A DNA stretch of 54,020 bases from Pseudorhodoferax soli (lineage in GTDB: Bacteria > Pseudomonadota > Gammaproteobacteria > Burkholderiales > Burkholderiaceae_C), in the NCBI RefSeq assembly GCF_003337555.1, contig NZ_QPJK01000003.1:1-54020 (forward strand). The letters run 5' to 3'. Below the pieces are notes generated by a model that worked only from the letters and a program-made list of their open reading frames with translations, was not told where the DNA came from and searched no databases. The position numbers and the translations under genes are program-made. Positions 1 through 54,020 of this stretch are shown here, piece by piece (position 1 is the stretch's first letter; every line of letters starts with the position of its first letter).

Positions 1-429
1 GCCGTGGCCGCTGGCGCCAAGTCCACCTTCCTGGGCTCGGAGATCGCCAAGAACGAGCGCCCGGAACTGACGGCCGCCAAGATCATCGTCTCCGGTGGCC
101 GTGCCCTGGGCAGCGCCGAGAAGTTCAACGAAGTCATGACGCCCCTGGCCGACAAGCTGGGCGCGGCCATCGGCGCCAGCCGCGCCGCCGTGGATGCGGG
201 CTACGCCGCGAACGACCTGCAGGTCGGCCAGACCGGCAAGATCGTGGCGCCGCAGCTGTACATCGCCGCCGGCATCTCCGGCGCGATCCAGCATCTGGCC
301 GGCATGAAGGACAGCAAGGTCATCGTGGCGATCAACAAGGACCCCGAGGCACCGATCTTCTCGGTGGCCGACTACGGGCTGGAGGCGGACCTGTTCTCGG
401 CAGTGCCCGAACTGGTCAAAACGCTCTAA
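1..429 (+). CDS. etfA: Electron transfer flavoprotein alpha subunit, C-terminal part
   Basis: This is the 3' end of a gene that begins outside the window; about 142 codons are visible. ETF-alpha pairs with ETF-beta to carry electrons from acyl-CoA and other dehydrogenases to ETF-quinone oxidoreductase. The visible part is the FAD-binding C-terminal domain. It contains SGGRALGS, the stretch around [36 protein letters not shown], and [19 protein letters not shown], all hallmarks of the family. It ends normally at TAA with no sign of damage. High GC and a conserved sequence mark it as core genome, so the accessory region begins downstream. Confidence 0.95.
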
Positions 430-825
430 GTTCCAGGACACCGCATCGCGGTACCCCAGCAACGACATGCTTGTTTCGAAACCATTCACGGTTAGTCGCC
501 AGCATCGTTGTGGAACCGAAGGTCTGTGGAATTCATTTGCCCCCCAAACCTGACGTTCAACACCGCTGATTGAGCGACAGCTCATGGCCGAATGTAGCCA
601 GTCTCGTCGCAGGCGCGCTTGGGGCTATTGCAGCCATCCGCCCAGCGCGAAGGCGGTCGTCGCCTACGCCATGCCTCAGACGGTCGCTGGCTTCCGCTGG
701 CCCCACACGAACGCCTTCCGTAGAAAGAAGTTTTGCACGGAGAAAGGTCGCCCCAGCACTGAATACGAAGTGCGTCCCGATGCGGACGCAATTTCGTCGG
801 CCCTCGTCGGGGCCTCCGCGATTCG
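430..825. other. Intergenic stretch without a recognisable gene
   Basis: About 400 bases between etfA and the convergent MarR gene. Open frames on both strands are short, mutually overlapping and match no family I recognise. No tRNA or clear terminator was found. It may contain old degraded coding sequence. Confidence 0.5.
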
Positions 826-1335
826 TCATCGATCCCGCTTGCGGTCATCTCGACGCGGCGCGGTGACAGCGGCCACGCTTGCGGCGGTTGTGCCGTCGGA
901 CGGTGGCTGCAACTGGGGCAGCAGCAGGGCCAGCCCGCGCTTCAACGCATCCAGATGCTTGACGCCGACCAGTTCAGCCCACTGGGCCTCGATGCGACCG
1001 CCGGCGGCCATTGCCAACGGGCGGATCTTCGCGCCGCGCGGCGTCAGGAACACCAGCCGTACGCGCCTGTCGGTGGAGCTGGGCTTTCGCTCGACATAGC
1101 CCAGTCTCTCCAACTCCTCCACTGTCTGCGTCATGGACTGCTTGCGAAGCCGAGCGCGCCGCGTCAGCTCGCTGACCGGCATGCCTTCTGGTGGTACGAA
1201 GGTGAACACGCTGGCATGGGACGAGCGCAGGTCGTCGAAGCCGGCCTCGGCCAGCGCTTCGTCCACGGCGCCAGCGAATTGCTGGTGTAGCAGGCGCAGC
1301 AGCACGCCGAGCGACCCTGTGCCGGCGGACTCCAT
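826..1335 (-). CDS. MarR-family transcriptional regulator
   Basis: A 169-residue winged-helix regulator. The MarR core runs from about residue 10 to 140. The recognition region reads MPVSELTRRARLRKQSMTQTVEELERLGYVER, followed by the wing SSTDRRVRLVFLTPRGA, the diagnostic DxR wing signature of the family. The C-terminus is a low-complexity basic tail (about residues 145-169), longer than usual. It is divergent from the alpha/beta hydrolase at 1424. An 8-bp inverted repeat lies 12 bases upstream of its start, so autoregulation and control of the hydrolase are likely. The ligand is unknown. Confidence 0.9.
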   Translation of the reverse strand: MESAGTGSLGVLLRLLHQQFAGAVDEALAEAGFDDLRSSHASVFTFVPPEGMPVSELTRRARLRKQSMTQTVEELERLGYVERKPSSTDRRVRLVFLTPRGAKIRPLAMAAGGRIEAQWAELVGVKHLDALKRGLALLLPQLQPPSDGTTAASVAAVTAPRRDDRKRDR

Positions 1336-1347
1336 CGGGGATGCAGA

Positions 1348-1397
1348 AGACAGGCGTATTTGACAGTAGCCTGTCTAATGATTGAAACAAGACAGGC
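1348..1397. promoter_or_regulatory. Candidate MarR operator: inverted repeat plus third half-site
   Basis: AGACAGGC at 1348-1355 and its exact reverse complement GCCTGTCT at 1369-1376 are separated by 13 bases. A third identical AGACAGGC lies at 1390-1397. All three are in the short interval between the divergent MarR and hydrolase genes, where a MarR operator is expected. Assignment to this regulator is inference. Confidence 0.6.
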
Positions 1398-1423
1398 ACC
1401 TTACCATTTCTGAGCCAAATTCG

Positions 1424-2311
1424 ATGCCCCACATCCACGTCCTTGACTCGACCCTGTACTACGAAGATTCGGGCGCCATCGTTCACGGCAGGTCAGGGTG
1501 CACCGGCACCGCCTTCGTGCTTCTGCACGGCAACCCCGCGTCGTCTCATCTGTGGCGCAAGGTCCTGCCCCGCTTGCGCGGGCTGGGCCGGTGCCTCGCG
1601 CCTGATCTGATCGGCATGGGCCGCTCTGGCAAGCCGGACATTGCCTATTCCTATGACGATCAAGCACGCTATTTGGACGCGTGGATCGAGGCGCTGGGCC
1701 TGCAAGACGTGGCGTTGGTGGGCATCGATTGCGGCGCTTCGCTGTGCTTCGATTGGGCGCGCCGCCATACCAGTCGCGTTCGCGGCATCGCTTTCATGGA
1801 GACGATCGTCAGGCCCCTTTCGCGGGCTGACATTCCTGTTGCGGCACGGCCTCGCTTCAGCGCGTTTCGCACCCCCGCAATGGGCGAGAAGCTGGTGATC
1901 GCGCAAAACCAGTTTCTCGAGGGCGCGTTGAAGGCCACTGTGCTGACGCCGTTGACTGACGCGGATCGCTCGGCCTACGAGGACCCCTTCCTTGAACCCG
2001 AAAGCCGGCGCCCACTGCTGGCCTGGTCTCGTGCCTTGCCGATCGACGGGTCCCCCGCCGACGTTGTCGCTCGGGTGGAGGCTTACGGTGCTTGGTTGGC
2101 CAGCAGCTCGGCCGTGCCGAAACTGCTGCTTACGTTTGAGGGCTCGCCCACACTGATGATCGGTCCCGATCTAACGAACTGGTGCAAGGCGAACATCGCC
2201 GCCCTGCACATTCATCACTGCGGCGCTGCCGGCCACCTGGCACCCGAGGACCAGCCCGACGCCATTGCCGACGCGCTTCTGGACTGGTGCCGTCTCCACG
2301 ACATTGGCTGA
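1424..2311 (+). CDS. Haloalkane-dehalogenase-like alpha/beta hydrolase with altered halide site
   Basis: A 295-residue alpha/beta hydrolase resembling haloalkane dehalogenases of the LinB/DhaA type. Conserved features are HGNP at 35-38 (oxyanion/halide Asn), nucleophile Asp102 in VGIDCG, the following CFDWARRH, catalytic Glu126 in FMETI and His271 in GHLAPED. In true dehalogenases the residue after the nucleophile is a halide-stabilising Trp. Here it is Cys103 (TGC where TGG would encode Trp). The fold and triad are therefore intact but halide binding is questionable, and the protein may be a hydrolase of another specificity. The ATG at 1424 is preferred over upstream in-frame codons because it begins the family's first strand. 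It is divergent from a MarR gene. Confidence 0.85.
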   Translation: MPHIHVLDSTLYYEDSGAIVHGRSGCTGTAFVLLHGNPASSHLWRKVLPRLRGLGRCLAPDLIGMGRSGKPDIAYSYDDQARYLDAWIEALGLQDVALVGIDCGASLCFDWARRHTSRVRGIAFMETIVRPLSRADIPVAARPRFSAFRTPAMGEKLVIAQNQFLEGALKATVLTPLTDADRSAYEDPFLEPESRRPLLAWSRALPIDGSPADVVARVEAYGAWLASSSAVPKLLLTFEGSPTLMIGPDLTNWCKANIAALHIHHCGAAGHLAPEDQPDAIADALLDWCRLHDIG

Positions 2312-2693
2312 ACACGGACCGTGGTGGCGAGCGCAAGGGCCGGTCGACTGCTCTCCTGAATGAAGTTGCGGCAATCCGCTCCCAAGATTTGCACCCACCC
2401 TGATGTATCCCCCAACTTAGAACTTCCACTCTTGGCCGCATCCTGACCTGCAGCGGTGGGATGTGCGCGCAGTTCGTGCCGTGCCACAACGCACGCTAAG
2501 ATGAACGCGTCGAAAAAGACAGGTCGGTATGGTTAGTCCGGCCATTCTCTTCACAGAGGATTCTGCGCTGGCTTGCCAGACCCGCGACCGTCACCTGATG
2601 TGGAAACACGTGGGCAGATTGGTCGTGCGCATGCTCTGTGCTCCGCCGTTCTGCTGGGTGATGTCCTCCACACACTTACTTTTCGGAGCGCTC
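2312..2693. other. Intergenic stretch without a recognisable gene
   Basis: About 380 bases between the hydrolase and the glyoxalase-family gene. Frames here are unconvincing. An in-frame extension upstream of 2694 exists but lacks family similarity and a ribosome binding site. Confidence 0.5.
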
Positions 2694-3116
2694 ATGCAAC
2701 CAAGAATCTCAGTCATCACCCTCGGCGTCGAGGATTTGGACAGGGCCGTGGCCTTCTATCGAGACGGCCTGGGACTGCCGACCGACGGCATCGTCGGCAG
2801 AGAATTTGACAACGGCGCAGTCGCATTCTTCGACATGCAGTGCGGACTCAAACTGTCGCTATGGCCCCGTTCCAGTTTGGCTGCTGATACGGGGCTTCCG
2901 CCTAGGGCGGGCGGTCCCTTTGAGTTCACCCTTGGTCACAACGTAGTGTCGAAAGCGGAAGTCGACGAGGTGCTGCAGCGGGCCACCAAGGCTGGCGCCA
3001 CGCTTGTCAAAGGGGCGCAAGACACCTTCTACGGCGGTTACGCCGGCTACTTTATGGACCCGGACGATCATCTATGGGAGGTAGTCTTTAACCCTCAGAT
3101 GATGCCGAAGGACTAA
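2694..3116 (+). CDS. Glyoxalase/bleomycin resistance (VOC) family protein
   Basis: A 140-residue vicinal-oxygen-chelate protein. It opens with ITLGVEDLDRAVAFYRDGLGLP, the first beta-alpha-beta unit, and closes with GYAGYFMDPDDHLWEVVFNP, the characteristic second half with the metal-ligand Glu near the end. Members are metal-dependent lyases, dioxygenases or resistance proteins; the substrate cannot be told from sequence. The ATG at 2694 is chosen because GGAG lies a few bases upstream and the family N-terminus starts there, whereas the upstream frame is not family-like. It is convergent with the EamA transporter gene. Confidence 0.88.
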   Translation: MQPRISVITLGVEDLDRAVAFYRDGLGLPTDGIVGREFDNGAVAFFDMQCGLKLSLWPRSSLAADTGLPPRAGGPFEFTLGHNVVSKAEVDEVLQRATKAGATLVKGAQDTFYGGYAGYFMDPDDHLWEVVFNPQMMPKD

Positions 3117-3421
3117 GCGGCGAAACGGCTGACGGAGTTCAGGGCCTACCCACTGTCGTGCGGCTTGGGGCCTTGCTCTGTTACAACCGAAATGCTAGTT
3201 GAATGCTCTTGGCCGAAACAGGCCGATCGTCGGACCGCAGGAAGCGCTAGACGCCATGACGCACGCGATCGCCGTGGATCGATGGGGCCGGCCAGAGGCG
3301 TCGTTGGCGCTCGGTCCAGGGTTCAGTGATGAGGCAGGAGTTGAGGGCCCGACTACATGCCGACCTGGGCGGTGCTCCGCTCGCCCGAGCTCATAGCAAC
3401 GGCACAGCACTGCAGTGCGAT
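3117..3421. other. Intergenic stretch without a recognisable gene
   Basis: About 305 bases between two convergent genes. Short frames on both strands show no family similarity, and no clear terminator hairpin with a T-run was found. Confidence 0.45.
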
Positions 3422-4324
3422 TCAAGAGTCTGCCGCTGCCTTGCAGTCCGGCGCGGAGTCAGGCCGTGCCGCAATCCAAATGCCTGCGACAACTGCAACG
3501 ATGCCCACGCTGAGATTCCATCGAATGACTTCGCCGACGAGAAGGGCACCGACAAGTGCGGCAGCGAGAGGGTTGACCGCGATTGAGATCGCAACGCGCG
3601 TGGGAGTTGTTCTTTGCAGTGCGAACGCCCACAGGAAGAACGTCAACGCCCCACCAAAGGCGCCGAGAAACCCGAGCGCGGCCCACTGCCCCGAGTCGAG
3701 AGCTCTGATCGGTTCGAAGCTACCACGTCCTGACGAAGCCAACGTCAGTGCGAACGCGCCAACGCCCATCGCCACCACGGTAAATGTGATTGGATCCGAG
3801 CGACGGATCAATGGCTTGGATGCAACGCTGTAGATCGCCATGCAAAGGGCTGCCAGGACCATGAGAAGGTCCCCTCGCCATGCTTTTGCGGGCGCCTCTG
3901 AAAAGCCCGCCAAAAGTGCCAGGGCCGCTCCCGTCATAGCGGTACAAACACCAAGTGCCTTGCGTTTGGTCAGTGGCTCGACCTTGAAGACGGCCGCCAC
4001 GACCATCGTCAACAGCGGCAGGGTGGACAACGCTATTGCCCCGCGTGCTGCCGTAGTGAAGGCGAGCGACGCATTGAACAGGATCGGGAATGCACCAAAG
4101 AAGAGGAGCCCCAGTGCTGCAACGCGCGACCAGTCCCCTCGTTGCGGCCAGTTTCGCCCACCGCTCAAGGCAAACGGAAACAGAAGCATGAACCCGAGGC
4201 CGAACCGAAACGCGCCTATAGCGAGCGGATCAAGGTCTTGAGCAATGAAACGCGTCACACCGATCGAGGCCCCTCCGATCCCGCTGGACAGCATGGCAGC
4301 CAAAACACCAGCACCTTCTCCCAT
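3422..4324 (-). CDS. EamA/DMT-family membrane transporter
   Basis: A 300-residue inner-membrane protein with about ten hydrophobic segments arranged as two EamA repeats, the usual DMT architecture. Typical landmarks are FRFGLGFMLL after helix 2, the TTAARGAIALSTLPLL segment, GDLLMVLAALCMAIYSV at the start of the second repeat, and TPTRVAISIAVNPLAAALVGALLVGE near the end. Family members export metabolites or amino acids, but the substrate is not predictable here. Length is normal and no defects are seen. It stands alone, facing a region of degraded sequence upstream. Confidence 0.9.
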   Translation of the reverse strand: MGEGAGVLAAMLSSGIGGASIGVTRFIAQDLDPLAIGAFRFGLGFMLLFPFALSGGRNWPQRGDWSRVAALGLLFFGAFPILFNASLAFTTAARGAIALSTLPLLTMVVAAVFKVEPLTKRKALGVCTAMTGAALALLAGFSEAPAKAWRGDLLMVLAALCMAIYSVASKPLIRRSDPITFTVVAMGVGAFALTLASSGRGSFEPIRALDSGQWAALGFLGAFGGALTFFLWAFALQRTTPTRVAISIAVNPLAAALVGALLVGEVIRWNLSVGIVAVVAGIWIAARPDSAPDCKAAADS

Positions 4325-4583
4325 TGCGCGACTCCTTGTGGAAGCACAGTACTGAGTCCCAAGCGAACTTCAGTGCATCGGTGCCAAGTATTGACCACGG
4401 CCCTGATCGCATCCAATCGTATTTTTGCTATCCATTGATATGCGGCACATATGAGTGCGCAGGGCCTCTTGCGCTTTGGTCGACAGGAAGGAATCGCCCG
4501 ATCTGCCGACACATCGAGAATGCGGCGACTGTTCAACTTTCAAGGCGCCAACCATACGCTGGCGGTCCCACCTGGCTCCTCAT

Positions 4584-4864
4584 GCATCTCGGCTTCTTTG
4601 CGCGCACAGGGATCCGCGAAGTGCTGAAAGCTGGCGAACTCATGCACGGCCCGGCGCGCGTGGCCACGTGGTTGATGTGCACCTTGCGATTTGGTAGCCC
4701 AGCGACATGCCGCACACCGTCAGCTCGTGCTCCGTGAAGGCCAGGTGCCGTGCGATGACCGGATGGAACCGCCCGAACGACACCTGCGGACAGATGTTCA
4801 TGTCCACCGACGTCCAGGAGGTTTTGCTCGTGCTGGCCTGCAGCATCTGAGGGGTGCACTTCAA
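4584..4864 (-). pseudogene. Nitroreductase remnant (C-terminal fragment, frameshifted)
   Basis: Reading the minus strand down from 4864, the frame contains MNICPQVSFGRFHPVIARHL and ELTVCGMSLGY. These match the C-terminal part of FMN-dependent nitroreductases, where CPQ...F...I..HL and VCGM.LGY are conserved. After GY the family sequence continues only by moving to other frames: HINHVAT in one, then AVHEFASFQHFAD in another. At least two frameshifts are therefore present, and the N-terminal two thirds are missing. The assignment comes from motif memory, not a search. Confidence 0.55.
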
Positions 4865-5085
4865 CCTGCTGACCGTTTTAGATTTCCATCAAAGCATCTT
4901 AGGAAGCGGTTGGCGCAGCGGCAGCAGCCTCTTCCCGACGCTATGGATGGAGCGTGTGAAGACCGCTGGAGAGGAGACAGAACCTTCCCATGGCAGGCGC
5001 CACGGCGACCAACGACCCGAGTTCGCCGCGACGAGCCGCTCGGCCACTTCGCGCAGGCCCGTATCCGGACCCGGGCCCGCACTTA

Positions 5086-5143
5086 GACTCGGACTCGGAC
5101 CCGGACCCGGACCCGGACCCGCACCCGGACCCGGACCCGGACC
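5086..5143. repeat. Hexanucleotide tandem repeat (GACCCG)n
   Basis: Nine full hexamers plus a partial tenth: GACTCG twice, GACCCG four times, one CACCCG, GACCCG twice, then GACC. Diverged partial units extend upstream to about 5063. The array lies about 225 bases upstream of the ParB-like gene. It could be slippage-generated low complexity or a binding array for the downstream DNA-binding protein. Confidence 0.9.
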
Positions 5144-5368
5144 AGACTTGCTCCTGGTGCGAATCGGTGTCCGGCAAATCGCCGTCGCTGAAGAGCGGCC
5201 GCTTGCCTCCAAGCATCTTCCCGCGCCGACCCATTGGCTTTGCCGCATCACGGTTTCGCGATGAACGACCTCTGCCGCGGATGGGCGCCCTTGCAAGCCG
5301 CCCTCACGGTGGGAACCTGAAGTGCGGGCCGACATGGGGTCGGGCACCGCCTGATATCAGGAGTGACC

Positions 5369-7420
5369 ATGAAACTGTCCAAAGCGGAGTTCGAGGCCCT
5401 CATCGAGGCCTCACAGCGCACCTTCGTTTCCTTCTGTCAGCTCGTGCTGTCGGTCGACTACCAAGCGCGGAGTTCTGGCAGCGGGCCCAGGCTCAGCATC
5501 CCCGAACTCGCCGCGTCCATCAAGGAGTGTGGTGTGCTGCAGAACCTCATCGTGGTTCAAGCAGCCCGTCACACCTACGAGGTCTGCGCCGGAGGGCGAC
5601 GACTTGAGGCGCTGACAGCGCTGGTCGCAGCTGGCGAGCTGCCAGAGAACTTCCCGGTTCCGGTACTGATCGTCGCGGTGGATCGCGGCCTGCTAGTCAG
5701 CCTTGCCGAAAACGCATTCCATCTGCCCATGCATCCCGCTGACGAGTTCGAAGCTTTCGCAAAGCTCGTGGCGCGCGGCAAACCGGTCGAGGATGTCGCG
5801 GCTGCGTTTGGCGTCACGCCCATGGTGGTCAAGCGCCGCATGAAGCTTGCGGCCGTATCGCCGCGGCTGATGGCGCAGTTCCGCGAGGGCAGCATCAACC
5901 TGGAGTGTCTGATGGTGCTGGCTTCGGTGGAGGACCACGAGCGACAGGAGCAGGCGTGGGCCGGACTGGATTCCTGGAATCGACATTCCGATCACCTGCG
6001 CCGCATCCTCACCCAGGGCGAGGTCGACTCCGACCGCAGCCCGGTTGCCAGATACGTCACCGTCAAAGCATACGAGAAGGCCGGCGGTCCCACGCGGCGA
6101 GACCTGTTGAGCGACAGCGACAGGAAGGTCTACCTGCTGGACGCGGCGCTCCTCGACCAACTGGCCGTTGGCAAGCTGCAGGGCACGGCCAACAAGATCG
6201 CCGCCGAAGGCTGGAAGTGGGTGGATGTACGCCCGCGGTACGTCCACGACGAATACGTTCGCCACGGCGAGTTGCGCAAGTCGTCCCGCGAGCCCAGCGA
6301 GCAAGAAGCGGCCGCTCTGCACGCCCTGAACGTGCAGCTGGAGGAGAACAAGCAGCGCTTGAATGCGCTCTACGCGCAAGATGGCAGCGACGAGGAGACA
6401 GAGGCGGAGTGCGCGCGCCTGGAGGCTCTCCGCGAGGAGCTGTCCGGCCAGGTGGCTGCGTTGGAGGAAGTCCTGGCTATCTGGCCGCCCGAGCTGATGG
6501 CGGAGGCCGGCTGCATCGTCTATGTCGGCAACGATGCCAAGCCAGCGGTCCGGTATGGCCTGATCCGACCCGATGACCGGTCCAATGTGCTGCAGGCCAA
6601 CCGAGGCGGAGTCTTTGGCGGGGCCGCGAGCCGGTCCGGGCTGGCGGCCGTCCCAGAGCCGAAGACCCGTCCGGTGCACTCGGAGAAGCTCGTGCGCAAT
6701 CTGACCGCACACCGGGTGGCCGCCATCCAGGCGGAACTGCTCGACCGCTCCGATGTGGCCCTGGCAGTGCTGACCGCCCAGATGGCGAAGTCGCTGCTTC
6801 TGGACGACTACCGTCAAGCCTACGGCTGCGAGGACCCGTTGAAGCTGACTGTGACCGACACGCATCACAGTCTGCGTGCCGACGCGCTAGACATCGAGGC
6901 CAGCAAGGCCTGGCAAATTCTGAACGCCAAGCGGAGCTACTGGCAGTCCATTCTTCCGCCCCAAGCTGCAGACATGCTCCCGTGGGTGCTGACCCAGGAG
7001 CCGGACAGCGTCCGGCAACTCTTCACCTTTCTCGTGGCCATCACCGTCACCGGTGTCTACGCAACCGAGCCTGCTCAGCAGCGCACCGATGGGCTGGCCC
7101 AGGCGCTAAGACTGGACATGACGCACTGGTGGCAGGCGAGCGGCCCCTCGTACTTCCAGCATGTGTCCAAAGCACGCGCGACCGAGGTCGTCAGCGAAGC
7201 TACAGGCGCTCCGGCCGGTACGGCGATGCAGGCTCTCAAGAAGGAAGCAGCGGTCGCGCGTGCCGCGCAAGCAGTGGCTGGAACGGGCTGGTTGCCTACG
7301 GTCCTGCGCCTGCGCCCGCCTGCCGATGTGCCAGACGCTGATGTTGCATTGGGACCGGACGACGACCCGCCGCTCGACGTCGGTGAATCGGACGGTGACA
7401 CGGAGACGGCCGGCAACTGA
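5369..7420 (+). CDS. Large ParB/RepB/Spo0J-family DNA-binding protein
   Basis: A 683-residue protein with an N-terminal ParB nuclease-like domain. SIPELAASIKECGVLQNLIV is the opening ParB signature, followed by CAGGRRLEALTAL and LAENAFHLPMHPADEFEAF. Next is a helix-turn-helix of ParB type (about residues 130-165, VAAAFGVTPMVVKRRMKLAAVSPRLM). The remaining 450 residues include a charged coiled-coil-like stretch (about 300-375), a tail region of unknown fold and an acidic C-terminus. It is about twice the length of chromosomal ParB and resembles large ParB-like proteins of plasmids and integrative elements. The ATG at 5369 has GGAG five bases upstream. No ParA lies nearby. The gene is convergent with the recombinase gene. 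Confidence 0.85.
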   Translation: MKLSKAEFEALIEASQRTFVSFCQLVLSVDYQARSSGSGPRLSIPELAASIKECGVLQNLIVVQAARHTYEVCAGGRRLEALTALVAAGELPENFPVPVLIVAVDRGLLVSLAENAFHLPMHPADEFEAFAKLVARGKPVEDVAAAFGVTPMVVKRRMKLAAVSPRLMAQFREGSINLECLMVLASVEDHERQEQAWAGLDSWNRHSDHLRRILTQGEVDSDRSPVARYVTVKAYEKAGGPTRRDLLSDSDRKVYLLDAALLDQLAVGKLQGTANKIAAEGWKWVDVRPRYVHDEYVRHGELRKSSREPSEQEAAALHALNVQLEENKQRLNALYAQDGSDEETEAECARLEALREELSGQVAALEEVLAIWPPELMAEAGCIVYVGNDAKPAVRYGLIRPDDRSNVLQANRGGVFGGAASRSGLAAVPEPKTRPVHSEKLVRNLTAHRVAAIQAELLDRSDVALAVLTAQMAKSLLLDDYRQAYGCEDPLKLTVTDTHHSLRADALDIEASKAWQILNAKRSYWQSILPPQAADMLPWVLTQEPDSVRQLFTFLVAITVTGVYATEPAQQRTDGLAQALRLDMTHWWQASGPSYFQHVSKARATEVVSEATGAPAGTAMQALKKEAAVARAAQAVAGTGWLPTVLRLRPPADVPDADVALGPDDDPPLDVGESDGDTETAGN

Positions 7421-7533
7421 ACCGCCCCGCAGAGTGCAGCCTGCGTGGCGACATCGGAACTTCAGGGGCGGCTTACCGAGCATCGCGGCCCATGAACTCC
7501 AGCGCCGCGAGCGTCGGCGGCGCAGGCACATTG

Positions 7534-8739
7534 CTATGAGGAAACTGGGCTCCTGTTGCTGGCGGTCTCTGCCAGAAAGGAAGTAGCGACGTTCTCGGCA
7601 CACGATGCCTTGCGCTGCCCGGCAACGCGCTCAGACCCGATGTACGCCGCGGCAGCACGCCTACGGGCGTGCCCGGCCATCTCAGCGATCTCCTGGCGAG
7701 CGGCGTCCCCAGTATCCACGGGCGGCCGCTCACCGTGGCGCACGGGTGGCTCCGTCCCGGTTTGTCTTCGCCAAACATCGACCAGAGCCTCATGCCGAAG
7801 CCCGTGCCCGGTTGCGCCTCGCTCCGCGAGCGACAGGCCGAACGCGCGAAGCATGTAGCTGAAGTGGTTCAGGTTCTGCTTGAGGTCGTGGCTGGGATCG
7901 CTCAGATGCGCGTCGGCCGTGGCAGCGACTTGCTGCGCGAAGGCCAGGGCATCACGTTGCATCTGCGTCTCGATTGCCACGAAGCGGGGCCTGCCGCCCT
8001 TGCTGCCCTGGCGGACCCAAAGGTATTGGTCAGCCTTCTTGCGTTCCCTCGGCAAGCCCGTGGCCTCGAATGGCACGACGCAGGCATGCGGGCGCATCAT
8101 CACCGCTTCCTTGCGACGTAGCCCGAATGCCCGGATCAAGCGCAGTGCAGCGCCCACATGCCTATCCTTGGCACAGAATTGTTCGATCAGCGGGTCGATG
8201 TCGATTCCTGAACCGGTCCAGCTCCGGTCGCGCTGCGCGACCTCGTGTCGTTGGTACTGGGACGGGGCGAGCCCATAGGCCGCTGGCTGCAGGACCATGC
8301 CCGGCTTGCCGATCCACTGGGCCAAGCCGCGCAGGAAGCTCAGGTAGGTCTGGATGGTCGCCGCTGCCAACTGGTCCTTGCGCCACAGATCGACGGTCGC
8401 CTGGATGTGCCTTCCGCCCAGGTTGCGAGGGTCTGGCAGGGTTGCAAAGCCTGCCCTGCTGCGCAGGTCCTTCAGGAACCGCCTGAGGTAGACCGCGCGA
8501 TCGTGCCGCGTCTTGTGCGAGACGGTCTTCTGCTTTGCTGTGTGCTGCTCGTTGAACAGCTCCAGCAGTATCTCCAGGATCTTCTCCGGCGAAGCGGACC
8601 CGGGAGGATGGCGCTGGAGCACATCCACGGCACTCAGGCCCGCCCACGCCGCGCGGCGCTGGGCGGGCCTCCCGTGCAAGGATGAGGGACTGGCGGCGGT
8701 GCGGTTCGGTCTGGTCTGCGGTGTGGTAGCAACTTGCAT
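7534..8739 (-). CDS. Tyrosine recombinase / phage-type integrase
   Basis: A 401-residue recombinase. An N-terminal SAM-like core-binding domain (about residues 50-170; KTRHDRAVYLRRFLKDL and TIQTYLSFLRGLAQWIGKPGMV) precedes the catalytic domain. Visible catalytic residues are Arg in AFGLRRKEAVMMRP, the HxxR box in GHGLRHEALVDVW, His in MAGHARRRAAAAY and the terminal Tyr in AAAAYIGSE. It resembles Integrase_1-type proteins of mobile islands and plasmids more than P4 integrases. The ATG at 8739 has GGAG seven bases upstream, which favours it over longer frames. Its partners are likely the adjacent ParB-like and ParM-like genes. Confidence 0.85.
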   Translation of the reverse strand: MQVATTPQTRPNRTAASPSSLHGRPAQRRAAWAGLSAVDVLQRHPPGSASPEKILEILLELFNEQHTAKQKTVSHKTRHDRAVYLRRFLKDLRSRAGFATLPDPRNLGGRHIQATVDLWRKDQLAAATIQTYLSFLRGLAQWIGKPGMVLQPAAYGLAPSQYQRHEVAQRDRSWTGSGIDIDPLIEQFCAKDRHVGAALRLIRAFGLRRKEAVMMRPHACVVPFEATGLPRERKKADQYLWVRQGSKGGRPRFVAIETQMQRDALAFAQQVAATADAHLSDPSHDLKQNLNHFSYMLRAFGLSLAERGATGHGLRHEALVDVWRRQTGTEPPVRHGERPPVDTGDAARQEIAEMAGHARRRAAAAYIGSERVAGQRKASCAENVATSFLAETASNRSPVSS

Positions 8740-9956
8740 GGTTGTCTCCAGGACGGATTGCGCGCATGCGCATGCCTTCGATAGACGGATGGAATCCCTT
8801 TGCTTGCTCGCTCGCGGAGCCGGCTGACTCCGAAGACGGCTCCCAACGGCCTGCCTGCTGGCTGTCGTGCGTGGCCGCAACGCACGAGCGCTGTCCCGGG
8901 TTCAGTTGCCACGTCGCCGCGGCAACTCGGTCGTTCTTAAAAATGAAACCGTTTGATCCGACCTGTGGGCACGTTTCCGCGCCGTACAGGGGAGTGCGCC
9001 TCGACCTTGGAGGTCTGTGCGCGGCGCTTCGGTCCGGCCGAAGCACCTCTGCAGGATCAGTGCTGGATTCGTAGCTCCACCCATCTGCCGGGTAGCTCCC
9101 CTGACCGTGGCCAGGGAGCGTCAGATGTCCGAGCGATGGCATGCGTGGAGCCCATCAGGGCAAACACGGCCGCATGCCGCGCAAAGCGCGCTCGAAAGGG
9201 TGAAGGGAACACTGGCATGGGCATCAAGTGCCCTGCAACTGGCTCTGCTTGCACTGCGTGCGACCTGGAGGATCGCCCAGCCGTGTAGGGCTGGAAGGCG
9301 CAGGCATCCCCTACGAAGAACTCTCCGGAGTACTGCTCGATGGCAGTGCTCACCACGGCTCGAGGCCGAGACTCGAAGGGCGGGTAACGACCGCGACGCC
9401 TGATTGGGCTCCACCGATGGGAGCCAAGGCCAGGAGCCTTTGGGAGGCTTGAGTGGACTGCACCAGGGCATAGGGCGTCAAGACGCTTGCGGGTGTTTTG
9501 GTGTGGCGGCGCAGCGTTGCTGCACGATCGCTCTATGCCTCATCCCCTTGCTTGGCTACCATGCCTGAGAGGGATTTGACAGCTGACCGATTGGCCTCTG
9601 GTTGCGAATGCGACCTGGACGGGCCCGTTCTGGAACCGGGCGGAACTTCCTGGTCTGATCGGTGCAATCGAAGCCATGTTGAAGCAGCTGGCGAAGCGCA
9701 CGGTTGTCCCTGGCGAAAATTGAAGGGTTCTTGAACCAGTGCATCGCTGACCCGCGTCTTGTGCCAGGAAGGCTGCGCCAGGATGTCTCTCGGTCTGCAG
9801 CGCCGCGTGGCCCGAGTCGGCCCTTACAGCTGCGGCCTCTGGCACACCTTCTGACCTGATCCCGAAATGGCAGCCAACTTGGATGGCGTTCGCCGTTGCA
9901 TCGCTCAGCGCCGTCACGGACTCTCTCCACACCAGGTCCTGGTTAAGGAGATTGCC
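8740..9956. other. Long stretch with only weak coding signals
   Basis: About 1.2 kb upstream of both the recombinase and the ParM-like gene. A 92-codon frame at 9125-9403 is listed separately. A 46-residue open stretch near 9586-9723 (WPLVANATWTGPFWNRAELPG) reads like a gene fragment but has no start. Otherwise I see no gene. The region could hold promoters or a site for the flanking recombinase. Confidence 0.4.
9125..9403 (+). CDS. Small hypothetical protein (doubtful)
   Basis: A 92-residue Arg-rich frame. It starts with an ATG preceded by AGGGAGCGTCAG, a plausible ribosome binding site, and contains a hydrophobic stretch (TLAWASSALQLALLALRATW, about residues 29-48). I recognise no family. 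The high Arg content could equally reflect a non-coding frame in GC-rich DNA. It lies in the gap upstream of the ParM-like gene on the same strand. Confidence 0.2.
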   Translation: MSERWHAWSPSGQTRPHAAQSALERVKGTLAWASSALQLALLALRATWRIAQPCRAGRRRHPLRRTLRSTARWQCSPRLEAETRRAGNDRDA

Positions 9957-10982
9957 GTGAACATGGTCGTCAGATCCATCGATGTGGGCTTCGGCAACAC
10001 GAAGTTCGTGGTGGGGCATTCGGACAAAGACATCAAGTGCGCGTGCTTCCCCTCACTGGCCTACACGAGCGCGAAGGATCCGTCCGTCCGGCCTTCGGCA
10101 GAACGTCGCAGGACCGTGGCCGTACCGATCGACGGCCTGTACTACGAGGTCGGGCCGGACGTCCATCTGGCGGCGGACAACTTCCGGGCGACCCAACTGC
10201 ATGACCAATATGTCGAGACCCCCGAATACCTGGCGCTGGCCCGTGGGGCGCTGAGCTACATGAAGGTCGATGTGATCGATCTGCTGATGGTCGGGCTGCC
10301 GGTCTCGTCGTTCCAGGCCCGCAAAGGATTCCTGGAGCGGCTGATGACGGGCGTGCACGCGCTCGGCGGCGGCAAGACGGTCGAGGTGAGGAGGGCGGTC
10401 GCACTCGCACAGCCACAAGGCGCGCTCGTGTACTACACGGCCGCGTACCACAAGCAACGGACCATCGAGCATGAGCAGAGCCTCATCGTCGATCCGGGTT
10501 CGCGCACTTTCGACTGGCTGCTGTCGCGCGGCATGCGGCTGGTCCTGAAGGTGAGCAACTCCGTGAACAGAGGAATGTCCGACGTGCTCAAGACCATCGC
10601 GCAGGAGATCAGCAGCGAGATCGGACGGCCCTACAGCGACCTGCCTGCGATCGACACGGCACTGCGGACCGGCAAGCCGCTGCTGATCTACCAGAAGCCG
10701 TTCGACCTCACGCCCATCCTGCCAACCGCACGGGCCGTCGCACGCGGGGCTGTCTCCTCGATGATGGAGTGGGTCACCGAGGACTACAGCATCCAGAACG
10801 TCATCCTCGTCGGTGGAGGCGCGTTCATGTTCAAGGATGCCATCAAGGCCGCGTTCCCGAACCACAAGATCCAGGTGGTCCGGGAGCCCATGCATGCGAA
10901 CGTGAAAGGCTTCCAGATTGCTGGAAGCAACCTGATGGAAGCCGAATCTCAGGAAAGCCGCCGCGATGCTGCGCGGCAGTGA
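9957..10982 (+). CDS. ParM/StbA-family actin-like segregation protein
   Basis: A 341-residue actin-fold ATPase that would polymerise to separate DNA copies. Motifs in order are phosphate-1 DVGFGNTKF (about residue 9), the central LMVGLPVSSFQARK, phosphate-2 VDPGSRTFDWL and the adenosine motif LVGGGAFMF near residue 285. It resembles the PRTRC-protein-D/StbA branch found on plasmids and integrative elements. The GTG at 9957 is chosen because AAGGAG lies six bases upstream; the ATG at 9963 is too far from it. Its end overlaps the next gene by 17 bases, suggesting coupled translation of a two-gene segregation unit. Confidence 0.88.
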   Translation: MNMVVRSIDVGFGNTKFVVGHSDKDIKCACFPSLAYTSAKDPSVRPSAERRRTVAVPIDGLYYEVGPDVHLAADNFRATQLHDQYVETPEYLALARGALSYMKVDVIDLLMVGLPVSSFQARKGFLERLMTGVHALGGGKTVEVRRAVALAQPQGALVYYTAAYHKQRTIEHEQSLIVDPGSRTFDWLLSRGMRLVLKVSNSVNRGMSDVLKTIAQEISSEIGRPYSDLPAIDTALRTGKPLLIYQKPFDLTPILPTARAVARGAVSSMMEWVTEDYSIQNVILVGGGAFMFKDAIKAAFPNHKIQVVREPMHANVKGFQIAGSNLMEAESQESRRDAARQ

Positions 10983-11268
10983 TGGGCGGGCTCCGCGAGC
11001 CGCCGCGCGGATCCGCGTGACGTTGGACCTTTGCAGGAGCGATGACCCCTTGCTGTACGACGCGTTGGCAGGCCTGGCGAAGGGGCGAAGGAGGGTGGCA
11101 CGGCTCCGGACTCTGGCACACGATGGGCTTGCAGCAAGCGCGGGGCTGGTAGCGGTGCCGTCGGTCGGTGTGGCAGCTCCCGAGAATGATCCGGTCGAGC
11201 AGGGCGAGCTTGCGTCAGTGCCGCCCACTGTGACGCGTGCCCTGTTCGAGCCACCCCTGGTTGCGTGA
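10966..11268 (+). CDS. Small protein overlapping parM, candidate ParM adaptor
   Basis: A 100-residue protein that starts inside the 3' end of the ParM-like gene. The N-terminal 50 residues (ARIRVTLDLC...DPLLYDALAGL, then RRVARLRTLAHDGL) look like a short ribbon-helix-helix-like unit: one strand followed by two helices, with an Arg-rich end. Similar small genes commonly follow stbA/parM, where the second gene is the centromere-binding adaptor (ParR/StbB role). The C-terminal half is Pro/Val-rich and probably disordered. The function is inferred from position and layout, not from a recognised family. Confidence 0.6.
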   Translation: MLRGSDGRAPRAAARIRVTLDLCRSDDPLLYDALAGLAKGRRRVARLRTLAHDGLAASAGLVAVPSVGVAAPENDPVEQGELASVPPTVTRALFEPPLVA

Positions 11269-11418
11269 GTATGGTGGTGACTGTCTGCTTCGTCTGCACT
11301 CGTTGGGCGTGGAAGAACTGGCAGTGCAAGAGAAGTCGTGGGCCGGTCAGTGCCCATGGCATTGCCAACGGCGTCGTCCATTAGACTGGCTGCTTCTTTC
11401 GCTACTGCATGGACGCCT

Positions 11419-11865
11419 ATGAAGAACCGCCGCACTTCTGCCAAGCCTTCGATGGCCGAACCGACCGAGACGCTCAAAGAGATCGATCAGGAGATCGCGA
11501 GACTCAAAGAGCGCGCCGCTTCGATCATCGCCAGCGAGAAGGCTGGGGTGATCGAAAGGATCAAGGAGGCGATCGCCTATTACAGCCTGACGGCCGCTGA
11601 ACTCGGTCTCGGTGCGCAAGGGCCGGCAGGCAAACGTGGCAAGTCGCCCAAGGCAGCTCGACCCGCAAAAGTCTCCGCGCGGGCCGTCGGTGATTCGGCA
11701 GGAGCTTCTTCAACCGCGACGCCAGTCAAGAAGACGCGCGCTGGTGCGGGAGGTGTCAAGTACAAGGACGATGCCGGCAACAGCTGGTCGGGCTTCGGCC
11801 CGAAGCCACGCTGGCTCACCGAGGCACTGGCCGGCGGGAAGACGCTCGACGACCTGAAGGCCTGA
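11419..11865 (+). CDS. H-NS-family nucleoid-associated protein
   Basis: A 148-residue xenogeneic-silencer-type protein. The N-terminal third is a coiled-coil oligomerisation region (ETLKEIDQEIARLKERA and ERIKEAIAYYSLTAAELGL). A basic Ala/Lys/Pro linker follows. The C-terminus carries the H-NS DNA-binding motif (KYKDDAGNSWSGFGPKPRWL, about residues 110-130), where WSGxGxxPxWL is the AT-hook-like signature. Island-borne H-NS proteins typically silence or tune foreign genes. The start could also be the ATG at 11452. It lies downstream of the ParM pair on the same strand, as in many plasmid backbones. Confidence 0.85.
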   Translation: MKNRRTSAKPSMAEPTETLKEIDQEIARLKERAASIIASEKAGVIERIKEAIAYYSLTAAELGLGAQGPAGKRGKSPKAARPAKVSARAVGDSAGASSTATPVKKTRAGAGGVKYKDDAGNSWSGFGPKPRWLTEALAGGKTLDDLKA

Positions 11866-12649
11866 CTGTTGATCTCCACCAAATCCTGACCCAAAAGGCG
11901 ACAAGCCCGCGCAGCCGCACAAGGCCGGCGTCGCAACCCGCCCCGGAGCGAGTGCGAGGTCGGACCTCAGCAACATCGACGGCCGCGGATTTTCAACGTG
12001 CGCCGGGGGCGCTGTGTCAGGATTAGGTTGGCCTGGACATCGATCGCTTCATCGCCTTGCAACTCGCTAGCCACCGTAGAAGGTCGGCAATCAAATCGGG
12101 AACTTCCGTCCGGACCGCGAGGCTGACTCCACCAGAAGATGGCTGTCGGCGTCAACATTCCTCGCACACTGCGGATTTCGGTCGACGTGGACAGTGTTTC
12201 CGGCAACGTGGCCACGTAGTCCGGTCCACATGAACACCCTCTCACCGTTACGGGCCTGGTCCGCGCGCCACTGGTTTCCATGGCGTCCTCTGTACCCGCA
12301 ATCGGCCAGCTGCTGTCGTTCGATGCGCATCTGCGAACGGCTTGTTCAGACTGATTTCAGTCGCTCGGGGTACAAGCCCCAGCGGCCGCTCCCGCAAGAA
12401 CTGGTCATTCGGATCCGCAGCGCCCGACCGGCGGCTTCGCCGTCCGAACCGGTCGCTCGACAGTGGCGCCGGCCCCACACACCGATAGCGTCCACAAAAT
12501 TGCTGATTTCGGTCGAGGCGTTCGCGTCGATCATTCATGTCACCGCCATTTTCGGATCGGGCACGAATCGGTAGTAACTTCGACGCAGGTGTATGGACCG
12601 TCCGTAGAGGCGGCTATGACGGCAGGACTGCTGCCCCGAGGAGGATCTC
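11866..12649. other. Non-coding or fully degraded stretch
   Basis: About 780 bases between the H-NS gene and the secreted-protein gene. Minus-strand frames of 60-100 codons occur but overlap one another and match nothing I recognise. They may be remnants of an inactivated gene. Confidence 0.4.
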
Positions 12650-13764
12650 ATGAGAATCAGGATATTCAATTCCGTTGCTGTCATCGCGCTGTTGGGGCTG
12701 ATCGGGTCAAGAGCAGACGCGTCCAAGCTGCAGCCATTAGGAACCGCATTCGATTTGCAGCTTGCGAAGCTCAGCGTCGCGCAGTCCGAACGGCGCCTGG
12801 CAAGCCTTACATCACAAGGCGTGCAATGGTTTTCTTCTCCCGTGCATGAGGAAGCCACCCATAGGGCCTTCGGCTGCAATGCGCCATTCGAGAGTCGCTC
12901 TTGCGCCCAAGCGTCGAACGCGCCCGCAGCGGTCCTGGATGGGGTTAGGTGGAATGACAACCCGCCATTTCAGCTAGCTCCGGGATTCACACTCCCGAAC
13001 GGGGATGCGATCGCTGCGCGCTGTGTGGGCGAAACCATCAAGCTTCCTAGACGAAGCGACTGCTGGCTTTCGGTGTTTCGGGCGTCCGACGAGTACTCCA
13101 AGCGTCGGTACTTCAACTATCGAACCGGAGTCATCCTCAATCGAAGCCATTTCGGTGACCTTCAGTTCTTTCATTCGATGGCTTCGCGGGTAGGCGACAC
13201 TGCGGCGACAACCAAGGCCTTGATCATTCTTTGGGCTGAGTTCACCTACAAAGTTGCGCTCGGTGAGATAGCGGGTGACATTCAAATGAAGGATGTCCCG
13301 TTACCAGCGCTGGCCGCCCTATTCCCCACTTCGAGCGCCACGGTAGAGAACTTGTTCCTGCTTGGGGACAGCACCTATCGGGGAACGGGATTGCAACTGT
13401 TCGCATTCGGAAGTCTTCTTCACATGGTGCAAGACAGCTTTTCTGCATCGCATGTTGTCAGAGACCATCAAACTCAGGGCCGCATGTGCTCTGGAATGCC
13501 GGGGACGCGAGCGCCCGCCAAGGTAATTCGATTTTCAGTTTACGGTGCGCAGGATGCAAAGCTGCATGGAGACCACGATGCAGCAACCGCCTTGAAACAC
13601 ATCTTCGTGAGTCCCGGCCGAGCGTAGTCGACATCGGACATACCTTGAAGCAATTTTTGTATGCGAAAGAGCCATGGGCCGAAGTCGCTAAGTACATGGA
13701 CTGCGTCTACGAACTTGCTGACGAACAAGCTGACGCCGACGGTGGAGCTGCGCCGTTGCAATGA
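12650..13764 (+). pseudogene. Exported zinc phospholipase C / S1-P1 nuclease-like protein, frameshifted
   Basis: The first frame (12650-13627) encodes a signal peptide (about residues 1-24, ending SRADA) and a helical zinc-hydrolase-like protein. His66 and His71 lie in VHEEATHRAFGC, with His258, Asp262 and His268 in LLHMVQDSFSASHV, the pattern of zinc-dependent phospholipase C and S1/P1 nucleases. At about 13606-13612 (GTGAGTCCCGG) the frame runs into a stop, while the sequence continues in another frame as RPSVVDIGHTLKQFLYAKEPW to a stop at 13764. One base appears to be missing. A GAGGATCT ribosome binding site precedes the ATG. The IS3-family element begins 13 bases after the end. Confidence 0.6.
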
Positions 13765-13816
13765 ACCGCCCGGTTTTGAACTGACCCCAGAAGTTGGACG
13801 GTCACGATACCGTCGA

Positions 13817-14716
13817 TCAGGCGGTGCTTCTCACCCGATACTCCACCGGGCTGAGCCCCTGCAGCCCGAGCTTGATGCGATCGTGGTTGTAGTAGTGGAC
13901 GTAATCATGCACGCCCGCTTCGAGCGCATCACTGCTGTTGGGCGCGGCAAGGCGGAAATACTCGGCCTTCAGGGTGCCGAAGAAGCTTTCGATCACTGCG
14001 TTGTCAAAGCAGTTGCCCTTGCGGCTCATGCTTTGCTTGACTCCATGTCTCGCGAGCATCGCCCGGTACGGCTGCATCTTGTAGTGCCAGACTTGGTCCG
14101 AGTGCACGATCAGTTCGTCGGCGCACCTGGTCCGCGAAAGCGCTGCCTCGAGCGTGCTGGAGACCAGCGAAGACCGGACGTCTTGCCATGCGGTACGCGA
14201 CGATCTCGCCGTTGTACAGGTCCATGCAGGCCGACAGATAGAGCTTGTGGCCATTCACGTTGAACTCGGTGACATCGGTCGCCCACTTCTGGTTTGGCGC
14301 GGTCGCGCAGAAGTCGCGCTTCAGAACGTTGGGCACGTGCGCATCGCTCATGCCCGGGACATGCGGGGAGCGCTTCTTCGCCCGAATCAACGCGAGCAGC
14401 CCCATCTTCTGCATCAGACGCTGCACGCACTTGTGGTTGACCGGTTCTTCCATCGGATTGCACAGCACGGCCGTGATACGCCGGTAGCCGTAGCGTCCCT
14501 TGTGCTCGTCATAGACAGTGCGAATCCTGGCTTGCATGGCGCTTTGCCGGTCGGCGCGCTCGGTCGCATGGCACTGGTAGTAGAACGTGCTACGCGCCAG
14601 GCCCGCTATCTGCAACAGGTCCGCCAATTTATGGTGATGCCTTAACCCGGCAATCAGACGCGCTTTGTCGGCGCAGCTGACCTCTTCGACCGGATCAAGC
14701 CCTGCAATTTTTTTTG
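13817..14716 (-). pseudogene. IS3-family transposase OrfB, frameshifted
   Basis: This is the DDE transposase of the IS150-group element. The upstream frame reads LRHHHKLADLLQIAGLARSTFYY, then YGYRRITAVL, WATDVTEF (first catalytic Asp) and LYLSACMDLYNGEIVAYRM. Near 14180 the frame changes: the continuation SLVSSTLEAAL, HSDQVWHYK (second Asp), NAVIESFFGTLKAE (Glu) and IKLGLQGLSPVEYR is found in another frame ending at 13817. A one-base indel therefore splits the catalytic domain. Translation normally arises by programmed slippage from OrfA. Confidence 0.8.
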
Positions 14717-15168
14717 GTACGCGACCTCCGCGCGCAGTCGCTCGTTCTCTTCTCGCAGGGTTTGCGCCGCATCGGGGGCGACCACGTTCGACGGCGCTCC
14801 ACAGCGTCGTTCCGGCTTCATTTTGGGGCGCTCTTCTTTCTCGTTCTGGAGAGCCTGCAGGCGGCCTTGATCGAGATTGCGTCGCCAGACGACGACCTGG
14901 TTGCGATTGCGGATGTCATAGATCGCCGCGACTTGGCGGCTGGAGCGCTGTTCGCGATCTTGATAGGACAGTACCTGCAGTTTGAACTGCGCACTGCATG
15001 TGCTGCGCTTGGGGCGCAACCCGTCAACGCCATGCAGGCGGTAGTGGCTCACCCAGGTGCGGATCTTCTCTTCGGGCACTGACCAGCGCCGAGCCAGCAG
15101 GCGCCGCCTTCGCCCGCCAAGAAGCTCTGGACGACTTCCAGCTTGAACTCCGCTCAGTACTTCTTCAT
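14654..15168 (-). pseudogene. IS3-family OrfA (HTH protein) with stop codon and frameshift
   Basis: From the ATG at 15168 the frame reads MKKY then TGA, then AEFKLEVVQSFLAGEGGA, after which a missing base moves the frame. The continuation LLARRWSVPEEKIRTWVSHYRLHGVDGL and the second HTH region follow in the frame ending at 14654. The C-terminus has the leucine-zipper-like LREENERLRAEVAYQKKL typical of IS3 OrfA. Both the premature stop and the indel lie upstream of the slippage site, so no functional OrfAB can be made. Confidence 0.75.
14708..14715 (-). promoter_or_regulatory. A8 slippery run for OrfA-OrfB frameshift
   Basis: Eight consecutive A residues on the transposase strand (TTTTTTTT on the plus strand), encoding part of YQKK, lie just before the point where OrfB takes over in the -1 frame. 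This is the usual position of programmed frameshifting in the IS150 group. Confidence 0.65.
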
Positions 15169-15213
15169 GAAACCCCTTGAAGTTCGTCCAACTTCTGGGG
15201 GCAGCTCAAACCC

Positions 15214-15682
15214 CGGGGCGATTCAAAGAACGCGACTTGATGAGTCGCGCTGAACAAGGTCTACGATAAGCCGCGCCATCTCGAAGGGGCCCTCCGGATG
15301 ACGTCTACGAGCGATGAATTTGACTTCCCCACGCGCCGACGGCAAGTCAAGGGCGACGGCCTAGCGCTCTGGCCGTCCCAGTTGTCTCCTCGCCGCAAGC
15401 CAAGCAAATCTCCTAGTTGCTCGTTCGACACCCAATTGCCGCTGACGCCGATCTCTTGTCGCAACGCCTGGGCCGCGGCCAAGGTACGCATCCACGGCGG
15501 CTGCGGACCGCATCGGTGCAGACGTCGACCGACGGCACCTGCGGCATGCCCACAACGCCGGGCACCTCCGTCAACGACGCGAGCGACTCGATGGAGGCAC
15601 CGCCACCGAATCGTCCATACACACGGAGCGAGGAGGATGAGCCGGCCGAGCCAACCCTCACTTCAACGTGACACATTAACAA
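15214..15682 (-). pseudogene. Degraded gene cut by the IS element; possibly ImmA/IrrE-related
   Basis: Minus-strand pieces in different frames line up as one protein. One piece carries GGASIESLASLTEVPGVVG, the next ALRQEIGVSGNWVSNEQLGDLLGL (ending near 15410), and a third, in another frame, RRHPEGPFEMARLIVDLV (about 15240-15300). The order and the FEMARLI motif resemble proteins with an N-terminal degenerate HTH and an ImmA/IrrE-like C-terminus, but this rests on pattern memory. The coding trace stops within 20 bases of the IS right end. The assignment is weak; the broken state is clear. Confidence 0.35.
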
Positions 15683-15740
15683 GCACCGCTGCTTGCCTGC
15701 ACAAGAGAAGGTCCCAATTCTGAAGGGTACTGAATACCAA

Positions 15741-16295
15741 TTACGTCGCCGGCTTCACGGCCTCGACCGCTGGCAGTTTCGGAAATCTGCAAGCGATCGA
15801 CAGTTCATTGACTGCAACGATGCGCTGCGAGTTGTTTTTTGCAGCGCTGTACGCTGTCGTCGCTTCCTTGATTTCTGCACGCGTCGATTCGTACACGATT
15901 CCAAGTTGTGAACCGGAAACGCCATTCTGCTGCAAAGTGTACTGTGCGGCATTGGCCGCACCCGAAACGCCACCCCATGCAGCAATCGCCGATTTGGCAG
16001 CTGCTCCAGCGGCCAACGCAGGGACCACGATCGAACCCGCAATGATCCCAACCGTGGCAATGGTGATTTGAGCCCGTCCAGATCCAAAAAATGAATCTCG
16101 AAGCCCGGTCATGTTGGAATCACACAAGGCCAACGCGCTTTGAAAATCTTCATCCAGAGCTTCTTTGGCAGTCGTCGAGGCTTCAGAGGCTTTCTTGTCC
16201 GCCTCCAATGCAGAATAGTTGGCCGTAGGCGCTTTCATGGTTGAGCAACCGGAGAGAGCTAACGTCACTAGCAGCGCGCAAGTGATTGACCTCAT
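15741..16295 (-). CDS. Putative outer-membrane lipoprotein with glycine-zipper-like segment
   Basis: A 184-residue protein. The lipoprotein signal is MRSITCALLVTLALSGC with the lipobox Cys at position 17. A polar helical region follows (about 25-75), then a hydrophobic Ala/Gly-rich stretch (about 78-110; TVGIIAGSIVVPALAAGAAA) resembling a glycine zipper, then a mixed C-terminal half. The ATG at 16295 is chosen because GGAGGAG lies immediately upstream; longer frames lack this. It lies downstream of the wall amidase on the same strand, 162 bases away, so a shared role or an effector-protector relation is possible. No family is recognised. Confidence 0.7.
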   Translation of the reverse strand: MRSITCALLVTLALSGCSTMKAPTANYSALEADKKASEASTTAKEALDEDFQSALALCDSNMTGLRDSFFGSGRAQITIATVGIIAGSIVVPALAAGAAAKSAIAAWGGVSGAANAAQYTLQQNGVSGSQLGIVYESTRAEIKEATTAYSAAKNNSQRIVAVNELSIACRFPKLPAVEAVKPAT

Positions 16296-16457
16296 GATTC
16301 TCCTCCCAAGATTTGGCTGACCCGTGGTGATGCTAAAACCGAAAAAATCAGGAATCATCAATTCTGCAATTGAGGTCCTGGTGGACACATGCATCTCTCA
16401 AGCCCCACTACCCGATGCACGTTGAGCAGGCTGCGGCAGGTTCAAGTACTAGATCCA

Positions 16458-17177
16458 TCAGCCAGGAGGGTTTGGCCAGTCAACCCCTAGCTTCTTAGCG
16501 GTTGCCGGCCCGACCACACCATCCGATACCAACTTCGAAGACATCTGGAACGCCTCCACTGCGGCCACCGTGTGAGGACCGTATTCACCGTCGATTTTCC
16601 CGGGGTCAAAGCCAGCATTCTTCAGCGCGCGCTGGACTTTTCTTACAAGCGGGCTTGCAGTGTTCGGATCTTCCAATATGAGCATGAAGGGCAAGGTCAC
16701 CTCTGCAGCCACGTGACCCGTGCTGGCATATTGCAACTCAGGGACCTTGACCACAAAATCCCACAGTCTCCCGCGCACTTTTCCTGGCCTGACTCCCAAA
16801 CCGGTCCCTGCAGCCTCGACTGTCTTGCCCAATCCGTCTGAGACAGCGACATGCCCCATCTTTCCTGGCGCCGGAGGCCTGCGGATCAATATCACACCGG
16901 GTGTGTTGACCGCGTCATCTTCGGACGAACTGGTGAGAACGCCGGACCTTGCGTCGCGAACCCAAGAACCGGAATAAGCTTCGGCAACGGCAGGATTAGA
17001 CTCGTTATCTATGCAGCCATAAAGCCTCTTCGTTTTCTGAAACACGAGCCATGAAACAAACTCCGCGCAATCCCATGGACCATGCCAGTTTGCGTTGTCT
17101 TTCGGAACACGAATGTTGACGTATTTTTCGCCAATTCTTGTCTTGGCCAAAGCTACCAATTCAGCCCCAGTTGCCAT
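16458..17177 (-). CDS. NlpC/P60-like cysteine amidase with peptidoglycan-binding domain
   Basis: A 239-residue two-domain protein. The N-terminal papain-like domain (about 1-150) has candidate catalytic Cys37 in GPWDCAEFVSW, the NlpC/P60-like DCxxF context, and His109 in KMGHVAVSDG. The C-terminal domain (about 170-237) is a PG_binding_1 repeat: VRKVQRALKNAGFDPGKIDG.YGPHTVAAVEAFQ, ending DGVVGPATAKKLG. No signal peptide is seen, which is unusual for a wall hydrolase and recalls endolysins or injected effectors. The ATG at 17177 has GAGGAG upstream. The downstream lipoprotein gene is on the same strand. Confidence 0.8.
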   Translation of the reverse strand: MATGAELVALAKTRIGEKYVNIRVPKDNANWHGPWDCAEFVSWLVFQKTKRLYGCIDNESNPAVAEAYSGSWVRDARSGVLTSSSEDDAVNTPGVILIRRPPAPGKMGHVAVSDGLGKTVEAAGTGLGVRPGKVRGRLWDFVVKVPELQYASTGHVAAEVTLPFMLILEDPNTASPLVRKVQRALKNAGFDPGKIDGEYGPHTVAAVEAFQMSSKLVSDGVVGPATAKKLGVDWPNPPG

Positions 17178-18351
17178 TGTGTGTCTCCTCTTTAGGAACA
17201 AGGATTGTGATGTAAATCACGAGTTTTTGGGAGATTTACATTTTCTTACCTCTGCTTTAGTCATGGACGCAGGAATGTTGAAAGCGCTGTGGCATTGATC
17301 ATGATCTTGTGGATGGATGAGGTGCGAGGCGCAAGTAGTTTTAGCGCTGCGCCCGCTAGCGGTCAGCTATGCCGCCCAAAGCGGTCAGTTCGATCGCAGG
17401 TCGATCGACTGCAACGGGTGCCCGCGCCACTTTGACCCCTCGGCAGCAGTCGTTAAACCGCCGTTTTTTTTCGCGGTCGAGCGACCAAGACTAGGACGTC
17501 CGCAGGCCACTCCAGTGCGGTCGTTCGGGCCAAGCGAGCTTCAGGGGCTTCAGCGACCGCAAACTGGCGCAGACCGTTCGCTCGCCGTCTTGGAAGCAAC
17601 GGCGGCAATAGACTGGCTGCTGACCTTGAACTTTAATCGTTGAGTGACCGCCGCGCGCGAAACCCGCCATTCGCAATCTACTTGCGCGTCGGTCCGCTGT
17701 ACCGCCGACACCGGTCTGTCAGAGCCGACCATCGACTCAACCCCGGCGAGCGCCTGCACTCGGCAGGGGTGGATTGGCGCTCTGCGCCCGTTGCTGCCGG
17801 TCGCCGTGCTTGCGGCGACGTAAGCTCTGCAGCATTGCCGCCGCTGGCGCCGAAAAGGTCAGCGCGCGGTCTGGGCCAAGTTGCTGCCGACAGGCTCCCC
17901 CTGCTTGCATTGCTGGGCGACCGAACTTAGCCGGGTTTCTGACATTGCGGCCGCTGTCGCTCGATCAAGCAGCGTCGGCGCGTGCAATGACTGTTGCCCC
18001 ATCTGCAAACTGGTGCTCCGCATCCGTCGGCGCGCCGTGCCCTGAAGACCCGAAAGGCAGCTGTACGACAGTTGCCGTTCGTCGCCCGTACTTCCCCTGC
18101 AGTGATACCTTTTGCCAGTGGCCGACTATTGTTACGGTATGGAGCGGCTCGGACGAGCGTTCGTGTCCAAAGCTTCGGTATTGAGATGCCGCGTTTGATT
18201 CACGACCGTGCTGGATGTGGTCTCTCAGCACGGCTGGCGCCAAACAACGTGTGAGGGCCTGCACCCAAGGCGCAGACATTAAACAATTCTGATGATGACG
18301 GCTGGTTGACTTCGGTGCTATACCCCAATGCATTGATTGGGAGAAGAGACT
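17178..18351. other. Non-coding region rich in diverged intergenic repeats
   Basis: About 1.2 kb with no convincing gene. Short motifs recur with a CGGTC core (GCGGTCAG, GCGGTCGTTCG, GACCGC). The part at 17640-17735 is homologous, in inverted orientation, to 24380-24480. The region looks like a cluster of dispersed chromosomal repeats of the type seen between genes in Burkholderiales. Promoters for the diverging amidase and hydrolase genes must lie at its two ends. Confidence 0.5.
17640..17735 (+). repeat. Inverted repeat copy A flanking the caspase locus
   Basis: Aligned by eye with the reverse complement of 24380-24480. TGACCGCCGCGCGCGA is exact, followed by one mismatch and ACCCGCC. GCGCGTCGGTCCGCTGTA is also exact, followed by diverged CACCGGTC and GACCAT blocks. 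Similarity is roughly 80 percent over about 95 bases. Confidence 0.75.
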
Positions 18352-19206
18352 ATGCGCTCATTCGTCGTCATTGCCTGGTTCGCCGTCTGCCTGTTGCTGA
18401 GCGTCGCAGAGCACGCCAGCGCTGCGCCAAAAGTCTTCAACGACTACGTACTGAAGGCCGTAGATCATCTGGCCCGGACCCGATCCGGCCTGGGCTACGC
18501 CAACGCCGCCTACACTCGCAACCTCGATTTCGGCGGCGAACCGCTTCGCGCGACGCGGCCGCCGGTCTCGATGTGCGTCGCCGCGCAAATTGAAATCATC
18601 GTCGAAGCCCTAAACATGTACGCGGCCGAAACGGGCGACCAGTCTGTGTACAGGTTTCTGCCAGTTTTCCAGTGGCGTTCTTTGCGCTCCAGGAGCTTCA
18701 GAGGAATGGTCTGGATCTCGGATAACAAGGCGTCGCGAGGAACGGGCCATGCACTGAACACATTCGGCATGGGTACAGAGAGGGAGTTCGAGAATCTCAT
18801 CCCGGGCGACTTCGTCAACCTCAACCGCCTCAAAAACAAGAGCGGCCACGCAGTCGTGTTCCTTGGCTACATCGACAGGGCTGGCGTAGTACTACCTCAG
18901 TACGGCAGCAACGTTGTCGGCTTTAAATACTTCTCGTCCCAGGGCTCGCTCCAGAAAGGCGGCTTCGGATACCGGAACGCGTACTTTGACAATGTCTATT
19001 GCCCGACGAACGAGGGACCCATACTGCGCGACTGCGGAGTCGCTCGCAGTCGGACGTACCTGACTGCCGGTCAGATGTTTCACCCCCACGACTGGGATAA
19101 ATCGGCTCGCGACAAGGCAATCGCTCTCGAACGCAAGAGTCCCAAGGGTCCGGTGCCGCCGTTCGATTTCAAGTTCTTCAACGGCGTAACGACAGACATG
19201 GAATAG
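18352..19206 (+). CDS. Secreted papain-fold-like (NlpC/P60-type) hydrolase
   Basis: A 284-residue exported protein with a signal peptide at about 1-24 (ending EHASAA). The candidate nucleophile is Cys75 in PPVSMCVAAQIEIIVEALN, at the start of a long helix as in NlpC/P60 and CHAP enzymes. The candidate general base is His166 in SGHAVVFLGYID, followed by a polar strand (LPQYGSN). No binding domain is attached; the last 60 residues are Lys/Pro-rich. The ATG at 18352 follows GGGAGAAGAG. Only 8 bases separate its stop from the start of the WD40-caspase gene, so the two are almost certainly one operon. The family name is inference; the Cys/His arrangement is what is seen. Confidence 0.65.
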   Translation: MRSFVVIAWFAVCLLLSVAEHASAAPKVFNDYVLKAVDHLARTRSGLGYANAAYTRNLDFGGEPLRATRPPVSMCVAAQIEIIVEALNMYAAETGDQSVYRFLPVFQWRSLRSRSFRGMVWISDNKASRGTGHALNTFGMGTEREFENLIPGDFVNLNRLKNKSGHAVVFLGYIDRAGVVLPQYGSNVVGFKYFSSQGSLQKGGFGYRNAYFDNVYCPTNEGPILRDCGVARSRTYLTAGQMFHPHDWDKSARDKAIALERKSPKGPVPPFDFKFFNGVTTDME

Positions 19207-19214
19207 GTGGCCGC

Positions 19215-22200
19215 ATGATTCGGATCCTCGCTCGAATCGCGCTGATCTGTCTTGCGGCCTCGTCGTCAGTCGCAGCGCAGACCAAGGAGTCGGATATCAA
19301 GCTTTCCGCCTTGATCGGGCATAGTGGCTCCGTCATTGGGCTGAGCTATGCGCCCAGCCAGAAGTGGCTGCTCTCGCACAGCTACGACGGCACCGCGCGA
19401 CTGTGGGAAGTTGCTTCCGGCCGTGAAGTACGCCAGTTCACCGCGTTTCCGGACGGTGTCAGCGTCGCCCGATTCAGCCATGACGGAACAGGGGTGTTCA
19501 CCGGCGGACACAGCGGTCAACTGCAGCTGTGGAATGTGGAAAGCGGCCATGAAATCGGCCGCTTCATTGGACATACCGCGCCGATCCAGTCGATAGCGAC
19601 TTCACGCGGCGGCAAGCTCGTTGCGACCGGGGCAGGCCCAGTTCCTGCCGACAAGATCATCGATCCGACCGTTCGCGTCTGGGCGATCGCATCCGGTCAG
19701 CCGCTCGTCAAGTTCGAAGGCCACACATCGTCCGTCAGGTCCGTTCTGTTCTCGGCGGACGACAGTTCGGTGCTGAGCGCGTCATCCGACGGAACTGTCC
19801 GACGCTGGGACATCGCCTCGGGCAGGCAAGTCGCCATCGCATCGTTCGCCACCGCCGACATCAGCGGATTGACACTTTCGAGTGACGGAAGGTGGGCCAT
19901 TGCCGGCTTTGAAGGAAGCGGAACGCGCTCTCTGGTCGTTCTCGACGCGACGACACTCGCCGAGCGACGTTCGTTGGGCTCCAGGCCGATCAACGCCTTC
20001 GCGCTGGCGCCCAACGGTTCGCGGGTCGCTGCCGCCTACCGGAGCGGGGAAGTGGACGTCTGGGATACCGAGACCGGAAAGCTGTTAAGCACCCTTGCCA
20101 AGGTGGGCGACCAGCGTTCGCCACGCTCCCTGGCATGGTCTCCGGACGGTTCCGTCCTGCAAATCGGATTCGACAGCGGCAGTATCCTGAGTGCCGACGT
20201 CTCGACAGCGCTCGTTCGACGCTTTTTCGGAGGCAGGGCCGAAGGCGTGACGGGCATCGCGCTGTCCAAGGACGGCCGCATACTCGCGGCCGCGCTGGGC
20301 GGCAAGCGCGTCGCAATCTGGGACCTGGAGAGCGGGCGCCAGACGCGTTCCTTCCTATCCGGGCCCGATGTGGTGGCTTCTATCGCAATGGCCAGCGATG
20401 GCAGCCTGCTCGCCACCGGCTCCGGCATCACCGACCCAAGCCAGCGCGCGGGAATTGCGGACAACTCGCTTCGCCTGTGGTCCGCAACAGACGGTCGGCT
20501 GCTCGCCACGATGGCCGGCCATCTGGATGCCATCGTCGACGTCCATTTCCTGGAAGACGGAAAGCGCTTGGCCACTGCCAGCGCTGATGGGACGGCAAGG
20601 CTGTGGAATATCGAACGCAAGAGCGAGATCGCGCGCTTCGGGTCCAGCGGGGAGAAATTCTTGGCGGTCGCCCTTTCCCCAGACGAGGACTACCTGGCCG
20701 CAGCGACGGAATCGAATGCTGCGCTCGTCTGGAGCGTTAAGACCGGGCAGCTATTAGCCAAACTTCAGGGACCGTCGTCGTTCTTAAATAGGTACGGAGG
20801 ATCAGTACGTATCCAGATGGCTGCCTTGAAGTTTTCCCACGACGGGAAAAAGCTCTTCACCGCCAGCCACGACGGGATTCTGCGGGAGTGGTCGTGGGCC
20901 GATAGGCAGTTGCTCTTGGGGCATAGCACCGGCTCTGCCACGTTCGCTTTCGCGTTGGCCCCCGATGGCAACACTCTGGTCACTGCGGGGGAGCAGCCAG
21001 TGATTCAGCTCAGCAAGGCCGACGTCGCGGCGGGCGCGCGCATGCTGGTAGGCCATGACGCGCCTATTCTTCACCTAGCCGCCACCGAGAAGCGCATCGT
21101 GTCCGCGAGTTCCGACTGCACCATCCGCGTCTGGGACGCAGCCTCCGGGGCCGAGCTGATCAAGCTCATCTCGTTCCGAAGTGGCGGATGGGCCGCGATC
21201 GACCCGGAGGGGAACTTCGACGAACCCAACGCCGGCAATGGCTCGGACCTGTACTGGGTCGCCGGTCTCCAGACGCTGGATCTCGCCAGATTCAAGGAGC
21301 GCTTCTATCGTCCCGGGCTAATCGCTCAGCGCTTCGCGAGCGGCGCACCGGCGCAGGCCGCGGCCGCTGTGCTTCGGAAGGTCGCGCTGGGTCCGGAGGT
21401 CTCCGTTTCGGCAGGGCGATCGACGTTCGACGACGCGCGCCTGTCCATCGTGGACCAAGGTGGCGGCGTCGGGACGCTGCGGGTCAAGGTCGACGGGAAA
21501 CTCGTGCTCGACAAGGTTGCCCTAACTCGAACGCCCTCCAGTCATACCTATCTTCTTACGACGAAGTCGCTGGCGAAGTGGCTCGATCCCAGTTCGCCTA
21601 GTACCGTGACGGTGGACGCCTTCAATGCGGACGGCTCGCTGTCCGGCCCTGTCACAAAACTGGAGATGTCGATCGCTAGGCCGTTCTCTGCATCTACCAA
21701 GCCGAGGCTCTGGGTCTTGGCCATCGGGATCTCCGAGTACGTGGGATCCGACGGCGCATTCGATCTTCAGTTCGCCGCAAATGACGCCAGTGACATGGCG
21801 AGCTCCATCTTTCTTGGCGGAGAAGCGCTGTTCGGAAAGGGCCAAGTCGACGTTCAGCTGATCGCGTCTGGAAAAGCGCCCGCGTCGCGGCCGACGAAGA
21901 CCCGCATCCGGACGGCCTTCGATCGACTTCAGGCAGCGAAGTCGAACGACGTCGTCGTCGTCTACTTCTCGGGGCACGGCCTCAGTTATCACGACGAGTA
22001 CTACTTTCCGACGGAAGAAGTCAACAGCCTTGACATCAGCGACGCGGCCGTGCGTCAGGCGAGAACGATAAGCGGCGAGGAGATCGGCAAGTGGATGGCC
22101 ACGCCCGCACGAAAGCAGGCGGTGATTTTCGACACGTGCGCAGCGGGCGCGGTCGGTCGGCGACTAGTACGCCCGAAGAGCGCAACCCCCGATATCGTTC

Positions 22201-22877
22201 GCGCGCTGGACCGCATGCGTGACCGTGCCGGGCTCTACGTCCTGATGGGATCGGCCAGCGACAAGGAGAGCTACGAGGCCTCGCCCTTCGAACGCGGCCT
22301 GCTGACGCACGCCCTTCTGGAAGGTCTGCGCGGGGCAGCGACGTTCAGGGACGACAAGTTCGTCGCGGTCTCTTCGCTGTTCGATTTCGCGAAGGAACAG
22401 GTCCAGGACCTGGCGCCGGAGATCGAGAGCGTGCAAATACCTTTCGTATTCGCGCCAAACGAGAAATCAGAAAGCTTCGACATCGCGGCGCTCGACAGTT
22501 CCCTACGGAGCCGCATCCCGTTCCATTCCAAGAAGGCGGTACTTGTGCGGCCCATGATGCTGAACATGGACACGAAGGCGGATGATCTGGCGCTCACACC
22601 TAAGCTGACTCAGGCCCTCAGGGAAGGCGCGAGAGGCGACAGCATCGGCAACGCTCCCTACGTCTTCTACGACGTCGCACAGATTCGGGGTGGAGTGTCG
22701 GCGAGCGGCTTCTACACGTCGGCGAATGGGAGATTGGCCCTTTCCGTCGTCGTGCGAGGAGACAAGGCGCAGCAGAATCTGACTGCCACCTGTCCGTCGG
22801 CGGATCCGGCAGCGTGCGTACGCGACGCGGCAAAGTCCATCGGCAAGGCAGCACCGGCCCTAGCATCGTTGCGATAG
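19215..22877 (+). CDS. Exported WD40-repeat caspase-fold (peptidase C14) fusion protein
   Basis: A 1220-residue protein. The signal peptide is at 1-21 (ends SSVAAQ). About 14 WD40 repeats follow, to residue ~660 (first GHSGSVIGLSYAP...DGTARLWEVASG, last GHDAPILHLA...CTIRVWDAASG), enough for two seven-bladed propellers. A linker GGWAAIDPEGNFD and KERFYRPGL lead to a beta-rich region (about 700-825). The caspase domain then runs from ~830 (RLWVLAIGISEYV) to ~1075, with catalytic His921 in YFSGHG and Cys975 in IFDTCAAGA, both intact. The last 145 residues are unassigned. WD40-caspase fusions are known in multicellular and soil bacteria, and an exported one beside a secreted Cys hydrolase is notable. 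Length and reading frame are uninterrupted. Confidence 0.92.
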   Translation: MIRILARIALICLAASSSVAAQTKESDIKLSALIGHSGSVIGLSYAPSQKWLLSHSYDGTARLWEVASGREVRQFTAFPDGVSVARFSHDGTGVFTGGHSGQLQLWNVESGHEIGRFIGHTAPIQSIATSRGGKLVATGAGPVPADKIIDPTVRVWAIASGQPLVKFEGHTSSVRSVLFSADDSSVLSASSDGTVRRWDIASGRQVAIASFATADISGLTLSSDGRWAIAGFEGSGTRSLVVLDATTLAERRSLGSRPINAFALAPNGSRVAAAYRSGEVDVWDTETGKLLSTLAKVGDQRSPRSLAWSPDGSVLQIGFDSGSILSADVSTALVRRFFGGRAEGVTGIALSKDGRILAAALGGKRVAIWDLESGRQTRSFLSGPDVVASIAMASDGSLLATGSGITDPSQRAGIADNSLRLWSATDGRLLATMAGHLDAIVDVHFLEDGKRLATASADGTARLWNIERKSEIARFGSSGEKFLAVALSPDEDYLAAATESNAALVWSVKTGQLLAKLQGPSSFLNRYGGSVRIQMAALKFSHDGKKLFTASHDGILREWSWADRQLLLGHSTGSATFAFALAPDGNTLVTAGEQPVIQLSKADVAAGARMLVGHDAPILHLAATEKRIVSASSDCTIRVWDAASGAELIKLISFRSGGWAAIDPEGNFDEPNAGNGSDLYWVAGLQTLDLARFKERFYRPGLIAQRFASGAPAQAAAAVLRKVALGPEVSVSAGRSTFDDARLSIVDQGGGVGTLRVKVDGKLVLDKVALTRTPSSHTYLLTTKSLAKWLDPSSPSTVTVDAFNADGSLSGPVTKLEMSIARPFSASTKPRLWVLAIGISEYVGSDGAFDLQFAANDASDMASSIFLGGEALFGKGQVDVQLIASGKAPASRPTKTRIRTAFDRLQAAKSNDVVVVYFSGHGLSYHDEYYFPTEEVNSLDISDAAVRQARTISGEEIGKWMATPARKQAVIFDTCAAGAVGRRLVRPKSATPDIVRALDRMRDRAGLYVLMGSASDKESYEASPFERGLLTHALLEGLRGAATFRDDKFVAVSSLFDFAKEQVQDLAPEIESVQIPFVFAPNEKSESFDIAALDSSLRSRIPFHSKKAVLVRPMMLNMDTKADDLALTPKLTQALREGARGDSIGNAPYVFYDVAQIRGGVSASGFYTSANGRLALSVVVRGDKAQQNLTATCPSADPAACVRDAAKSIGKAAPALASLR

Positions 22878-22899
22878 TTCGAGCGAAGTGCCGCATTCG

Positions 22900-23101
22900 G
22901 TGCTCAGCGTCACACGCAAGCTCGCGCGGTGCCAGCCATACGCTGCATCCACAGGGGTGTTGCGCGCCAGCTCGCGACTGTTGATAGGCGAGCCCTTAGC
23001 ATGCGGGCGATGGCGCGCACACCGACACTCTTCTGGCGCATGCTCGGAATCGTCATGCGGTCTTCGGGTTGGAGTTGGTCGAATCGGATGGTGGATGGCA
23101 T
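22900..23101 (-). pseudogene. IS30-family transposase N-terminal remnant
   Basis: From the ATG at 23101 the frame reads MPSTIRFDQLQPEDRMTIPS and GVRAIARMLRARLSTVASW, matching the N-terminal HTH of IS30 transposases (normally AIARxLGRSPSTVSRE). The continuation is out of frame and the catalytic domain is absent. Only about 200 bases remain. Confidence 0.6.
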
Positions 23102-23444
23102 GTAAACACCTTACAGCAGGGGGTGTTGCACTTAATATTCGAGGCCGCCATGCTCGTTCGGTTCGTTGGTACTCGGCCAGGTCACGTCGGCTACTCTTGA
23201 GTCTCCAAATGTCCCATGCAAGACGGACAGCTAAGCCGCAACTGATTTTCGATCGCTCGGCGCACGCTCAGCCATCATCAGTTTGGAGGAAGACAAACAT
23301 ACAGGGCGGTTTCAAAATTGTGGAGCCCAGCCTAGCTATATCAAGTGTCGGCTACCGATGCAGGACGCACTCTCACCACTGCGCTGAGGGGTCTTCATGA
23401 TGTGGGCACGAGCATCGGCGATTACGTCGTTTTAGGAGGCCCAG
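23102..23444. other. Intergenic stretch upstream of the secreted peptidase gene
   Basis: About 340 bases with no recognisable gene. It should contain the promoter of the gene at 23445, whose AGGAGG ribosome binding site ends 5 bases before the ATG. Confidence 0.5.
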
Positions 23445-24224
23445 ATGTCCATAGACCTCAGGCAGTTCGTCCTCTACCTCTGTGTGGCCATCTGCCCGTG
23501 CGCTGCGCTCGCATGGGATCCGATAGGCGACCTTCAGAATCCCGGCCGGATTCTCCGCAATGTCGAACGAGAAGTTGGAAATGCCGGTCAGGCAGTTGAT
23601 CGAGCCCGCCTTGAAGGACAAGCTCAAGCTGGGGCACCGGCCTTTCAGGGCTGGCTTCAGGAGTCAAGGAACACTGCCCGGAATGGTGGCACATCACCTA
23701 TACCTGACCATATTCGAGGTCAGGTATCTGGCTTCTTTGACGAAGGACTTCTGCACAGTGTTCGCTATAAGGTTGGAGATGCAGGAATTTTCAATCTGGC
23801 AAATCTATCGATCCAATATGGCGGTGCGGGAGCTGTCACGCTGATTGACACTATCGTTTTTAAGAATTCGGCGGATGCCGAGAACAACGTTGTCTTGTGG
23901 GTTCACGAGTTGAAGCATGTACAACAGTTCCGAAACTGGGGTACCCGGGATTTCACGATACGGTACCTACGGAGCTGGAATGGGGTGGAGGGTGAGGCCT
24001 ACGCCGCCCAGGACCAGTACATTCAATGGCGAAACAGCCAGAGTGCGGCATCCCCTCCACTGGCGCCGAGGTACGCTAGTCCACAAGTTGCCTTTCCGCG
24101 CCCGGTCGGGGCAACTGCATGTACAACGTCTTACGGTGCGTGCCCCATGGGCATTGCGATTGCGGCTGGATCTCCCTGCTATTGCCCTTCGATGTACGGC
24201 CCCGTTTGGGGGATCGCACGATAG
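23445..24224 (+). CDS. Secreted HExxH metallopeptidase-like protein
   Basis: A 259-residue exported protein with a signal peptide at about 1-23 (ending CAALA). The zinc-binding motif is HELKH at 154-158 in LWVHELKHVQQFRNWG, followed by a downstream acidic candidate third ligand in VEGEAYAAQ (Glu182 or Glu184). The HELxHVxQ pattern recalls the DUF4157 / eCIS-core metallopeptidase-like family. Upstream of it, a strand-rich region (LSIQYGGAGAVTLIDTIVF) fits that fold. The C-terminal 60 residues are Pro-, Gly- and Cys-rich (four Cys). AGGAGG precedes the start. The function and target are unknown. It lies in the group of exported hydrolases but is separated from the caspase operon by an IS30 remnant. 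Confidence 0.75.
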   Translation: MSIDLRQFVLYLCVAICPCAALAWDPIGDLQNPGRILRNVEREVGNAGQAVDRARLEGQAQAGAPAFQGWLQESRNTARNGGTSPIPDHIRGQVSGFFDEGLLHSVRYKVGDAGIFNLANLSIQYGGAGAVTLIDTIVFKNSADAENNVVLWVHELKHVQQFRNWGTRDFTIRYLRSWNGVEGEAYAAQDQYIQWRNSQSAASPPLAPRYASPQVAFPRPVGATACTTSYGACPMGIAIAAGSPCYCPSMYGPVWGIAR

Positions 24225-24904
24225 CGTCTGCATTTTCCACGTAGTCAGACACGCTGACCCTGCTGCGGCGGTCACCAGATGGAACTAGGGGAGCGACTTC
24301 TTTCTGAAGATGCCGAGCGAACGCTATGGGCGCAGAGCGCCAATTCATAGCTGCTACGAGCAGTCGCTCGTAGGGGTTGGTGGATGGTCAGCTCTAACTG
24401 ACCGGTGTTGGTAGTACAGCGGACCGACGCGCACGTCGAACGTGAAGGCGGGTATCGCGCGCGGCGGTCATTCAGCTATTGATCTCAAGGAGCAGCCAGT
24501 TCCGACCTGACGCGGGCAGTGACTGGCTGAACGACCGCAGATGCTCAGGAGCAGTCGCCCGCTGCGGCGCCACGAAGGACAGCTCCAGGCTCGTAGCGGG
24601 CATTCGACTCGGGCGGCCGGGCGGTTGCTGACCGGCCTGTAGAAGTCACTCTCCAAGGTCGGTTCCGGGCCGATGAACGGCATTGGGAGTACGGACAAAG
24701 CCGAGTCTTCTTGTCTTGCGTGCATGACAGCGAAAGCTTTGCGACTGTTCTCGTCATCCTTGCTTGGGCCGTCCGCCCCAAAACGGCAGCGCCTCTGCGG
24801 CGCCAGGCGGACGGTGCGGAAGAGTCAACACACACAGATCGTTACATGTTGTAATCGCGCATGACGTAATGTGATGTGGAACTTCTGTGCCGTCCAGCCA
24901 CCCG
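24225..24904. other. Non-coding region with diverged repeat copy
   Basis: About 680 bases. The part at 24380-24480 is the inverted partner of 17640-17735, and neighbouring sequence has similar short motifs. No gene is recognised. Confidence 0.5.
24380..24480 (-). repeat. Inverted repeat copy B flanking the caspase locus
   Basis: Reverse-complement homologue of 17640-17735; see that entry. The exact shared blocks are TCGCGCGCGGCGGTCA and TACAGCGGACCGACGCGC on the plus strand. Confidence 0.75.
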
Positions 24905-25177
24905 ATGACCATAGAGGGTCTTCAAGGCCCCGATCTACTCACCACATCCACCGCAACCGTTATTGATTCGCAGCACCTTTCCGTCGAGGTCCTTGGCGCT
25001 CCGCCTGCAATCCACCTGATAGCTCTCAGAATGGCTCAGGGGGGCCTGACTGTTCAGTTCCGGGGGGTCCGCTTGGCGCTAACGCACTTCACCGTGTTCA
25101 ACCAAGGGGACCGAGGCCGCCTGGTGTTCACTGCGACGCACAGGCCGGCCTCCGGCCTGGCCGACACTGAGACCTAA
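24905..25177 (+). CDS. Small protein of an unnamed family (copy 1)
   Basis: A 90-residue soluble protein with no signal peptide or membrane segment. The C-terminal half (LTHFTVFNQGDRGRLVFTATH) is nearly the same as LTRFTVRNQGDRGRLVFRADH in the protein at 31740. The preceding LSVEVLGAPPAIHLIALRM aligns with LDVLILGTPEALRTVAQRM. The two therefore share about half their residues over 60 positions, which supports both being real genes. The start may instead be the GTG at 24887. It converges with the next gene, their 3' ends overlapping by 4 bases. I recognise no function. Confidence 0.7.
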   Translation: MTIEGLQGPDLLTTSTATVIDSQHLSVEVLGAPPAIHLIALRMAQGGLTVQFRGVRLALTHFTVFNQGDRGRLVFTATHRPASGLADTET

Positions 25178-25512
25178 GGCGCGTTGCCTGAGGCATCCCG
25201 GGCCGCCATAGCTTCTAGCGCATTGATGCTGTCGTCCGTCCCAGGAAGCCGCCGGAATGCGTCTAGGGCCAGCAGCATTGCTGGCCTGCTCAGCCGCTGC
25301 AGGTGGTAATCCATCTCAAGCCGCGCGACCAGTTCCAAGGCGGTCGCACGGACCTCCGTGTCCTCGGCAAGTCCTGCGGCCTTCCTGATGGCCTCCAGCT
25401 GGATCAGCGCGGACGGATAGTGGTGCATGTAGCCAATGTAGGCGACGGCGTAACGACTGGCGCTGAATCGTCGCAGGGGTTGTCCCTTGGCAGGTCGAGC
25501 ACCTAAGTTCAC
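25174..25512 (-). CDS. Hypothetical helical protein
   Basis: A 112-residue, predominantly helical protein. The N-terminal 20 residues are basic and Ala/Pro-rich. The middle, SALIQLEAIRKAAGLAEDTEVRATALELVARLEMDYHLQRLSRPAMLLALDAFRRL (read in pieces), forms several amphipathic helices. No family is recognised. It could start later, at the Met in YMHHYPSAL. It converges with the small gene to its left, sharing 4 bases at the 3' ends. Confidence 0.5.
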   Translation of the reverse strand: MNLGARPAKGQPLRRFSASRYAVAYIGYMHHYPSALIQLEAIRKAAGLAEDTEVRATALELVARLEMDYHLQRLSRPAMLLALDAFRRLPGTDDSINALEAMAARDASGNAP

Positions 25513-25695
25513 GGCGGTCGCGGTGTCGGCCTACCTTCTGCGCATGTCACCAGCCTCAAGCTTGGCGTCTTGGGCAGACCCCTCGTGCCGCGCCTGCGTA
25601 GCCGTCCGGCGAACTCGCCTTGACTTGGAACCGCAAGGCATGCGGTCGTGTGGTCACGGGTCCGCAGCGATTCGTGCCACCTCTACAATTCTTCT

Positions 25696-26058
25696 GTGAC
25701 TGCCAAACGCCGAGCCCTCATCCTGCTGATTGCCATGGTCTGGCAGGCACTGGCGTGGGTCACCCCGGCCCATCTTGACCACCAAGCCGAGGTCATCGCG
25801 CACATGGTCGTGCACGCGCAGGAAGTGGACCACCACCACCACGCCGACCAAACACTGCATGTCGAGGACGACAGCGGCGAACCACCTCACCAGCATGCCA
25901 ACCAGGCGGCGCAGCTGCCTGGGTTGGCCCCGGCGATGAGCCTTGCGGCAAGCGACCCCGTCCCATCGGTCCTGGTGCCAAGCGCAGGCGTCGGGCATGC
26001 GCCTGTCTATCTCGAAGGCCCCCTGCGGCCTCCGCAGCGCAGCGCACAACAGGCCTGA
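25696..26058 (+). CDS. Histidine-rich exported CzcI-like protein
   Basis: A 120-residue protein starting at GTG. The first 25 residues form a signal-like hydrophobic segment (RRALILLIAMVWQALAWVTPA). A His/Asp/Glu-rich stretch follows (about residues 30-70, including DHHHHADQTLH and PPHQHANQ), then a Pro/Val-rich tail. Its size and layout resemble small periplasmic metal-responsive proteins such as CzcI. It precedes the HupE/UreJ-like gene on the same strand, so a role in sensing or buffering a divalent metal is likely. This is inference; no catalytic motif is present. Confidence 0.6.
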   Translation: MTAKRRALILLIAMVWQALAWVTPAHLDHQAEVIAHMVVHAQEVDHHHHADQTLHVEDDSGEPPHQHANQAAQLPGLAPAMSLAASDPVPSVLVPSAGVGHAPVYLEGPLRPPQRSAQQA

Positions 26059-26067
26059 CAGGCCTTT

Positions 26068-26091
26068 GCCACGGCCGCGCTAGGCCGTGGC
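26068..26091. repeat. Hairpin between CzcI-like and HupE genes
   Basis: GCCACGGCC and its exact complement GGCCGTGGC are separated by 6 bases, just after the stop of the His-rich gene. No T-run follows, so it is not a classical terminator. It may stabilise mRNA ends or attenuate read-through. Confidence 0.6.
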
Positions 26092-26236
26092 CGTGCTGGT
26101 GGTCCACCAGCGCCCCCTATCTGTCCGCTCGGCATGCCCCTGAAGGCGCGCCGCGCTCGGAACATCGTTCCGCGACCAACCCTGCCGTCGCACCGCGCGG
26201 GTTGGGCTGTTGCAACACACAGAGGGCTCTTGCTCC

Positions 26237-27028
26237 ATGACCCGAACCATTTCCAACCGCCTGGTGGCATTGCTGCTGCTTGGCTTCATCCCGCTCGTGG
26301 GCCTCGCCCACGGCATCTCCGAGGAGGACCGACAGCGCATGCTCGATGGCGGATACCTGCAGTACGTCGGCCTGGGCGCAAGCCACATGCTCACGGGCTA
26401 CGACCATCTGCTGTTCCTGTTCGGCGTGGTGTTCTTCCTGACCACGTTCAAGGACGTGGCCAAGTTCGTGACCGTCTTCACCGTCGGCCACTGCATCACG
26501 CTGGTGTTCGCGACCTACTTCAAAATCACCTGGAACTACTACCTGGTCGACGCCATCATCGCCGCGAGCGTCATCTACAAGGGCTTCGACAACAACGGCG
26601 GCTTCCAACGAGTGTTCGACATGAAGTCGCCGAACCTGCTGGGCGCCGTGTTCATCTTCGGGTTGTTGCATGGGTTTGGCCTGTCCACCCGGCTTCAGCA
26701 GTTGCCGCTGGGCGACGACCCCGCGGCGATGCTCGGACGCATCCTGAGCTTCAACGTGGGCGTGGAGCTGGGCCAGATAGCAGCGCTTGCCGCCATGGTG
26801 GCGCTGCTGGCTGCCTGGCGGCACCGGCCCTCGTTCAAGCGCTTCAGTTACGCGTCCAACCTGGCGCTGGTCTATGCCGGCGTCTACCTGCTGTTCACGC
26901 AGCTGCATGGCTACCAGCACGACACGGCTCCGGACAGCTTCCGTTTCCCGGTCGAAGAGCACCGCCACGTGCACGACGACATGAACATCGAGAACACCCA
27001 GGATGACAGCCGCAACACGCTCAACTGA
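26237..27028 (+). CDS. HupE/UreJ-family membrane protein
   Basis: A 263-residue protein with a signal peptide-like first segment (ending GLAH) and about six further membrane helices. The family signature is GASHMLTGYDHLLFLFGVVFF (about residues 45-65), followed by FTVGHCITL and FIFGLLHGFGLS, whose His residues are candidates for Ni/Co coordination. It ends in a soluble His/Asp-rich tail (EEHRHVHDDMNIE). HupE/UreJ proteins are secondary nickel or cobalt permeases. No hydrogenase or urease gene lies nearby; its neighbours are other metal-associated genes. The ATG at 26237 begins the signal sequence. Confidence 0.85.
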   Translation: MTRTISNRLVALLLLGFIPLVGLAHGISEEDRQRMLDGGYLQYVGLGASHMLTGYDHLLFLFGVVFFLTTFKDVAKFVTVFTVGHCITLVFATYFKITWNYYLVDAIIAASVIYKGFDNNGGFQRVFDMKSPNLLGAVFIFGLLHGFGLSTRLQQLPLGDDPAAMLGRILSFNVGVELGQIAALAAMVALLAAWRHRPSFKRFSYASNLALVYAGVYLLFTQLHGYQHDTAPDSFRFPVEEHRHVHDDMNIENTQDDSRNTLN

Positions 27029-27074
27029 ACCCGTTTCCTTCTCCTCTCCTATCTCTTCCTTCAAGGACCGCACC

Positions 27075-27425
27075 ATGAACAAGTCTCTCGTCGCCACCAT
27101 CGTCCTGTCTGCCGCTGCCTGCGTGCCTGCCGCCTACGCCAACGAGGGCGGCGCGTGCCACTTCCATGGGTCCAAGCCCGCCGCCGAGTCGGTCGTGACC
27201 GGCTGCGCCGAACAGCGCAAGCAGACGCTGGTCAAAGGTGGCAAGCTCGATGCATCGTGGACTGCCATCAAACCCGAGAAGGTCGAGACCATCGACGGCA
27301 AGAAGGGCAAGGAGTGGAAGTTGACCTTCAAGAACCCGGCAGTGGCCGATGCCAGCAAGCAGACGCTGTACATGTTCTACAGCCTGCCGGGCAACTTCAT
27401 TGCCGCCAACTTCACCGGGCAGTAA
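27075..27425 (+). CDS. Exported DUF6488-like small protein
   Basis: A 116-residue periplasmic protein with a signal peptide at 1-22 (ending AAYA). The mature part contains GGACHFHGS, a possible His/Cys metal site, then VTGCAEQRKQTLVKGGKLDASW and a C-terminal strand pair ending LPGNFIAANFTGQ. This pattern matches a small uncharacterised family I know as DUF6488, often encoded beside HupE and DMT genes. It lies between those two genes, with a 3-base gap to the next, so co-transcription is expected. The function is unknown. Confidence 0.7.
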   Translation: MNKSLVATIVLSAAACVPAAYANEGGACHFHGSKPAAESVVTGCAEQRKQTLVKGGKLDASWTAIKPEKVETIDGKKGKEWKLTFKNPAVADASKQTLYMFYSLPGNFIAANFTGQ

Positions 27426-27428
27426 GCC

Positions 27429-28481
27429 ATGCAGCGCGAACTGGCCTCACCCGCGCTGCGCGGCGGACTGCTCGCGCTGCTCGCTGCCGCCCTGTTCGGC
27501 CTGAGCACGCCGCTGGTGCAGGGCTTCGGGGCCGGCATCGGGCCGTTCACCACGGCTGCGCTGCTGTATGGCGGCGCCGCTGCGGTGGCGGCCTTGCTGC
27601 GCCGGCCCGCCACGCGCGAGGCGCAGCTGCGCCGTGGCGACCTGCCGCGCCTGCTGGCGATGGCCGGCATGGGGGCGGTCGTGGGGCCGGTCGCGCTGGC
27701 TTGGGGTCTGCAGCGCACCAGCGGTTCCAGCGCCTCGCTGATGCTGACGCTGGAGGCCGTGTTCACGGCCATCCTGGCCTGGCGCTGGTACGGCGAGACG
27801 CTGGACCGGCGCGTCATCGCGGCCGTCGCACTGTTGCTGCTGGGCGGCGTGGTGTTGGTGCTGGAGCAAGGCCTGGCCGGCCAGGTTCAGTTGCTCGGAC
27901 TGCTGGCCGTGACGGTGGCCACCATCGCCTGGGGCGTGGACAACACGCTGTCGCGCGGTGTGGCCGACCGTGACCCGGGCCAGGTCGTCGTGGTCAAGGC
28001 CACGCTGGGCACCGTGGCAACCGTTCTGATGGCCTGGCTGTGGGGCGAGCCGGTCCCAGGCCTGGCAACCATGCTGGCATTGTTGGCCGTGGGTGCGACC
28101 GGCTACGGCCTGAGCCTGCGCTTTTACCTACTTGCGCAGCGCGAGTTCGGCGCCGCACGCACGGGTTCGGTGTTCGCCTTCGCGCCCTTCATCGGCGCCC
28201 TGGGCGCTTTTGCATTGGGCGACCGGTCGGGGTCCTGGTTGATGGGCCTGGGTGGGGTGTTCATGATTTGCGGCGTGGTGCTGCACCTGGCCGAGAGGCA
28301 CGAGCACTCCCATACGCACGAGACCCTCGAGCACGAGCACGCGCACACCCATGACGACGACCATCACCTGCACGGCCATGACGTGATGCCTGCTGGCCCA
28401 CACAGCCACCGGCATCGCCATACGTCAGTCAAACATGCTCATCCACACGTGCCCGACGCACATCACCAGCATCCGCATTGA
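27429..28481 (+). CDS. EamA/DMT transporter with long histidine-rich C-terminal tail
   Basis: A 350-residue protein. Residues 1-285 form ten membrane helices in two EamA repeats (TSGSSASLMLTLEAVFTAILAW and ARTGSVFAFAPFIGALGAFAL are the characteristic helix 4-5 regions). Residues 290-350 form a cytoplasmic tail with more than 20 His (HEHSHTHE, HEHAHTHDDDHHLHGHD, HAHPHVPDAHHQHPH). His-rich tails of this sort occur on metal transporters and support a divalent-metal role. It is 3 bases downstream of the DUF6488-like gene, so in operon with it. The last 53 bases overlap, in antisense, the 3' end of an IS66 transposase gene. Confidence 0.85.
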   Translation: MQRELASPALRGGLLALLAAALFGLSTPLVQGFGAGIGPFTTAALLYGGAAAVAALLRRPATREAQLRRGDLPRLLAMAGMGAVVGPVALAWGLQRTSGSSASLMLTLEAVFTAILAWRWYGETLDRRVIAAVALLLLGGVVLVLEQGLAGQVQLLGLLAVTVATIAWGVDNTLSRGVADRDPGQVVVVKATLGTVATVLMAWLWGEPVPGLATMLALLAVGATGYGLSLRFYLLAQREFGAARTGSVFAFAPFIGALGAFALGDRSGSWLMGLGGVFMICGVVLHLAERHEHSHTHETLEHEHAHTHDDDHHLHGHDVMPAGPHSHRHRHTSVKHAHPHVPDAHHQHPH

Positions 28482-30012
28482 CCCAGCGATGCGGCAAGAG
28501 TTCTCCGATACGGCTTGCCGGCTGAGTGGGCAGGCGCTCCAGCACGTCGCGTAGATAGGCATAAGGGTCGTGCCCGTTGAGCCGCGCCGAGTGCACCAAG
28601 CTCATCACGGCCGCGGCGCGTCGACCAGCACGCAAGCTGCCGGCGAACAACCAGTTGGCTCGTCCAAGGGCCACTGGTCTGATTTGGTTTTCGACGCGGT
28701 TGTTGTCTGGCGGCAGCCGACCGTCCTCCAGGTAGCGCGTCAGCGCGTTCCAGCAGCCGAGGCTGTACTGGATGGCTCGGGCCGTGGCGGAGCCGCTGGG
28801 CACCAGCGCGCGCTGCTGCAGCAACCACGCATGCAGCAGGTCGGCCACCGGTTTGGCTTCACTCCTGCGCCGTTGGAGTCGCTCCTCAGCGCTCAACTCC
28901 TGCAGCTGCCGTTCGACGTCGTACAGGCGCGTGAAGAACCGCAGCGCCTGTTCGGCAACCGTGCTCTGGTGGCTGACCCACAGGTCGTAGAACTTGCGCC
29001 TCGCATGGGCCAGGCAACCCGCTTCAACGACGCCCATCTCGAAGAGCGCCTTGTACCCAGAGAACTGGTCGCAAACCAGCGTGCCGCGCCATCCGCCCGT
29101 TGGCGTCACGCCAAGGAACTCACGCGCGTGCTGGCCTGCGCGGCTCTCGGCGAAGTCGAAGACCACGGCGTGCATGCCCGAGAAGCGCGTGCTGCAATAG
29201 CTCCACAGGTAGGCGCGGTGTGTCTTGCCGTTGCCTGGCTTGAGCATGGCCACGGGCGTTTCGTCCGCATGCAGCACAGGGTGCAGCAACAGCTCCTGCT
29301 TGAGCGCGTCCACGAGCGGCTGCAGCTGCACGCCGCAGGCGCCGACCCACTGTGCCAGGGTGGAGCGCGACAGCGCCATGCCAGCCCGCGCAAAGATGCT
29401 CTCCTGGCGGTACAGCGGCAGGTGGTCGGCATACTTGGCCACCAGGACCTGGGCCAGCAGACCGGCGGTCGGAATGCCCTTGTCGATGACGTGCGGTGGC
29501 ACCGGTGCCTGCACCAGGGTCTCGCAGCGCGCGCACACCCACTTGCCGCGCACGTGACGCTCGACCGTGCAGGAACCGGGTTGGTAGTCCAGCTTCTCGG
29601 CGATGTCCTCGCCAATGCGCTTGAGCGCGCAGCCGCAGTGGCAAGTGGTGCTGTGCGGCTCGTAGTGCACGTCGCGTCGCGGCAGGTGCGTCGGCAGTGG
29701 CATGCGTCGCGCGGTCTGGCGGTCGGGCATGGCTTGCTTGCCCGGTGCGAGGCGGTCCATCTCGCTGGCCAGTGCCTCCAGGTCGGCTTCGACGGCTTCT
29801 TCGAGGAGGCTAATCTGTTCGGGGCTGTAGCGCTCAGCCTTGGCGCCGAACTTCATGCGCTTGAGCACGGCCATCTCGTGCGTAATCTTGTCGATGACGG
29901 CCTGCTTGAACGTGAGCGCGCTCTCGGTGGCCTGTACCTTGGCCTGTAGCGACTGCACCATCTCGCGCAACTGGTGCGTGTCCAGGTGGTGCAGCTCGGC
30001 GGCGTTCATCAC
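28429..30012 (-). CDS. tnpC: IS66 transposase TnpC
   Basis: A 527-residue DDE transposase with an N-terminal coiled-coil/leucine-rich region (LREMVQSLQAKVQATESAL, then MKFGAKAERYSPEQ). A zinc-finger-like Cys cluster follows (HSTTCHCGCAL and VCARCETL). The catalytic region has HADETPVAML, GGWRGTLVCDQFSGYKALFE and the C-terminal NNRVENQIRPVALGRANWLFAGS. The usual end is near LLPHRW. Here about 18 extra residues follow (VNADAGDVRRARVDEHV) because the frame reads into the antisense of the transporter tail. The catalytic core looks intact, but the element lacks one end. Confidence 0.88.
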   Translation of the reverse strand: MMNAAELHHLDTHQLREMVQSLQAKVQATESALTFKQAVIDKITHEMAVLKRMKFGAKAERYSPEQISLLEEAVEADLEALASEMDRLAPGKQAMPDRQTARRMPLPTHLPRRDVHYEPHSTTCHCGCALKRIGEDIAEKLDYQPGSCTVERHVRGKWVCARCETLVQAPVPPHVIDKGIPTAGLLAQVLVAKYADHLPLYRQESIFARAGMALSRSTLAQWVGACGVQLQPLVDALKQELLLHPVLHADETPVAMLKPGNGKTHRAYLWSYCSTRFSGMHAVVFDFAESRAGQHAREFLGVTPTGGWRGTLVCDQFSGYKALFEMGVVEAGCLAHARRKFYDLWVSHQSTVAEQALRFFTRLYDVERQLQELSAEERLQRRRSEAKPVADLLHAWLLQQRALVPSGSATARAIQYSLGCWNALTRYLEDGRLPPDNNRVENQIRPVALGRANWLFAGSLRAGRRAAAVMSLVHSARLNGHDPYAYLRDVLERLPTQPASRIGELLPHRWVNADAGDVRRARVDEHV

Positions 30013-30067
30013 CCCGGTAGCTTGCCGCCTCCTTCGCGAAGGCGCATCGGCACATCCGGCAATTGCG

Positions 30068-30400
30068 TCAGAGCAGGCGGATGACCCCAGCCTCGCCCAT
30101 GCGCTGCCAGGGCAGGCCCAGCACCAGCGCGTCGAGCTGCTGGCTCGTCAGCTGCAGCGTGCTGGTGACGTCACATGGCCAGGCGAACCGGCCCTTGTTG
30201 AGCCGCCTGGCTGCGAGCCACACGCCCACACCGTCGTGGACGAGCACCTTCATACGGTTGGCCCTGCGATTCGCGAAGAGGTAGGCGGTGTGCGGATGGG
30301 CGCCGCCGAACACGCGCACAACGCGAGCCAGCGCGGACTCCGTGCCCGAGCGCATGTCCAATGGCTCGACCGCCAGCCACACGGCGTCGACCCGAATCAA
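30068..30400 (-). CDS. tnpB: IS66 accessory protein TnpB
   Basis: A 110-residue protein of the IS66 Orf2 family. It begins IRVDAVWLAVEPLDMRSGTES and contains HPHTAYLFANRRANRMKVLVHDGVGVWLAARRLNKGRF, the family core. The likely start is a TTG overlapping the tnpA stop (TTGA), giving translational coupling. The exact role in transposition is not established for the family. Confidence 0.82.
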   Translation of the reverse strand: MIRVDAVWLAVEPLDMRSGTESALARVVRVFGGAHPHTAYLFANRRANRMKVLVHDGVGVWLAARRLNKGRFAWPCDVTSTLQLTSQQLDALVLGLPWQRMGEAGVIRLL

Positions 30401-30792
30401 CGCAGAATCTCGCGCAGCCAGGCCGCGCACTGCGACATCGACGACACCGGCCAAGTGCAGTTGACGGTCAGCGTGCCTCGGCGCAGTTCCAGTTGGACCA
30501 CCTCAGCGGCGGTGCGCTGCACAGCTGGCGGCAAGGTGACCGCGATGAACCTGGGCTCAGGACCGACATCATGGGTTGAGCCCAGACCGGCCGGTGCAGG
30601 ACGCGCTTCGCGCCGCCACTTGTGCACGAGGTTGGCGTTCAGGCCATGCGCCAGCGCGATGCTGGCCACCGACGCACCAGGCGCGGCGCACTGCTCGAGA
30701 ACTGCCTGCTTCAGGCTCGCATCATGACGGCGGCGCTTTGCCGGTTGGCTGGCTTCCATGGTGTCCACTTCAATCCCGTTGGTGGACACCAT
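30397..30792 (-). CDS. tnpA: IS66 accessory protein TnpA
   Basis: A 131-residue protein with an N-terminal HTH of transposase-8 type (RRRHDASLKQAVLEQCAAPGASVASIALAHGLNANLVHKWRRE, read in pieces). The C-terminal half is FIAVTLPP...VQLELRRGTLTVNCTWP, ending in LREILR. The start is uncertain among Met codons at 30819, 30792 and 30759; 30792 is given because family members usually begin with a short segment before EVDT. It overlaps tnpB by 4 bases. Confidence 0.8.
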   Translation of the reverse strand: MVSTNGIEVDTMEASQPAKRRRHDASLKQAVLEQCAAPGASVASIALAHGLNANLVHKWRREARPAPAGLGSTHDVGPEPRFIAVTLPPAVQRTAAEVVQLELRRGTLTVNCTWPVSSMSQCAAWLREILR

Positions 30793-30841
30793 CCTCGGCG
30801 GCCGGCCCGACAATCTCAAGATGGGTTTGCCGGACGCTTAC

Positions 30842-31374
30842 GCGCCTGCCAAGATGTAGGAGGCACATCATTGAGGTGATCCGGATGACCTGTTGTCAAG
30901 CTAGCTTGGCCTGGAAGGCTGCCCATCTTGTCGCTGAGCGCGCGGAACGGCGGGTGTTTCGCGGTAGTCTGACCGGCATCCCCGCTACGCCCGCTGAACA
31001 GGAAAACGCCACATCATTGCGAACCGACGCCCGGCAAAAACTACGCGCAATGCTGTCTGCCTGCTCCGCTTAACGGGACGTTCTTGCTTCCCAAGACGGA
31101 CCGAGCCAGTGGGAGCGCTGCTTGCCAGGCCTTCGCATGGCAACCTGCGTGGACGGGGCTGTGAATGAGGGCCGGACCGCGTTTCACGCCGGGTTGCCAT
31201 CCCGCGCAAATCCCTACCCTGAATCTCCGGGCCTCTTGCAAGTCGCTTGGTCTATGGGCTGGCACCAAGAGCAAGGGGCGATCGCAGTGCGGGAAGCCCG
31301 GGTGCTGACAAGAGCCGTGAGGGCGTGCAGATTGATGCAGCGCAAGCGGCCAAACACTTAGCGCACGGACGTAC
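30842..31374. other. Intergenic stretch after the IS66 right end
   Basis: About 530 bases with no recognised gene. It includes a perfect 12-bp palindrome CAAGCTAGCTTG at 30897-30908 of unknown meaning. Confidence 0.45.
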
Positions 31375-31617
31375 TTAGAGCGGAAACCGTGGCGGCCTCA
31401 TGCGCTCTCGCGCCAATGCCGCGCGGCCCTCTGGCGCAATTCTGTGAACGACCGATGAACGATCACCGTCCTCGGCGCTCGGCGCGGACACTGAGGCTTC
31501 AATAAAGCCCGCCGCGCGAAGCGCTTGAATATCGCGCACTGCGTCTTGATCATCGACGTGCAGCGGAAATGCAGCATTCGCGATGGATTTCAAGAATTGC
31601 ATAGGCCGCATAGACAT
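31375..31617 (-). CDS. Small hypothetical protein, winged-helix-like
   Basis: An 80-residue protein. It begins MSMRPMQFLKSIANAAFPLHVDDQ, followed by AVRDIQALRAAGFIEASVSAP and a C-terminal VVHRIAPEGRAAL. The helix-helix-wing spacing and the final 'T/I-x-E-GR-x-AL' resemble small winged-helix proteins in which the last motif closes the wing. I recognise this as a recurrent hypothetical in Burkholderiales but cannot name a function. It is divergent from the small gene at 31740. Confidence 0.55.
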   Translation of the reverse strand: MSMRPMQFLKSIANAAFPLHVDDQDAVRDIQALRAAGFIEASVSAPSAEDGDRSSVVHRIAPEGRAALARERMRPPRFPL

Positions 31618-31739
31618 ACACTGATGTTATGTCACCGGAGCAACGCGACAGCGTGACACCGTGCAAACCCGTCATGTCAAGAATGGAACCTAAGAAGGCG
31701 CCCGTCTAGAACAACGCGACGCCCAACCGGGAGCAGGCA

Positions 31740-32042
31740 ATGGCGTTCCATGCGCTTCGCATTTTCGCTGTGTCGGGCGTGACCTCATGTACTGCCCAAC
31801 GCTCGAAAGCCGAGTGCTTGGACGTGCTGATTCTGGGTACTCCTGAAGCTTTGCGTACCGTCGCCCAACGGATGATGCTGGGACCACTCGATGCCGAGTT
31901 CAACGGCGAGCAGTTCCGATTGACCAGATTCACTGTGCGGAACCAAGGGGACCGTGGGCGCTTGGTCTTCCGGGCAGACCACGAGGCGGTGGAGCGGTCC
32001 TACCCCGTCGCTAACGGCTGCGCCGATCCGCCGGCGCATTGA
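31740..32042 (+). CDS. Small protein of an unnamed family (copy 2)
   Basis: A 100-residue protein, paralogous to the one at 24905. The shared block runs from LDVLILGTPEALRTVAQRM to FRLTRFTVRNQGDRGRLVF, about half identical to copy 1, with the NQGDRGRLVF segment fully conserved. The N-terminal 28 residues (MAFHALRIFAVSG...) differ and may not be translated. GGGAGCAGGCA lies just before the ATG. It is flanked by small unknown genes and an integrase remnant. No known domain is recognised. Confidence 0.65.
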   Translation: MAFHALRIFAVSGVTSCTAQRSKAECLDVLILGTPEALRTVAQRMMLGPLDAEFNGEQFRLTRFTVRNQGDRGRLVFRADHEAVERSYPVANGCADPPAH

Positions 32043-32480
32043 GGGACGCAGACCCCGCCAGGTTGTGCCTGCGCCCCGTGGACAACCCTGTGCCTAGCCC
32101 CATGCAGAATCCGTGAGTGTTGCCAGGCGCGGGCTGCGCTGCGGTGCTCAAGGAATGGGCACATGTCGGCCCATTTCGCTTGGGCCCCGTAAACCCGTCG
32201 TCGCGACCAGCGCTGTCGTCAGGCCGAGGACTCCTTGGAGCCATGTGGGGTGAGTACGCTCGCCAGCGGCCACCGACAGCAAACGCTGCACTGCTGACGT
32301 TCAGGTCGATGAGGCGGATGACAGCAACGGGCGCAATCCAGCCGCTGACCACGGTGTCGAAACTCCTGTTCACGTTCTACCGAACTCGCAGTTCACGATC
32401 ATCCGGAGGCCGTGTCCACGTTGGGCCGAAATATGCAGCAAACGGCCTCAGGCGTCAGGCGCCTACAGTGGCGTCTAGAT
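32043..32480. other. Intergenic stretch without a recognisable gene
   Basis: About 440 bases between the small gene and the integrase fragment. No gene, RNA or convincing repeat was recognised. Confidence 0.45.
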
Positions 32481-33026
32481 TCAGCATGCGGCGCACGACA
32501 TGCGCCTGCGTTGAAGCGCCCATTCGTTCTGCACCTGGGACACCGGCACCATGTTGGCGTGGTCAGTCATCGAGGTTTCCGAGATCTCCTGCGGCCGTCT
32601 TCCGAGCAGTTGCAAGGCATCGAGCTTTTCCTTCGCAAAGTCGTAGAGGAGGTAGTGGCGACGAACTTTGCTGCCCGGCAACATATGGTTCTGGCACCGG
32701 TCGATCACGTCTGGCGTGATGCCAAATTCCTGCATCATGGCCGCGCCGGTCCGCGTGATGTCGTACGGCGTCCAAGCGCCGTTTCGGCCTTGGGCAAGGA
32801 CAAGCGAGTTGACATTGCATCGCGCTCTCAGATCCCTGCGTTCCTTGAACTGGGTCTGCCAGTCACCGAGTTGCTTTGCCATTGCTTTCGCGTCCAGCGG
32901 TGCCTTTCCCGAAGTCGCGGGAAAGCACCATCCACCGGAGCCGGTGATCTCGTGGAGCTTCTTGATGTGAGCCAGTGAGAAGTCCGACAGAAACACGAGC
33001 CATCCACCTTTGATCAACGTCGTCAT
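32481..33026 (-). pseudogene. Truncated P4-type integrase, catalytic domain only
   Basis: A 181-residue fragment matching the C-terminal half of a tyrosine recombinase: LSDFSLAHIKKLHEITGSGGWCFPA, then WTPYDITRTGAAMMQEFGI, PDVIDRCQNHML and RRHYLLYDFAKEKLDALQLLG. The N-terminal arm and core-binding domains and the first catalytic Arg are missing. The HxxR box has Tyr in place of His (TPYDITRT, where TPHDLRRT is usual). It directly follows the intact integrase on the same strand and is probably the remains of an earlier insertion at the same tRNA. Confidence 0.75.
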
Positions 33027-33044
33027 CCTCTCTGTCGGCTTGCG

Positions 33045-34238
33045 TCACTTCCCCCTTAAAAAACCTGCCCATGCGGCCATCATCTCGGCCCGCTTGTTGA
33101 ATAGGTCGCCACGCCTATAGGCAGCCTCAACCTTGTTTTCAATGGCATGCGCCAGCGCCATTTCGCAGACTTCGCGCGGGTAGCTGGTGCGCTCGGCCGC
33201 CCAGTCGCGGAAGCTCGAGCGCATGCCATGCGGCACGGCCTCGACTTCCATGCGGCGTGTAACAGCAGTCAGCGACATGTCCGACAGCACGCCGCCGCGG
33301 GGGGCTGGGAACACGAGGTCATTGCCGTCGACACGGGGGACGCTGTCCAGCAACTGGAGCGCTTGGGGTGACAGCGGGACACGGTGCTCAACGCCTGCTT
33401 TCATGCGCTCTTTCGGCACGGTCCAGGTCTTGCCCGGAATGTCGAACTCGGACCACCGCGCGCCCCGGATCTCGCCCGATCGGCTGGCGGTCAGCACCAG
33501 GAACTCCAGCGCTCGGGCGGCCACGCCGCCACGCTTGCGCAGGTTGCTCATGAAGCCGGGCATAGCATCGACGGGCAGTGCAGGGTGGTGGCTGACCTTG
33601 GCAAGCTTCGTGGGCGCTGGCAGGAGCTTGTCCAGATGGCCACGCCAGCGGGCTGGGTTCTCGCCCTCCCGGTAGCCGCGGACGCGGGCCCAGTCCAGCA
33701 CCTGCTCAATGCGGCCGCGTACCCGAGTGGCGGTCTCGGTCTTGGTGGTCCAGATCGGCCGCAGGATCGAGAGGACGTGCGCTTGGCTCACGTCGGACAC
33801 CAGTACCTTCCCTATGGTCGGGCCGGCGTAGGTTTCCAGCGTCGCCGTCCACTGCGCGCGGTGCTTGGCGTTGCGCCATTGGTCGCCCTTGTCCGTGACG
33901 AACTGCCTAGCGGCATCGGCGAAGGTGAGGGCTTTGGCTTGTTCGGCTCGCAGGGCGCTGGCCGCCCGTTGGCGCGCCAGAATGGGATCAACTCCCAGTT
34001 CGACCTTCGCTCGCGCTGCGCGCGCCTTGTCACGCGCTATGGCCAGGGGCACCTCGGGGAAAGCTCCCAGCCCCATCTCGCGGCGCTTGCTGCCGATGGT
34101 GGCCCGCAAGATCCACGACTTAGTGCCGCCAGGTGCGATCTGCAGATACAAGCCGGAGACGCCCCCCACCGCGTGCATGCCTGGATCTTTCAGGCGTCCC
34201 ACGGCCAGCGCGCCCAGTTCAGTTGCTCGGCGGACCAT
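33045..34238 (-). CDS. P4-type tyrosine integrase of a tRNA-Gly island
   Basis: A 397-residue site-specific recombinase. The N-terminal DUF4102 arm-binding domain (GLYLQIAPGGTKSWILRATIGSKRREMGLGAFP, about residues 28-62, and AIARDKARAARAKVELG) is followed by the core-binding domain. The catalytic domain has Arg in TASRSGEIRGARW, HxxR in VPHGMRSSFRDWA, His in LAHAIENKVEAAY and Tyr in that final AAYRRGD. All catalytic residues are present, so it may be active. Transcription points away from the tRNA-Gly 470 bases to its right, the usual arrangement for an integrase next to its attachment site. Confidence 0.92.
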   Translation of the reverse strand: MVRRATELGALAVGRLKDPGMHAVGGVSGLYLQIAPGGTKSWILRATIGSKRREMGLGAFPEVPLAIARDKARAARAKVELGVDPILARQRAASALRAEQAKALTFADAARQFVTDKGDQWRNAKHRAQWTATLETYAGPTIGKVLVSDVSQAHVLSILRPIWTTKTETATRVRGRIEQVLDWARVRGYREGENPARWRGHLDKLLPAPTKLAKVSHHPALPVDAMPGFMSNLRKRGGVAARALEFLVLTASRSGEIRGARWSEFDIPGKTWTVPKERMKAGVEHRVPLSPQALQLLDSVPRVDGNDLVFPAPRGGVLSDMSLTAVTRRMEVEAVPHGMRSSFRDWAAERTSYPREVCEMALAHAIENKVEAAYRRGDLFNKRAEMMAAWAGFLRGK

Positions 34239-34709
34239 TTTCTACCCACCTTTCAACCCATCAAAGGCGATGAGATTGGTGGCGATTATGCGCGACGGCG
34301 TGAGACAGCCGCAAAGCGGTCTTCCCTCTGAATACCGCCATGAACGCGCCTTTCTGGGACGACGTGAATCACCATCGGGGCGGACTCCGTTTCCGCCAGA
34401 CAAAACAAGACGGGCCTTCGGGCCCGTTTTTCTTTGGTGCTCCCCCGTCAGCACCGCTTCTCGTCACACGCGCTGGCGGGCATCGGGCCCCATTGCCCTT
34501 GGCTCACTATTGGCCGCTTGACGATGAGCGCCCGGGCGGCGCGTGCCATCACCACGATGGTGGGCAACTTCGGCCGAGCGACGCGCCATGGCAGTCAAAC
34601 CAAGGAATGCTCGAGTCGGCCCAGGAGTCCGTTACAGCGAGGTAACGACTTTCGGCAGCGCAGCTCGCGCTTGGGGCCTTTGTGCGCGGCGGCAGGCCGA
34701 GCGTTGCGT
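34239..34709. other. Region between integrase and tRNA-Gly
   Basis: About 470 bases containing the integrase promoter region and a strong terminator hairpin (listed separately). No gene is recognised. Confidence 0.5.
34410..34433 (+). terminator. Intrinsic terminator hairpin
   Basis: ACGGGCC - TTCG - GGCCCGT stem-loop with a UUCG tetraloop, followed by a T-run (TTTTTC). A run of A residues precedes it, so it may act in both directions. No plus-strand gene ends just before it, so it may be a leftover from before the island inserted. Confidence 0.75.
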
Positions 34710-34783
34710 TGGAGCGGGTGAAGGGAATCGAACCCTCGTATGAAGCTTGGGAAGCTGCCGTTCTACCATTGAACTACACCCGC
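34710..34783 (-). tRNA. tRNA-Gly (anticodon CCC)
   Basis: A 74-nt gene on the minus strand with CCA encoded. The acceptor stem begins GCGGGTG, the D arm is GTTC-AATGGTA-GAAC, and the anticodon loop is TTCCCAA with anticodon CCC. The T arm GAGGGTTCGATTCCCTT and acceptor end CACCCGC-TCCA close the cloverleaf. One C-U mismatch occurs in the anticodon stem. It closely resembles the standard bacterial tRNA-Gly(CCC). It sits at the end of the accessory region, with an integrase on its 3' side, and is probably the island's insertion site. Confidence 0.93.
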
Positions 34784-35013
34784 GCGGCGCGCATTCTACT
34801 GTGGTCCGGCGGCCGTCCCGAGGCAGCGCGCTTCCTCGGCATGTGCTGCTGCAGCCCGGTACGTCCCCCCGTGCGGCCGGTGGCTGCAGGCGAAAAGGCG
34901 TTCGTACGAGCGCTGAGTCGTCCCACCAAGCCGTGAACCACATGTTGCCCACCTCGGTGTCACCGCCGCGTCCCGCACGCCGCAGTACATTATTGGCAAC
35001 ACAAGTTACGCAA

Positions 35014-38000
35014 ATGAACCGGCCGATCCGATCATTTTCCAGAGCACTGGTGCAGAACGTCACCGCCTTGGTGCTGGGGGTCGGAGCCATTGCATTGGCC
35101 GCCATGGCGTGGCAGGCGGCATCCAGCACGCGCGAGGCCGCCGAGCAGGACCTGGCGCGCACGCTGGACCGTTCCGTCGAGCGCTTGCGCATGCTGGTGC
35201 AGGCGGCCGAGATGACCGCCGACTCGGTCGAGCGTGTGGCCCGGGTGCCTGGGGTGACGGCGCAGACGCTGCAGCCTGCGCTGGAGCGGGCCCTGGCCGC
35301 CTTCGAGCAGCGCCCGGAGCTGAGCTACCTGGGCATCGCGCTGGCGGAGCATGGCCAATACGGCAACCTGGAGCGCACGGCCGATGGCCGCATCCTGCTC
35401 TGGCTGCATCCAGGCACCGCGCCGGGCGAGCAGGTGACGCGCAACCTCATCCTGGCCGATGGGGCGTTCGCGCCGCACGGCCAGCAGCCTTCGAACGGCT
35501 ACGACGCGCGCCAACGGCCGTTCTACCGCGCGGCGCTGGAGGACGAGGAACAGGGGCGCTGGCTGCCGGCCTACCAATGGATCGTGCATGGCGACGCCGA
35601 CAACCAGGCGCCGCTGTGGGGCCTCAGCTACGTGAAGGTCTTGCGCGACCAGAGCGGCCAGCGGATCGGCGTGCTCGACGTCGACTTCGACCTGCCGGCC
35701 GTGAACCGCTTCCTGGCCGCCGTCGCCGACGAGTACGGCGTGCAGCTGCAGATCGTGGAACTCGGCCAGACGCCGCGCCTTGTCGGCGACCGGCGTACCC
35801 AGGGCGCGCCGCTGGCGGTGCCGGATGCGCTGATGCCGCTCCTGGGCGTGCAGGGTGGGGCGGCCACCAGCCGCATGGCGCTGCCCGATGGCGACCATTG
35901 GGCGGCCGCGCGCCGTGTGGAACTGCACGGTGGTGTGCATTGGGTCGTGGTGGCCACGCGCAAGGCGGCCCTGATCGGCGCACCGTTGCGCAGCCAGCTG
36001 TACCACGTGGTGGGCATGGGCCTGGCATTGGTCATCGGCCTGGTGCTGATCTCCTGGCGCATGGCGCGGCGCCTCGGCAAGCCGCTGCAGGAGCTGGAGC
36101 GCCGGGTCGAGCGCGCCGGGCAGTCCGATGCACCGGATGCCTTCGCGAGTTCCCCGGCCGCAGGCGGCTTTCGCGAGACGCGCCGACTGGGCGAGGCCCT
36201 GCAGCGCATGGCCACGGCGGTGCGCCAGCGCGAGGAGCAACTGGCCAGCAGCAACCTCGAGCTGCTGCGCGCCAAGGAGCAGCAGCTGGCCTCGCTCGCA
36301 CTCAGGGGCGCCATCTTCGAATCGATCGACACGGCGCTGTTCAACCTCGACGCGGGCCACACCGTCGTGGAATGGAATGCCGGTGCGGAACGCCTGTTCG
36401 GCGTGCGCCGCGAGCAGGCCGTGGGCCGGCCCGTCGCCCAGTCCATTGCCGCTGCGGACGGCCCGGCCGATTGGGAGGCGATCCTCGCCACCGATGGCGC
36501 GGGGATGTTCCGTCTGGCCGGCCCGCACGGCGCCTTCGATGCCGAGTTGCGCGTGGTGGTGCTGGGCCGTGGTGCCGACCGCTCGTGCACGCTCGTCGTC
36601 AACGACGTGTCGGCTCGCCGCAGCGCCGAGCGGCGCCTGCGCGAGGAGCGCGACTACGCCGACGCCGTGCTCAACAGCCTGCCCGGCGTCTTCTACCACT
36701 GCGACGCGCAGGTGCGGCTGCAGCGCTGGAACCGCAACTTCGAGCGCATCACCGGGGCCGCCGCGGGGCAGCTGGCCGGCATCGATCCGCTGGTCTTCAT
36801 TCCCGAGGACGAACGCACGCGCGTCGCCGGCCAGTTCGCGCAGGTGTTCGATGCAGGCAGCGTGCAGTTCGAGGCCGACTACGCGCTGGCCAGCGGCCGG
36901 CGCATCCCCTGCCTGTTCACGGGCGTGCGCTTCGAGCATGGCGGGCGGCAGGGCTTCGTCGGCCTGGGCACAGACATCTCGGAGCGCAAGCGCGCCGAGC
37001 GCCGGCTGCAGCACCTGGCCACGCACGACGCGCTGACCGACCTGCCCAACCGCACATTGCTGCATGAGCGCTTCACGCAGGCCGTGGCAACTGCACGGCG
37101 CAGCGGCCAGCCGCTGGCGCTGCTGCTGCTGGACCTGGACCGCTTCAAGATCGTCAACGATGCCTACGGCCACCGCTTCGGCGACGAGGTGCTCAAGCTG
37201 GTCGGCGAGCGCTTGGTCCGCCAGCTGGGCGCTGGCGACACGGTGGCGCGCCATGGTGGCGACCAGTTCCTGCTGCTCCTGACCGGGTTGCAGGACGCCG
37301 CCGAGGCGAACGCGGTGGCGGCCCGCATCCTCGCAAGCCTGCAGCAGCCTGTGGCCCTGCAGGCGCGTGAGGTCCATCTGTCCGGCAGCATCGGGCTCAG
37401 CGTGTTTCCGCAGGACGGCGAGAGCGCCGACCAGCTGATCAAGAACGCCGACCAGGCCATGTACCGCGCCAAGGTGCTGGGCCGCAGCACCTATGTGGGA
37501 TTCACGCAGGCCATGAACCAGGAGACGCGCCAGCGCGTGGACCTGGAGACACAGCTGCGCGGCGCCGCCGCTGCCGGCCAGCTGCAGCTGCTCTACCAGC
37601 CCAAGGTGAGCCTGGCGACGGGTGCCATCGTCGGCTGCGAGGCGCTGCTGCGCTGGCACCACCCCCTGCTGGGCACGGTTTCGCCGGCCCGGTTCATTCC
37701 GGTGGCGGAAGACTCCGGCCTCATCGTGCCGATCAGCGACTGGGTGCTGCGCACCGCCTGCCTGCAGGCCAGGGCCTGGGCGGACGCAGGCCTGCAGCGC
37801 ACCACCGTGGCCGTCAACATCTCGGCGCGCCAACTGCTGCAGCAGGACCTGGCCGCCTGGACGCTGGGGATGCTGCAGGAGACAGGCCTGGCGCCCGGGC
37901 TGCTCGAGCTGGAGCTGACCGAAAGCCTGATCGCCCAGGACGTGGAGAAGATGATCGCCACCTTCGAGCGGCTCAAGCAGGTCGGCGTGCGCCTGTCGAT

Positions 38001-38367
38001 CGACGACTTCGGCACCGGCTATTCCAGCCTGAGCTACCTCAAGCATTTCCGGGTGGACACGCTCAAGATCGACCAGTCCTTCGTGCGCAACATGCTCACG
38101 CAGAGCGAGGACGAGACCATCGTGCGGGCCGTCATCGCCCTTGCGCACAACCTCAAGTTCAAGGTCATCGCCGAGGGCGTGGAGACGGCCGAGCACTGCC
38201 AGCTGCTGCGCGCGCATGGCTGCGACGAGATCCAGGGCTACTACTTCGGCAAACCGGTGCCGGCGGCCGAGTTCGAAGCCTTGCTGCGCAGCGGCAAGTG
38301 CCTGTCCCTGGCCGAGGAGGCCTCGCCCGTCCATGCGTTGGACGATGAGAGCTGGCTCGGCGGGTGA
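35014..38367 (+). CDS. Membrane-bound PAS-GGDEF-EAL cyclic-di-GMP protein with degenerate GGDQF
   Basis: A 1117-residue inner-membrane signalling protein. Transmembrane helix 1 (about 10-30) is followed by a periplasmic Cache-like sensor, a second helix (LYHVVGMGLALVIGLVLIS, about 328-348) and a HAMP-like linker. Two PAS domains come next (FESIDTALFNLDAGHTVVEWN; VLNSLPGVFYHCDAQVRLQRWN). The GGDEF domain (about 665-835) carries GGDQF at 748-752: the fourth residue of the motif, normally Glu and needed for cyclase chemistry, is Gln. The EAL domain (about 850-1100) has EALLRW at 876, DDFGTGYSSLSYL and the expected Glu residues. It is therefore probably a c-di-GMP phosphodiesterase rather than a cyclase. 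The ATG at 35014 begins the first membrane region. Confidence 0.9.
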   Translation: MNRPIRSFSRALVQNVTALVLGVGAIALAAMAWQAASSTREAAEQDLARTLDRSVERLRMLVQAAEMTADSVERVARVPGVTAQTLQPALERALAAFEQRPELSYLGIALAEHGQYGNLERTADGRILLWLHPGTAPGEQVTRNLILADGAFAPHGQQPSNGYDARQRPFYRAALEDEEQGRWLPAYQWIVHGDADNQAPLWGLSYVKVLRDQSGQRIGVLDVDFDLPAVNRFLAAVADEYGVQLQIVELGQTPRLVGDRRTQGAPLAVPDALMPLLGVQGGAATSRMALPDGDHWAAARRVELHGGVHWVVVATRKAALIGAPLRSQLYHVVGMGLALVIGLVLISWRMARRLGKPLQELERRVERAGQSDAPDAFASSPAAGGFRETRRLGEALQRMATAVRQREEQLASSNLELLRAKEQQLASLALRGAIFESIDTALFNLDAGHTVVEWNAGAERLFGVRREQAVGRPVAQSIAAADGPADWEAILATDGAGMFRLAGPHGAFDAELRVVVLGRGADRSCTLVVNDVSARRSAERRLREERDYADAVLNSLPGVFYHCDAQVRLQRWNRNFERITGAAAGQLAGIDPLVFIPEDERTRVAGQFAQVFDAGSVQFEADYALASGRRIPCLFTGVRFEHGGRQGFVGLGTDISERKRAERRLQHLATHDALTDLPNRTLLHERFTQAVATARRSGQPLALLLLDLDRFKIVNDAYGHRFGDEVLKLVGERLVRQLGAGDTVARHGGDQFLLLLTGLQDAAEANAVAARILASLQQPVALQAREVHLSGSIGLSVFPQDGESADQLIKNADQAMYRAKVLGRSTYVGFTQAMNQETRQRVDLETQLRGAAAAGQLQLLYQPKVSLATGAIVGCEALLRWHHPLLGTVSPARFIPVAEDSGLIVPISDWVLRTACLQARAWADAGLQRTTVAVNISARQLLQQDLAAWTLGMLQETGLAPGLLELELTESLIAQDVEKMIATFERLKQVGVRLSIDDFGTGYSSLSYLKHFRVDTLKIDQSFVRNMLTQSEDETIVRAVIALAHNLKFKVIAEGVETAEHCQLLRAHGCDEIQGYYFGKPVPAAEFEALLRSGKCLSLAEEASPVHALDDESWLGG

Positions 38368-38374
38368 GGGCGGC

Positions 38375-38692
38375 TCAGCCGGTGTGGCGCAGCGCCGCCG
38401 TCACCAGCACGCCCAGCAGTACGCTGCCGAACTGGCCCGCGCGCAGGAACCAGGCCACGGCCACCGCGGCCAGTCCGCCCAGCAGCGTGGGTTCGAGTCC
38501 GCGGCCGGCAGCCCCCACGACAGAGCTGGCCAGCATGCCGGCCAGCAGCGCGGCCGGCAGCGCGTCGATGAAGGCCGCCACGCGCGGCGGGAAGCGGCGC
38601 CCGTGCAGCAGCACCGGGCCGATGGCCTTGATCGTGTAGTTGATGGCCGCGAACGCCAGCACGGTCCACAGCATGCCGTTCGTGCTGCTCAT
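38375..38692 (-). CDS. azlD: AzlD-family branched-chain amino acid exporter small subunit
   Basis: A 105-residue membrane protein with three or four helices. The AzlD signature is INYTIKAIGPVLLHGRRFPPRVAAFIDALPAALLAGML (read in pieces), then GGLAAVAVAWFLRAGQ. With AzlC it forms a two-component exporter of branched-chain amino acids (BrnFE type). Its start overlaps the azlC stop by 4 bases (ATGA), a typical coupled pair. It ends convergently 8 bases from the GGDEF/EAL gene. Confidence 0.88.
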   Translation of the reverse strand: MSSTNGMLWTVLAFAAINYTIKAIGPVLLHGRRFPPRVAAFIDALPAALLAGMLASSVVGAAGRGLEPTLLGGLAAVAVAWFLRAGQFGSVLLGVLVTAALRHTG

Positions 38693-39372
38693 GCGCCGGC
38701 TCCGCGGCGCAGCAGCAAGGGCAGGGCCGCCGTACTGGCGAACATCAGTGCCACGCCGGGCGGCACCAGCCAGCACATGCCGGCCGTGACGAGCACCGCC
38801 AGCGCCACGGTGCCCCGGCGCCTGGGCTCGTTGCGCACGATGTCCAGCACGAACACGAGGAAGAAGCCCGGAAAGACCAGGTCCAGGCCGATCGCACGCG
38901 CCAGCGCGGGTTCGGGCGCGAGGTAGGCGCCGATGGCGGTGCCGGCCACCCAGGCGGGCCACTGCACCAGCGTGGCGCCCAGCATCTTGGCGCGGTCCAC
39001 GCCCCCGTCGGGCCGGCGCGCGGCGGCCCAGGACGCATCGACGACCGCCTGCGCTTCCAGCGAACGGCGCCATGCTCCGCCCTTGAACTCGGAGGTCAGC
39101 GCCATCGGAATGAAGCGCAGGTTGATCAGCGTGGCCGCCCCGAGTGCGGCCGACACGCCGCCGCCGGCGAAGGCCATGACCAGCGCGAACTGCGCACCGC
39201 CGGCAAACACGATGGCCGACATCAACGTGGCCAGCCAGGCCGGCCAGCCCTGGGCCACGGCGGCGGCGCCGAAGCCCACGGCCAGCGCGAACGCGCCCAC
39301 GCCGAAACCCGCGCCCACTGCGAAACCCGCGCGCCACCCACCACCGGATGCGGTGGTCCTGCCTGCCTCCAT
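38689..39372 (-). CDS. azlC: AzlC-family branched-chain amino acid exporter large subunit
   Basis: A 227-residue membrane protein. The AzlC pattern is ATLMSAIVFAGGAQFALVMAF, then LINLRFIPMALTSEF and LGLDLVFPGFFLVFVLDIV-like sequence (here IGLDLVFPGFFLVFV). Long in-frame extensions upstream are not family-like; the Met at 39372 lies just after a G-rich ribosome binding site and starts the conserved protein. It is divergent from the CoA ligase gene at 39482. Confidence 0.88.
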   Translation of the reverse strand: MEAGRTTASGGGWRAGFAVGAGFGVGAFALAVGFGAAAVAQGWPAWLATLMSAIVFAGGAQFALVMAFAGGGVSAALGAATLINLRFIPMALTSEFKGGAWRRSLEAQAVVDASWAAARRPDGGVDRAKMLGATLVQWPAWVAGTAIGAYLAPEPALARAIGLDLVFPGFFLVFVLDIVRNEPRRRGTVALAVLVTAGMCWLVPPGVALMFASTAALPLLLRRGAGA

Positions 39373-39481
39373 GCTATCCCCCCCCAATACCTGGAACGGC
39401 AAATCTAGCAGGGCGTGCACAGGCGACACGCCGCGCGGCGCCCCGCACGCAGAATGCGGCGCGAATTCCAGGGGAGACACC

Positions 39482-41050
39482 ATGCACATACCACCCGAGG
39501 CCCTGCGCGGCGGCACCGTCGCCGACCTCATCGTCACTGCCATCGCCAAATACCCCGAGCGGGCGGCTTTCGCCAACGACGAAGCCCGCGTGTCCTATGC
39601 CGCACTGGGCCAGGCCATCAGCTGCATCGCCCAGCACTTCGACCGCCTGGGCCTGCGCGCCGGCGACACCGTGGCGCAGCTGGCCGTGAACCGCTGGGAA
39701 GTCTTCGCCGTGGTCGCGGCCGTCTACCTGCGCGGGCTGCGCTCGGTCACGCTGCACGCGCTGGGCAGCGAGGCCGACCATGCCTACATCCTCGCCCACA
39801 GCGGCGCCCGCACCGTCGTCGTCGACAGCCACCACCAGGCCCGCGGCCAGGCCCTGCGTGCGCAATGCGGCCAGGTGCAGACCTGGCTGTCCATGGGCCC
39901 CATCGACGGTTTCGTCGACCTGCTGCAGGCGGTGCAGGACCTCGCACCGCAGCCGCTCGTGTCCTGCGGCGATGCCGAGACCATCGTGCGCCTGGCCTAC
40001 ACCGGCGGCACCACGGGCCGGCCGAAGGGCGTGATGCTCAGCAACCGTGCGCTGGCCACCAACGCACTGCTCGACCTCGCCGTCAAGGACTGGCCGCAGG
40101 AGGTGCGCTACCTGTGTCCGGCGCCGATCTCGCATGGCGGTGGTTCGCTCGTGGTGCCCACGCTGGTGCGCGGCGGTTGCGTGACGCTGCTGCGCGGCTT
40201 CGCGCCCGACGGCTTCGTCGACGCCGTCGCCAGGTACCGCTGCAACCTCTCCTGGCTGGTGCCCACCATGCTCTATGCGCTGCTGGACAGCCCGCGCGTG
40301 CGCGAGGTGGACTGGGCCGCCTTCCACACGCTGATCTACAGCGCCGCGCCGGCCACGCCCGCGCGCATCCGCCAGGCGCTGGACATCTGCGGCCCGGTGC
40401 TGGTGCAAAGCTATGGCCAGACCGAGTCGCCCAACGACATCCTGCTGCTGGACCGCCACGACCATGCGCGGCTCACGGACGCCCAGCTCACGGCTGCGGG
40501 CCGGCCGTACCCGCTGATGCAGGTGGCGCTGCTCGACGCGCAGGGCGCGACCGTCCCCGACGGTGCGCGGGGCGAGATCTGCGTGCGCGGGCCGCTGGTG
40601 ATGGCGGGCTACCTGGACAACCCGGCCGAGACCGCCGCGGCGCTGGCCGGTGGCTGGCTGCACACGGGCGACGTGGCCTACAAGGGGGCCGATGGGCTGT
40701 ACTACATCGTCGACCGCATGAAGGACGTGATCATCTCGGGCGGCTTCAACGTCTATCCCAAGGAGATCGAAGACGCGCTGTGCGCCCAGCCCGGCGTGGC
40801 GGCGGCGGCGGTGATCGGCATTCCCGACGAGAAATGGGGCGAGCTGGTCATGGCCTACGTCCAGGCCAAGCCGGGCATGGAGCCTTCTGCCGAAGCGCTG
40901 GTGGCGGCCGTGCGCGAGGCCAAGGGGGCGGTGGCCGCGCCCAAGCGCGTCGACTTCATCGACGCACTGCCGCAAACAGCGCTTGGCAAGATCGACAAGA
41001 AGGCGCTGCGTGCGCAGCACTGGACGGCTGGCGCACGCGCCGTGAACTGA
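39482..41050 (+). CDS. Acyl-CoA synthetase (AMP-dependent CoA ligase)
   Basis: A 522-residue adenylate-forming enzyme that activates a carboxylic acid to its CoA thioester via an acyl-AMP. Motifs are the P-loop LAYTGGTTGRPKGVMLS (about residues 172-188), the A4/A5 region LVQSYGQTESPND, GWLHTGDVAYKGADGLYYIVDRMKDVIISGG with the hinge Arg-Met-Lys-Asp, and the catalytic Lys in QTALGKIDKKAL near the C-terminus. The substrate is not predictable; medium-chain or aromatic acids are most common in this subgroup. GGGGAGACACC precedes the ATG. It converges with the LysR gene. Confidence 0.9.
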   Translation: MHIPPEALRGGTVADLIVTAIAKYPERAAFANDEARVSYAALGQAISCIAQHFDRLGLRAGDTVAQLAVNRWEVFAVVAAVYLRGLRSVTLHALGSEADHAYILAHSGARTVVVDSHHQARGQALRAQCGQVQTWLSMGPIDGFVDLLQAVQDLAPQPLVSCGDAETIVRLAYTGGTTGRPKGVMLSNRALATNALLDLAVKDWPQEVRYLCPAPISHGGGSLVVPTLVRGGCVTLLRGFAPDGFVDAVARYRCNLSWLVPTMLYALLDSPRVREVDWAAFHTLIYSAAPATPARIRQALDICGPVLVQSYGQTESPNDILLLDRHDHARLTDAQLTAAGRPYPLMQVALLDAQGATVPDGARGEICVRGPLVMAGYLDNPAETAAALAGGWLHTGDVAYKGADGLYYIVDRMKDVIISGGFNVYPKEIEDALCAQPGVAAAAVIGIPDEKWGELVMAYVQAKPGMEPSAEALVAAVREAKGAVAAPKRVDFIDALPQTALGKIDKKALRAQHWTAGARAVN

Positions 41051-41076
41051 GTGGCGCGAGGCGCAGGCCTGGCACC

Positions 41077-41982
41077 TCAGTCGTGCATGTGCTCCTGCAC
41101 GAACTGGCGGAACAGCTGCAGCGAGGGGCTCTCCGTGCGCCCGACCAGCGTGATCATGGCGAACATCCCCTTGGCACCGAAGAGAGGCCGCACCGGCAGC
41201 TCCACCAGTTCGCCCGAGACGATGCCCTGGCGTGCTGCGGCAACGATGCCGAAGAAGACCACATCGGTCTGTCGCACTGTCGCGATCAGGCTGTCCATCT
41301 CCTCGCAGCGCAGGCCGACCGCCGTGTTCGGATTGGCCCGCGGCCCGTACTGTCGCATCAACAGGTTGCCGATCTCATCGGTCAAGGTGGTGGAAGCGAG
41401 GGGATAGGGCAGCAGGTCGTCGAAGGTGTAGGCCTCCGCGCCCCGGGCCAGCAACGGATGGCCGCTGCGGCAGATGAAGCCGGCGCGCAGCTCCGCCACC
41501 ATCTCGACCGCCAGGTCGTCCGCAGGAGGAACGGCGCGCCTGTCGATCACGAGCGCGTCGGCCGTGCGCGCGCGCAGCTGGCCCAACTGCAGGTCCAGGG
41601 CACCGCGCGTGATGCTCACATGCACCTGCGGGTGGTGCCTGGCCATGTGCACCATGAACGGCGTCATCAGCACCGCCGCAGGCCCCGAGCCCAGCCCGAT
41701 ACGGATGGGCCCGGAGTGGCCCTTCTTGACCATGTCCACGCTGCGCCTGAGCTCCTCCGCGCCGAACAGCAGCAACCGCGCGCGCGCGGCCACGGACTCG
41801 CCAAGCGGCGTGAGTTCGTTGCGCCGGCCCATGCGGTCGATCAGCCTGGCCCCCAGCGTTTCTTCGAGCAGCCGGATGCTGCGGCTCAGCGCCGGCTGCG
41901 TGATGTGCATGCGCAGCGCCGCCCGGCTGAATGACCGTGCATCGGCCACGGCCAGCAGATGTTCGAGTTGCTTGAGGTTCAT
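41077..41982 (-). CDS. LysR-family transcriptional regulator
   Basis: A 301-residue regulator. The N-terminal winged HTH is LKQLEHLLAVADARSFSRAALRMHITQPALSRSIRLLEETLGARLIDR (read in pieces), then the linker helix. The effector domain (about 90-295) begins GPIRIGLGSGPAA. It is divergent from the M20-like gene at 42157 with 174 bases between, the classic LysR-target layout. A palindrome 8 bases upstream of its start (41990-42008) may be its autoregulatory site. Low GC in the intergenic region is consistent with regulated promoters there. Confidence 0.92.
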   Translation of the reverse strand: MNLKQLEHLLAVADARSFSRAALRMHITQPALSRSIRLLEETLGARLIDRMGRRNELTPLGESVAARARLLLFGAEELRRSVDMVKKGHSGPIRIGLGSGPAAVLMTPFMVHMARHHPQVHVSITRGALDLQLGQLRARTADALVIDRRAVPPADDLAVEMVAELRAGFICRSGHPLLARGAEAYTFDDLLPYPLASTTLTDEIGNLLMRQYGPRANPNTAVGLRCEEMDSLIATVRQTDVVFFGIVAAARQGIVSGELVELPVRPLFGAKGMFAMITLVGRTESPSLQLFRQFVQEHMHD

Positions 41983-41989
41983 GGCCTAT

Positions 41990-42008
41990 CTAGAAGTTTT
42001 TCTTCTAG
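41990..42008. promoter_or_regulatory. Palindrome upstream of LysR gene
   Basis: CTAGAAG - TTTTT - CTTCTAG, perfect 7-bp arms, just upstream of the LysR start codon. The spacing is short for a LysR recognition box, so it could instead be a leader hairpin. Confidence 0.45.
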
Positions 42009-42156
42009 GACAAGAAAAAACAATGCATTGGACAAATGGGTGTGGGGATTCCTAACATGGTTTTATTCCGTTATTTATGTGTACAAAATGTACATTAGGA
42101 TTCGGGCGAAAAACTTGCATCCAATTCCGGCGGAATAAAAAAGGAAAACGACAGCC

Positions 42157-43254
42157 ATGCCCCATCCCCTGATCGACAGCATCACCGCCCACGCCCAGAT
42201 GTTCGCGAAACTGCGGCGCGAATTGCAGTTGTCCTCCGAACGCGACGTGGTGGATTTGCGCACCGACGACCTCGTCGCCGGGCGCCTGGAGCAGTGGGGC
42301 TACAAGGTAGACCGTGGGATGGGCGGCAAAAGCATCGTCGCCCAGCTGCGGCGTGGCAAGGGCGGCAAGCGCCTGGGGCTGCGCGCGGACATGGGGGCGC
42401 CGCCTCTGCAGCCAGGAGCGGCCGGGCGCCAGTTCGGCCACACCGCCATGCTGCTCGCCGCGGCCCACTACCTCGCGCGCCAGGGCGACTTCAGCGGCAC
42501 GCTGAACCTGGTTTTCCAATGTGCCGACCTGGAGGAGGGTGGCGCGCGCCGCCTGGTGGCAGATGGCCTGTTCGACAGGTTCCCGTGCGACGCCGTCTTC
42601 GCGATGCACAGCGTTGCCGGCCAGCCCCAGGGCCGGCTTCTGCTGCGCGACGGCGCGGCCATGGCCTCGCACGACGAAGTGTCCGTCACGCTGCACGGCG
42701 TCGCGCAGGACGGCGCGACCGATCCCGTGGTGGCCGGCGCGGCCATCGTCATGGGGCTGCAGAGCATCGCGGCATGCCACACCGGTGTGCAGCAGATGGT
42801 CGCCGTGCAGGTCAGCGGCTTCGAGGCCAAGGCTGTCCGGCTCAACGGGCCGCCCCACGCGAGCCTGCAGCTCGGCGTGCGCGCCCTGGCCGCCGACGTG
42901 CGCGACAACCTGCAGCGCCGCATCACCGCACTGATCGAACTGCAGGCGCTCAGCTACGGCGTGCAGGCCACGGTGGGCTACCGGCGCCAGGTGCCGGTGC
43001 TGTTCAACAGCCCCCTGGAAACGGAGTTCGCGCGCCAGGTGGCCATGGAACTGCTGGGCCCGGGCCAGGTGGAGGCGCAGGCGCATGCGTTCGCGGGCCA
43101 CGACGACTTCGCATTCATGCTGGAGCAGGTGCCGGGCAGCTACCTGATGCTGGGCAACGGCGATGGCCCGGCGCAGGACTTCAACGAATCCAACCTGCCG
43201 GTCGGCGCCGCCTACTGGGCCATGCTGGCCCAGTGCTACCTGCACGGCGGCTGA
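42157..43254 (+). CDS. M20-family amidohydrolase-like protein with lost metal motifs
   Basis: A 365-residue protein with the fold of M20 hippurate/amino-acid amidohydrolases. It retains LRADMGAPPLQ, GHTAMLLAAAHYLARQGDFSGTLNLVFQ, VADGLFDRFPCDAVFAMHS, MASHDEVSVTLHG and the C-terminal GHDDFAFMLEQVPGSYLMLGNGD. The metal-binding HACGHD that should precede GHTAMLL is absent: the sequence reads GAAGRQFGHTAMLL. The GGHGA-PH loop after VTLHG is also missing, and PAEE has become CADLEE. It may be a non-catalytic relative or have altered chemistry. It is divergent from LysR and directly abuts the convergent thiolase gene. Confidence 0.75.
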   Translation: MPHPLIDSITAHAQMFAKLRRELQLSSERDVVDLRTDDLVAGRLEQWGYKVDRGMGGKSIVAQLRRGKGGKRLGLRADMGAPPLQPGAAGRQFGHTAMLLAAAHYLARQGDFSGTLNLVFQCADLEEGGARRLVADGLFDRFPCDAVFAMHSVAGQPQGRLLLRDGAAMASHDEVSVTLHGVAQDGATDPVVAGAAIVMGLQSIAACHTGVQQMVAVQVSGFEAKAVRLNGPPHASLQLGVRALAADVRDNLQRRITALIELQALSYGVQATVGYRRQVPVLFNSPLETEFARQVAMELLGPGQVEAQAHAFAGHDDFAFMLEQVPGSYLMLGNGDGPAQDFNESNLPVGAAYWAMLAQCYLHGG

Positions 43255-44439
43255 TCAGATCCGCTCGAACACCGCCGCGATGCCCTGGCCGCCGCCGATG
43301 CACATGGTGACCAGCGCGTAGCGGCCGCCCACGCGCTGCAGCTCGTGCAGCGCCTTCACGGTGATCACGGCGCCGGTGGCGCCGATCGGGTGGCCCAGCG
43401 AGATGCCCGAGCCGTTCGGGTTCACCTTGGCCGGGTCCAGGCCCAGGTCTTTCGTGACCGCGCAGGCCTGGGCCGCGAAGGCCTCGTTGGCCTCGATCAC
43501 GTCCAGGTCCGATACCTTCAGGCCGAGCTTTTCCAGCAGCTTCTTGCTGGCCGGCACCGGGCCGATGCCCATGTACTTGGGGTCCACACCGGCGTGCGCA
43601 TAGCCCACCAGGCGTGCCAGCGGCGCCAGGCCGCGGGCCTTGGCCACGGACGCTTCCATCAGCACCACGGCCGCGGCCGCGTCGTTCAGGCCCGAGGCGT
43701 TGCCGGCCGTCACCGTGCCGTTCTCCTTGACGAACACCGGCTTGAGCTTGGCCATGTCTTCCATGGTGGCTTCGGCGCGGAAATGCTCGTCGGTGTCGAA
43801 CACCACGTCGCCCTTGCGGCCCTTGGAGACCACCGGGACGATCTGCTCCTTGAAGTAGCCCGCGGCGCTGGCCTTGGCGGCGCGGCGGTGGCTCTCCACG
43901 GCCAGGCCGTCCTGGTCTGCCCGCGTGATGCCCCACTTGGCGGCGATGTTCTCGGCCGTCACGCCCATGTGGATGGTGTGGAAGGGGTCGTGCAGCGCGC
44001 CGACCATCATGTCCACCAGCTTGGTGTCGCCCATCCGTGCGCCCCAGCGGGCGTTGAGCGAAGCGTAGGGTGCGCGGCTCATGCTCTCGGCGCCGGCACC
44101 GATGGCGATGTCCGTGTCGCCCAGCAGGATGGACTGCGCGGCCGACACGATGGCCTGCAGGCCCGAGCCGCACAGGCGGTTCACGTTGAAGGCCGGCGTG
44201 TCCTCGCTGCAGCCGCCTTCGAGCGCGGCCACGCGCGAGAGGTACATGTCGCGCGGCTCGGTGTTGACGACGTGGCCGAACACCACATGGCCCACGTCCT
44301 TGCCCTCGACCTTGGCGCGTGCCAGCGACTCCCGCACGACCAGCGCACCCAGCTGCGTGGGCGGCACATCCTTCAGGCTGCCCCCGAAAGTACCGATGGC
44401 GGTGCGCACACCGCTGACGACGACGACTTCACGACCCAT
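43255..44439 (-). CDS. Acetyl-CoA acetyltransferase (thiolase)
   Basis: A 394-residue thiolase, the normal length. The acyl-enzyme Cys90 is in NRLCGSGLQA. IEANEAFAAQ, NPNGSGISLGHPIGATGA (catalytic His) and the second Cys in MCIGGGQGIA complete the active site. It condenses or cleaves acetyl-CoA units in fatty acid, PHA or aromatic-acid metabolism (PhaA/BktB type). Its stop codon abuts the stop of the M20-like gene. It is probably monocistronic. Confidence 0.93.
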   Translation of the reverse strand: MGREVVVVSGVRTAIGTFGGSLKDVPPTQLGALVVRESLARAKVEGKDVGHVVFGHVVNTEPRDMYLSRVAALEGGCSEDTPAFNVNRLCGSGLQAIVSAAQSILLGDTDIAIGAGAESMSRAPYASLNARWGARMGDTKLVDMMVGALHDPFHTIHMGVTAENIAAKWGITRADQDGLAVESHRRAAKASAAGYFKEQIVPVVSKGRKGDVVFDTDEHFRAEATMEDMAKLKPVFVKENGTVTAGNASGLNDAAAAVVLMEASVAKARGLAPLARLVGYAHAGVDPKYMGIGPVPASKKLLEKLGLKVSDLDVIEANEAFAAQACAVTKDLGLDPAKVNPNGSGISLGHPIGATGAVITVKALHELQRVGGRYALVTMCIGGGQGIAAVFERI

Positions 44440-44529
44440 GTTGTTGCTCCTGCTGGGAAGAAAAAATTGGCCGGCGATCTTCCCACGGGGCCCGCGGGCC
44501 AGGTGTCACCAAGCTGCCAAAGTAACAAT

Positions 44530-44970
44530 TCAGTGCACGCCATGGATGTGCCGCGTGCGCGACTGCATGCGCGGCACCGGCTCCTCGGCCAGCGTCTTCA
44601 GGATGCCGCAGTCCTCGGTCGGATGGGCCTGCTGGCACTGGCCGCGCAGCGTCTTGAGCTGCCGCTCGAGCGCGCGCAGCTCGCGGATGCGCTGCGCCAC
44701 GTGGCCGATGTGGGCGTCCAGCAGCGCGTTGACGCCGCCGCAGTCGCCGCCCGGCGCATCCTGGAACTGCAGCAGCGTGCGGATCTCGTCCAGCGCCATG
44801 TCGAGCGCGCGGCAATGCCGGATGAACGACAGGCGCTGCACGTGGCTGTCGGCGTAGTCGCGGTAGTTGCCTTCGGTGCGCGGCGCGGCCGGCAGCAGGC
44901 CGGCGCGTTCGTAGTAACGGATGGTTTCCACCGGTGTGCCGGTGGCAGTGGCGAGTTGTCCGATCTTCAT
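44530..44970 (-). CDS. cadR: MerR-family Cd/Pb/Zn-responsive regulator (CadR/PbrR type)
   Basis: A 146-residue regulator with N-terminal MerR HTH (MKIGQLATATGTPVETIRYYERAGLLP.. RTEGNYRDY) and a long dimerisation helix. The metal-binding Cys residues sit in DAPGGDCGGVNALL and RGQCQQAHPTEDCGIL, the CadR/PbrR pattern. The C-terminus is His-containing (RTRHIHGVH). It is divergent from the metal ATPase gene, with an operator/promoter of MerR type in the 61-base gap, so it should activate the ATPase on metal exposure. Confidence 0.9.
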   Translation of the reverse strand: MKIGQLATATGTPVETIRYYERAGLLPAAPRTEGNYRDYADSHVQRLSFIRHCRALDMALDEIRTLLQFQDAPGGDCGGVNALLDAHIGHVAQRIRELRALERQLKTLRGQCQQAHPTEDCGILKTLAEEPVPRMQSRTRHIHGVH

Positions 44971-44975
44971 GGCGC

Positions 44976-45006
44976 TTGACTCTACAGCGGCTTCAGGGTT
45001 TCCAAT
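44976..45006 (+). promoter_or_regulatory. MerR-type promoter/operator of the metal ATPase
   Basis: The -35 TTGACT at 44976-44981 and -10-like TCCAAT at 45001-45006 are separated by 19 bases, the long spacer that MerR regulators underwind. An imperfect dyad (ACTCTACA ... TTCAGGGT) fills the spacer. This supports the ATG at 45032 as the ATPase start. Confidence 0.75.
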
Positions 45007-45031
45007 GCCTGCAACCGACGAAAGACACCGC

Positions 45032-47041
45032 ATGAAGCATTGCTGTTCCGAGCCCGCACCGCGCGCGCATCCCGCCCCGGCTGGCCATGGCCACGGGGGC
45101 CACGACCACGACCACGACCACGACCACGGACACGACGATGGCGAGGGCGGCCATCTGCACGACCACGACCATGGTGCAGGCCCGGGCGTGGGCCGGCTGG
45201 CCGCGGCGCTGGCGCTGGCCATCGCGGCCGAGCTGCTGCATTTCCTGGCCGGCGACGCGCCCTGGTCCAAGGGCCTGGGCCTGGCCGTGGCCGCCGTGGC
45301 CATCGGCCTGTCGGGCGTGGAGACCTACACCCAGGGCTTCGCCGCGCTGCGCCGCGGGCGGCTCAACATCAACGCGCTCATGAGCGTGGCCGTCACCGGC
45401 GCCTTCCTCATCGGCCAGTGGCCCGAGGCCGCCATGGTCATGGCGCTCTACGCGATCGCCGAACTCATCGAAGGCCGCGCGGCCGACCGTGCGCGCAACG
45501 CCATCGCCGGCCTGCTGGCGCTCGCGCCCGAGCAGGCCGAGGTGCTGCAGAGCGACGGCAGCTGGCGCGCCCAGCCCGCGGCCGAGGTGCCGCTGGACGC
45601 TGTCGTGCGCATCCGCCCGGGCGAGCGCGTGCCGCTGGATGGCGTCGTGACAGAGGGCCGCAGCAGCATCGACCAAGCCCCTGTGACGGGCGAGAGCCTG
45701 CCGGTCGACAAGGGCCCGGGCGATACCGTGTTCGCCGGCACCGTCAATGCCGAGGGCGCGCTGCAGTTCCGCGTGACGGCTGCGGCCGGCAACACCACGC
45801 TGGCCCGCATCATCCACGCGGTCGAGCAGGCCCAGGCCACGCGTGCGCCCACGCAACGCTTCGTCGACCGCTTCGCCGCCATCTACACGCCCGCCGTGTT
45901 CGTGCTGGCGCTGGCGGTCGCGCTGGGCGGGCCGCTGCTGTTCGGCATGGCCTGGCTCGATGCCGTCTACAAGGCGCTGGTGCTGCTGGTCGTGGCCTGT
46001 CCCTGCGCGCTCGTGATCGCCACGCCCGTCACCGTGGTCAGCGCGCTGGCCGCGGCCGCGCGGCGCGGCATCCTGGTCAAGGGCGGCAGCCACCTGGAGA
46101 ACGCGCGCCGTCTCAAGGCCATCGCGCTGGACAAGACCGGCACCATCACGGCAGGCAAGCCGCAGCTGGTGCACTGGGAGGCGCTGGGCGCGGGCGGCGA
46201 TGCATCGGCCGGCCTGGCCGCCGCACTCGCGGCGCGCTCGGACCACCCGGTCTCGCGCGCCATCGTGCAGGGCCTGGCCGCTGCGCATCAGCCTGTCGAC
46301 GACTTCCGCGCCTTGCCCGGCCGCGGCTTGCAGGGGCGCGTCGACGGTCGCGAACTCGTGCTGGGCAACCACCGGCTCATCGAGGAACGCGGCCAGTGCA
46401 GCACCGCCCTGGAAGCCCTGTTGCGCACGCACGAAGAGCAGGGCCGCACGCTCACGCTGCTGGCCGATGCCGGCGGCGTTCTGGCGCTGTTCGCCGTGGC
46501 CGACACCATCAAGGACAGCTCGCGCGAGGCCGTGGCCGAATTCAAGCGCCTGGGCGTGGTGCCCGTCATGCTGACTGGCGACAACCTGGCCACCGCGCAG
46601 ACCGTGGCGCGCGAGGCCGGCATCACGGAGGTGCAGGGCAACCTGCTGCCCGAGGACAAGCTGGCCGCCATCGAGGCCTTGCAGCAGCGCCATGGCGCCA
46701 CCGCCATGACGGGCGACGGCATCAACGACGCACCGGCCCTGGCGCGCGCCGACATCGGCTTCGCCATGGGCGGTGCGGGCACCGATGTGGCCATGGAAGC
46801 CGCCGACGTGGTCATCATGAACGACGACCTGCGCCGCATTCCCGAAACCATCCGCCTGTCGCGCCGCACGCATGGGGTGCTGTGGCAGAACATCGTGCTG
46901 GCGCTGGGCATCAAGTCGGTGTTCATGGTGCTGGCGCTGCTGGGCACGGCGACGATGTGGATGGCCGTGTTCGCCGACATGGGTGCCACGCTGCTGGTGG
47001 TGGCCAACGGGCTGCGCCTGCTGCGCGCCCGCGCGGGCTGA
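45032..47041 (+). CDS. Heavy-metal P1B-type ATPase (ZntA/CadA type)
   Basis: A 669-residue metal efflux pump. The N-terminus (about 1-50) is a His/Asp-rich tail (CCSEPAPR then HDHDHDHDHGHDD and HLHDHDHG) in place of an HMA domain. About eight membrane helices follow. CPC is at 323-325 in VACPCALVIATPV, the phosphorylated Asp367 is in DKTGTIT, the HP motif is in ARSDHPVSRAI, and GDGINDAPALARADIGFAMG is the hinge. This matches Zn2+/Cd2+/Pb2+ exporters. It is controlled by the adjacent CadR-type regulator. Starts upstream of 45032 would overlap the promoter and are rejected. Confidence 0.92.
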   Translation: MKHCCSEPAPRAHPAPAGHGHGGHDHDHDHDHGHDDGEGGHLHDHDHGAGPGVGRLAAALALAIAAELLHFLAGDAPWSKGLGLAVAAVAIGLSGVETYTQGFAALRRGRLNINALMSVAVTGAFLIGQWPEAAMVMALYAIAELIEGRAADRARNAIAGLLALAPEQAEVLQSDGSWRAQPAAEVPLDAVVRIRPGERVPLDGVVTEGRSSIDQAPVTGESLPVDKGPGDTVFAGTVNAEGALQFRVTAAAGNTTLARIIHAVEQAQATRAPTQRFVDRFAAIYTPAVFVLALAVALGGPLLFGMAWLDAVYKALVLLVVACPCALVIATPVTVVSALAAAARRGILVKGGSHLENARRLKAIALDKTGTITAGKPQLVHWEALGAGGDASAGLAAALAARSDHPVSRAIVQGLAAAHQPVDDFRALPGRGLQGRVDGRELVLGNHRLIEERGQCSTALEALLRTHEEQGRTLTLLADAGGVLALFAVADTIKDSSREAVAEFKRLGVVPVMLTGDNLATAQTVAREAGITEVQGNLLPEDKLAAIEALQQRHGATAMTGDGINDAPALARADIGFAMGGAGTDVAMEAADVVIMNDDLRRIPETIRLSRRTHGVLWQNIVLALGIKSVFMVLALLGTATMWMAVFADMGATLLVVANGLRLLRARAG

Positions 47042-47052
47042 GGCCCTGAGAC

Positions 47053-47853
47053 TCAGGCCGTCTCGCGCTGCAGCACCAGCGCGAACAGCTCGTTGCGGAA
47101 ATGGATGCCCAGCCGCCCGAACGCGCGGTTGCGGTAGGTCTTCACCGTCGGCAGCGACAGCGCCAGGTCGGCCGCGATGCCGTCCTGCGTCATGCCGCGC
47201 AGCAACCGCGTGCACACATCGAGCTCGCGCGCCGTCAGCTCTGCGTTGAGCTGCTGCAGGCGCTGGCGCAGGGCTTCGGGCACGTGCGGTTCCGCCACCG
47301 GGCCGCGCAGCGCCACCTGCTTGCGCGCCAGGGCCAGCAGCGCGGGCGCCAACTGCTCGAAATCGCCGATCTGCGCGTCGCTGAGCGGGCGCTGGTGCGC
47401 GTGGCGGTAGAAGTTGACGGCGAACAGGGCAGCGTCCTCGGCGTGCTGCACGATGGACACGCGCTCGGCCATGCCATGCGCCTCGTAGACCCGGGCGCGG
47501 TGCTCGTCCGCCACCTCGCGCGACGTGATGTGGCACAGCTGGGTGCGCTGCGCCGGCGCGCCATCGAAGCCCAGGCTGCGGTCTTCGCGCACGGGCCCCG
47601 AGAGGTAGGCGTTCCAGCAGGCGCGTGTGGTGTCGGGAATGCCCAGGCTGGCCGACAGGTAGAGCTGGGGTGCACAGCCCGGACCGACCCGGTAGACCGA
47701 CCAGGAGGCGGCCGGCAGGGTGGGGTGGAGCTGCTGCAGCAGCTGCGCGCCGAATGCGTCCTCCCCCAGGTGCTCGACCATGGCGCCCACGGCCGCGGCC
47801 ACACCGGCAGGGGGTGTGCCCGGCCGCCAGCCGGCAGGGGTCCATTTGCGCAT
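47053..47853 (-). CDS. LuxR-family transcriptional regulator
   Basis: A 266-residue regulator. The N-terminal 190 residues form a sensor region without a family I can name. The C-terminal LuxR HTH (about 200-260) reads LTARELDVCTRLLRGMTQDGIAADLALSLPTVKTYRNRAFGRLGIHFRNEL (in pieces), with the signature TxRExxV and TVKTYR. The ATG at 47853 has AGGAG eight bases upstream; longer frames run into the neighbouring gene. It is divergent from the DUF3237 gene at 47966 and so probably regulates that catabolic cluster. Confidence 0.87.
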   Translation of the reverse strand: MRKWTPAGWRPGTPPAGVAAAVGAMVEHLGEDAFGAQLLQQLHPTLPAASWSVYRVGPGCAPQLYLSASLGIPDTTRACWNAYLSGPVREDRSLGFDGAPAQRTQLCHITSREVADEHRARVYEAHGMAERVSIVQHAEDAALFAVNFYRHAHQRPLSDAQIGDFEQLAPALLALARKQVALRGPVAEPHVPEALRQRLQQLNAELTARELDVCTRLLRGMTQDGIAADLALSLPTVKTYRNRAFGRLGIHFRNELFALVLQRETA

Positions 47854-47965
47854 GCTCGAGTCTCCTGGTTCTCCCGTCATCCTCTGGGATGACAGCTGCC
47901 GCAGCAGGGCGGATTTACGCTCGGCGGCGATTCTCGTCCCAATTTCCCACTTCCTCGCCACACCC

Positions 47966-48439
47966 ATGGACCCCGACTCGATTCCCGCGCCGCAGCTGCG
48001 GCCCTTCGCCGGTTTTACCGTCCAGGTGGCCGAACCCCAGGTGGTCGGCGCCGTGCCGCACGGCATCCGCCGGGTGATCCCCATCCTGGGCGGCAGCGTG
48101 CAGGGCGAGGGCTGGAGCGGCCGCGTGCTGCCCGGCGGCGCCGACTTCCAGCTCATCGTGCACGAGGGCTATGCCGAGCTCGACGCGCGCTACGTGGTCG
48201 AGACCGATGGCGGCGACCTCGTGTTCGTGCAGAACCAGGCCGTGCGCAGCGGACCGCCCGAACTCATGCGGCGCATCGCGCGCGGCGAGCCGGTCGATCC
48301 GGGCCAGATCTACTTCCGCTGCCAGCCGCGCTTCGAAACCGCCTCGAAGGCGCTGGGCTGGATCAACGAACGCCTGTTCGTCGGCAGCGGCGTGCGCCGG
48401 CCCGACTGCGTCCTGATGCGCTTCTTCGCGCTCGACTGA
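47966..48439 (+). CDS. DUF3237-family protein
   Basis: A 157-residue cytoplasmic beta-barrel-like protein of the DUF3237/UPF0311 family. Motifs are RVIPILGGSVQGEGWSGRVLPGGADFQ, ELDARYVVETDGGDLVFVQNQAVR and YFRCQPRFETASKALGWINERLFVG near the C-terminus. The biochemical role is not established for the family, which is often encoded with aromatic-acid and Bug-type transport genes. It is the first gene of a plus-strand run, 25 bases before the Bug/TctC gene. Confidence 0.88.
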   Translation: MDPDSIPAPQLRPFAGFTVQVAEPQVVGAVPHGIRRVIPILGGSVQGEGWSGRVLPGGADFQLIVHEGYAELDARYVVETDGGDLVFVQNQAVRSGPPELMRRIARGEPVDPGQIYFRCQPRFETASKALGWINERLFVGSGVRRPDCVLMRFFALD

Positions 48440-48464
48440 TTCCACCATTCCAAGGAGACAAGCC

Positions 48465-49439
48465 ATGAAACCTTCTCGCCGCCTGGCGCTGTGCGCCGCC
48501 GCGCTCGTTCCCTTCGCTGCCATGGCGCAAGCGCCGGCCTACCCGAACAAGCCGGTGCGCATCATCGTCGGCTTCCCGGCCGGCACCGGCCCCGACATCG
48601 TGGCGCGGCTGCTCGCGCAAAAGCTGTCCGAAGGCTGGGGCAACCTGGGCGTGATCGTCGACAACAAGCCCGGCGCGGCCGGCCTGATCGCCGCCTCCGA
48701 GGCCGCGCGCGCCGCGCCTGACGGCTACACGCTGATGCTGGGCGAGACGGGCCAGCTCAGCATCGCGCCCAGCAGCTACAACAAGCTGCCCTACGACCCG
48801 GCCAAGGACTTCATGCCCGTCTCGCAGGTGGTCACGGCCGACTTCATCCTGCTGGTCAACCCACAGAAGGTGCCGGCGAAGAACGTCAAGGAGTACGTGG
48901 ACTGGACGCGCCAGCAGAAGGGCCTCTTCCTGGCCACCTTCGGCGCCGGCACGCCGGGACATTTCGGCGCCTTCATGTTCGGCGACGCCATCGGCATCAA
49001 GCCCGAGCCCGTGCACTACAAATCCACCGGCGACGCGATGAGCGGCATCTTCAGCGGCGACGTGTCGGGCGTGTTCGCCAGCGCCGGGCTGGCCGGCCCC
49101 AACGTCAAGTCGGGCAAGCTGGTGGCGCTGGGCAGCACCGGCGCGCAGCGCACGGCCGTGCTGCCCGAGGTGCCGACCTTCAAGGAGCAGGGCTACGCCA
49201 ACCTGGAGTTCAACTCCTGGTTCGGCATCGTCGCGCCGGCGAAGACGCCGCCCGAGGTGGTGGCCAAGCTCAACGCCGACATCGTGCGCGCGATGCGTTC
49301 GCCCGACGGCCAGAAGAAGATGGAAGACGCGGGCTTTCGCGTCACCGGCACCACCCAGCAGGAGTTCGCCGGCGTGATCGCCGCGGACACCGCCAAGTGG
49401 GGCAAGGCCGTCGCCGCCACCGGCTTCAAGGCCGACTGA
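48465..49439 (+). CDS. Bug/TctC-type tripartite tricarboxylate transporter binding protein
   Basis: A 324-residue periplasmic solute-binding protein with a signal peptide at 1-21 (ending AMAQA). The family pattern is YPNKPVRIIVGFPAGTGPDIVARLLAQKL, then VDNKPGAAGLIAA, APDGYTLMLG and YDPAKDFMPVSQV. The GTGPD loop is the ligand carboxylate-pinching segment. Burkholderiales carry many of these orphan binding proteins for organic acids. The membrane components TctAB are not in the window. GGAG precedes the ATG. The neighbouring esterase suggests an aromatic or acyl acid ligand. Confidence 0.9.
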   Translation: MKPSRRLALCAAALVPFAAMAQAPAYPNKPVRIIVGFPAGTGPDIVARLLAQKLSEGWGNLGVIVDNKPGAAGLIAASEAARAAPDGYTLMLGETGQLSIAPSSYNKLPYDPAKDFMPVSQVVTADFILLVNPQKVPAKNVKEYVDWTRQQKGLFLATFGAGTPGHFGAFMFGDAIGIKPEPVHYKSTGDAMSGIFSGDVSGVFASAGLAGPNVKSGKLVALGSTGAQRTAVLPEVPTFKEQGYANLEFNSWFGIVAPAKTPPEVVAKLNADIVRAMRSPDGQKKMEDAGFRVTGTTQQEFAGVIAADTAKWGKAVAATGFKAD

Positions 49440-49464
49440 CCACACCCAAGGAGGAGACAACCCG

Positions 49465-51123
49465 ATGAAGAACACCCGTACAGCACTTCCCTTGTCCGCA
49501 CTGGCGCTGCTGGCCCTGGCCGGCTGCGGCGGCGACGGCGACGACCTGCGGCTCGACCTCACCGCCGCCGAAGCCCAGGCCGTCTGCGCCGACATGGTCG
49601 CCAAGTCCGGCCTGCCCGCCACCACGCTCACCACCCGCTATGTGGCCGCTGGCACGCGGCGCCCCGGTACCGCCACCAACGGCGACTTCCTGGGCGGGCA
49701 CTGCGTCGTGACCGGCAGCCGCGACGCCCGCACGGGTGTCGATGGCAAGCCCTACGCCATCGGCTTCGAACTGAGCCTGCCCGACCGCTGGAACGGCCGC
49801 TTCCTGTACCTGGGCGGTGGCGGCAACGACGGCACGTTGCGCGATACCTCGCTGTCCTCCAGCATCTCCATCGGCACGCCGTCGCCGCTGGGGCAGGGCT
49901 ACGCCGTGGTGTCGGCCGACGCCGGCCACCAGGGCACCAGCGCCAGTTTCGGCGCCGATCCGCAGGCCCGCATCGACCATGCCTACAACGCGCACGACAA
50001 GACCGCCCAGTCGGCCAAGGCGCTGATCGAATGGCGCTACGGCAAGGCCGCCAGCTACTCCTACTTCTCCGGCTGCTCCGGCGGCGGGCGCCAGGGCATG
50101 ATGTTTTCGCAGCGCTTTCCCAGCTACTTCGACGGCATCACGGCCGGCGCGCCGGCGATGCGCGTGTCCAGCGGCGCCACGGTGGCGGCGATGTGGAACA
50201 ACCGCAAGTTCAACGACATCGCGCCGGCAGGCGCGGACGGCAAGCCCGTGCTGTCGCAGGCCTTTTCCAATGGCGACCTGAACCTCGTCGCCGACGCGGT
50301 GCTGGCAGCCTGCGACGCCGGCGACGGCGTGGTCGACGGCATGGTGCAGAACGCCCGGGCCTGCCAGTTCGATCCGGCGGTGCTGCAGTGCGCGGGCGCC
50401 AAGACCGACAGCTGCATCAGCGCCGCACAGGTCGGCGCGCTCAAGGACGTGTTCGGCGGGCCGAAGACTTCGGCCGGCCAGGCGCTGTACGCCGGCCAGC
50501 CCTGGGATCCGGGCATCCGCGACAGCGGCTGGCGCGCCTGGACGCTGGGCACCTCGACCACCGCCGCGCCCAACTCGCGCTACATCACGCTGATGCTGGA
50601 CGCGCTGCGCAACGAGTTCTTCACGCCGGCCGACCCCGGCTTCGACGCGCTGGCCTTCAACTTCGACACCGACCCGGCGCGCATGGCCGCGTTCTCGGCG
50701 GTCTACGACAGCTACAGCGACGACCGGCTCGCCGCCTACAAGGCGCGCGGCGGCAAGCTGCTCCTCGTCCATGGCATGGCCGACCCGATCTTCTCGGCCA
50801 AGGACACGGCGGACTACTACGAGCGCCTGGCTGCCAACAACGGCGGCATCGCGGCCACGCAGGGCTTTGCGCGCAACTTCCTCGTGCCCGGCATGGCGCA
50901 CTGTTCGGGCGGCCCGGCCACCGACACCTACGACTCGCTGCAGGCCATGGTCGACTGGGTGGAGAAGGGCGTCGCACCCGACACCATCGCCGCGCGTGCC
51001 AGCGCCACCAACGCCACCTTCCCGAACCGCACGCGGCCGCTGTGCGCCTACCCCAAGTTCGCCAAGTACAAGGGCACGGGCAGCATCGAGGACGCGGCCA
51101 GCTTCAGCTGCGAGGCAAGCTGA
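49465..51123 (+). CDS. Tannase/feruloyl esterase-family lipoprotein
   Basis: A 552-residue exported esterase. The signal ends with lipobox LALAGC (Cys19 or near), so it is probably membrane-anchored. The catalytic Ser205 is in YFSGCSGGGRQG and His479 in VPGMAHCSGGP. The adjoining Cys204 and Cys480 match the CS-D-HC motif, in which a disulfide brings the triad together. The Asp candidate is in LLLVHGMADPIF. Such enzymes cleave esters of hydroxycinnamic or gallic acids, or phthalate-type esters. It is 25 bases downstream of the Bug/TctC gene and likely supplies its ligand acid. Confidence 0.9.
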   Translation: MKNTRTALPLSALALLALAGCGGDGDDLRLDLTAAEAQAVCADMVAKSGLPATTLTTRYVAAGTRRPGTATNGDFLGGHCVVTGSRDARTGVDGKPYAIGFELSLPDRWNGRFLYLGGGGNDGTLRDTSLSSSISIGTPSPLGQGYAVVSADAGHQGTSASFGADPQARIDHAYNAHDKTAQSAKALIEWRYGKAASYSYFSGCSGGGRQGMMFSQRFPSYFDGITAGAPAMRVSSGATVAAMWNNRKFNDIAPAGADGKPVLSQAFSNGDLNLVADAVLAACDAGDGVVDGMVQNARACQFDPAVLQCAGAKTDSCISAAQVGALKDVFGGPKTSAGQALYAGQPWDPGIRDSGWRAWTLGTSTTAAPNSRYITLMLDALRNEFFTPADPGFDALAFNFDTDPARMAAFSAVYDSYSDDRLAAYKARGGKLLLVHGMADPIFSAKDTADYYERLAANNGGIAATQGFARNFLVPGMAHCSGGPATDTYDSLQAMVDWVEKGVAPDTIAARASATNATFPNRTRPLCAYPKFAKYKGTGSIEDAASFSCEAS

Positions 51124-51161
51124 TGGGGCAGGGCGGCGCGTGGCCTAAGATCGCGCCGCCC

Positions 51162-51848
51162 ATGAACGACGCCAAGCCCGCCACTACCCCGCGCCGCAAG
51201 AGCGTGCGCGCCGTCAAGCCCGAGGGCCAGTGGCACCACGGCAACCTGCGCGAGTCGCTGATCCAGTGGGGCACGCACCTGCTGGACACCGAGGGCAGCG
51301 AGGCCATGAGCCTGCGCGCCACGGCCAAGCTGGCCGGCGTCTCGCAGGGCGCGCCCGCCCACCACTTCGGCGACAAGAACGGCCTGCTGGCCGCCATCGC
51401 GGCGCAGGGCTTCCGCGACCTGGTATCGCAGCGCCAGCGCCGGCTGGCCATGGTGGACGCGGCCGATGGCCCGGGCCAGCTGCGTGCGGTGCTGCTGACC
51501 TACATCGCCTTCGCGCAGGCCCATCCGGCGCGCTTCCAGCTCATGTTCGGCCCGCTGCTGGGCCGGCGCGACGACTACCCCGAACTGGTCGAGGCCGGCA
51601 CGGCCTCGTTCGCCATGCTGCGCAGCGTGGTGCTGCCGCTGCTGCCTTCGCCGCGCGCCGACCTGCTGACCGAGGACGAGGTGGCGAACATCGTCTGGGC
51701 CGCGGCCCACGGCCTGGCCACCCTGCGCATGCACGGGCGCGGCGCGCCCATCCGGACCGGGCCGCGGCCGAGCGCCGAGCAGATCGGCGAAGCCCTCGTG
51801 CGCTTCTGCCTGCTCGCCATCGACGGCCTGGCGACCGACCACGCCTGA
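51162..51848 (+). CDS. TetR-family transcriptional regulator
   Basis: A 228-residue regulator. The N-terminal basic arm and HTH (WHHGNLRESLIQWGTHLLDTEGSEAMSLRATAKLAGVSQGAPAHHFGDKNGLLAAIAAQGF, in pieces) are followed by a helical ligand domain with the TetR_C_33-like pattern (FAQAHPARFQLMFGPLLGRRDDYPEL). An alternative start at 51123 would overlap the esterase stop. A palindrome at 51897-51915, just downstream and upstream of the CoA ligase, is a candidate operator. Confidence 0.87.
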   Translation: MNDAKPATTPRRKSVRAVKPEGQWHHGNLRESLIQWGTHLLDTEGSEAMSLRATAKLAGVSQGAPAHHFGDKNGLLAAIAAQGFRDLVSQRQRRLAMVDAADGPGQLRAVLLTYIAFAQAHPARFQLMFGPLLGRRDDYPELVEAGTASFAMLRSVVLPLLPSPRADLLTEDEVANIVWAAAHGLATLRMHGRGAPIRTGPRPSAEQIGEALVRFCLLAIDGLATDHA

Positions 51849-51896
51849 CACCTTCGCGACTTGCGGTGCAGGTCGCGTGCTGCTAATCTCGCGCTC

Positions 51897-51915
51897 AACT
51901 AGACACTGCCTAGTT
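51897..51915. promoter_or_regulatory. Palindromic operator candidate upstream of CoA ligase
   Basis: AACTAG (51897-51902), 7-base spacer, CTAGTT (51910-51915), perfect arms. It lies in the 100-base gap between the TetR gene and the CoA ligase start at 51949, a natural site for TetR binding. The assignment is inference. Confidence 0.5.
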
Positions 51916-51948
51916 CGGCCCACGACGCAAAGAACGACGGAGACAAGC

Positions 51949-53445
51949 ATGCATCCCACCCTGGTGTTCGCAGACCGCACCTGGCCACCCGAGGCGATGG
52001 CCGAACTGGCCGACCGCATCAGCGGTGGCCTGCGTGCGCTGGGCTTGGGCGAGGGCGACACCGCCGCCGTGATGCTGCGCAACGGCCCGGCCTACGTGGC
52101 CACCACCATCGCCTGCCGGCGTGCAGGCGTGTACCTGGTCTCGGTCAACTGGCACTTCAAGGCGGCGGAAGCGGGCTTCCTCCTGGCCGACAGCGGCGCA
52201 CGCGTGCTGCTGGTGCACGACGACCTGCAGGCGCAGATCACAGGCGGCGTGCCCGAGGGCGTGGCCGTGCAGGCCGTGCCGCAGGACGAAACACAAGGCA
52301 TCGGCTGGGCGGCCGCGTTCGGCCAGGGGCAGGACGTGCTGCCGCCGGCCACCGGCGTGGCCTTCAACACCGTCGTCTACACCTCGGGCACCACCGGCCG
52401 GCCCAAGGGCGTGCGCCGCCTGCCCGTGCCAGCCGAGCGGCGCGCGGCGATCGATGCGGCCAACCAGCAGGTCGGCCGCACCGTCTACGGCGTCACGGCG
52501 GCCTCGCGGGCCCTGCTCAGCGCGCCGATGTACCACAGCGCCACCATGTCCTTCGTGTTGAGCTGCTGCGGCGCCGGCGCCACGCTGGTGCTGGAGCCCG
52601 GCTTCTCGGCCGAGCGCACGCTGGCGCTGATCGAGCACCACCGCATCACGCACGCCTACCTGGTGCCGACCATGTACCAGCGCCTGCTGGCCCTGCCCGA
52701 CGCAGTGCGCGCGCGCCATGACCTCTCGTCGCTGCAGCAGGTCTCGTCCACGGGCTCGCCCTGCGCGCCGGAGCTCAAGCGCCGCATGATCGACTGGTTC
52801 GGCCCGGTCATCACCGAGGCCTACGGCTCCAGCGAGGCCGGCTACACCACCTTCATCGACAGCGCCACCTGGCTGCAGCGCCCCGGTTCCGCCGGGCGCG
52901 CGCTGGGCGAGGCGCAGGTGCGCATCCTCGACGAGGCCGGCGCGCCCGTGCCGGCGGGCCAGATGGGCCTCATCTACGTGCGCCAGCCGGCCATGCCCGA
53001 CTTCACCTACATCGGCCGCGACGAAGCGCGCGCCGCCATCGGGCGCGAGGGCCTCGTCACGCTGGGCGACATGGGTTACCTGGACGCCGATGGCTACCTC
53101 TTCATCTGCGACCGCCAGTCCGACATGGTGATCTCGGGCGGCGTGAACATCTACCCGGCCGAGATCGAGGCTGAGCTGCTGACCATGCCTGGCGTGGCCG
53201 ACGCCGCCGTCTTCGGCATCCCCGATGCGGAGTTCGGCGAGGGCCTGGCGGCGGCCGTGCAACTGCACCCCGGTGCGGCGGTCGACGCTCCCGCCGTGCA
53301 GGCCTGGCTGCGCGAGCGGCTGGCCAACTACAAGGTGCCGCGCACCATCGCCTTCCACGACAGCCTGCCGCGCGAGGACACCGGCAAGATCTTCAAGCGC
53401 AGGCTGCGCGAACCGTACTGGGAAGGTGTGGCGCGCCGCATCTGA
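51949..53445 (+). CDS. Acyl-CoA synthetase (AMP-dependent CoA ligase)
   Basis: A 498-residue adenylate-forming ligase. The P-loop is VVYTSGTTGRPKGVRRLP (about 143-160). EAYGSSEAGYTTFI is the A5 motif, LVTLGDMGYLDADGYLFICDRQSDMVISGGVNIYP the hinge region, and the catalytic Lys is in LPREDTGKIFKRRL. The N-terminus is short relative to typical members (starts MHPTLVFADRTWP). It probably activates the acid released by the upstream esterase or imported via the Bug protein. GGAGACAAGC precedes the ATG. Confidence 0.9.
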   Translation: MHPTLVFADRTWPPEAMAELADRISGGLRALGLGEGDTAAVMLRNGPAYVATTIACRRAGVYLVSVNWHFKAAEAGFLLADSGARVLLVHDDLQAQITGGVPEGVAVQAVPQDETQGIGWAAAFGQGQDVLPPATGVAFNTVVYTSGTTGRPKGVRRLPVPAERRAAIDAANQQVGRTVYGVTAASRALLSAPMYHSATMSFVLSCCGAGATLVLEPGFSAERTLALIEHHRITHAYLVPTMYQRLLALPDAVRARHDLSSLQQVSSTGSPCAPELKRRMIDWFGPVITEAYGSSEAGYTTFIDSATWLQRPGSAGRALGEAQVRILDEAGAPVPAGQMGLIYVRQPAMPDFTYIGRDEARAAIGREGLVTLGDMGYLDADGYLFICDRQSDMVISGGVNIYPAEIEAELLTMPGVADAAVFGIPDAEFGEGLAAAVQLHPGAAVDAPAVQAWLRERLANYKVPRTIAFHDSLPREDTGKIFKRRLREPYWEGVARRI

Positions 53446-53489
53446 ACCCTTCTGCCATCCCGAACTTCATTCCACGGAGACCTGCCACC

Positions 53490-54020
53490 ATGAGCCTGCC
53501 CCCCATCCTGTCCCAGCGCCTGCGCCTGCCCGCCGTGGCCTCGCCGCTGTTCATCATCTCCAACCCCGACCTGGTCATCGCCCAGTGCAAGGCCGGCATC
53601 GTGGGTTCGTTCCCGGCGCTCAACGCGCGGCCGGCCGAGCAGCTGGAGGTCTGGCTGGAGCGCATCACGACCGAACTGGCGGAGTACGACCGCCTGCACC
53701 CGGAGGCCCCCTCGGCCCCGTTCGCGGTCAACCAGATCGTGCACCGCTCCAACGACCGGCTGGAGCACGACATGGCGGTCTGCGCCAGGTTCAAGGTGCC
53801 CATCGTGATCACTTCGCTGGGTGCGCGCACCGAGATCAACGACGCCGTGCACGCCTGGGGCGGCATCGTGCTGCACGACGTGATCGACAACCACTTCGCG
53901 CACAAGGCGATCGACAAGGGCGCCGACGGCCTGATCGCCGTGGCGGCCGGTGCCGGCGGCCATGCCGGCTTCCAGTCGCCGTTCGCGTTGATCCAGGAGA
54001 TCCGCGAATGGTTCGACGGC
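53490..54020 (+). CDS. Nitronate monooxygenase (2-nitropropane dioxygenase type), N-terminal part
   Basis: The gene continues beyond the window; 177 codons are visible. The FMN-dependent TIM-barrel begins LRLPAVASPLFIISNPDLVIAQCKAGIVGSFPALNARP, then PFAVNQIVHRSNDRLEHD and VPIVITSLGAR. GADGLIAVAAGAGGHAG carries the His of the FMN/active site loop. The family oxidises alkyl nitronates, but members in CoA-ligase clusters are often of unknown substrate. GGAGACCTGCCACC precedes the ATG. It is 45 bases after the CoA ligase, so probably in one operon. Confidence 0.9.
   Translation, partial: MSLPPILSQRLRLPAVASPLFIISNPDLVIAQCKAGIVGSFPALNARPAEQLEVWLERITTELAEYDRLHPEAPSAPFAVNQIVHRSNDRLEHDMAVCARFKVPIVITSLGARTEINDAVHAWGGIVLHDVIDNHFAHKAIDKGADGLIAVAAGAGGHAGFQSPFALIQEIREWFDG

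What the first reader, a model, noticed from the sequence alone, without database searches (positions are those of the whole stretch)
18352..22877. Two-gene operon: secreted papain-like hydrolase plus exported WD40-caspase
The genes are 8 bases apart and both carry signal peptides. The second has 14 WD40 repeats (enough for two propellers) and an intact His921/Cys975 caspase pair. Most bacterial caspase-fold proteins act inside the cell in defence or signalling. An exported one would act in the periplasm or outside, possibly activating or cleaving the small Cys hydrolase encoded with it. I know of no described system with this pairing.
Basis: partly seen in the sequence, partly recalled or inferred. 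Interest (0 to 1): 0.75.

Follow-up and report, generated by a model that had tools for sequence, protein, structure and literature searches.

The report
Exported caspase with wall-enzyme-like partner
A rare exported enzyme that resembles bacterial cell-wall cutters is encoded directly in front of an exported caspase-type protease in several distantly related bacteria, with three different styles of caspase, which suggests that the two proteins work together outside the cytoplasm.

Summary
In detail: two genes 8 bases apart, both with signal peptides by sequence; gene B has 14 WD40 repeats and His921/Cys975, gene A has Cys75/His166. Six gene A loci were found. In five of six an exported caspase gene starts 1-10 bases downstream (window, two Rhizobium, G293, G1069); in the sixth (Bdellovibrionales MAG, contig beginning inside gene A) the next gene is convergent and no caspase. 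The partner is a WD40-caspase, a caspase with a long tail, or a compact caspase, so the link follows the caspase and not one architecture. Gene A matches no Pfam family; profile comparison places it nearest NlpC/P60 wall peptidases. Exported caspases in general were not seen beside wall hydrolases, so the pair is specific; some rhizobial replicons, however, fuse a caspase-like domain to a GH25 lysozyme. Most likely reading: a mobile pair in which the caspase controls, or acts with, a wall-cutting enzyme. Cleavage of A by B is inferred, not shown.

The parts
18339..18348 (+). Shine-Dalgarno-like GGGAGAAGAG before gene A
   Evidence: sequence read
18352..19206 (+). gene A: exported orphan Cys hydrolase, 284 aa, NlpC/P60-like
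   Evidence: ORF; homologues and invariant residues; hhalign
18352..18423 (+). signal peptide of gene A (residues 1-24, by eye)
   Evidence: sequence; the three relatives with a complete N-terminus and the N-terminal piece in L200 start with a similar stretch
18574..18576 (+). codon of Cys75, proposed nucleophile
   Evidence: invariant in 5 of 5; aligns with the NlpC Cys only in the low-threshold alignment
18847..18849 (+). codon of His166, proposed catalytic His
   Evidence: invariant in 5 of 5; aligns with the NlpC His
19000..19035 (+). Cys217 and Cys228 of gene A, possible disulfide
   Evidence: both invariant in 5 of 5; disulfide is inference
19215..22877 (+). gene B: exported WD40-caspase, 1220 aa
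19215..19277 (+). signal peptide of gene B (residues 1-21)
   Evidence: heuristic, score 3.69
19302..21155 (+). 14 WD40 repeats (residues 30-647), enough for two seven-bladed propellers
21711..22439 (+). caspase (Peptidase_C14) domain
21975..21977 (+). codon of His921
22137..22139 (+). codon of Cys975, preceded by Asp973 (D-T-C)
23445..24224 (+). eCIS_core (DUF4157)-like predicted metallopeptidase with a signal-peptide-like start, 567 bases downstream; neighbour, not shown to belong
   Evidence: 33.9 bits, cut-off 22; start read by eye
16458..17201 (-). CHAP-like plus PG_binding_1 protein on the other strand; neighbour, not shown to belong
   Evidence: CHAP 21.6 bits, below its cut-off of 26; PG_binding_1 63.4, cut-off 23

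Best explanation
A rare, horizontally moving two-gene module. Read from sequence: gene A is a Cys/His protein with a signal peptide and remote similarity to NlpC/P60 peptidoglycan peptidases, and it is followed at once by an exported caspase whose architecture differs between lineages. Inferred: both act in the periplasm or outside; the caspase, predicted to cut after Arg/Lys because of the D-x-C motif, trims or activates gene A (or a partner that holds it in check); active gene A then cuts peptidoglycan, in the producer (autolysis) or in neighbours. In the window protein the two WD40 propellers would be the docking or sensing part; the Rhizobium, G293 and G1069 caspases do without them.
For: Pairing 1-10 bases apart in 5 of 6 gene A loci: window, R. 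lusitanum plasmid (the record's own annotation starts this caspase later, at 10145), Rhizobium sp. ASV8, G293, G1069. Three caspase architectures: caspase regions of window and rhizobial-type partners are 18-23% identical, and the G1069 caspase has no tblastn match from the L018, L022 or window caspase at E 1e-3. The window's genome has only 3 caspase matches, so adjacency by chance is unlikely. Gene A v. NlpC/P60: hhalign probability 59.6, E 8.9e-5, against 0.1 for CHAP and 0.1 for caspases; score 34.6 v. at most 20.8 in 60 column shuffles. Conserved Cys217/Cys228 fit an oxidising compartment. Caspase-like domain fused to GH25 lysozyme in L018, L020, L035 and L041: a second physical link of a caspase to wall hydrolysis. 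Mobility: partition, integrase and IS genes beside the window pair, a plasmid in R. lusitanum, a 49% GC islet in a 70% GC surrounding in G1069.
Against: Few loci (6), two of them close Rhizobium relatives, so about four independent cases. The Bdellovibrionales homologue has no caspase downstream. In G1069 gene A is split over two frames. No Pfam family matches gene A, and the NlpC match is below 60% probability with the Cys placed only at a low threshold. The AlphaFold model of gene A is poor (pLDDT 45.7) and Foldseek gives no match at E 0.001. Wall hydrolases were not seen as repeated neighbours of exported caspases in general. No cleavage site in gene A was demonstrated.
Confidence: 0.45

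Rival explanations
1. Two exported hydrolases that act side by side on the same outside target (wall peptides and wall proteins of competitors or prey) without one cutting the other.
For: Tight linkage and export signals of both; one rhizobial plasmid cluster holds several exported hydrolases together (L035, by eye).
Against: Does not by itself explain why the partner is a caspase in all five paired loci and not some other protease.
Confidence: 0.25
2. Gene A is papain-fold but its substrate is not peptidoglycan (a protein, peptide or lipid amide, possibly of a plant or protist host).
For: The confident part of the profile match covers only 33 columns around the His; no Pfam family; one carrier is a root-nodule isolate.
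Against: Of the three profiles tried, only the NlpC/P60 wall peptidases match; CHAP and caspase profiles give nothing.
Confidence: 0.15
3. The caspase is the brake: it destroys misplaced or excess gene A to protect the producer.
For: Same tight linkage as a toxin-immunity pair.
Against: A protease is an unusual immunity protein (recalled); nothing tested bears on it directly.
Confidence: 0.1
4. Chance neighbours or relics with no joint function.
For: Only six loci; one is split over two frames and one lacks a caspase downstream.
Against: Immediate adjacency in about four lineages with three unlike caspase types.
Confidence: 0.04

Closest known systems
Exported prokaryotic caspase homologues (metacaspases/orthocaspases) with WD40 repeats
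   Same: C14 domain, His/Cys dyad, WD40 repeats, N-terminal export signal (PMC3501461 passages)
   Different: Nothing in the passages read describes the gene A partner
NlpC/P60 peptidoglycan endopeptidases (PF00877)
   Same: Cys and His in the same order, similar PGD..V and GH motifs
   Different: No Pfam match; longer spacing between Cys and His; extra conserved C-terminal half
Caspase-amidase fusions and the Geobacter caspase operon with an amidase (PMC3501461, passages)
   Same: Caspase tied to wall hydrolysis
   Different: There Amidase_2 or N-acetylmuramoyl-L-alanine amidase; here a separate orphan Cys protein
Rhizobial proteins with a caspase-like domain and a GH25 lysozyme (L018, L020, L035, L041)
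   Same: Caspase linked to wall hydrolysis, in L018 and L020 a few kb from gene A
   Different: Fusion with a lysozyme; no gene A relative found in L035; L041 was not compared with gene A by profile
EACC1-type defence caspases
   Same: Same caspase superfamily
   Different: Below the NCBIfam cut-off (59.4 v. 140 bits); has a signal peptide; effector-associated domains were not searched for specifically

Membership tests
Peptidase C14 (caspase), PF00656 | Pfam match over the curated cut-off | tested here: met
   48.2 bits v. 21.4
Peptidase C14 (caspase), PF00656 | His/Cys dyad | tested here: met
   His921, Cys975; His and Cys kept in the L018, L020 and L022 partners and readable in the G1069 partner
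Metacaspase/orthocaspase specificity for Arg/Lys | Acidic residue two before the Cys (role of the motif recalled, from no call) | tested here: met
   D-T-C in the window, D-A-C and D-S-C in partners, D-A-C in G1069; activity itself untested
EACC1-type caspase (NF047832) | Score over the curated cut-off | tested here: not met
   59.4 v. 140 bits
NlpC/P60 (PF00877) | Pfam match | tested here: not met
   0 families for the window protein at E up to 10; among 5 members 2 other families at E 0.053 and 0.19, no NLPC_P60
NlpC/P60 (PF00877) | Profile similarity with Cys and His aligned | tested here: inconclusive
   hhalign 59.6%, E 8.9e-5; above 60 of 60 column shuffles; Cys aligned only at the low threshold
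NlpC/P60 (PF00877) | Peptidoglycan cleavage | not testable with these tools
   needs enzyme assay
CHAP (PF05257) | Profile similarity | tested here: inconclusive
   hhalign probability 0.1 against a small profile of 7 CHAP sequences, although that profile does find NlpC/P60 at 95.4
Papain-like fold | Fold match of a predicted structure | tested here: inconclusive
Type VI amidase effectors | No Sec signal peptide (recalled) | tested here: not met
   gene A starts with a signal peptide by sequence; T6SS genes in the genome were not searched for

The most novel reading that the evidence does not exclude
A mobile, exported caspase-to-lysin cascade: caspases of any architecture that reach the periplasm serve as the switch for one dedicated wall-cutting zymogen, a bacterial counterpart of executioner activation that works outside the cytoplasm.
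Probability: 0.25. Interest if true: 0.85.

Novelty: new variant of a known kind. Interest (0 to 1): 0.57.

Why it matters
The natural substrates of exported bacterial caspases are, as far as I recall, largely unknown. A dedicated gene that keeps the same place in front of three unlike caspases names a candidate substrate and makes the question testable with two purified proteins. If cleavage switches on a wall enzyme, it would give prokaryotic caspases a concrete role in lysis.

Tried and rejected
General link 'exported caspases sit next to wall hydrolases': tested on operon-like neighbours of the 92 exported caspases that the gene caller kept in 120 sampled loci (66 neighbours, 64 distinct; 63 scanned, L106:18362-19997 left out because it runs to the end of its locus). 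No wall-hydrolase family is among the 25 families shown of 101 (OmpA 4, autotransporter 3); families found in one member and not shown cannot be excluded. A control set of 64 distant genes was drawn but not scanned, nor were the 23 distinct neighbours of the other 34 caspases. Rejected as a general rule.

Phage origin of gene A: no match in 50,697 phage records, no relative in the pattern scans of viral contigs. PHROGs: 1 of 5 members matched one family at E 0.23. Solved structures: best E 0.21 and 0.52. Foldseek: no match at E 0.001; in the second look papain-like wall enzymes (CwlO, PlyGRCS, RipD, PlyPy) and procathepsin K stand among unrelated small barrels, too weak to use. The model of mature gene B from a single sequence is useless (pLDDT 33.2), so the propellers rest on sequence alone.

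The CHAP/PG_binding_1 gene, the lipoprotein-like gene and the eCIS_core gene beside the pair have no tblastn relative in L018, L020, L021 or L022 (L200 came later and was not compared), so they are treated as neighbours only. The third rhizobial gene and the rhizobial lipoprotein have no relative in the window.

Literature: the listings (titles and starts of abstracts) showed no paper on this pair; they list 20 of 39, 20 of 65, 10 of 34, 1 of 1, 15 of 941, 0 and 0 papers, and the library holds open-licence papers only. PMC3501461 and PMC6426788 were seen as passages, PMC7159879 only in a listing.

Full report
What is there. Gene A (18352-19206, 284 aa) and gene B (19215-22877, 1220 aa) lie on the + strand, 8 bases apart; gene A has a good ribosome-binding site. 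Codon positions show a bias expected of genes (G+C at positions 1/2/3: A 0.57/0.44/0.74, B 0.62/0.52/0.75). Gene B holds 14 WD40 repeats between residues 30 and 647 (11 strong, 3 weak), a Peptidase_C14 domain at 21711-22439, His921 and Cys975. Gene A has Cys75 and His166. Both start with a signal peptide by eye; gene B also passes the rough test.

Host and setting. The listed best DNA matches of window 1-25000 in plasmids are short pieces from Acidovorax, Variovorax, Comamonas, Cupriavidus and Piscinibacter, so I take it for a member of the Burkholderiales (inference). Upstream in the window lie a ParB-like gene, a tyrosine integrase and an actin-like partition gene and an IS3 element 87.7% identical to one on an Acidovorax plasmid. 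G+C is 57-64% at 15-25 kb and 67-73% beyond 35 kb. This looks like mobile cargo.

Distribution of gene A. It is rare: 1 of 100 relatives, that is the window genome alone; 2 of 398 genomes of the phylum (window and G293); 1 of 21 and 1 of 397 around G293 (G293 itself both times); 2 of 385 in the class of G293 (G293 and G1069); 1 of 72,556 plasmid records, the same one with two queries; 0 of 50,697 phage records; 2 loci in the pattern-limited scan of genome contigs. Distinct loci in all: window, L018 (R. lusitanum plasmid, 85.8 kb), L020 (Rhizobium sp. ASV8), L021 (Bdellovibrionales MAG), L022 (G293) and L200 (G1069). The window protein is 40-43% identical to the four aligned relatives.

The pairing. 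In L018 gene A ends at 9882 and the caspase frame has its first ATG at 9884 with a signal peptide behind it (score 4.52); the record's annotation starts that gene later, at 10145. In L020 the corresponding start is at 10894, after a stop ending at 10891. In L022 the gap is 3 bases. In L200 gene A is spread over two frames (frameshift or sequencing error, described only), and a 307-aa caspase with a signal-peptide-like start begins 10 bases further on. In L021 the contig begins inside gene A and the next gene is convergent and no caspase. So the pairing holds in 5 of 6 loci, or 5 of 5 without L021, in about four lineages.

Three kinds of partner. The window partner is a WD40-caspase. L018, L020 and L022 carry a caspase domain soon after the signal peptide and a long tail (L018 v. 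L022: 37.6% identical over nearly the whole length). L200 carries a compact caspase with a DACR motif; neither the L018, the L022 nor the window caspase finds it by tblastn at E 1e-3, while the caspase profile does (E 1.5e-35). The window and rhizobial-type caspase regions are 18-23% identical. The constant is therefore 'an exported caspase', which is hard to explain without a joint function.

What gene A may be. No Pfam, NCBIfam or PADLOC family matches the window protein. Against a profile of 11 NlpC/P60 domains from relatives, hhalign gives 59.6%, E 8.9e-5 for a single comparison, over 33 columns of the PGD.V...GH segment that carries the catalytic His. Sixty column-shuffled NlpC profiles scored at most 20.8 against 34.6; at a low threshold the alignment extends so that Cys75 meets the NlpC Cys, but with low confidence. 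A small CHAP profile and a caspase profile give 0.1%; the CHAP profile itself finds NlpC/P60 at 95.4%. The three-sequence AlphaFold model is poor but shows a helix after the Cys and strands after the His. I conclude that gene A probably works like an NlpC/P60 enzyme; membership is not established.

Exported caspases are ordinary. I fetched 80 places in the window's order and 40 in the order of G293, chosen from the listed matches, and added 15 loci already in hand. With a home-made signal-peptide test 116 of 164 caspase ORFs are positive, against 26.5% of 2,291 ORFs of at least 200 aa, a baseline that includes spurious ORFs. Of seven loci with WD40-caspase relatives of gene B from the same order (L024-L030), 5 are positive. 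PMC3501461 (passages) had reported WD40 in 73 sequences (10.9%), likely signal peptides, four caspase-amidase fusions, and the idea of a role on the cell surface or in fratricide.

Is the link to wall enzymes general? Not for exported caspases at large, as far as tested: among 63 operon-like neighbours the commonest families are OmpA (4) and autotransporter (3), and no wall hydrolase is among the 25 families shown of 101. It does recur in Rhizobiaceae. L018, L020, L035 and L041 encode a protein with a caspase-like part before a GH25 lysozyme: the caspase-like part matches my caspase profile weakly in L018, L020 and L035 (E 2e-5, 3e-5, 7e-9), GH25 was shown by Pfam for L018, and all four are related along most of their length. 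All four have a second GH25 gene beside them. L037 has an annotated lysozyme between caspase genes, and a divergent 1229-aa WD40-caspase related to gene B at 23.4%. The nine regions were picked for reading and are not a count; L033 and L034, also read, show caspases with no annotated wall enzyme nearby.

Mechanism. Read from sequence: linkage, export signals, intact dyads, remote NlpC similarity. Inferred from family knowledge: cleavage after Arg/Lys by the caspase (D-x-C motif, recalled), peptidoglycan as target of gene A. Pure inference: that the caspase switches gene A on. The alternatives (parallel action, a brake, a non-wall substrate) remain open and are listed.

Verdict. Observation confirmed; interpretation partly supported; a specific, recurrent pair of a known protease class with a partner that I found described nowhere in the listings searched.

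Noticed in passing
23445-24224: eCIS_core/DUF4157-like predicted metallopeptidase with a signal-peptide-like start and a Cys-rich tail; relatives of about 39-45% identity in 15 plasmid records (10 Rhizobium, 3 Klebsiella, 1 Pseudomonas, 1 Rhodobacter).
   Followed up: partly
16458-17201 and 15741-16394, minus strand: CHAP-like/PG_binding_1 protein without an obvious signal peptide, next to a lipoprotein-like gene; no relatives in L018, L020, L021 or L022.
   Followed up: partly
L018:13699-15522, L020:14515-16737, L035:8674-10605, L041:7695-9542: Caspase-like domain fused to a GH25 lysozyme, each next to a second GH25 gene, on three Rhizobiaceae plasmids and in a Rhizobium sp. ASV8 contig.
   Followed up: partly
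L037:1-8026: R. leguminosarum plasmid cluster: annotated lysozyme between caspase genes, with a divergent 1229-aa exported WD40-caspase.
   Followed up: partly
L035:1500-4868: Metallopeptidase-like and trypsin-like proteins with signal-peptide-like starts and a beta-propeller-like protein beside the caspase-GH25 genes (by eye).
   Followed up: no
L024:6946-11609: Exported WD40-caspase followed at once by a TIR-like protein (by eye).
   Followed up: no
L121:5950-6987: A 271-aa caspase without a signal peptide lies directly beside a stretch matching the window's PG_binding_1 protein (32% over 69 residues, opposite strand).
   Followed up: no
5363-10982: ParB-like gene, tyrosine integrase and actin-like partition gene upstream of the pair: integrated plasmid or similar element.
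   Followed up: partly
L021:832-2484: Protein convergent with the Bdellovibrionales gene A, with a signal-peptide-like stretch and Cys and GHVAVV motifs of a papain-like enzyme (by eye).
   Followed up: no
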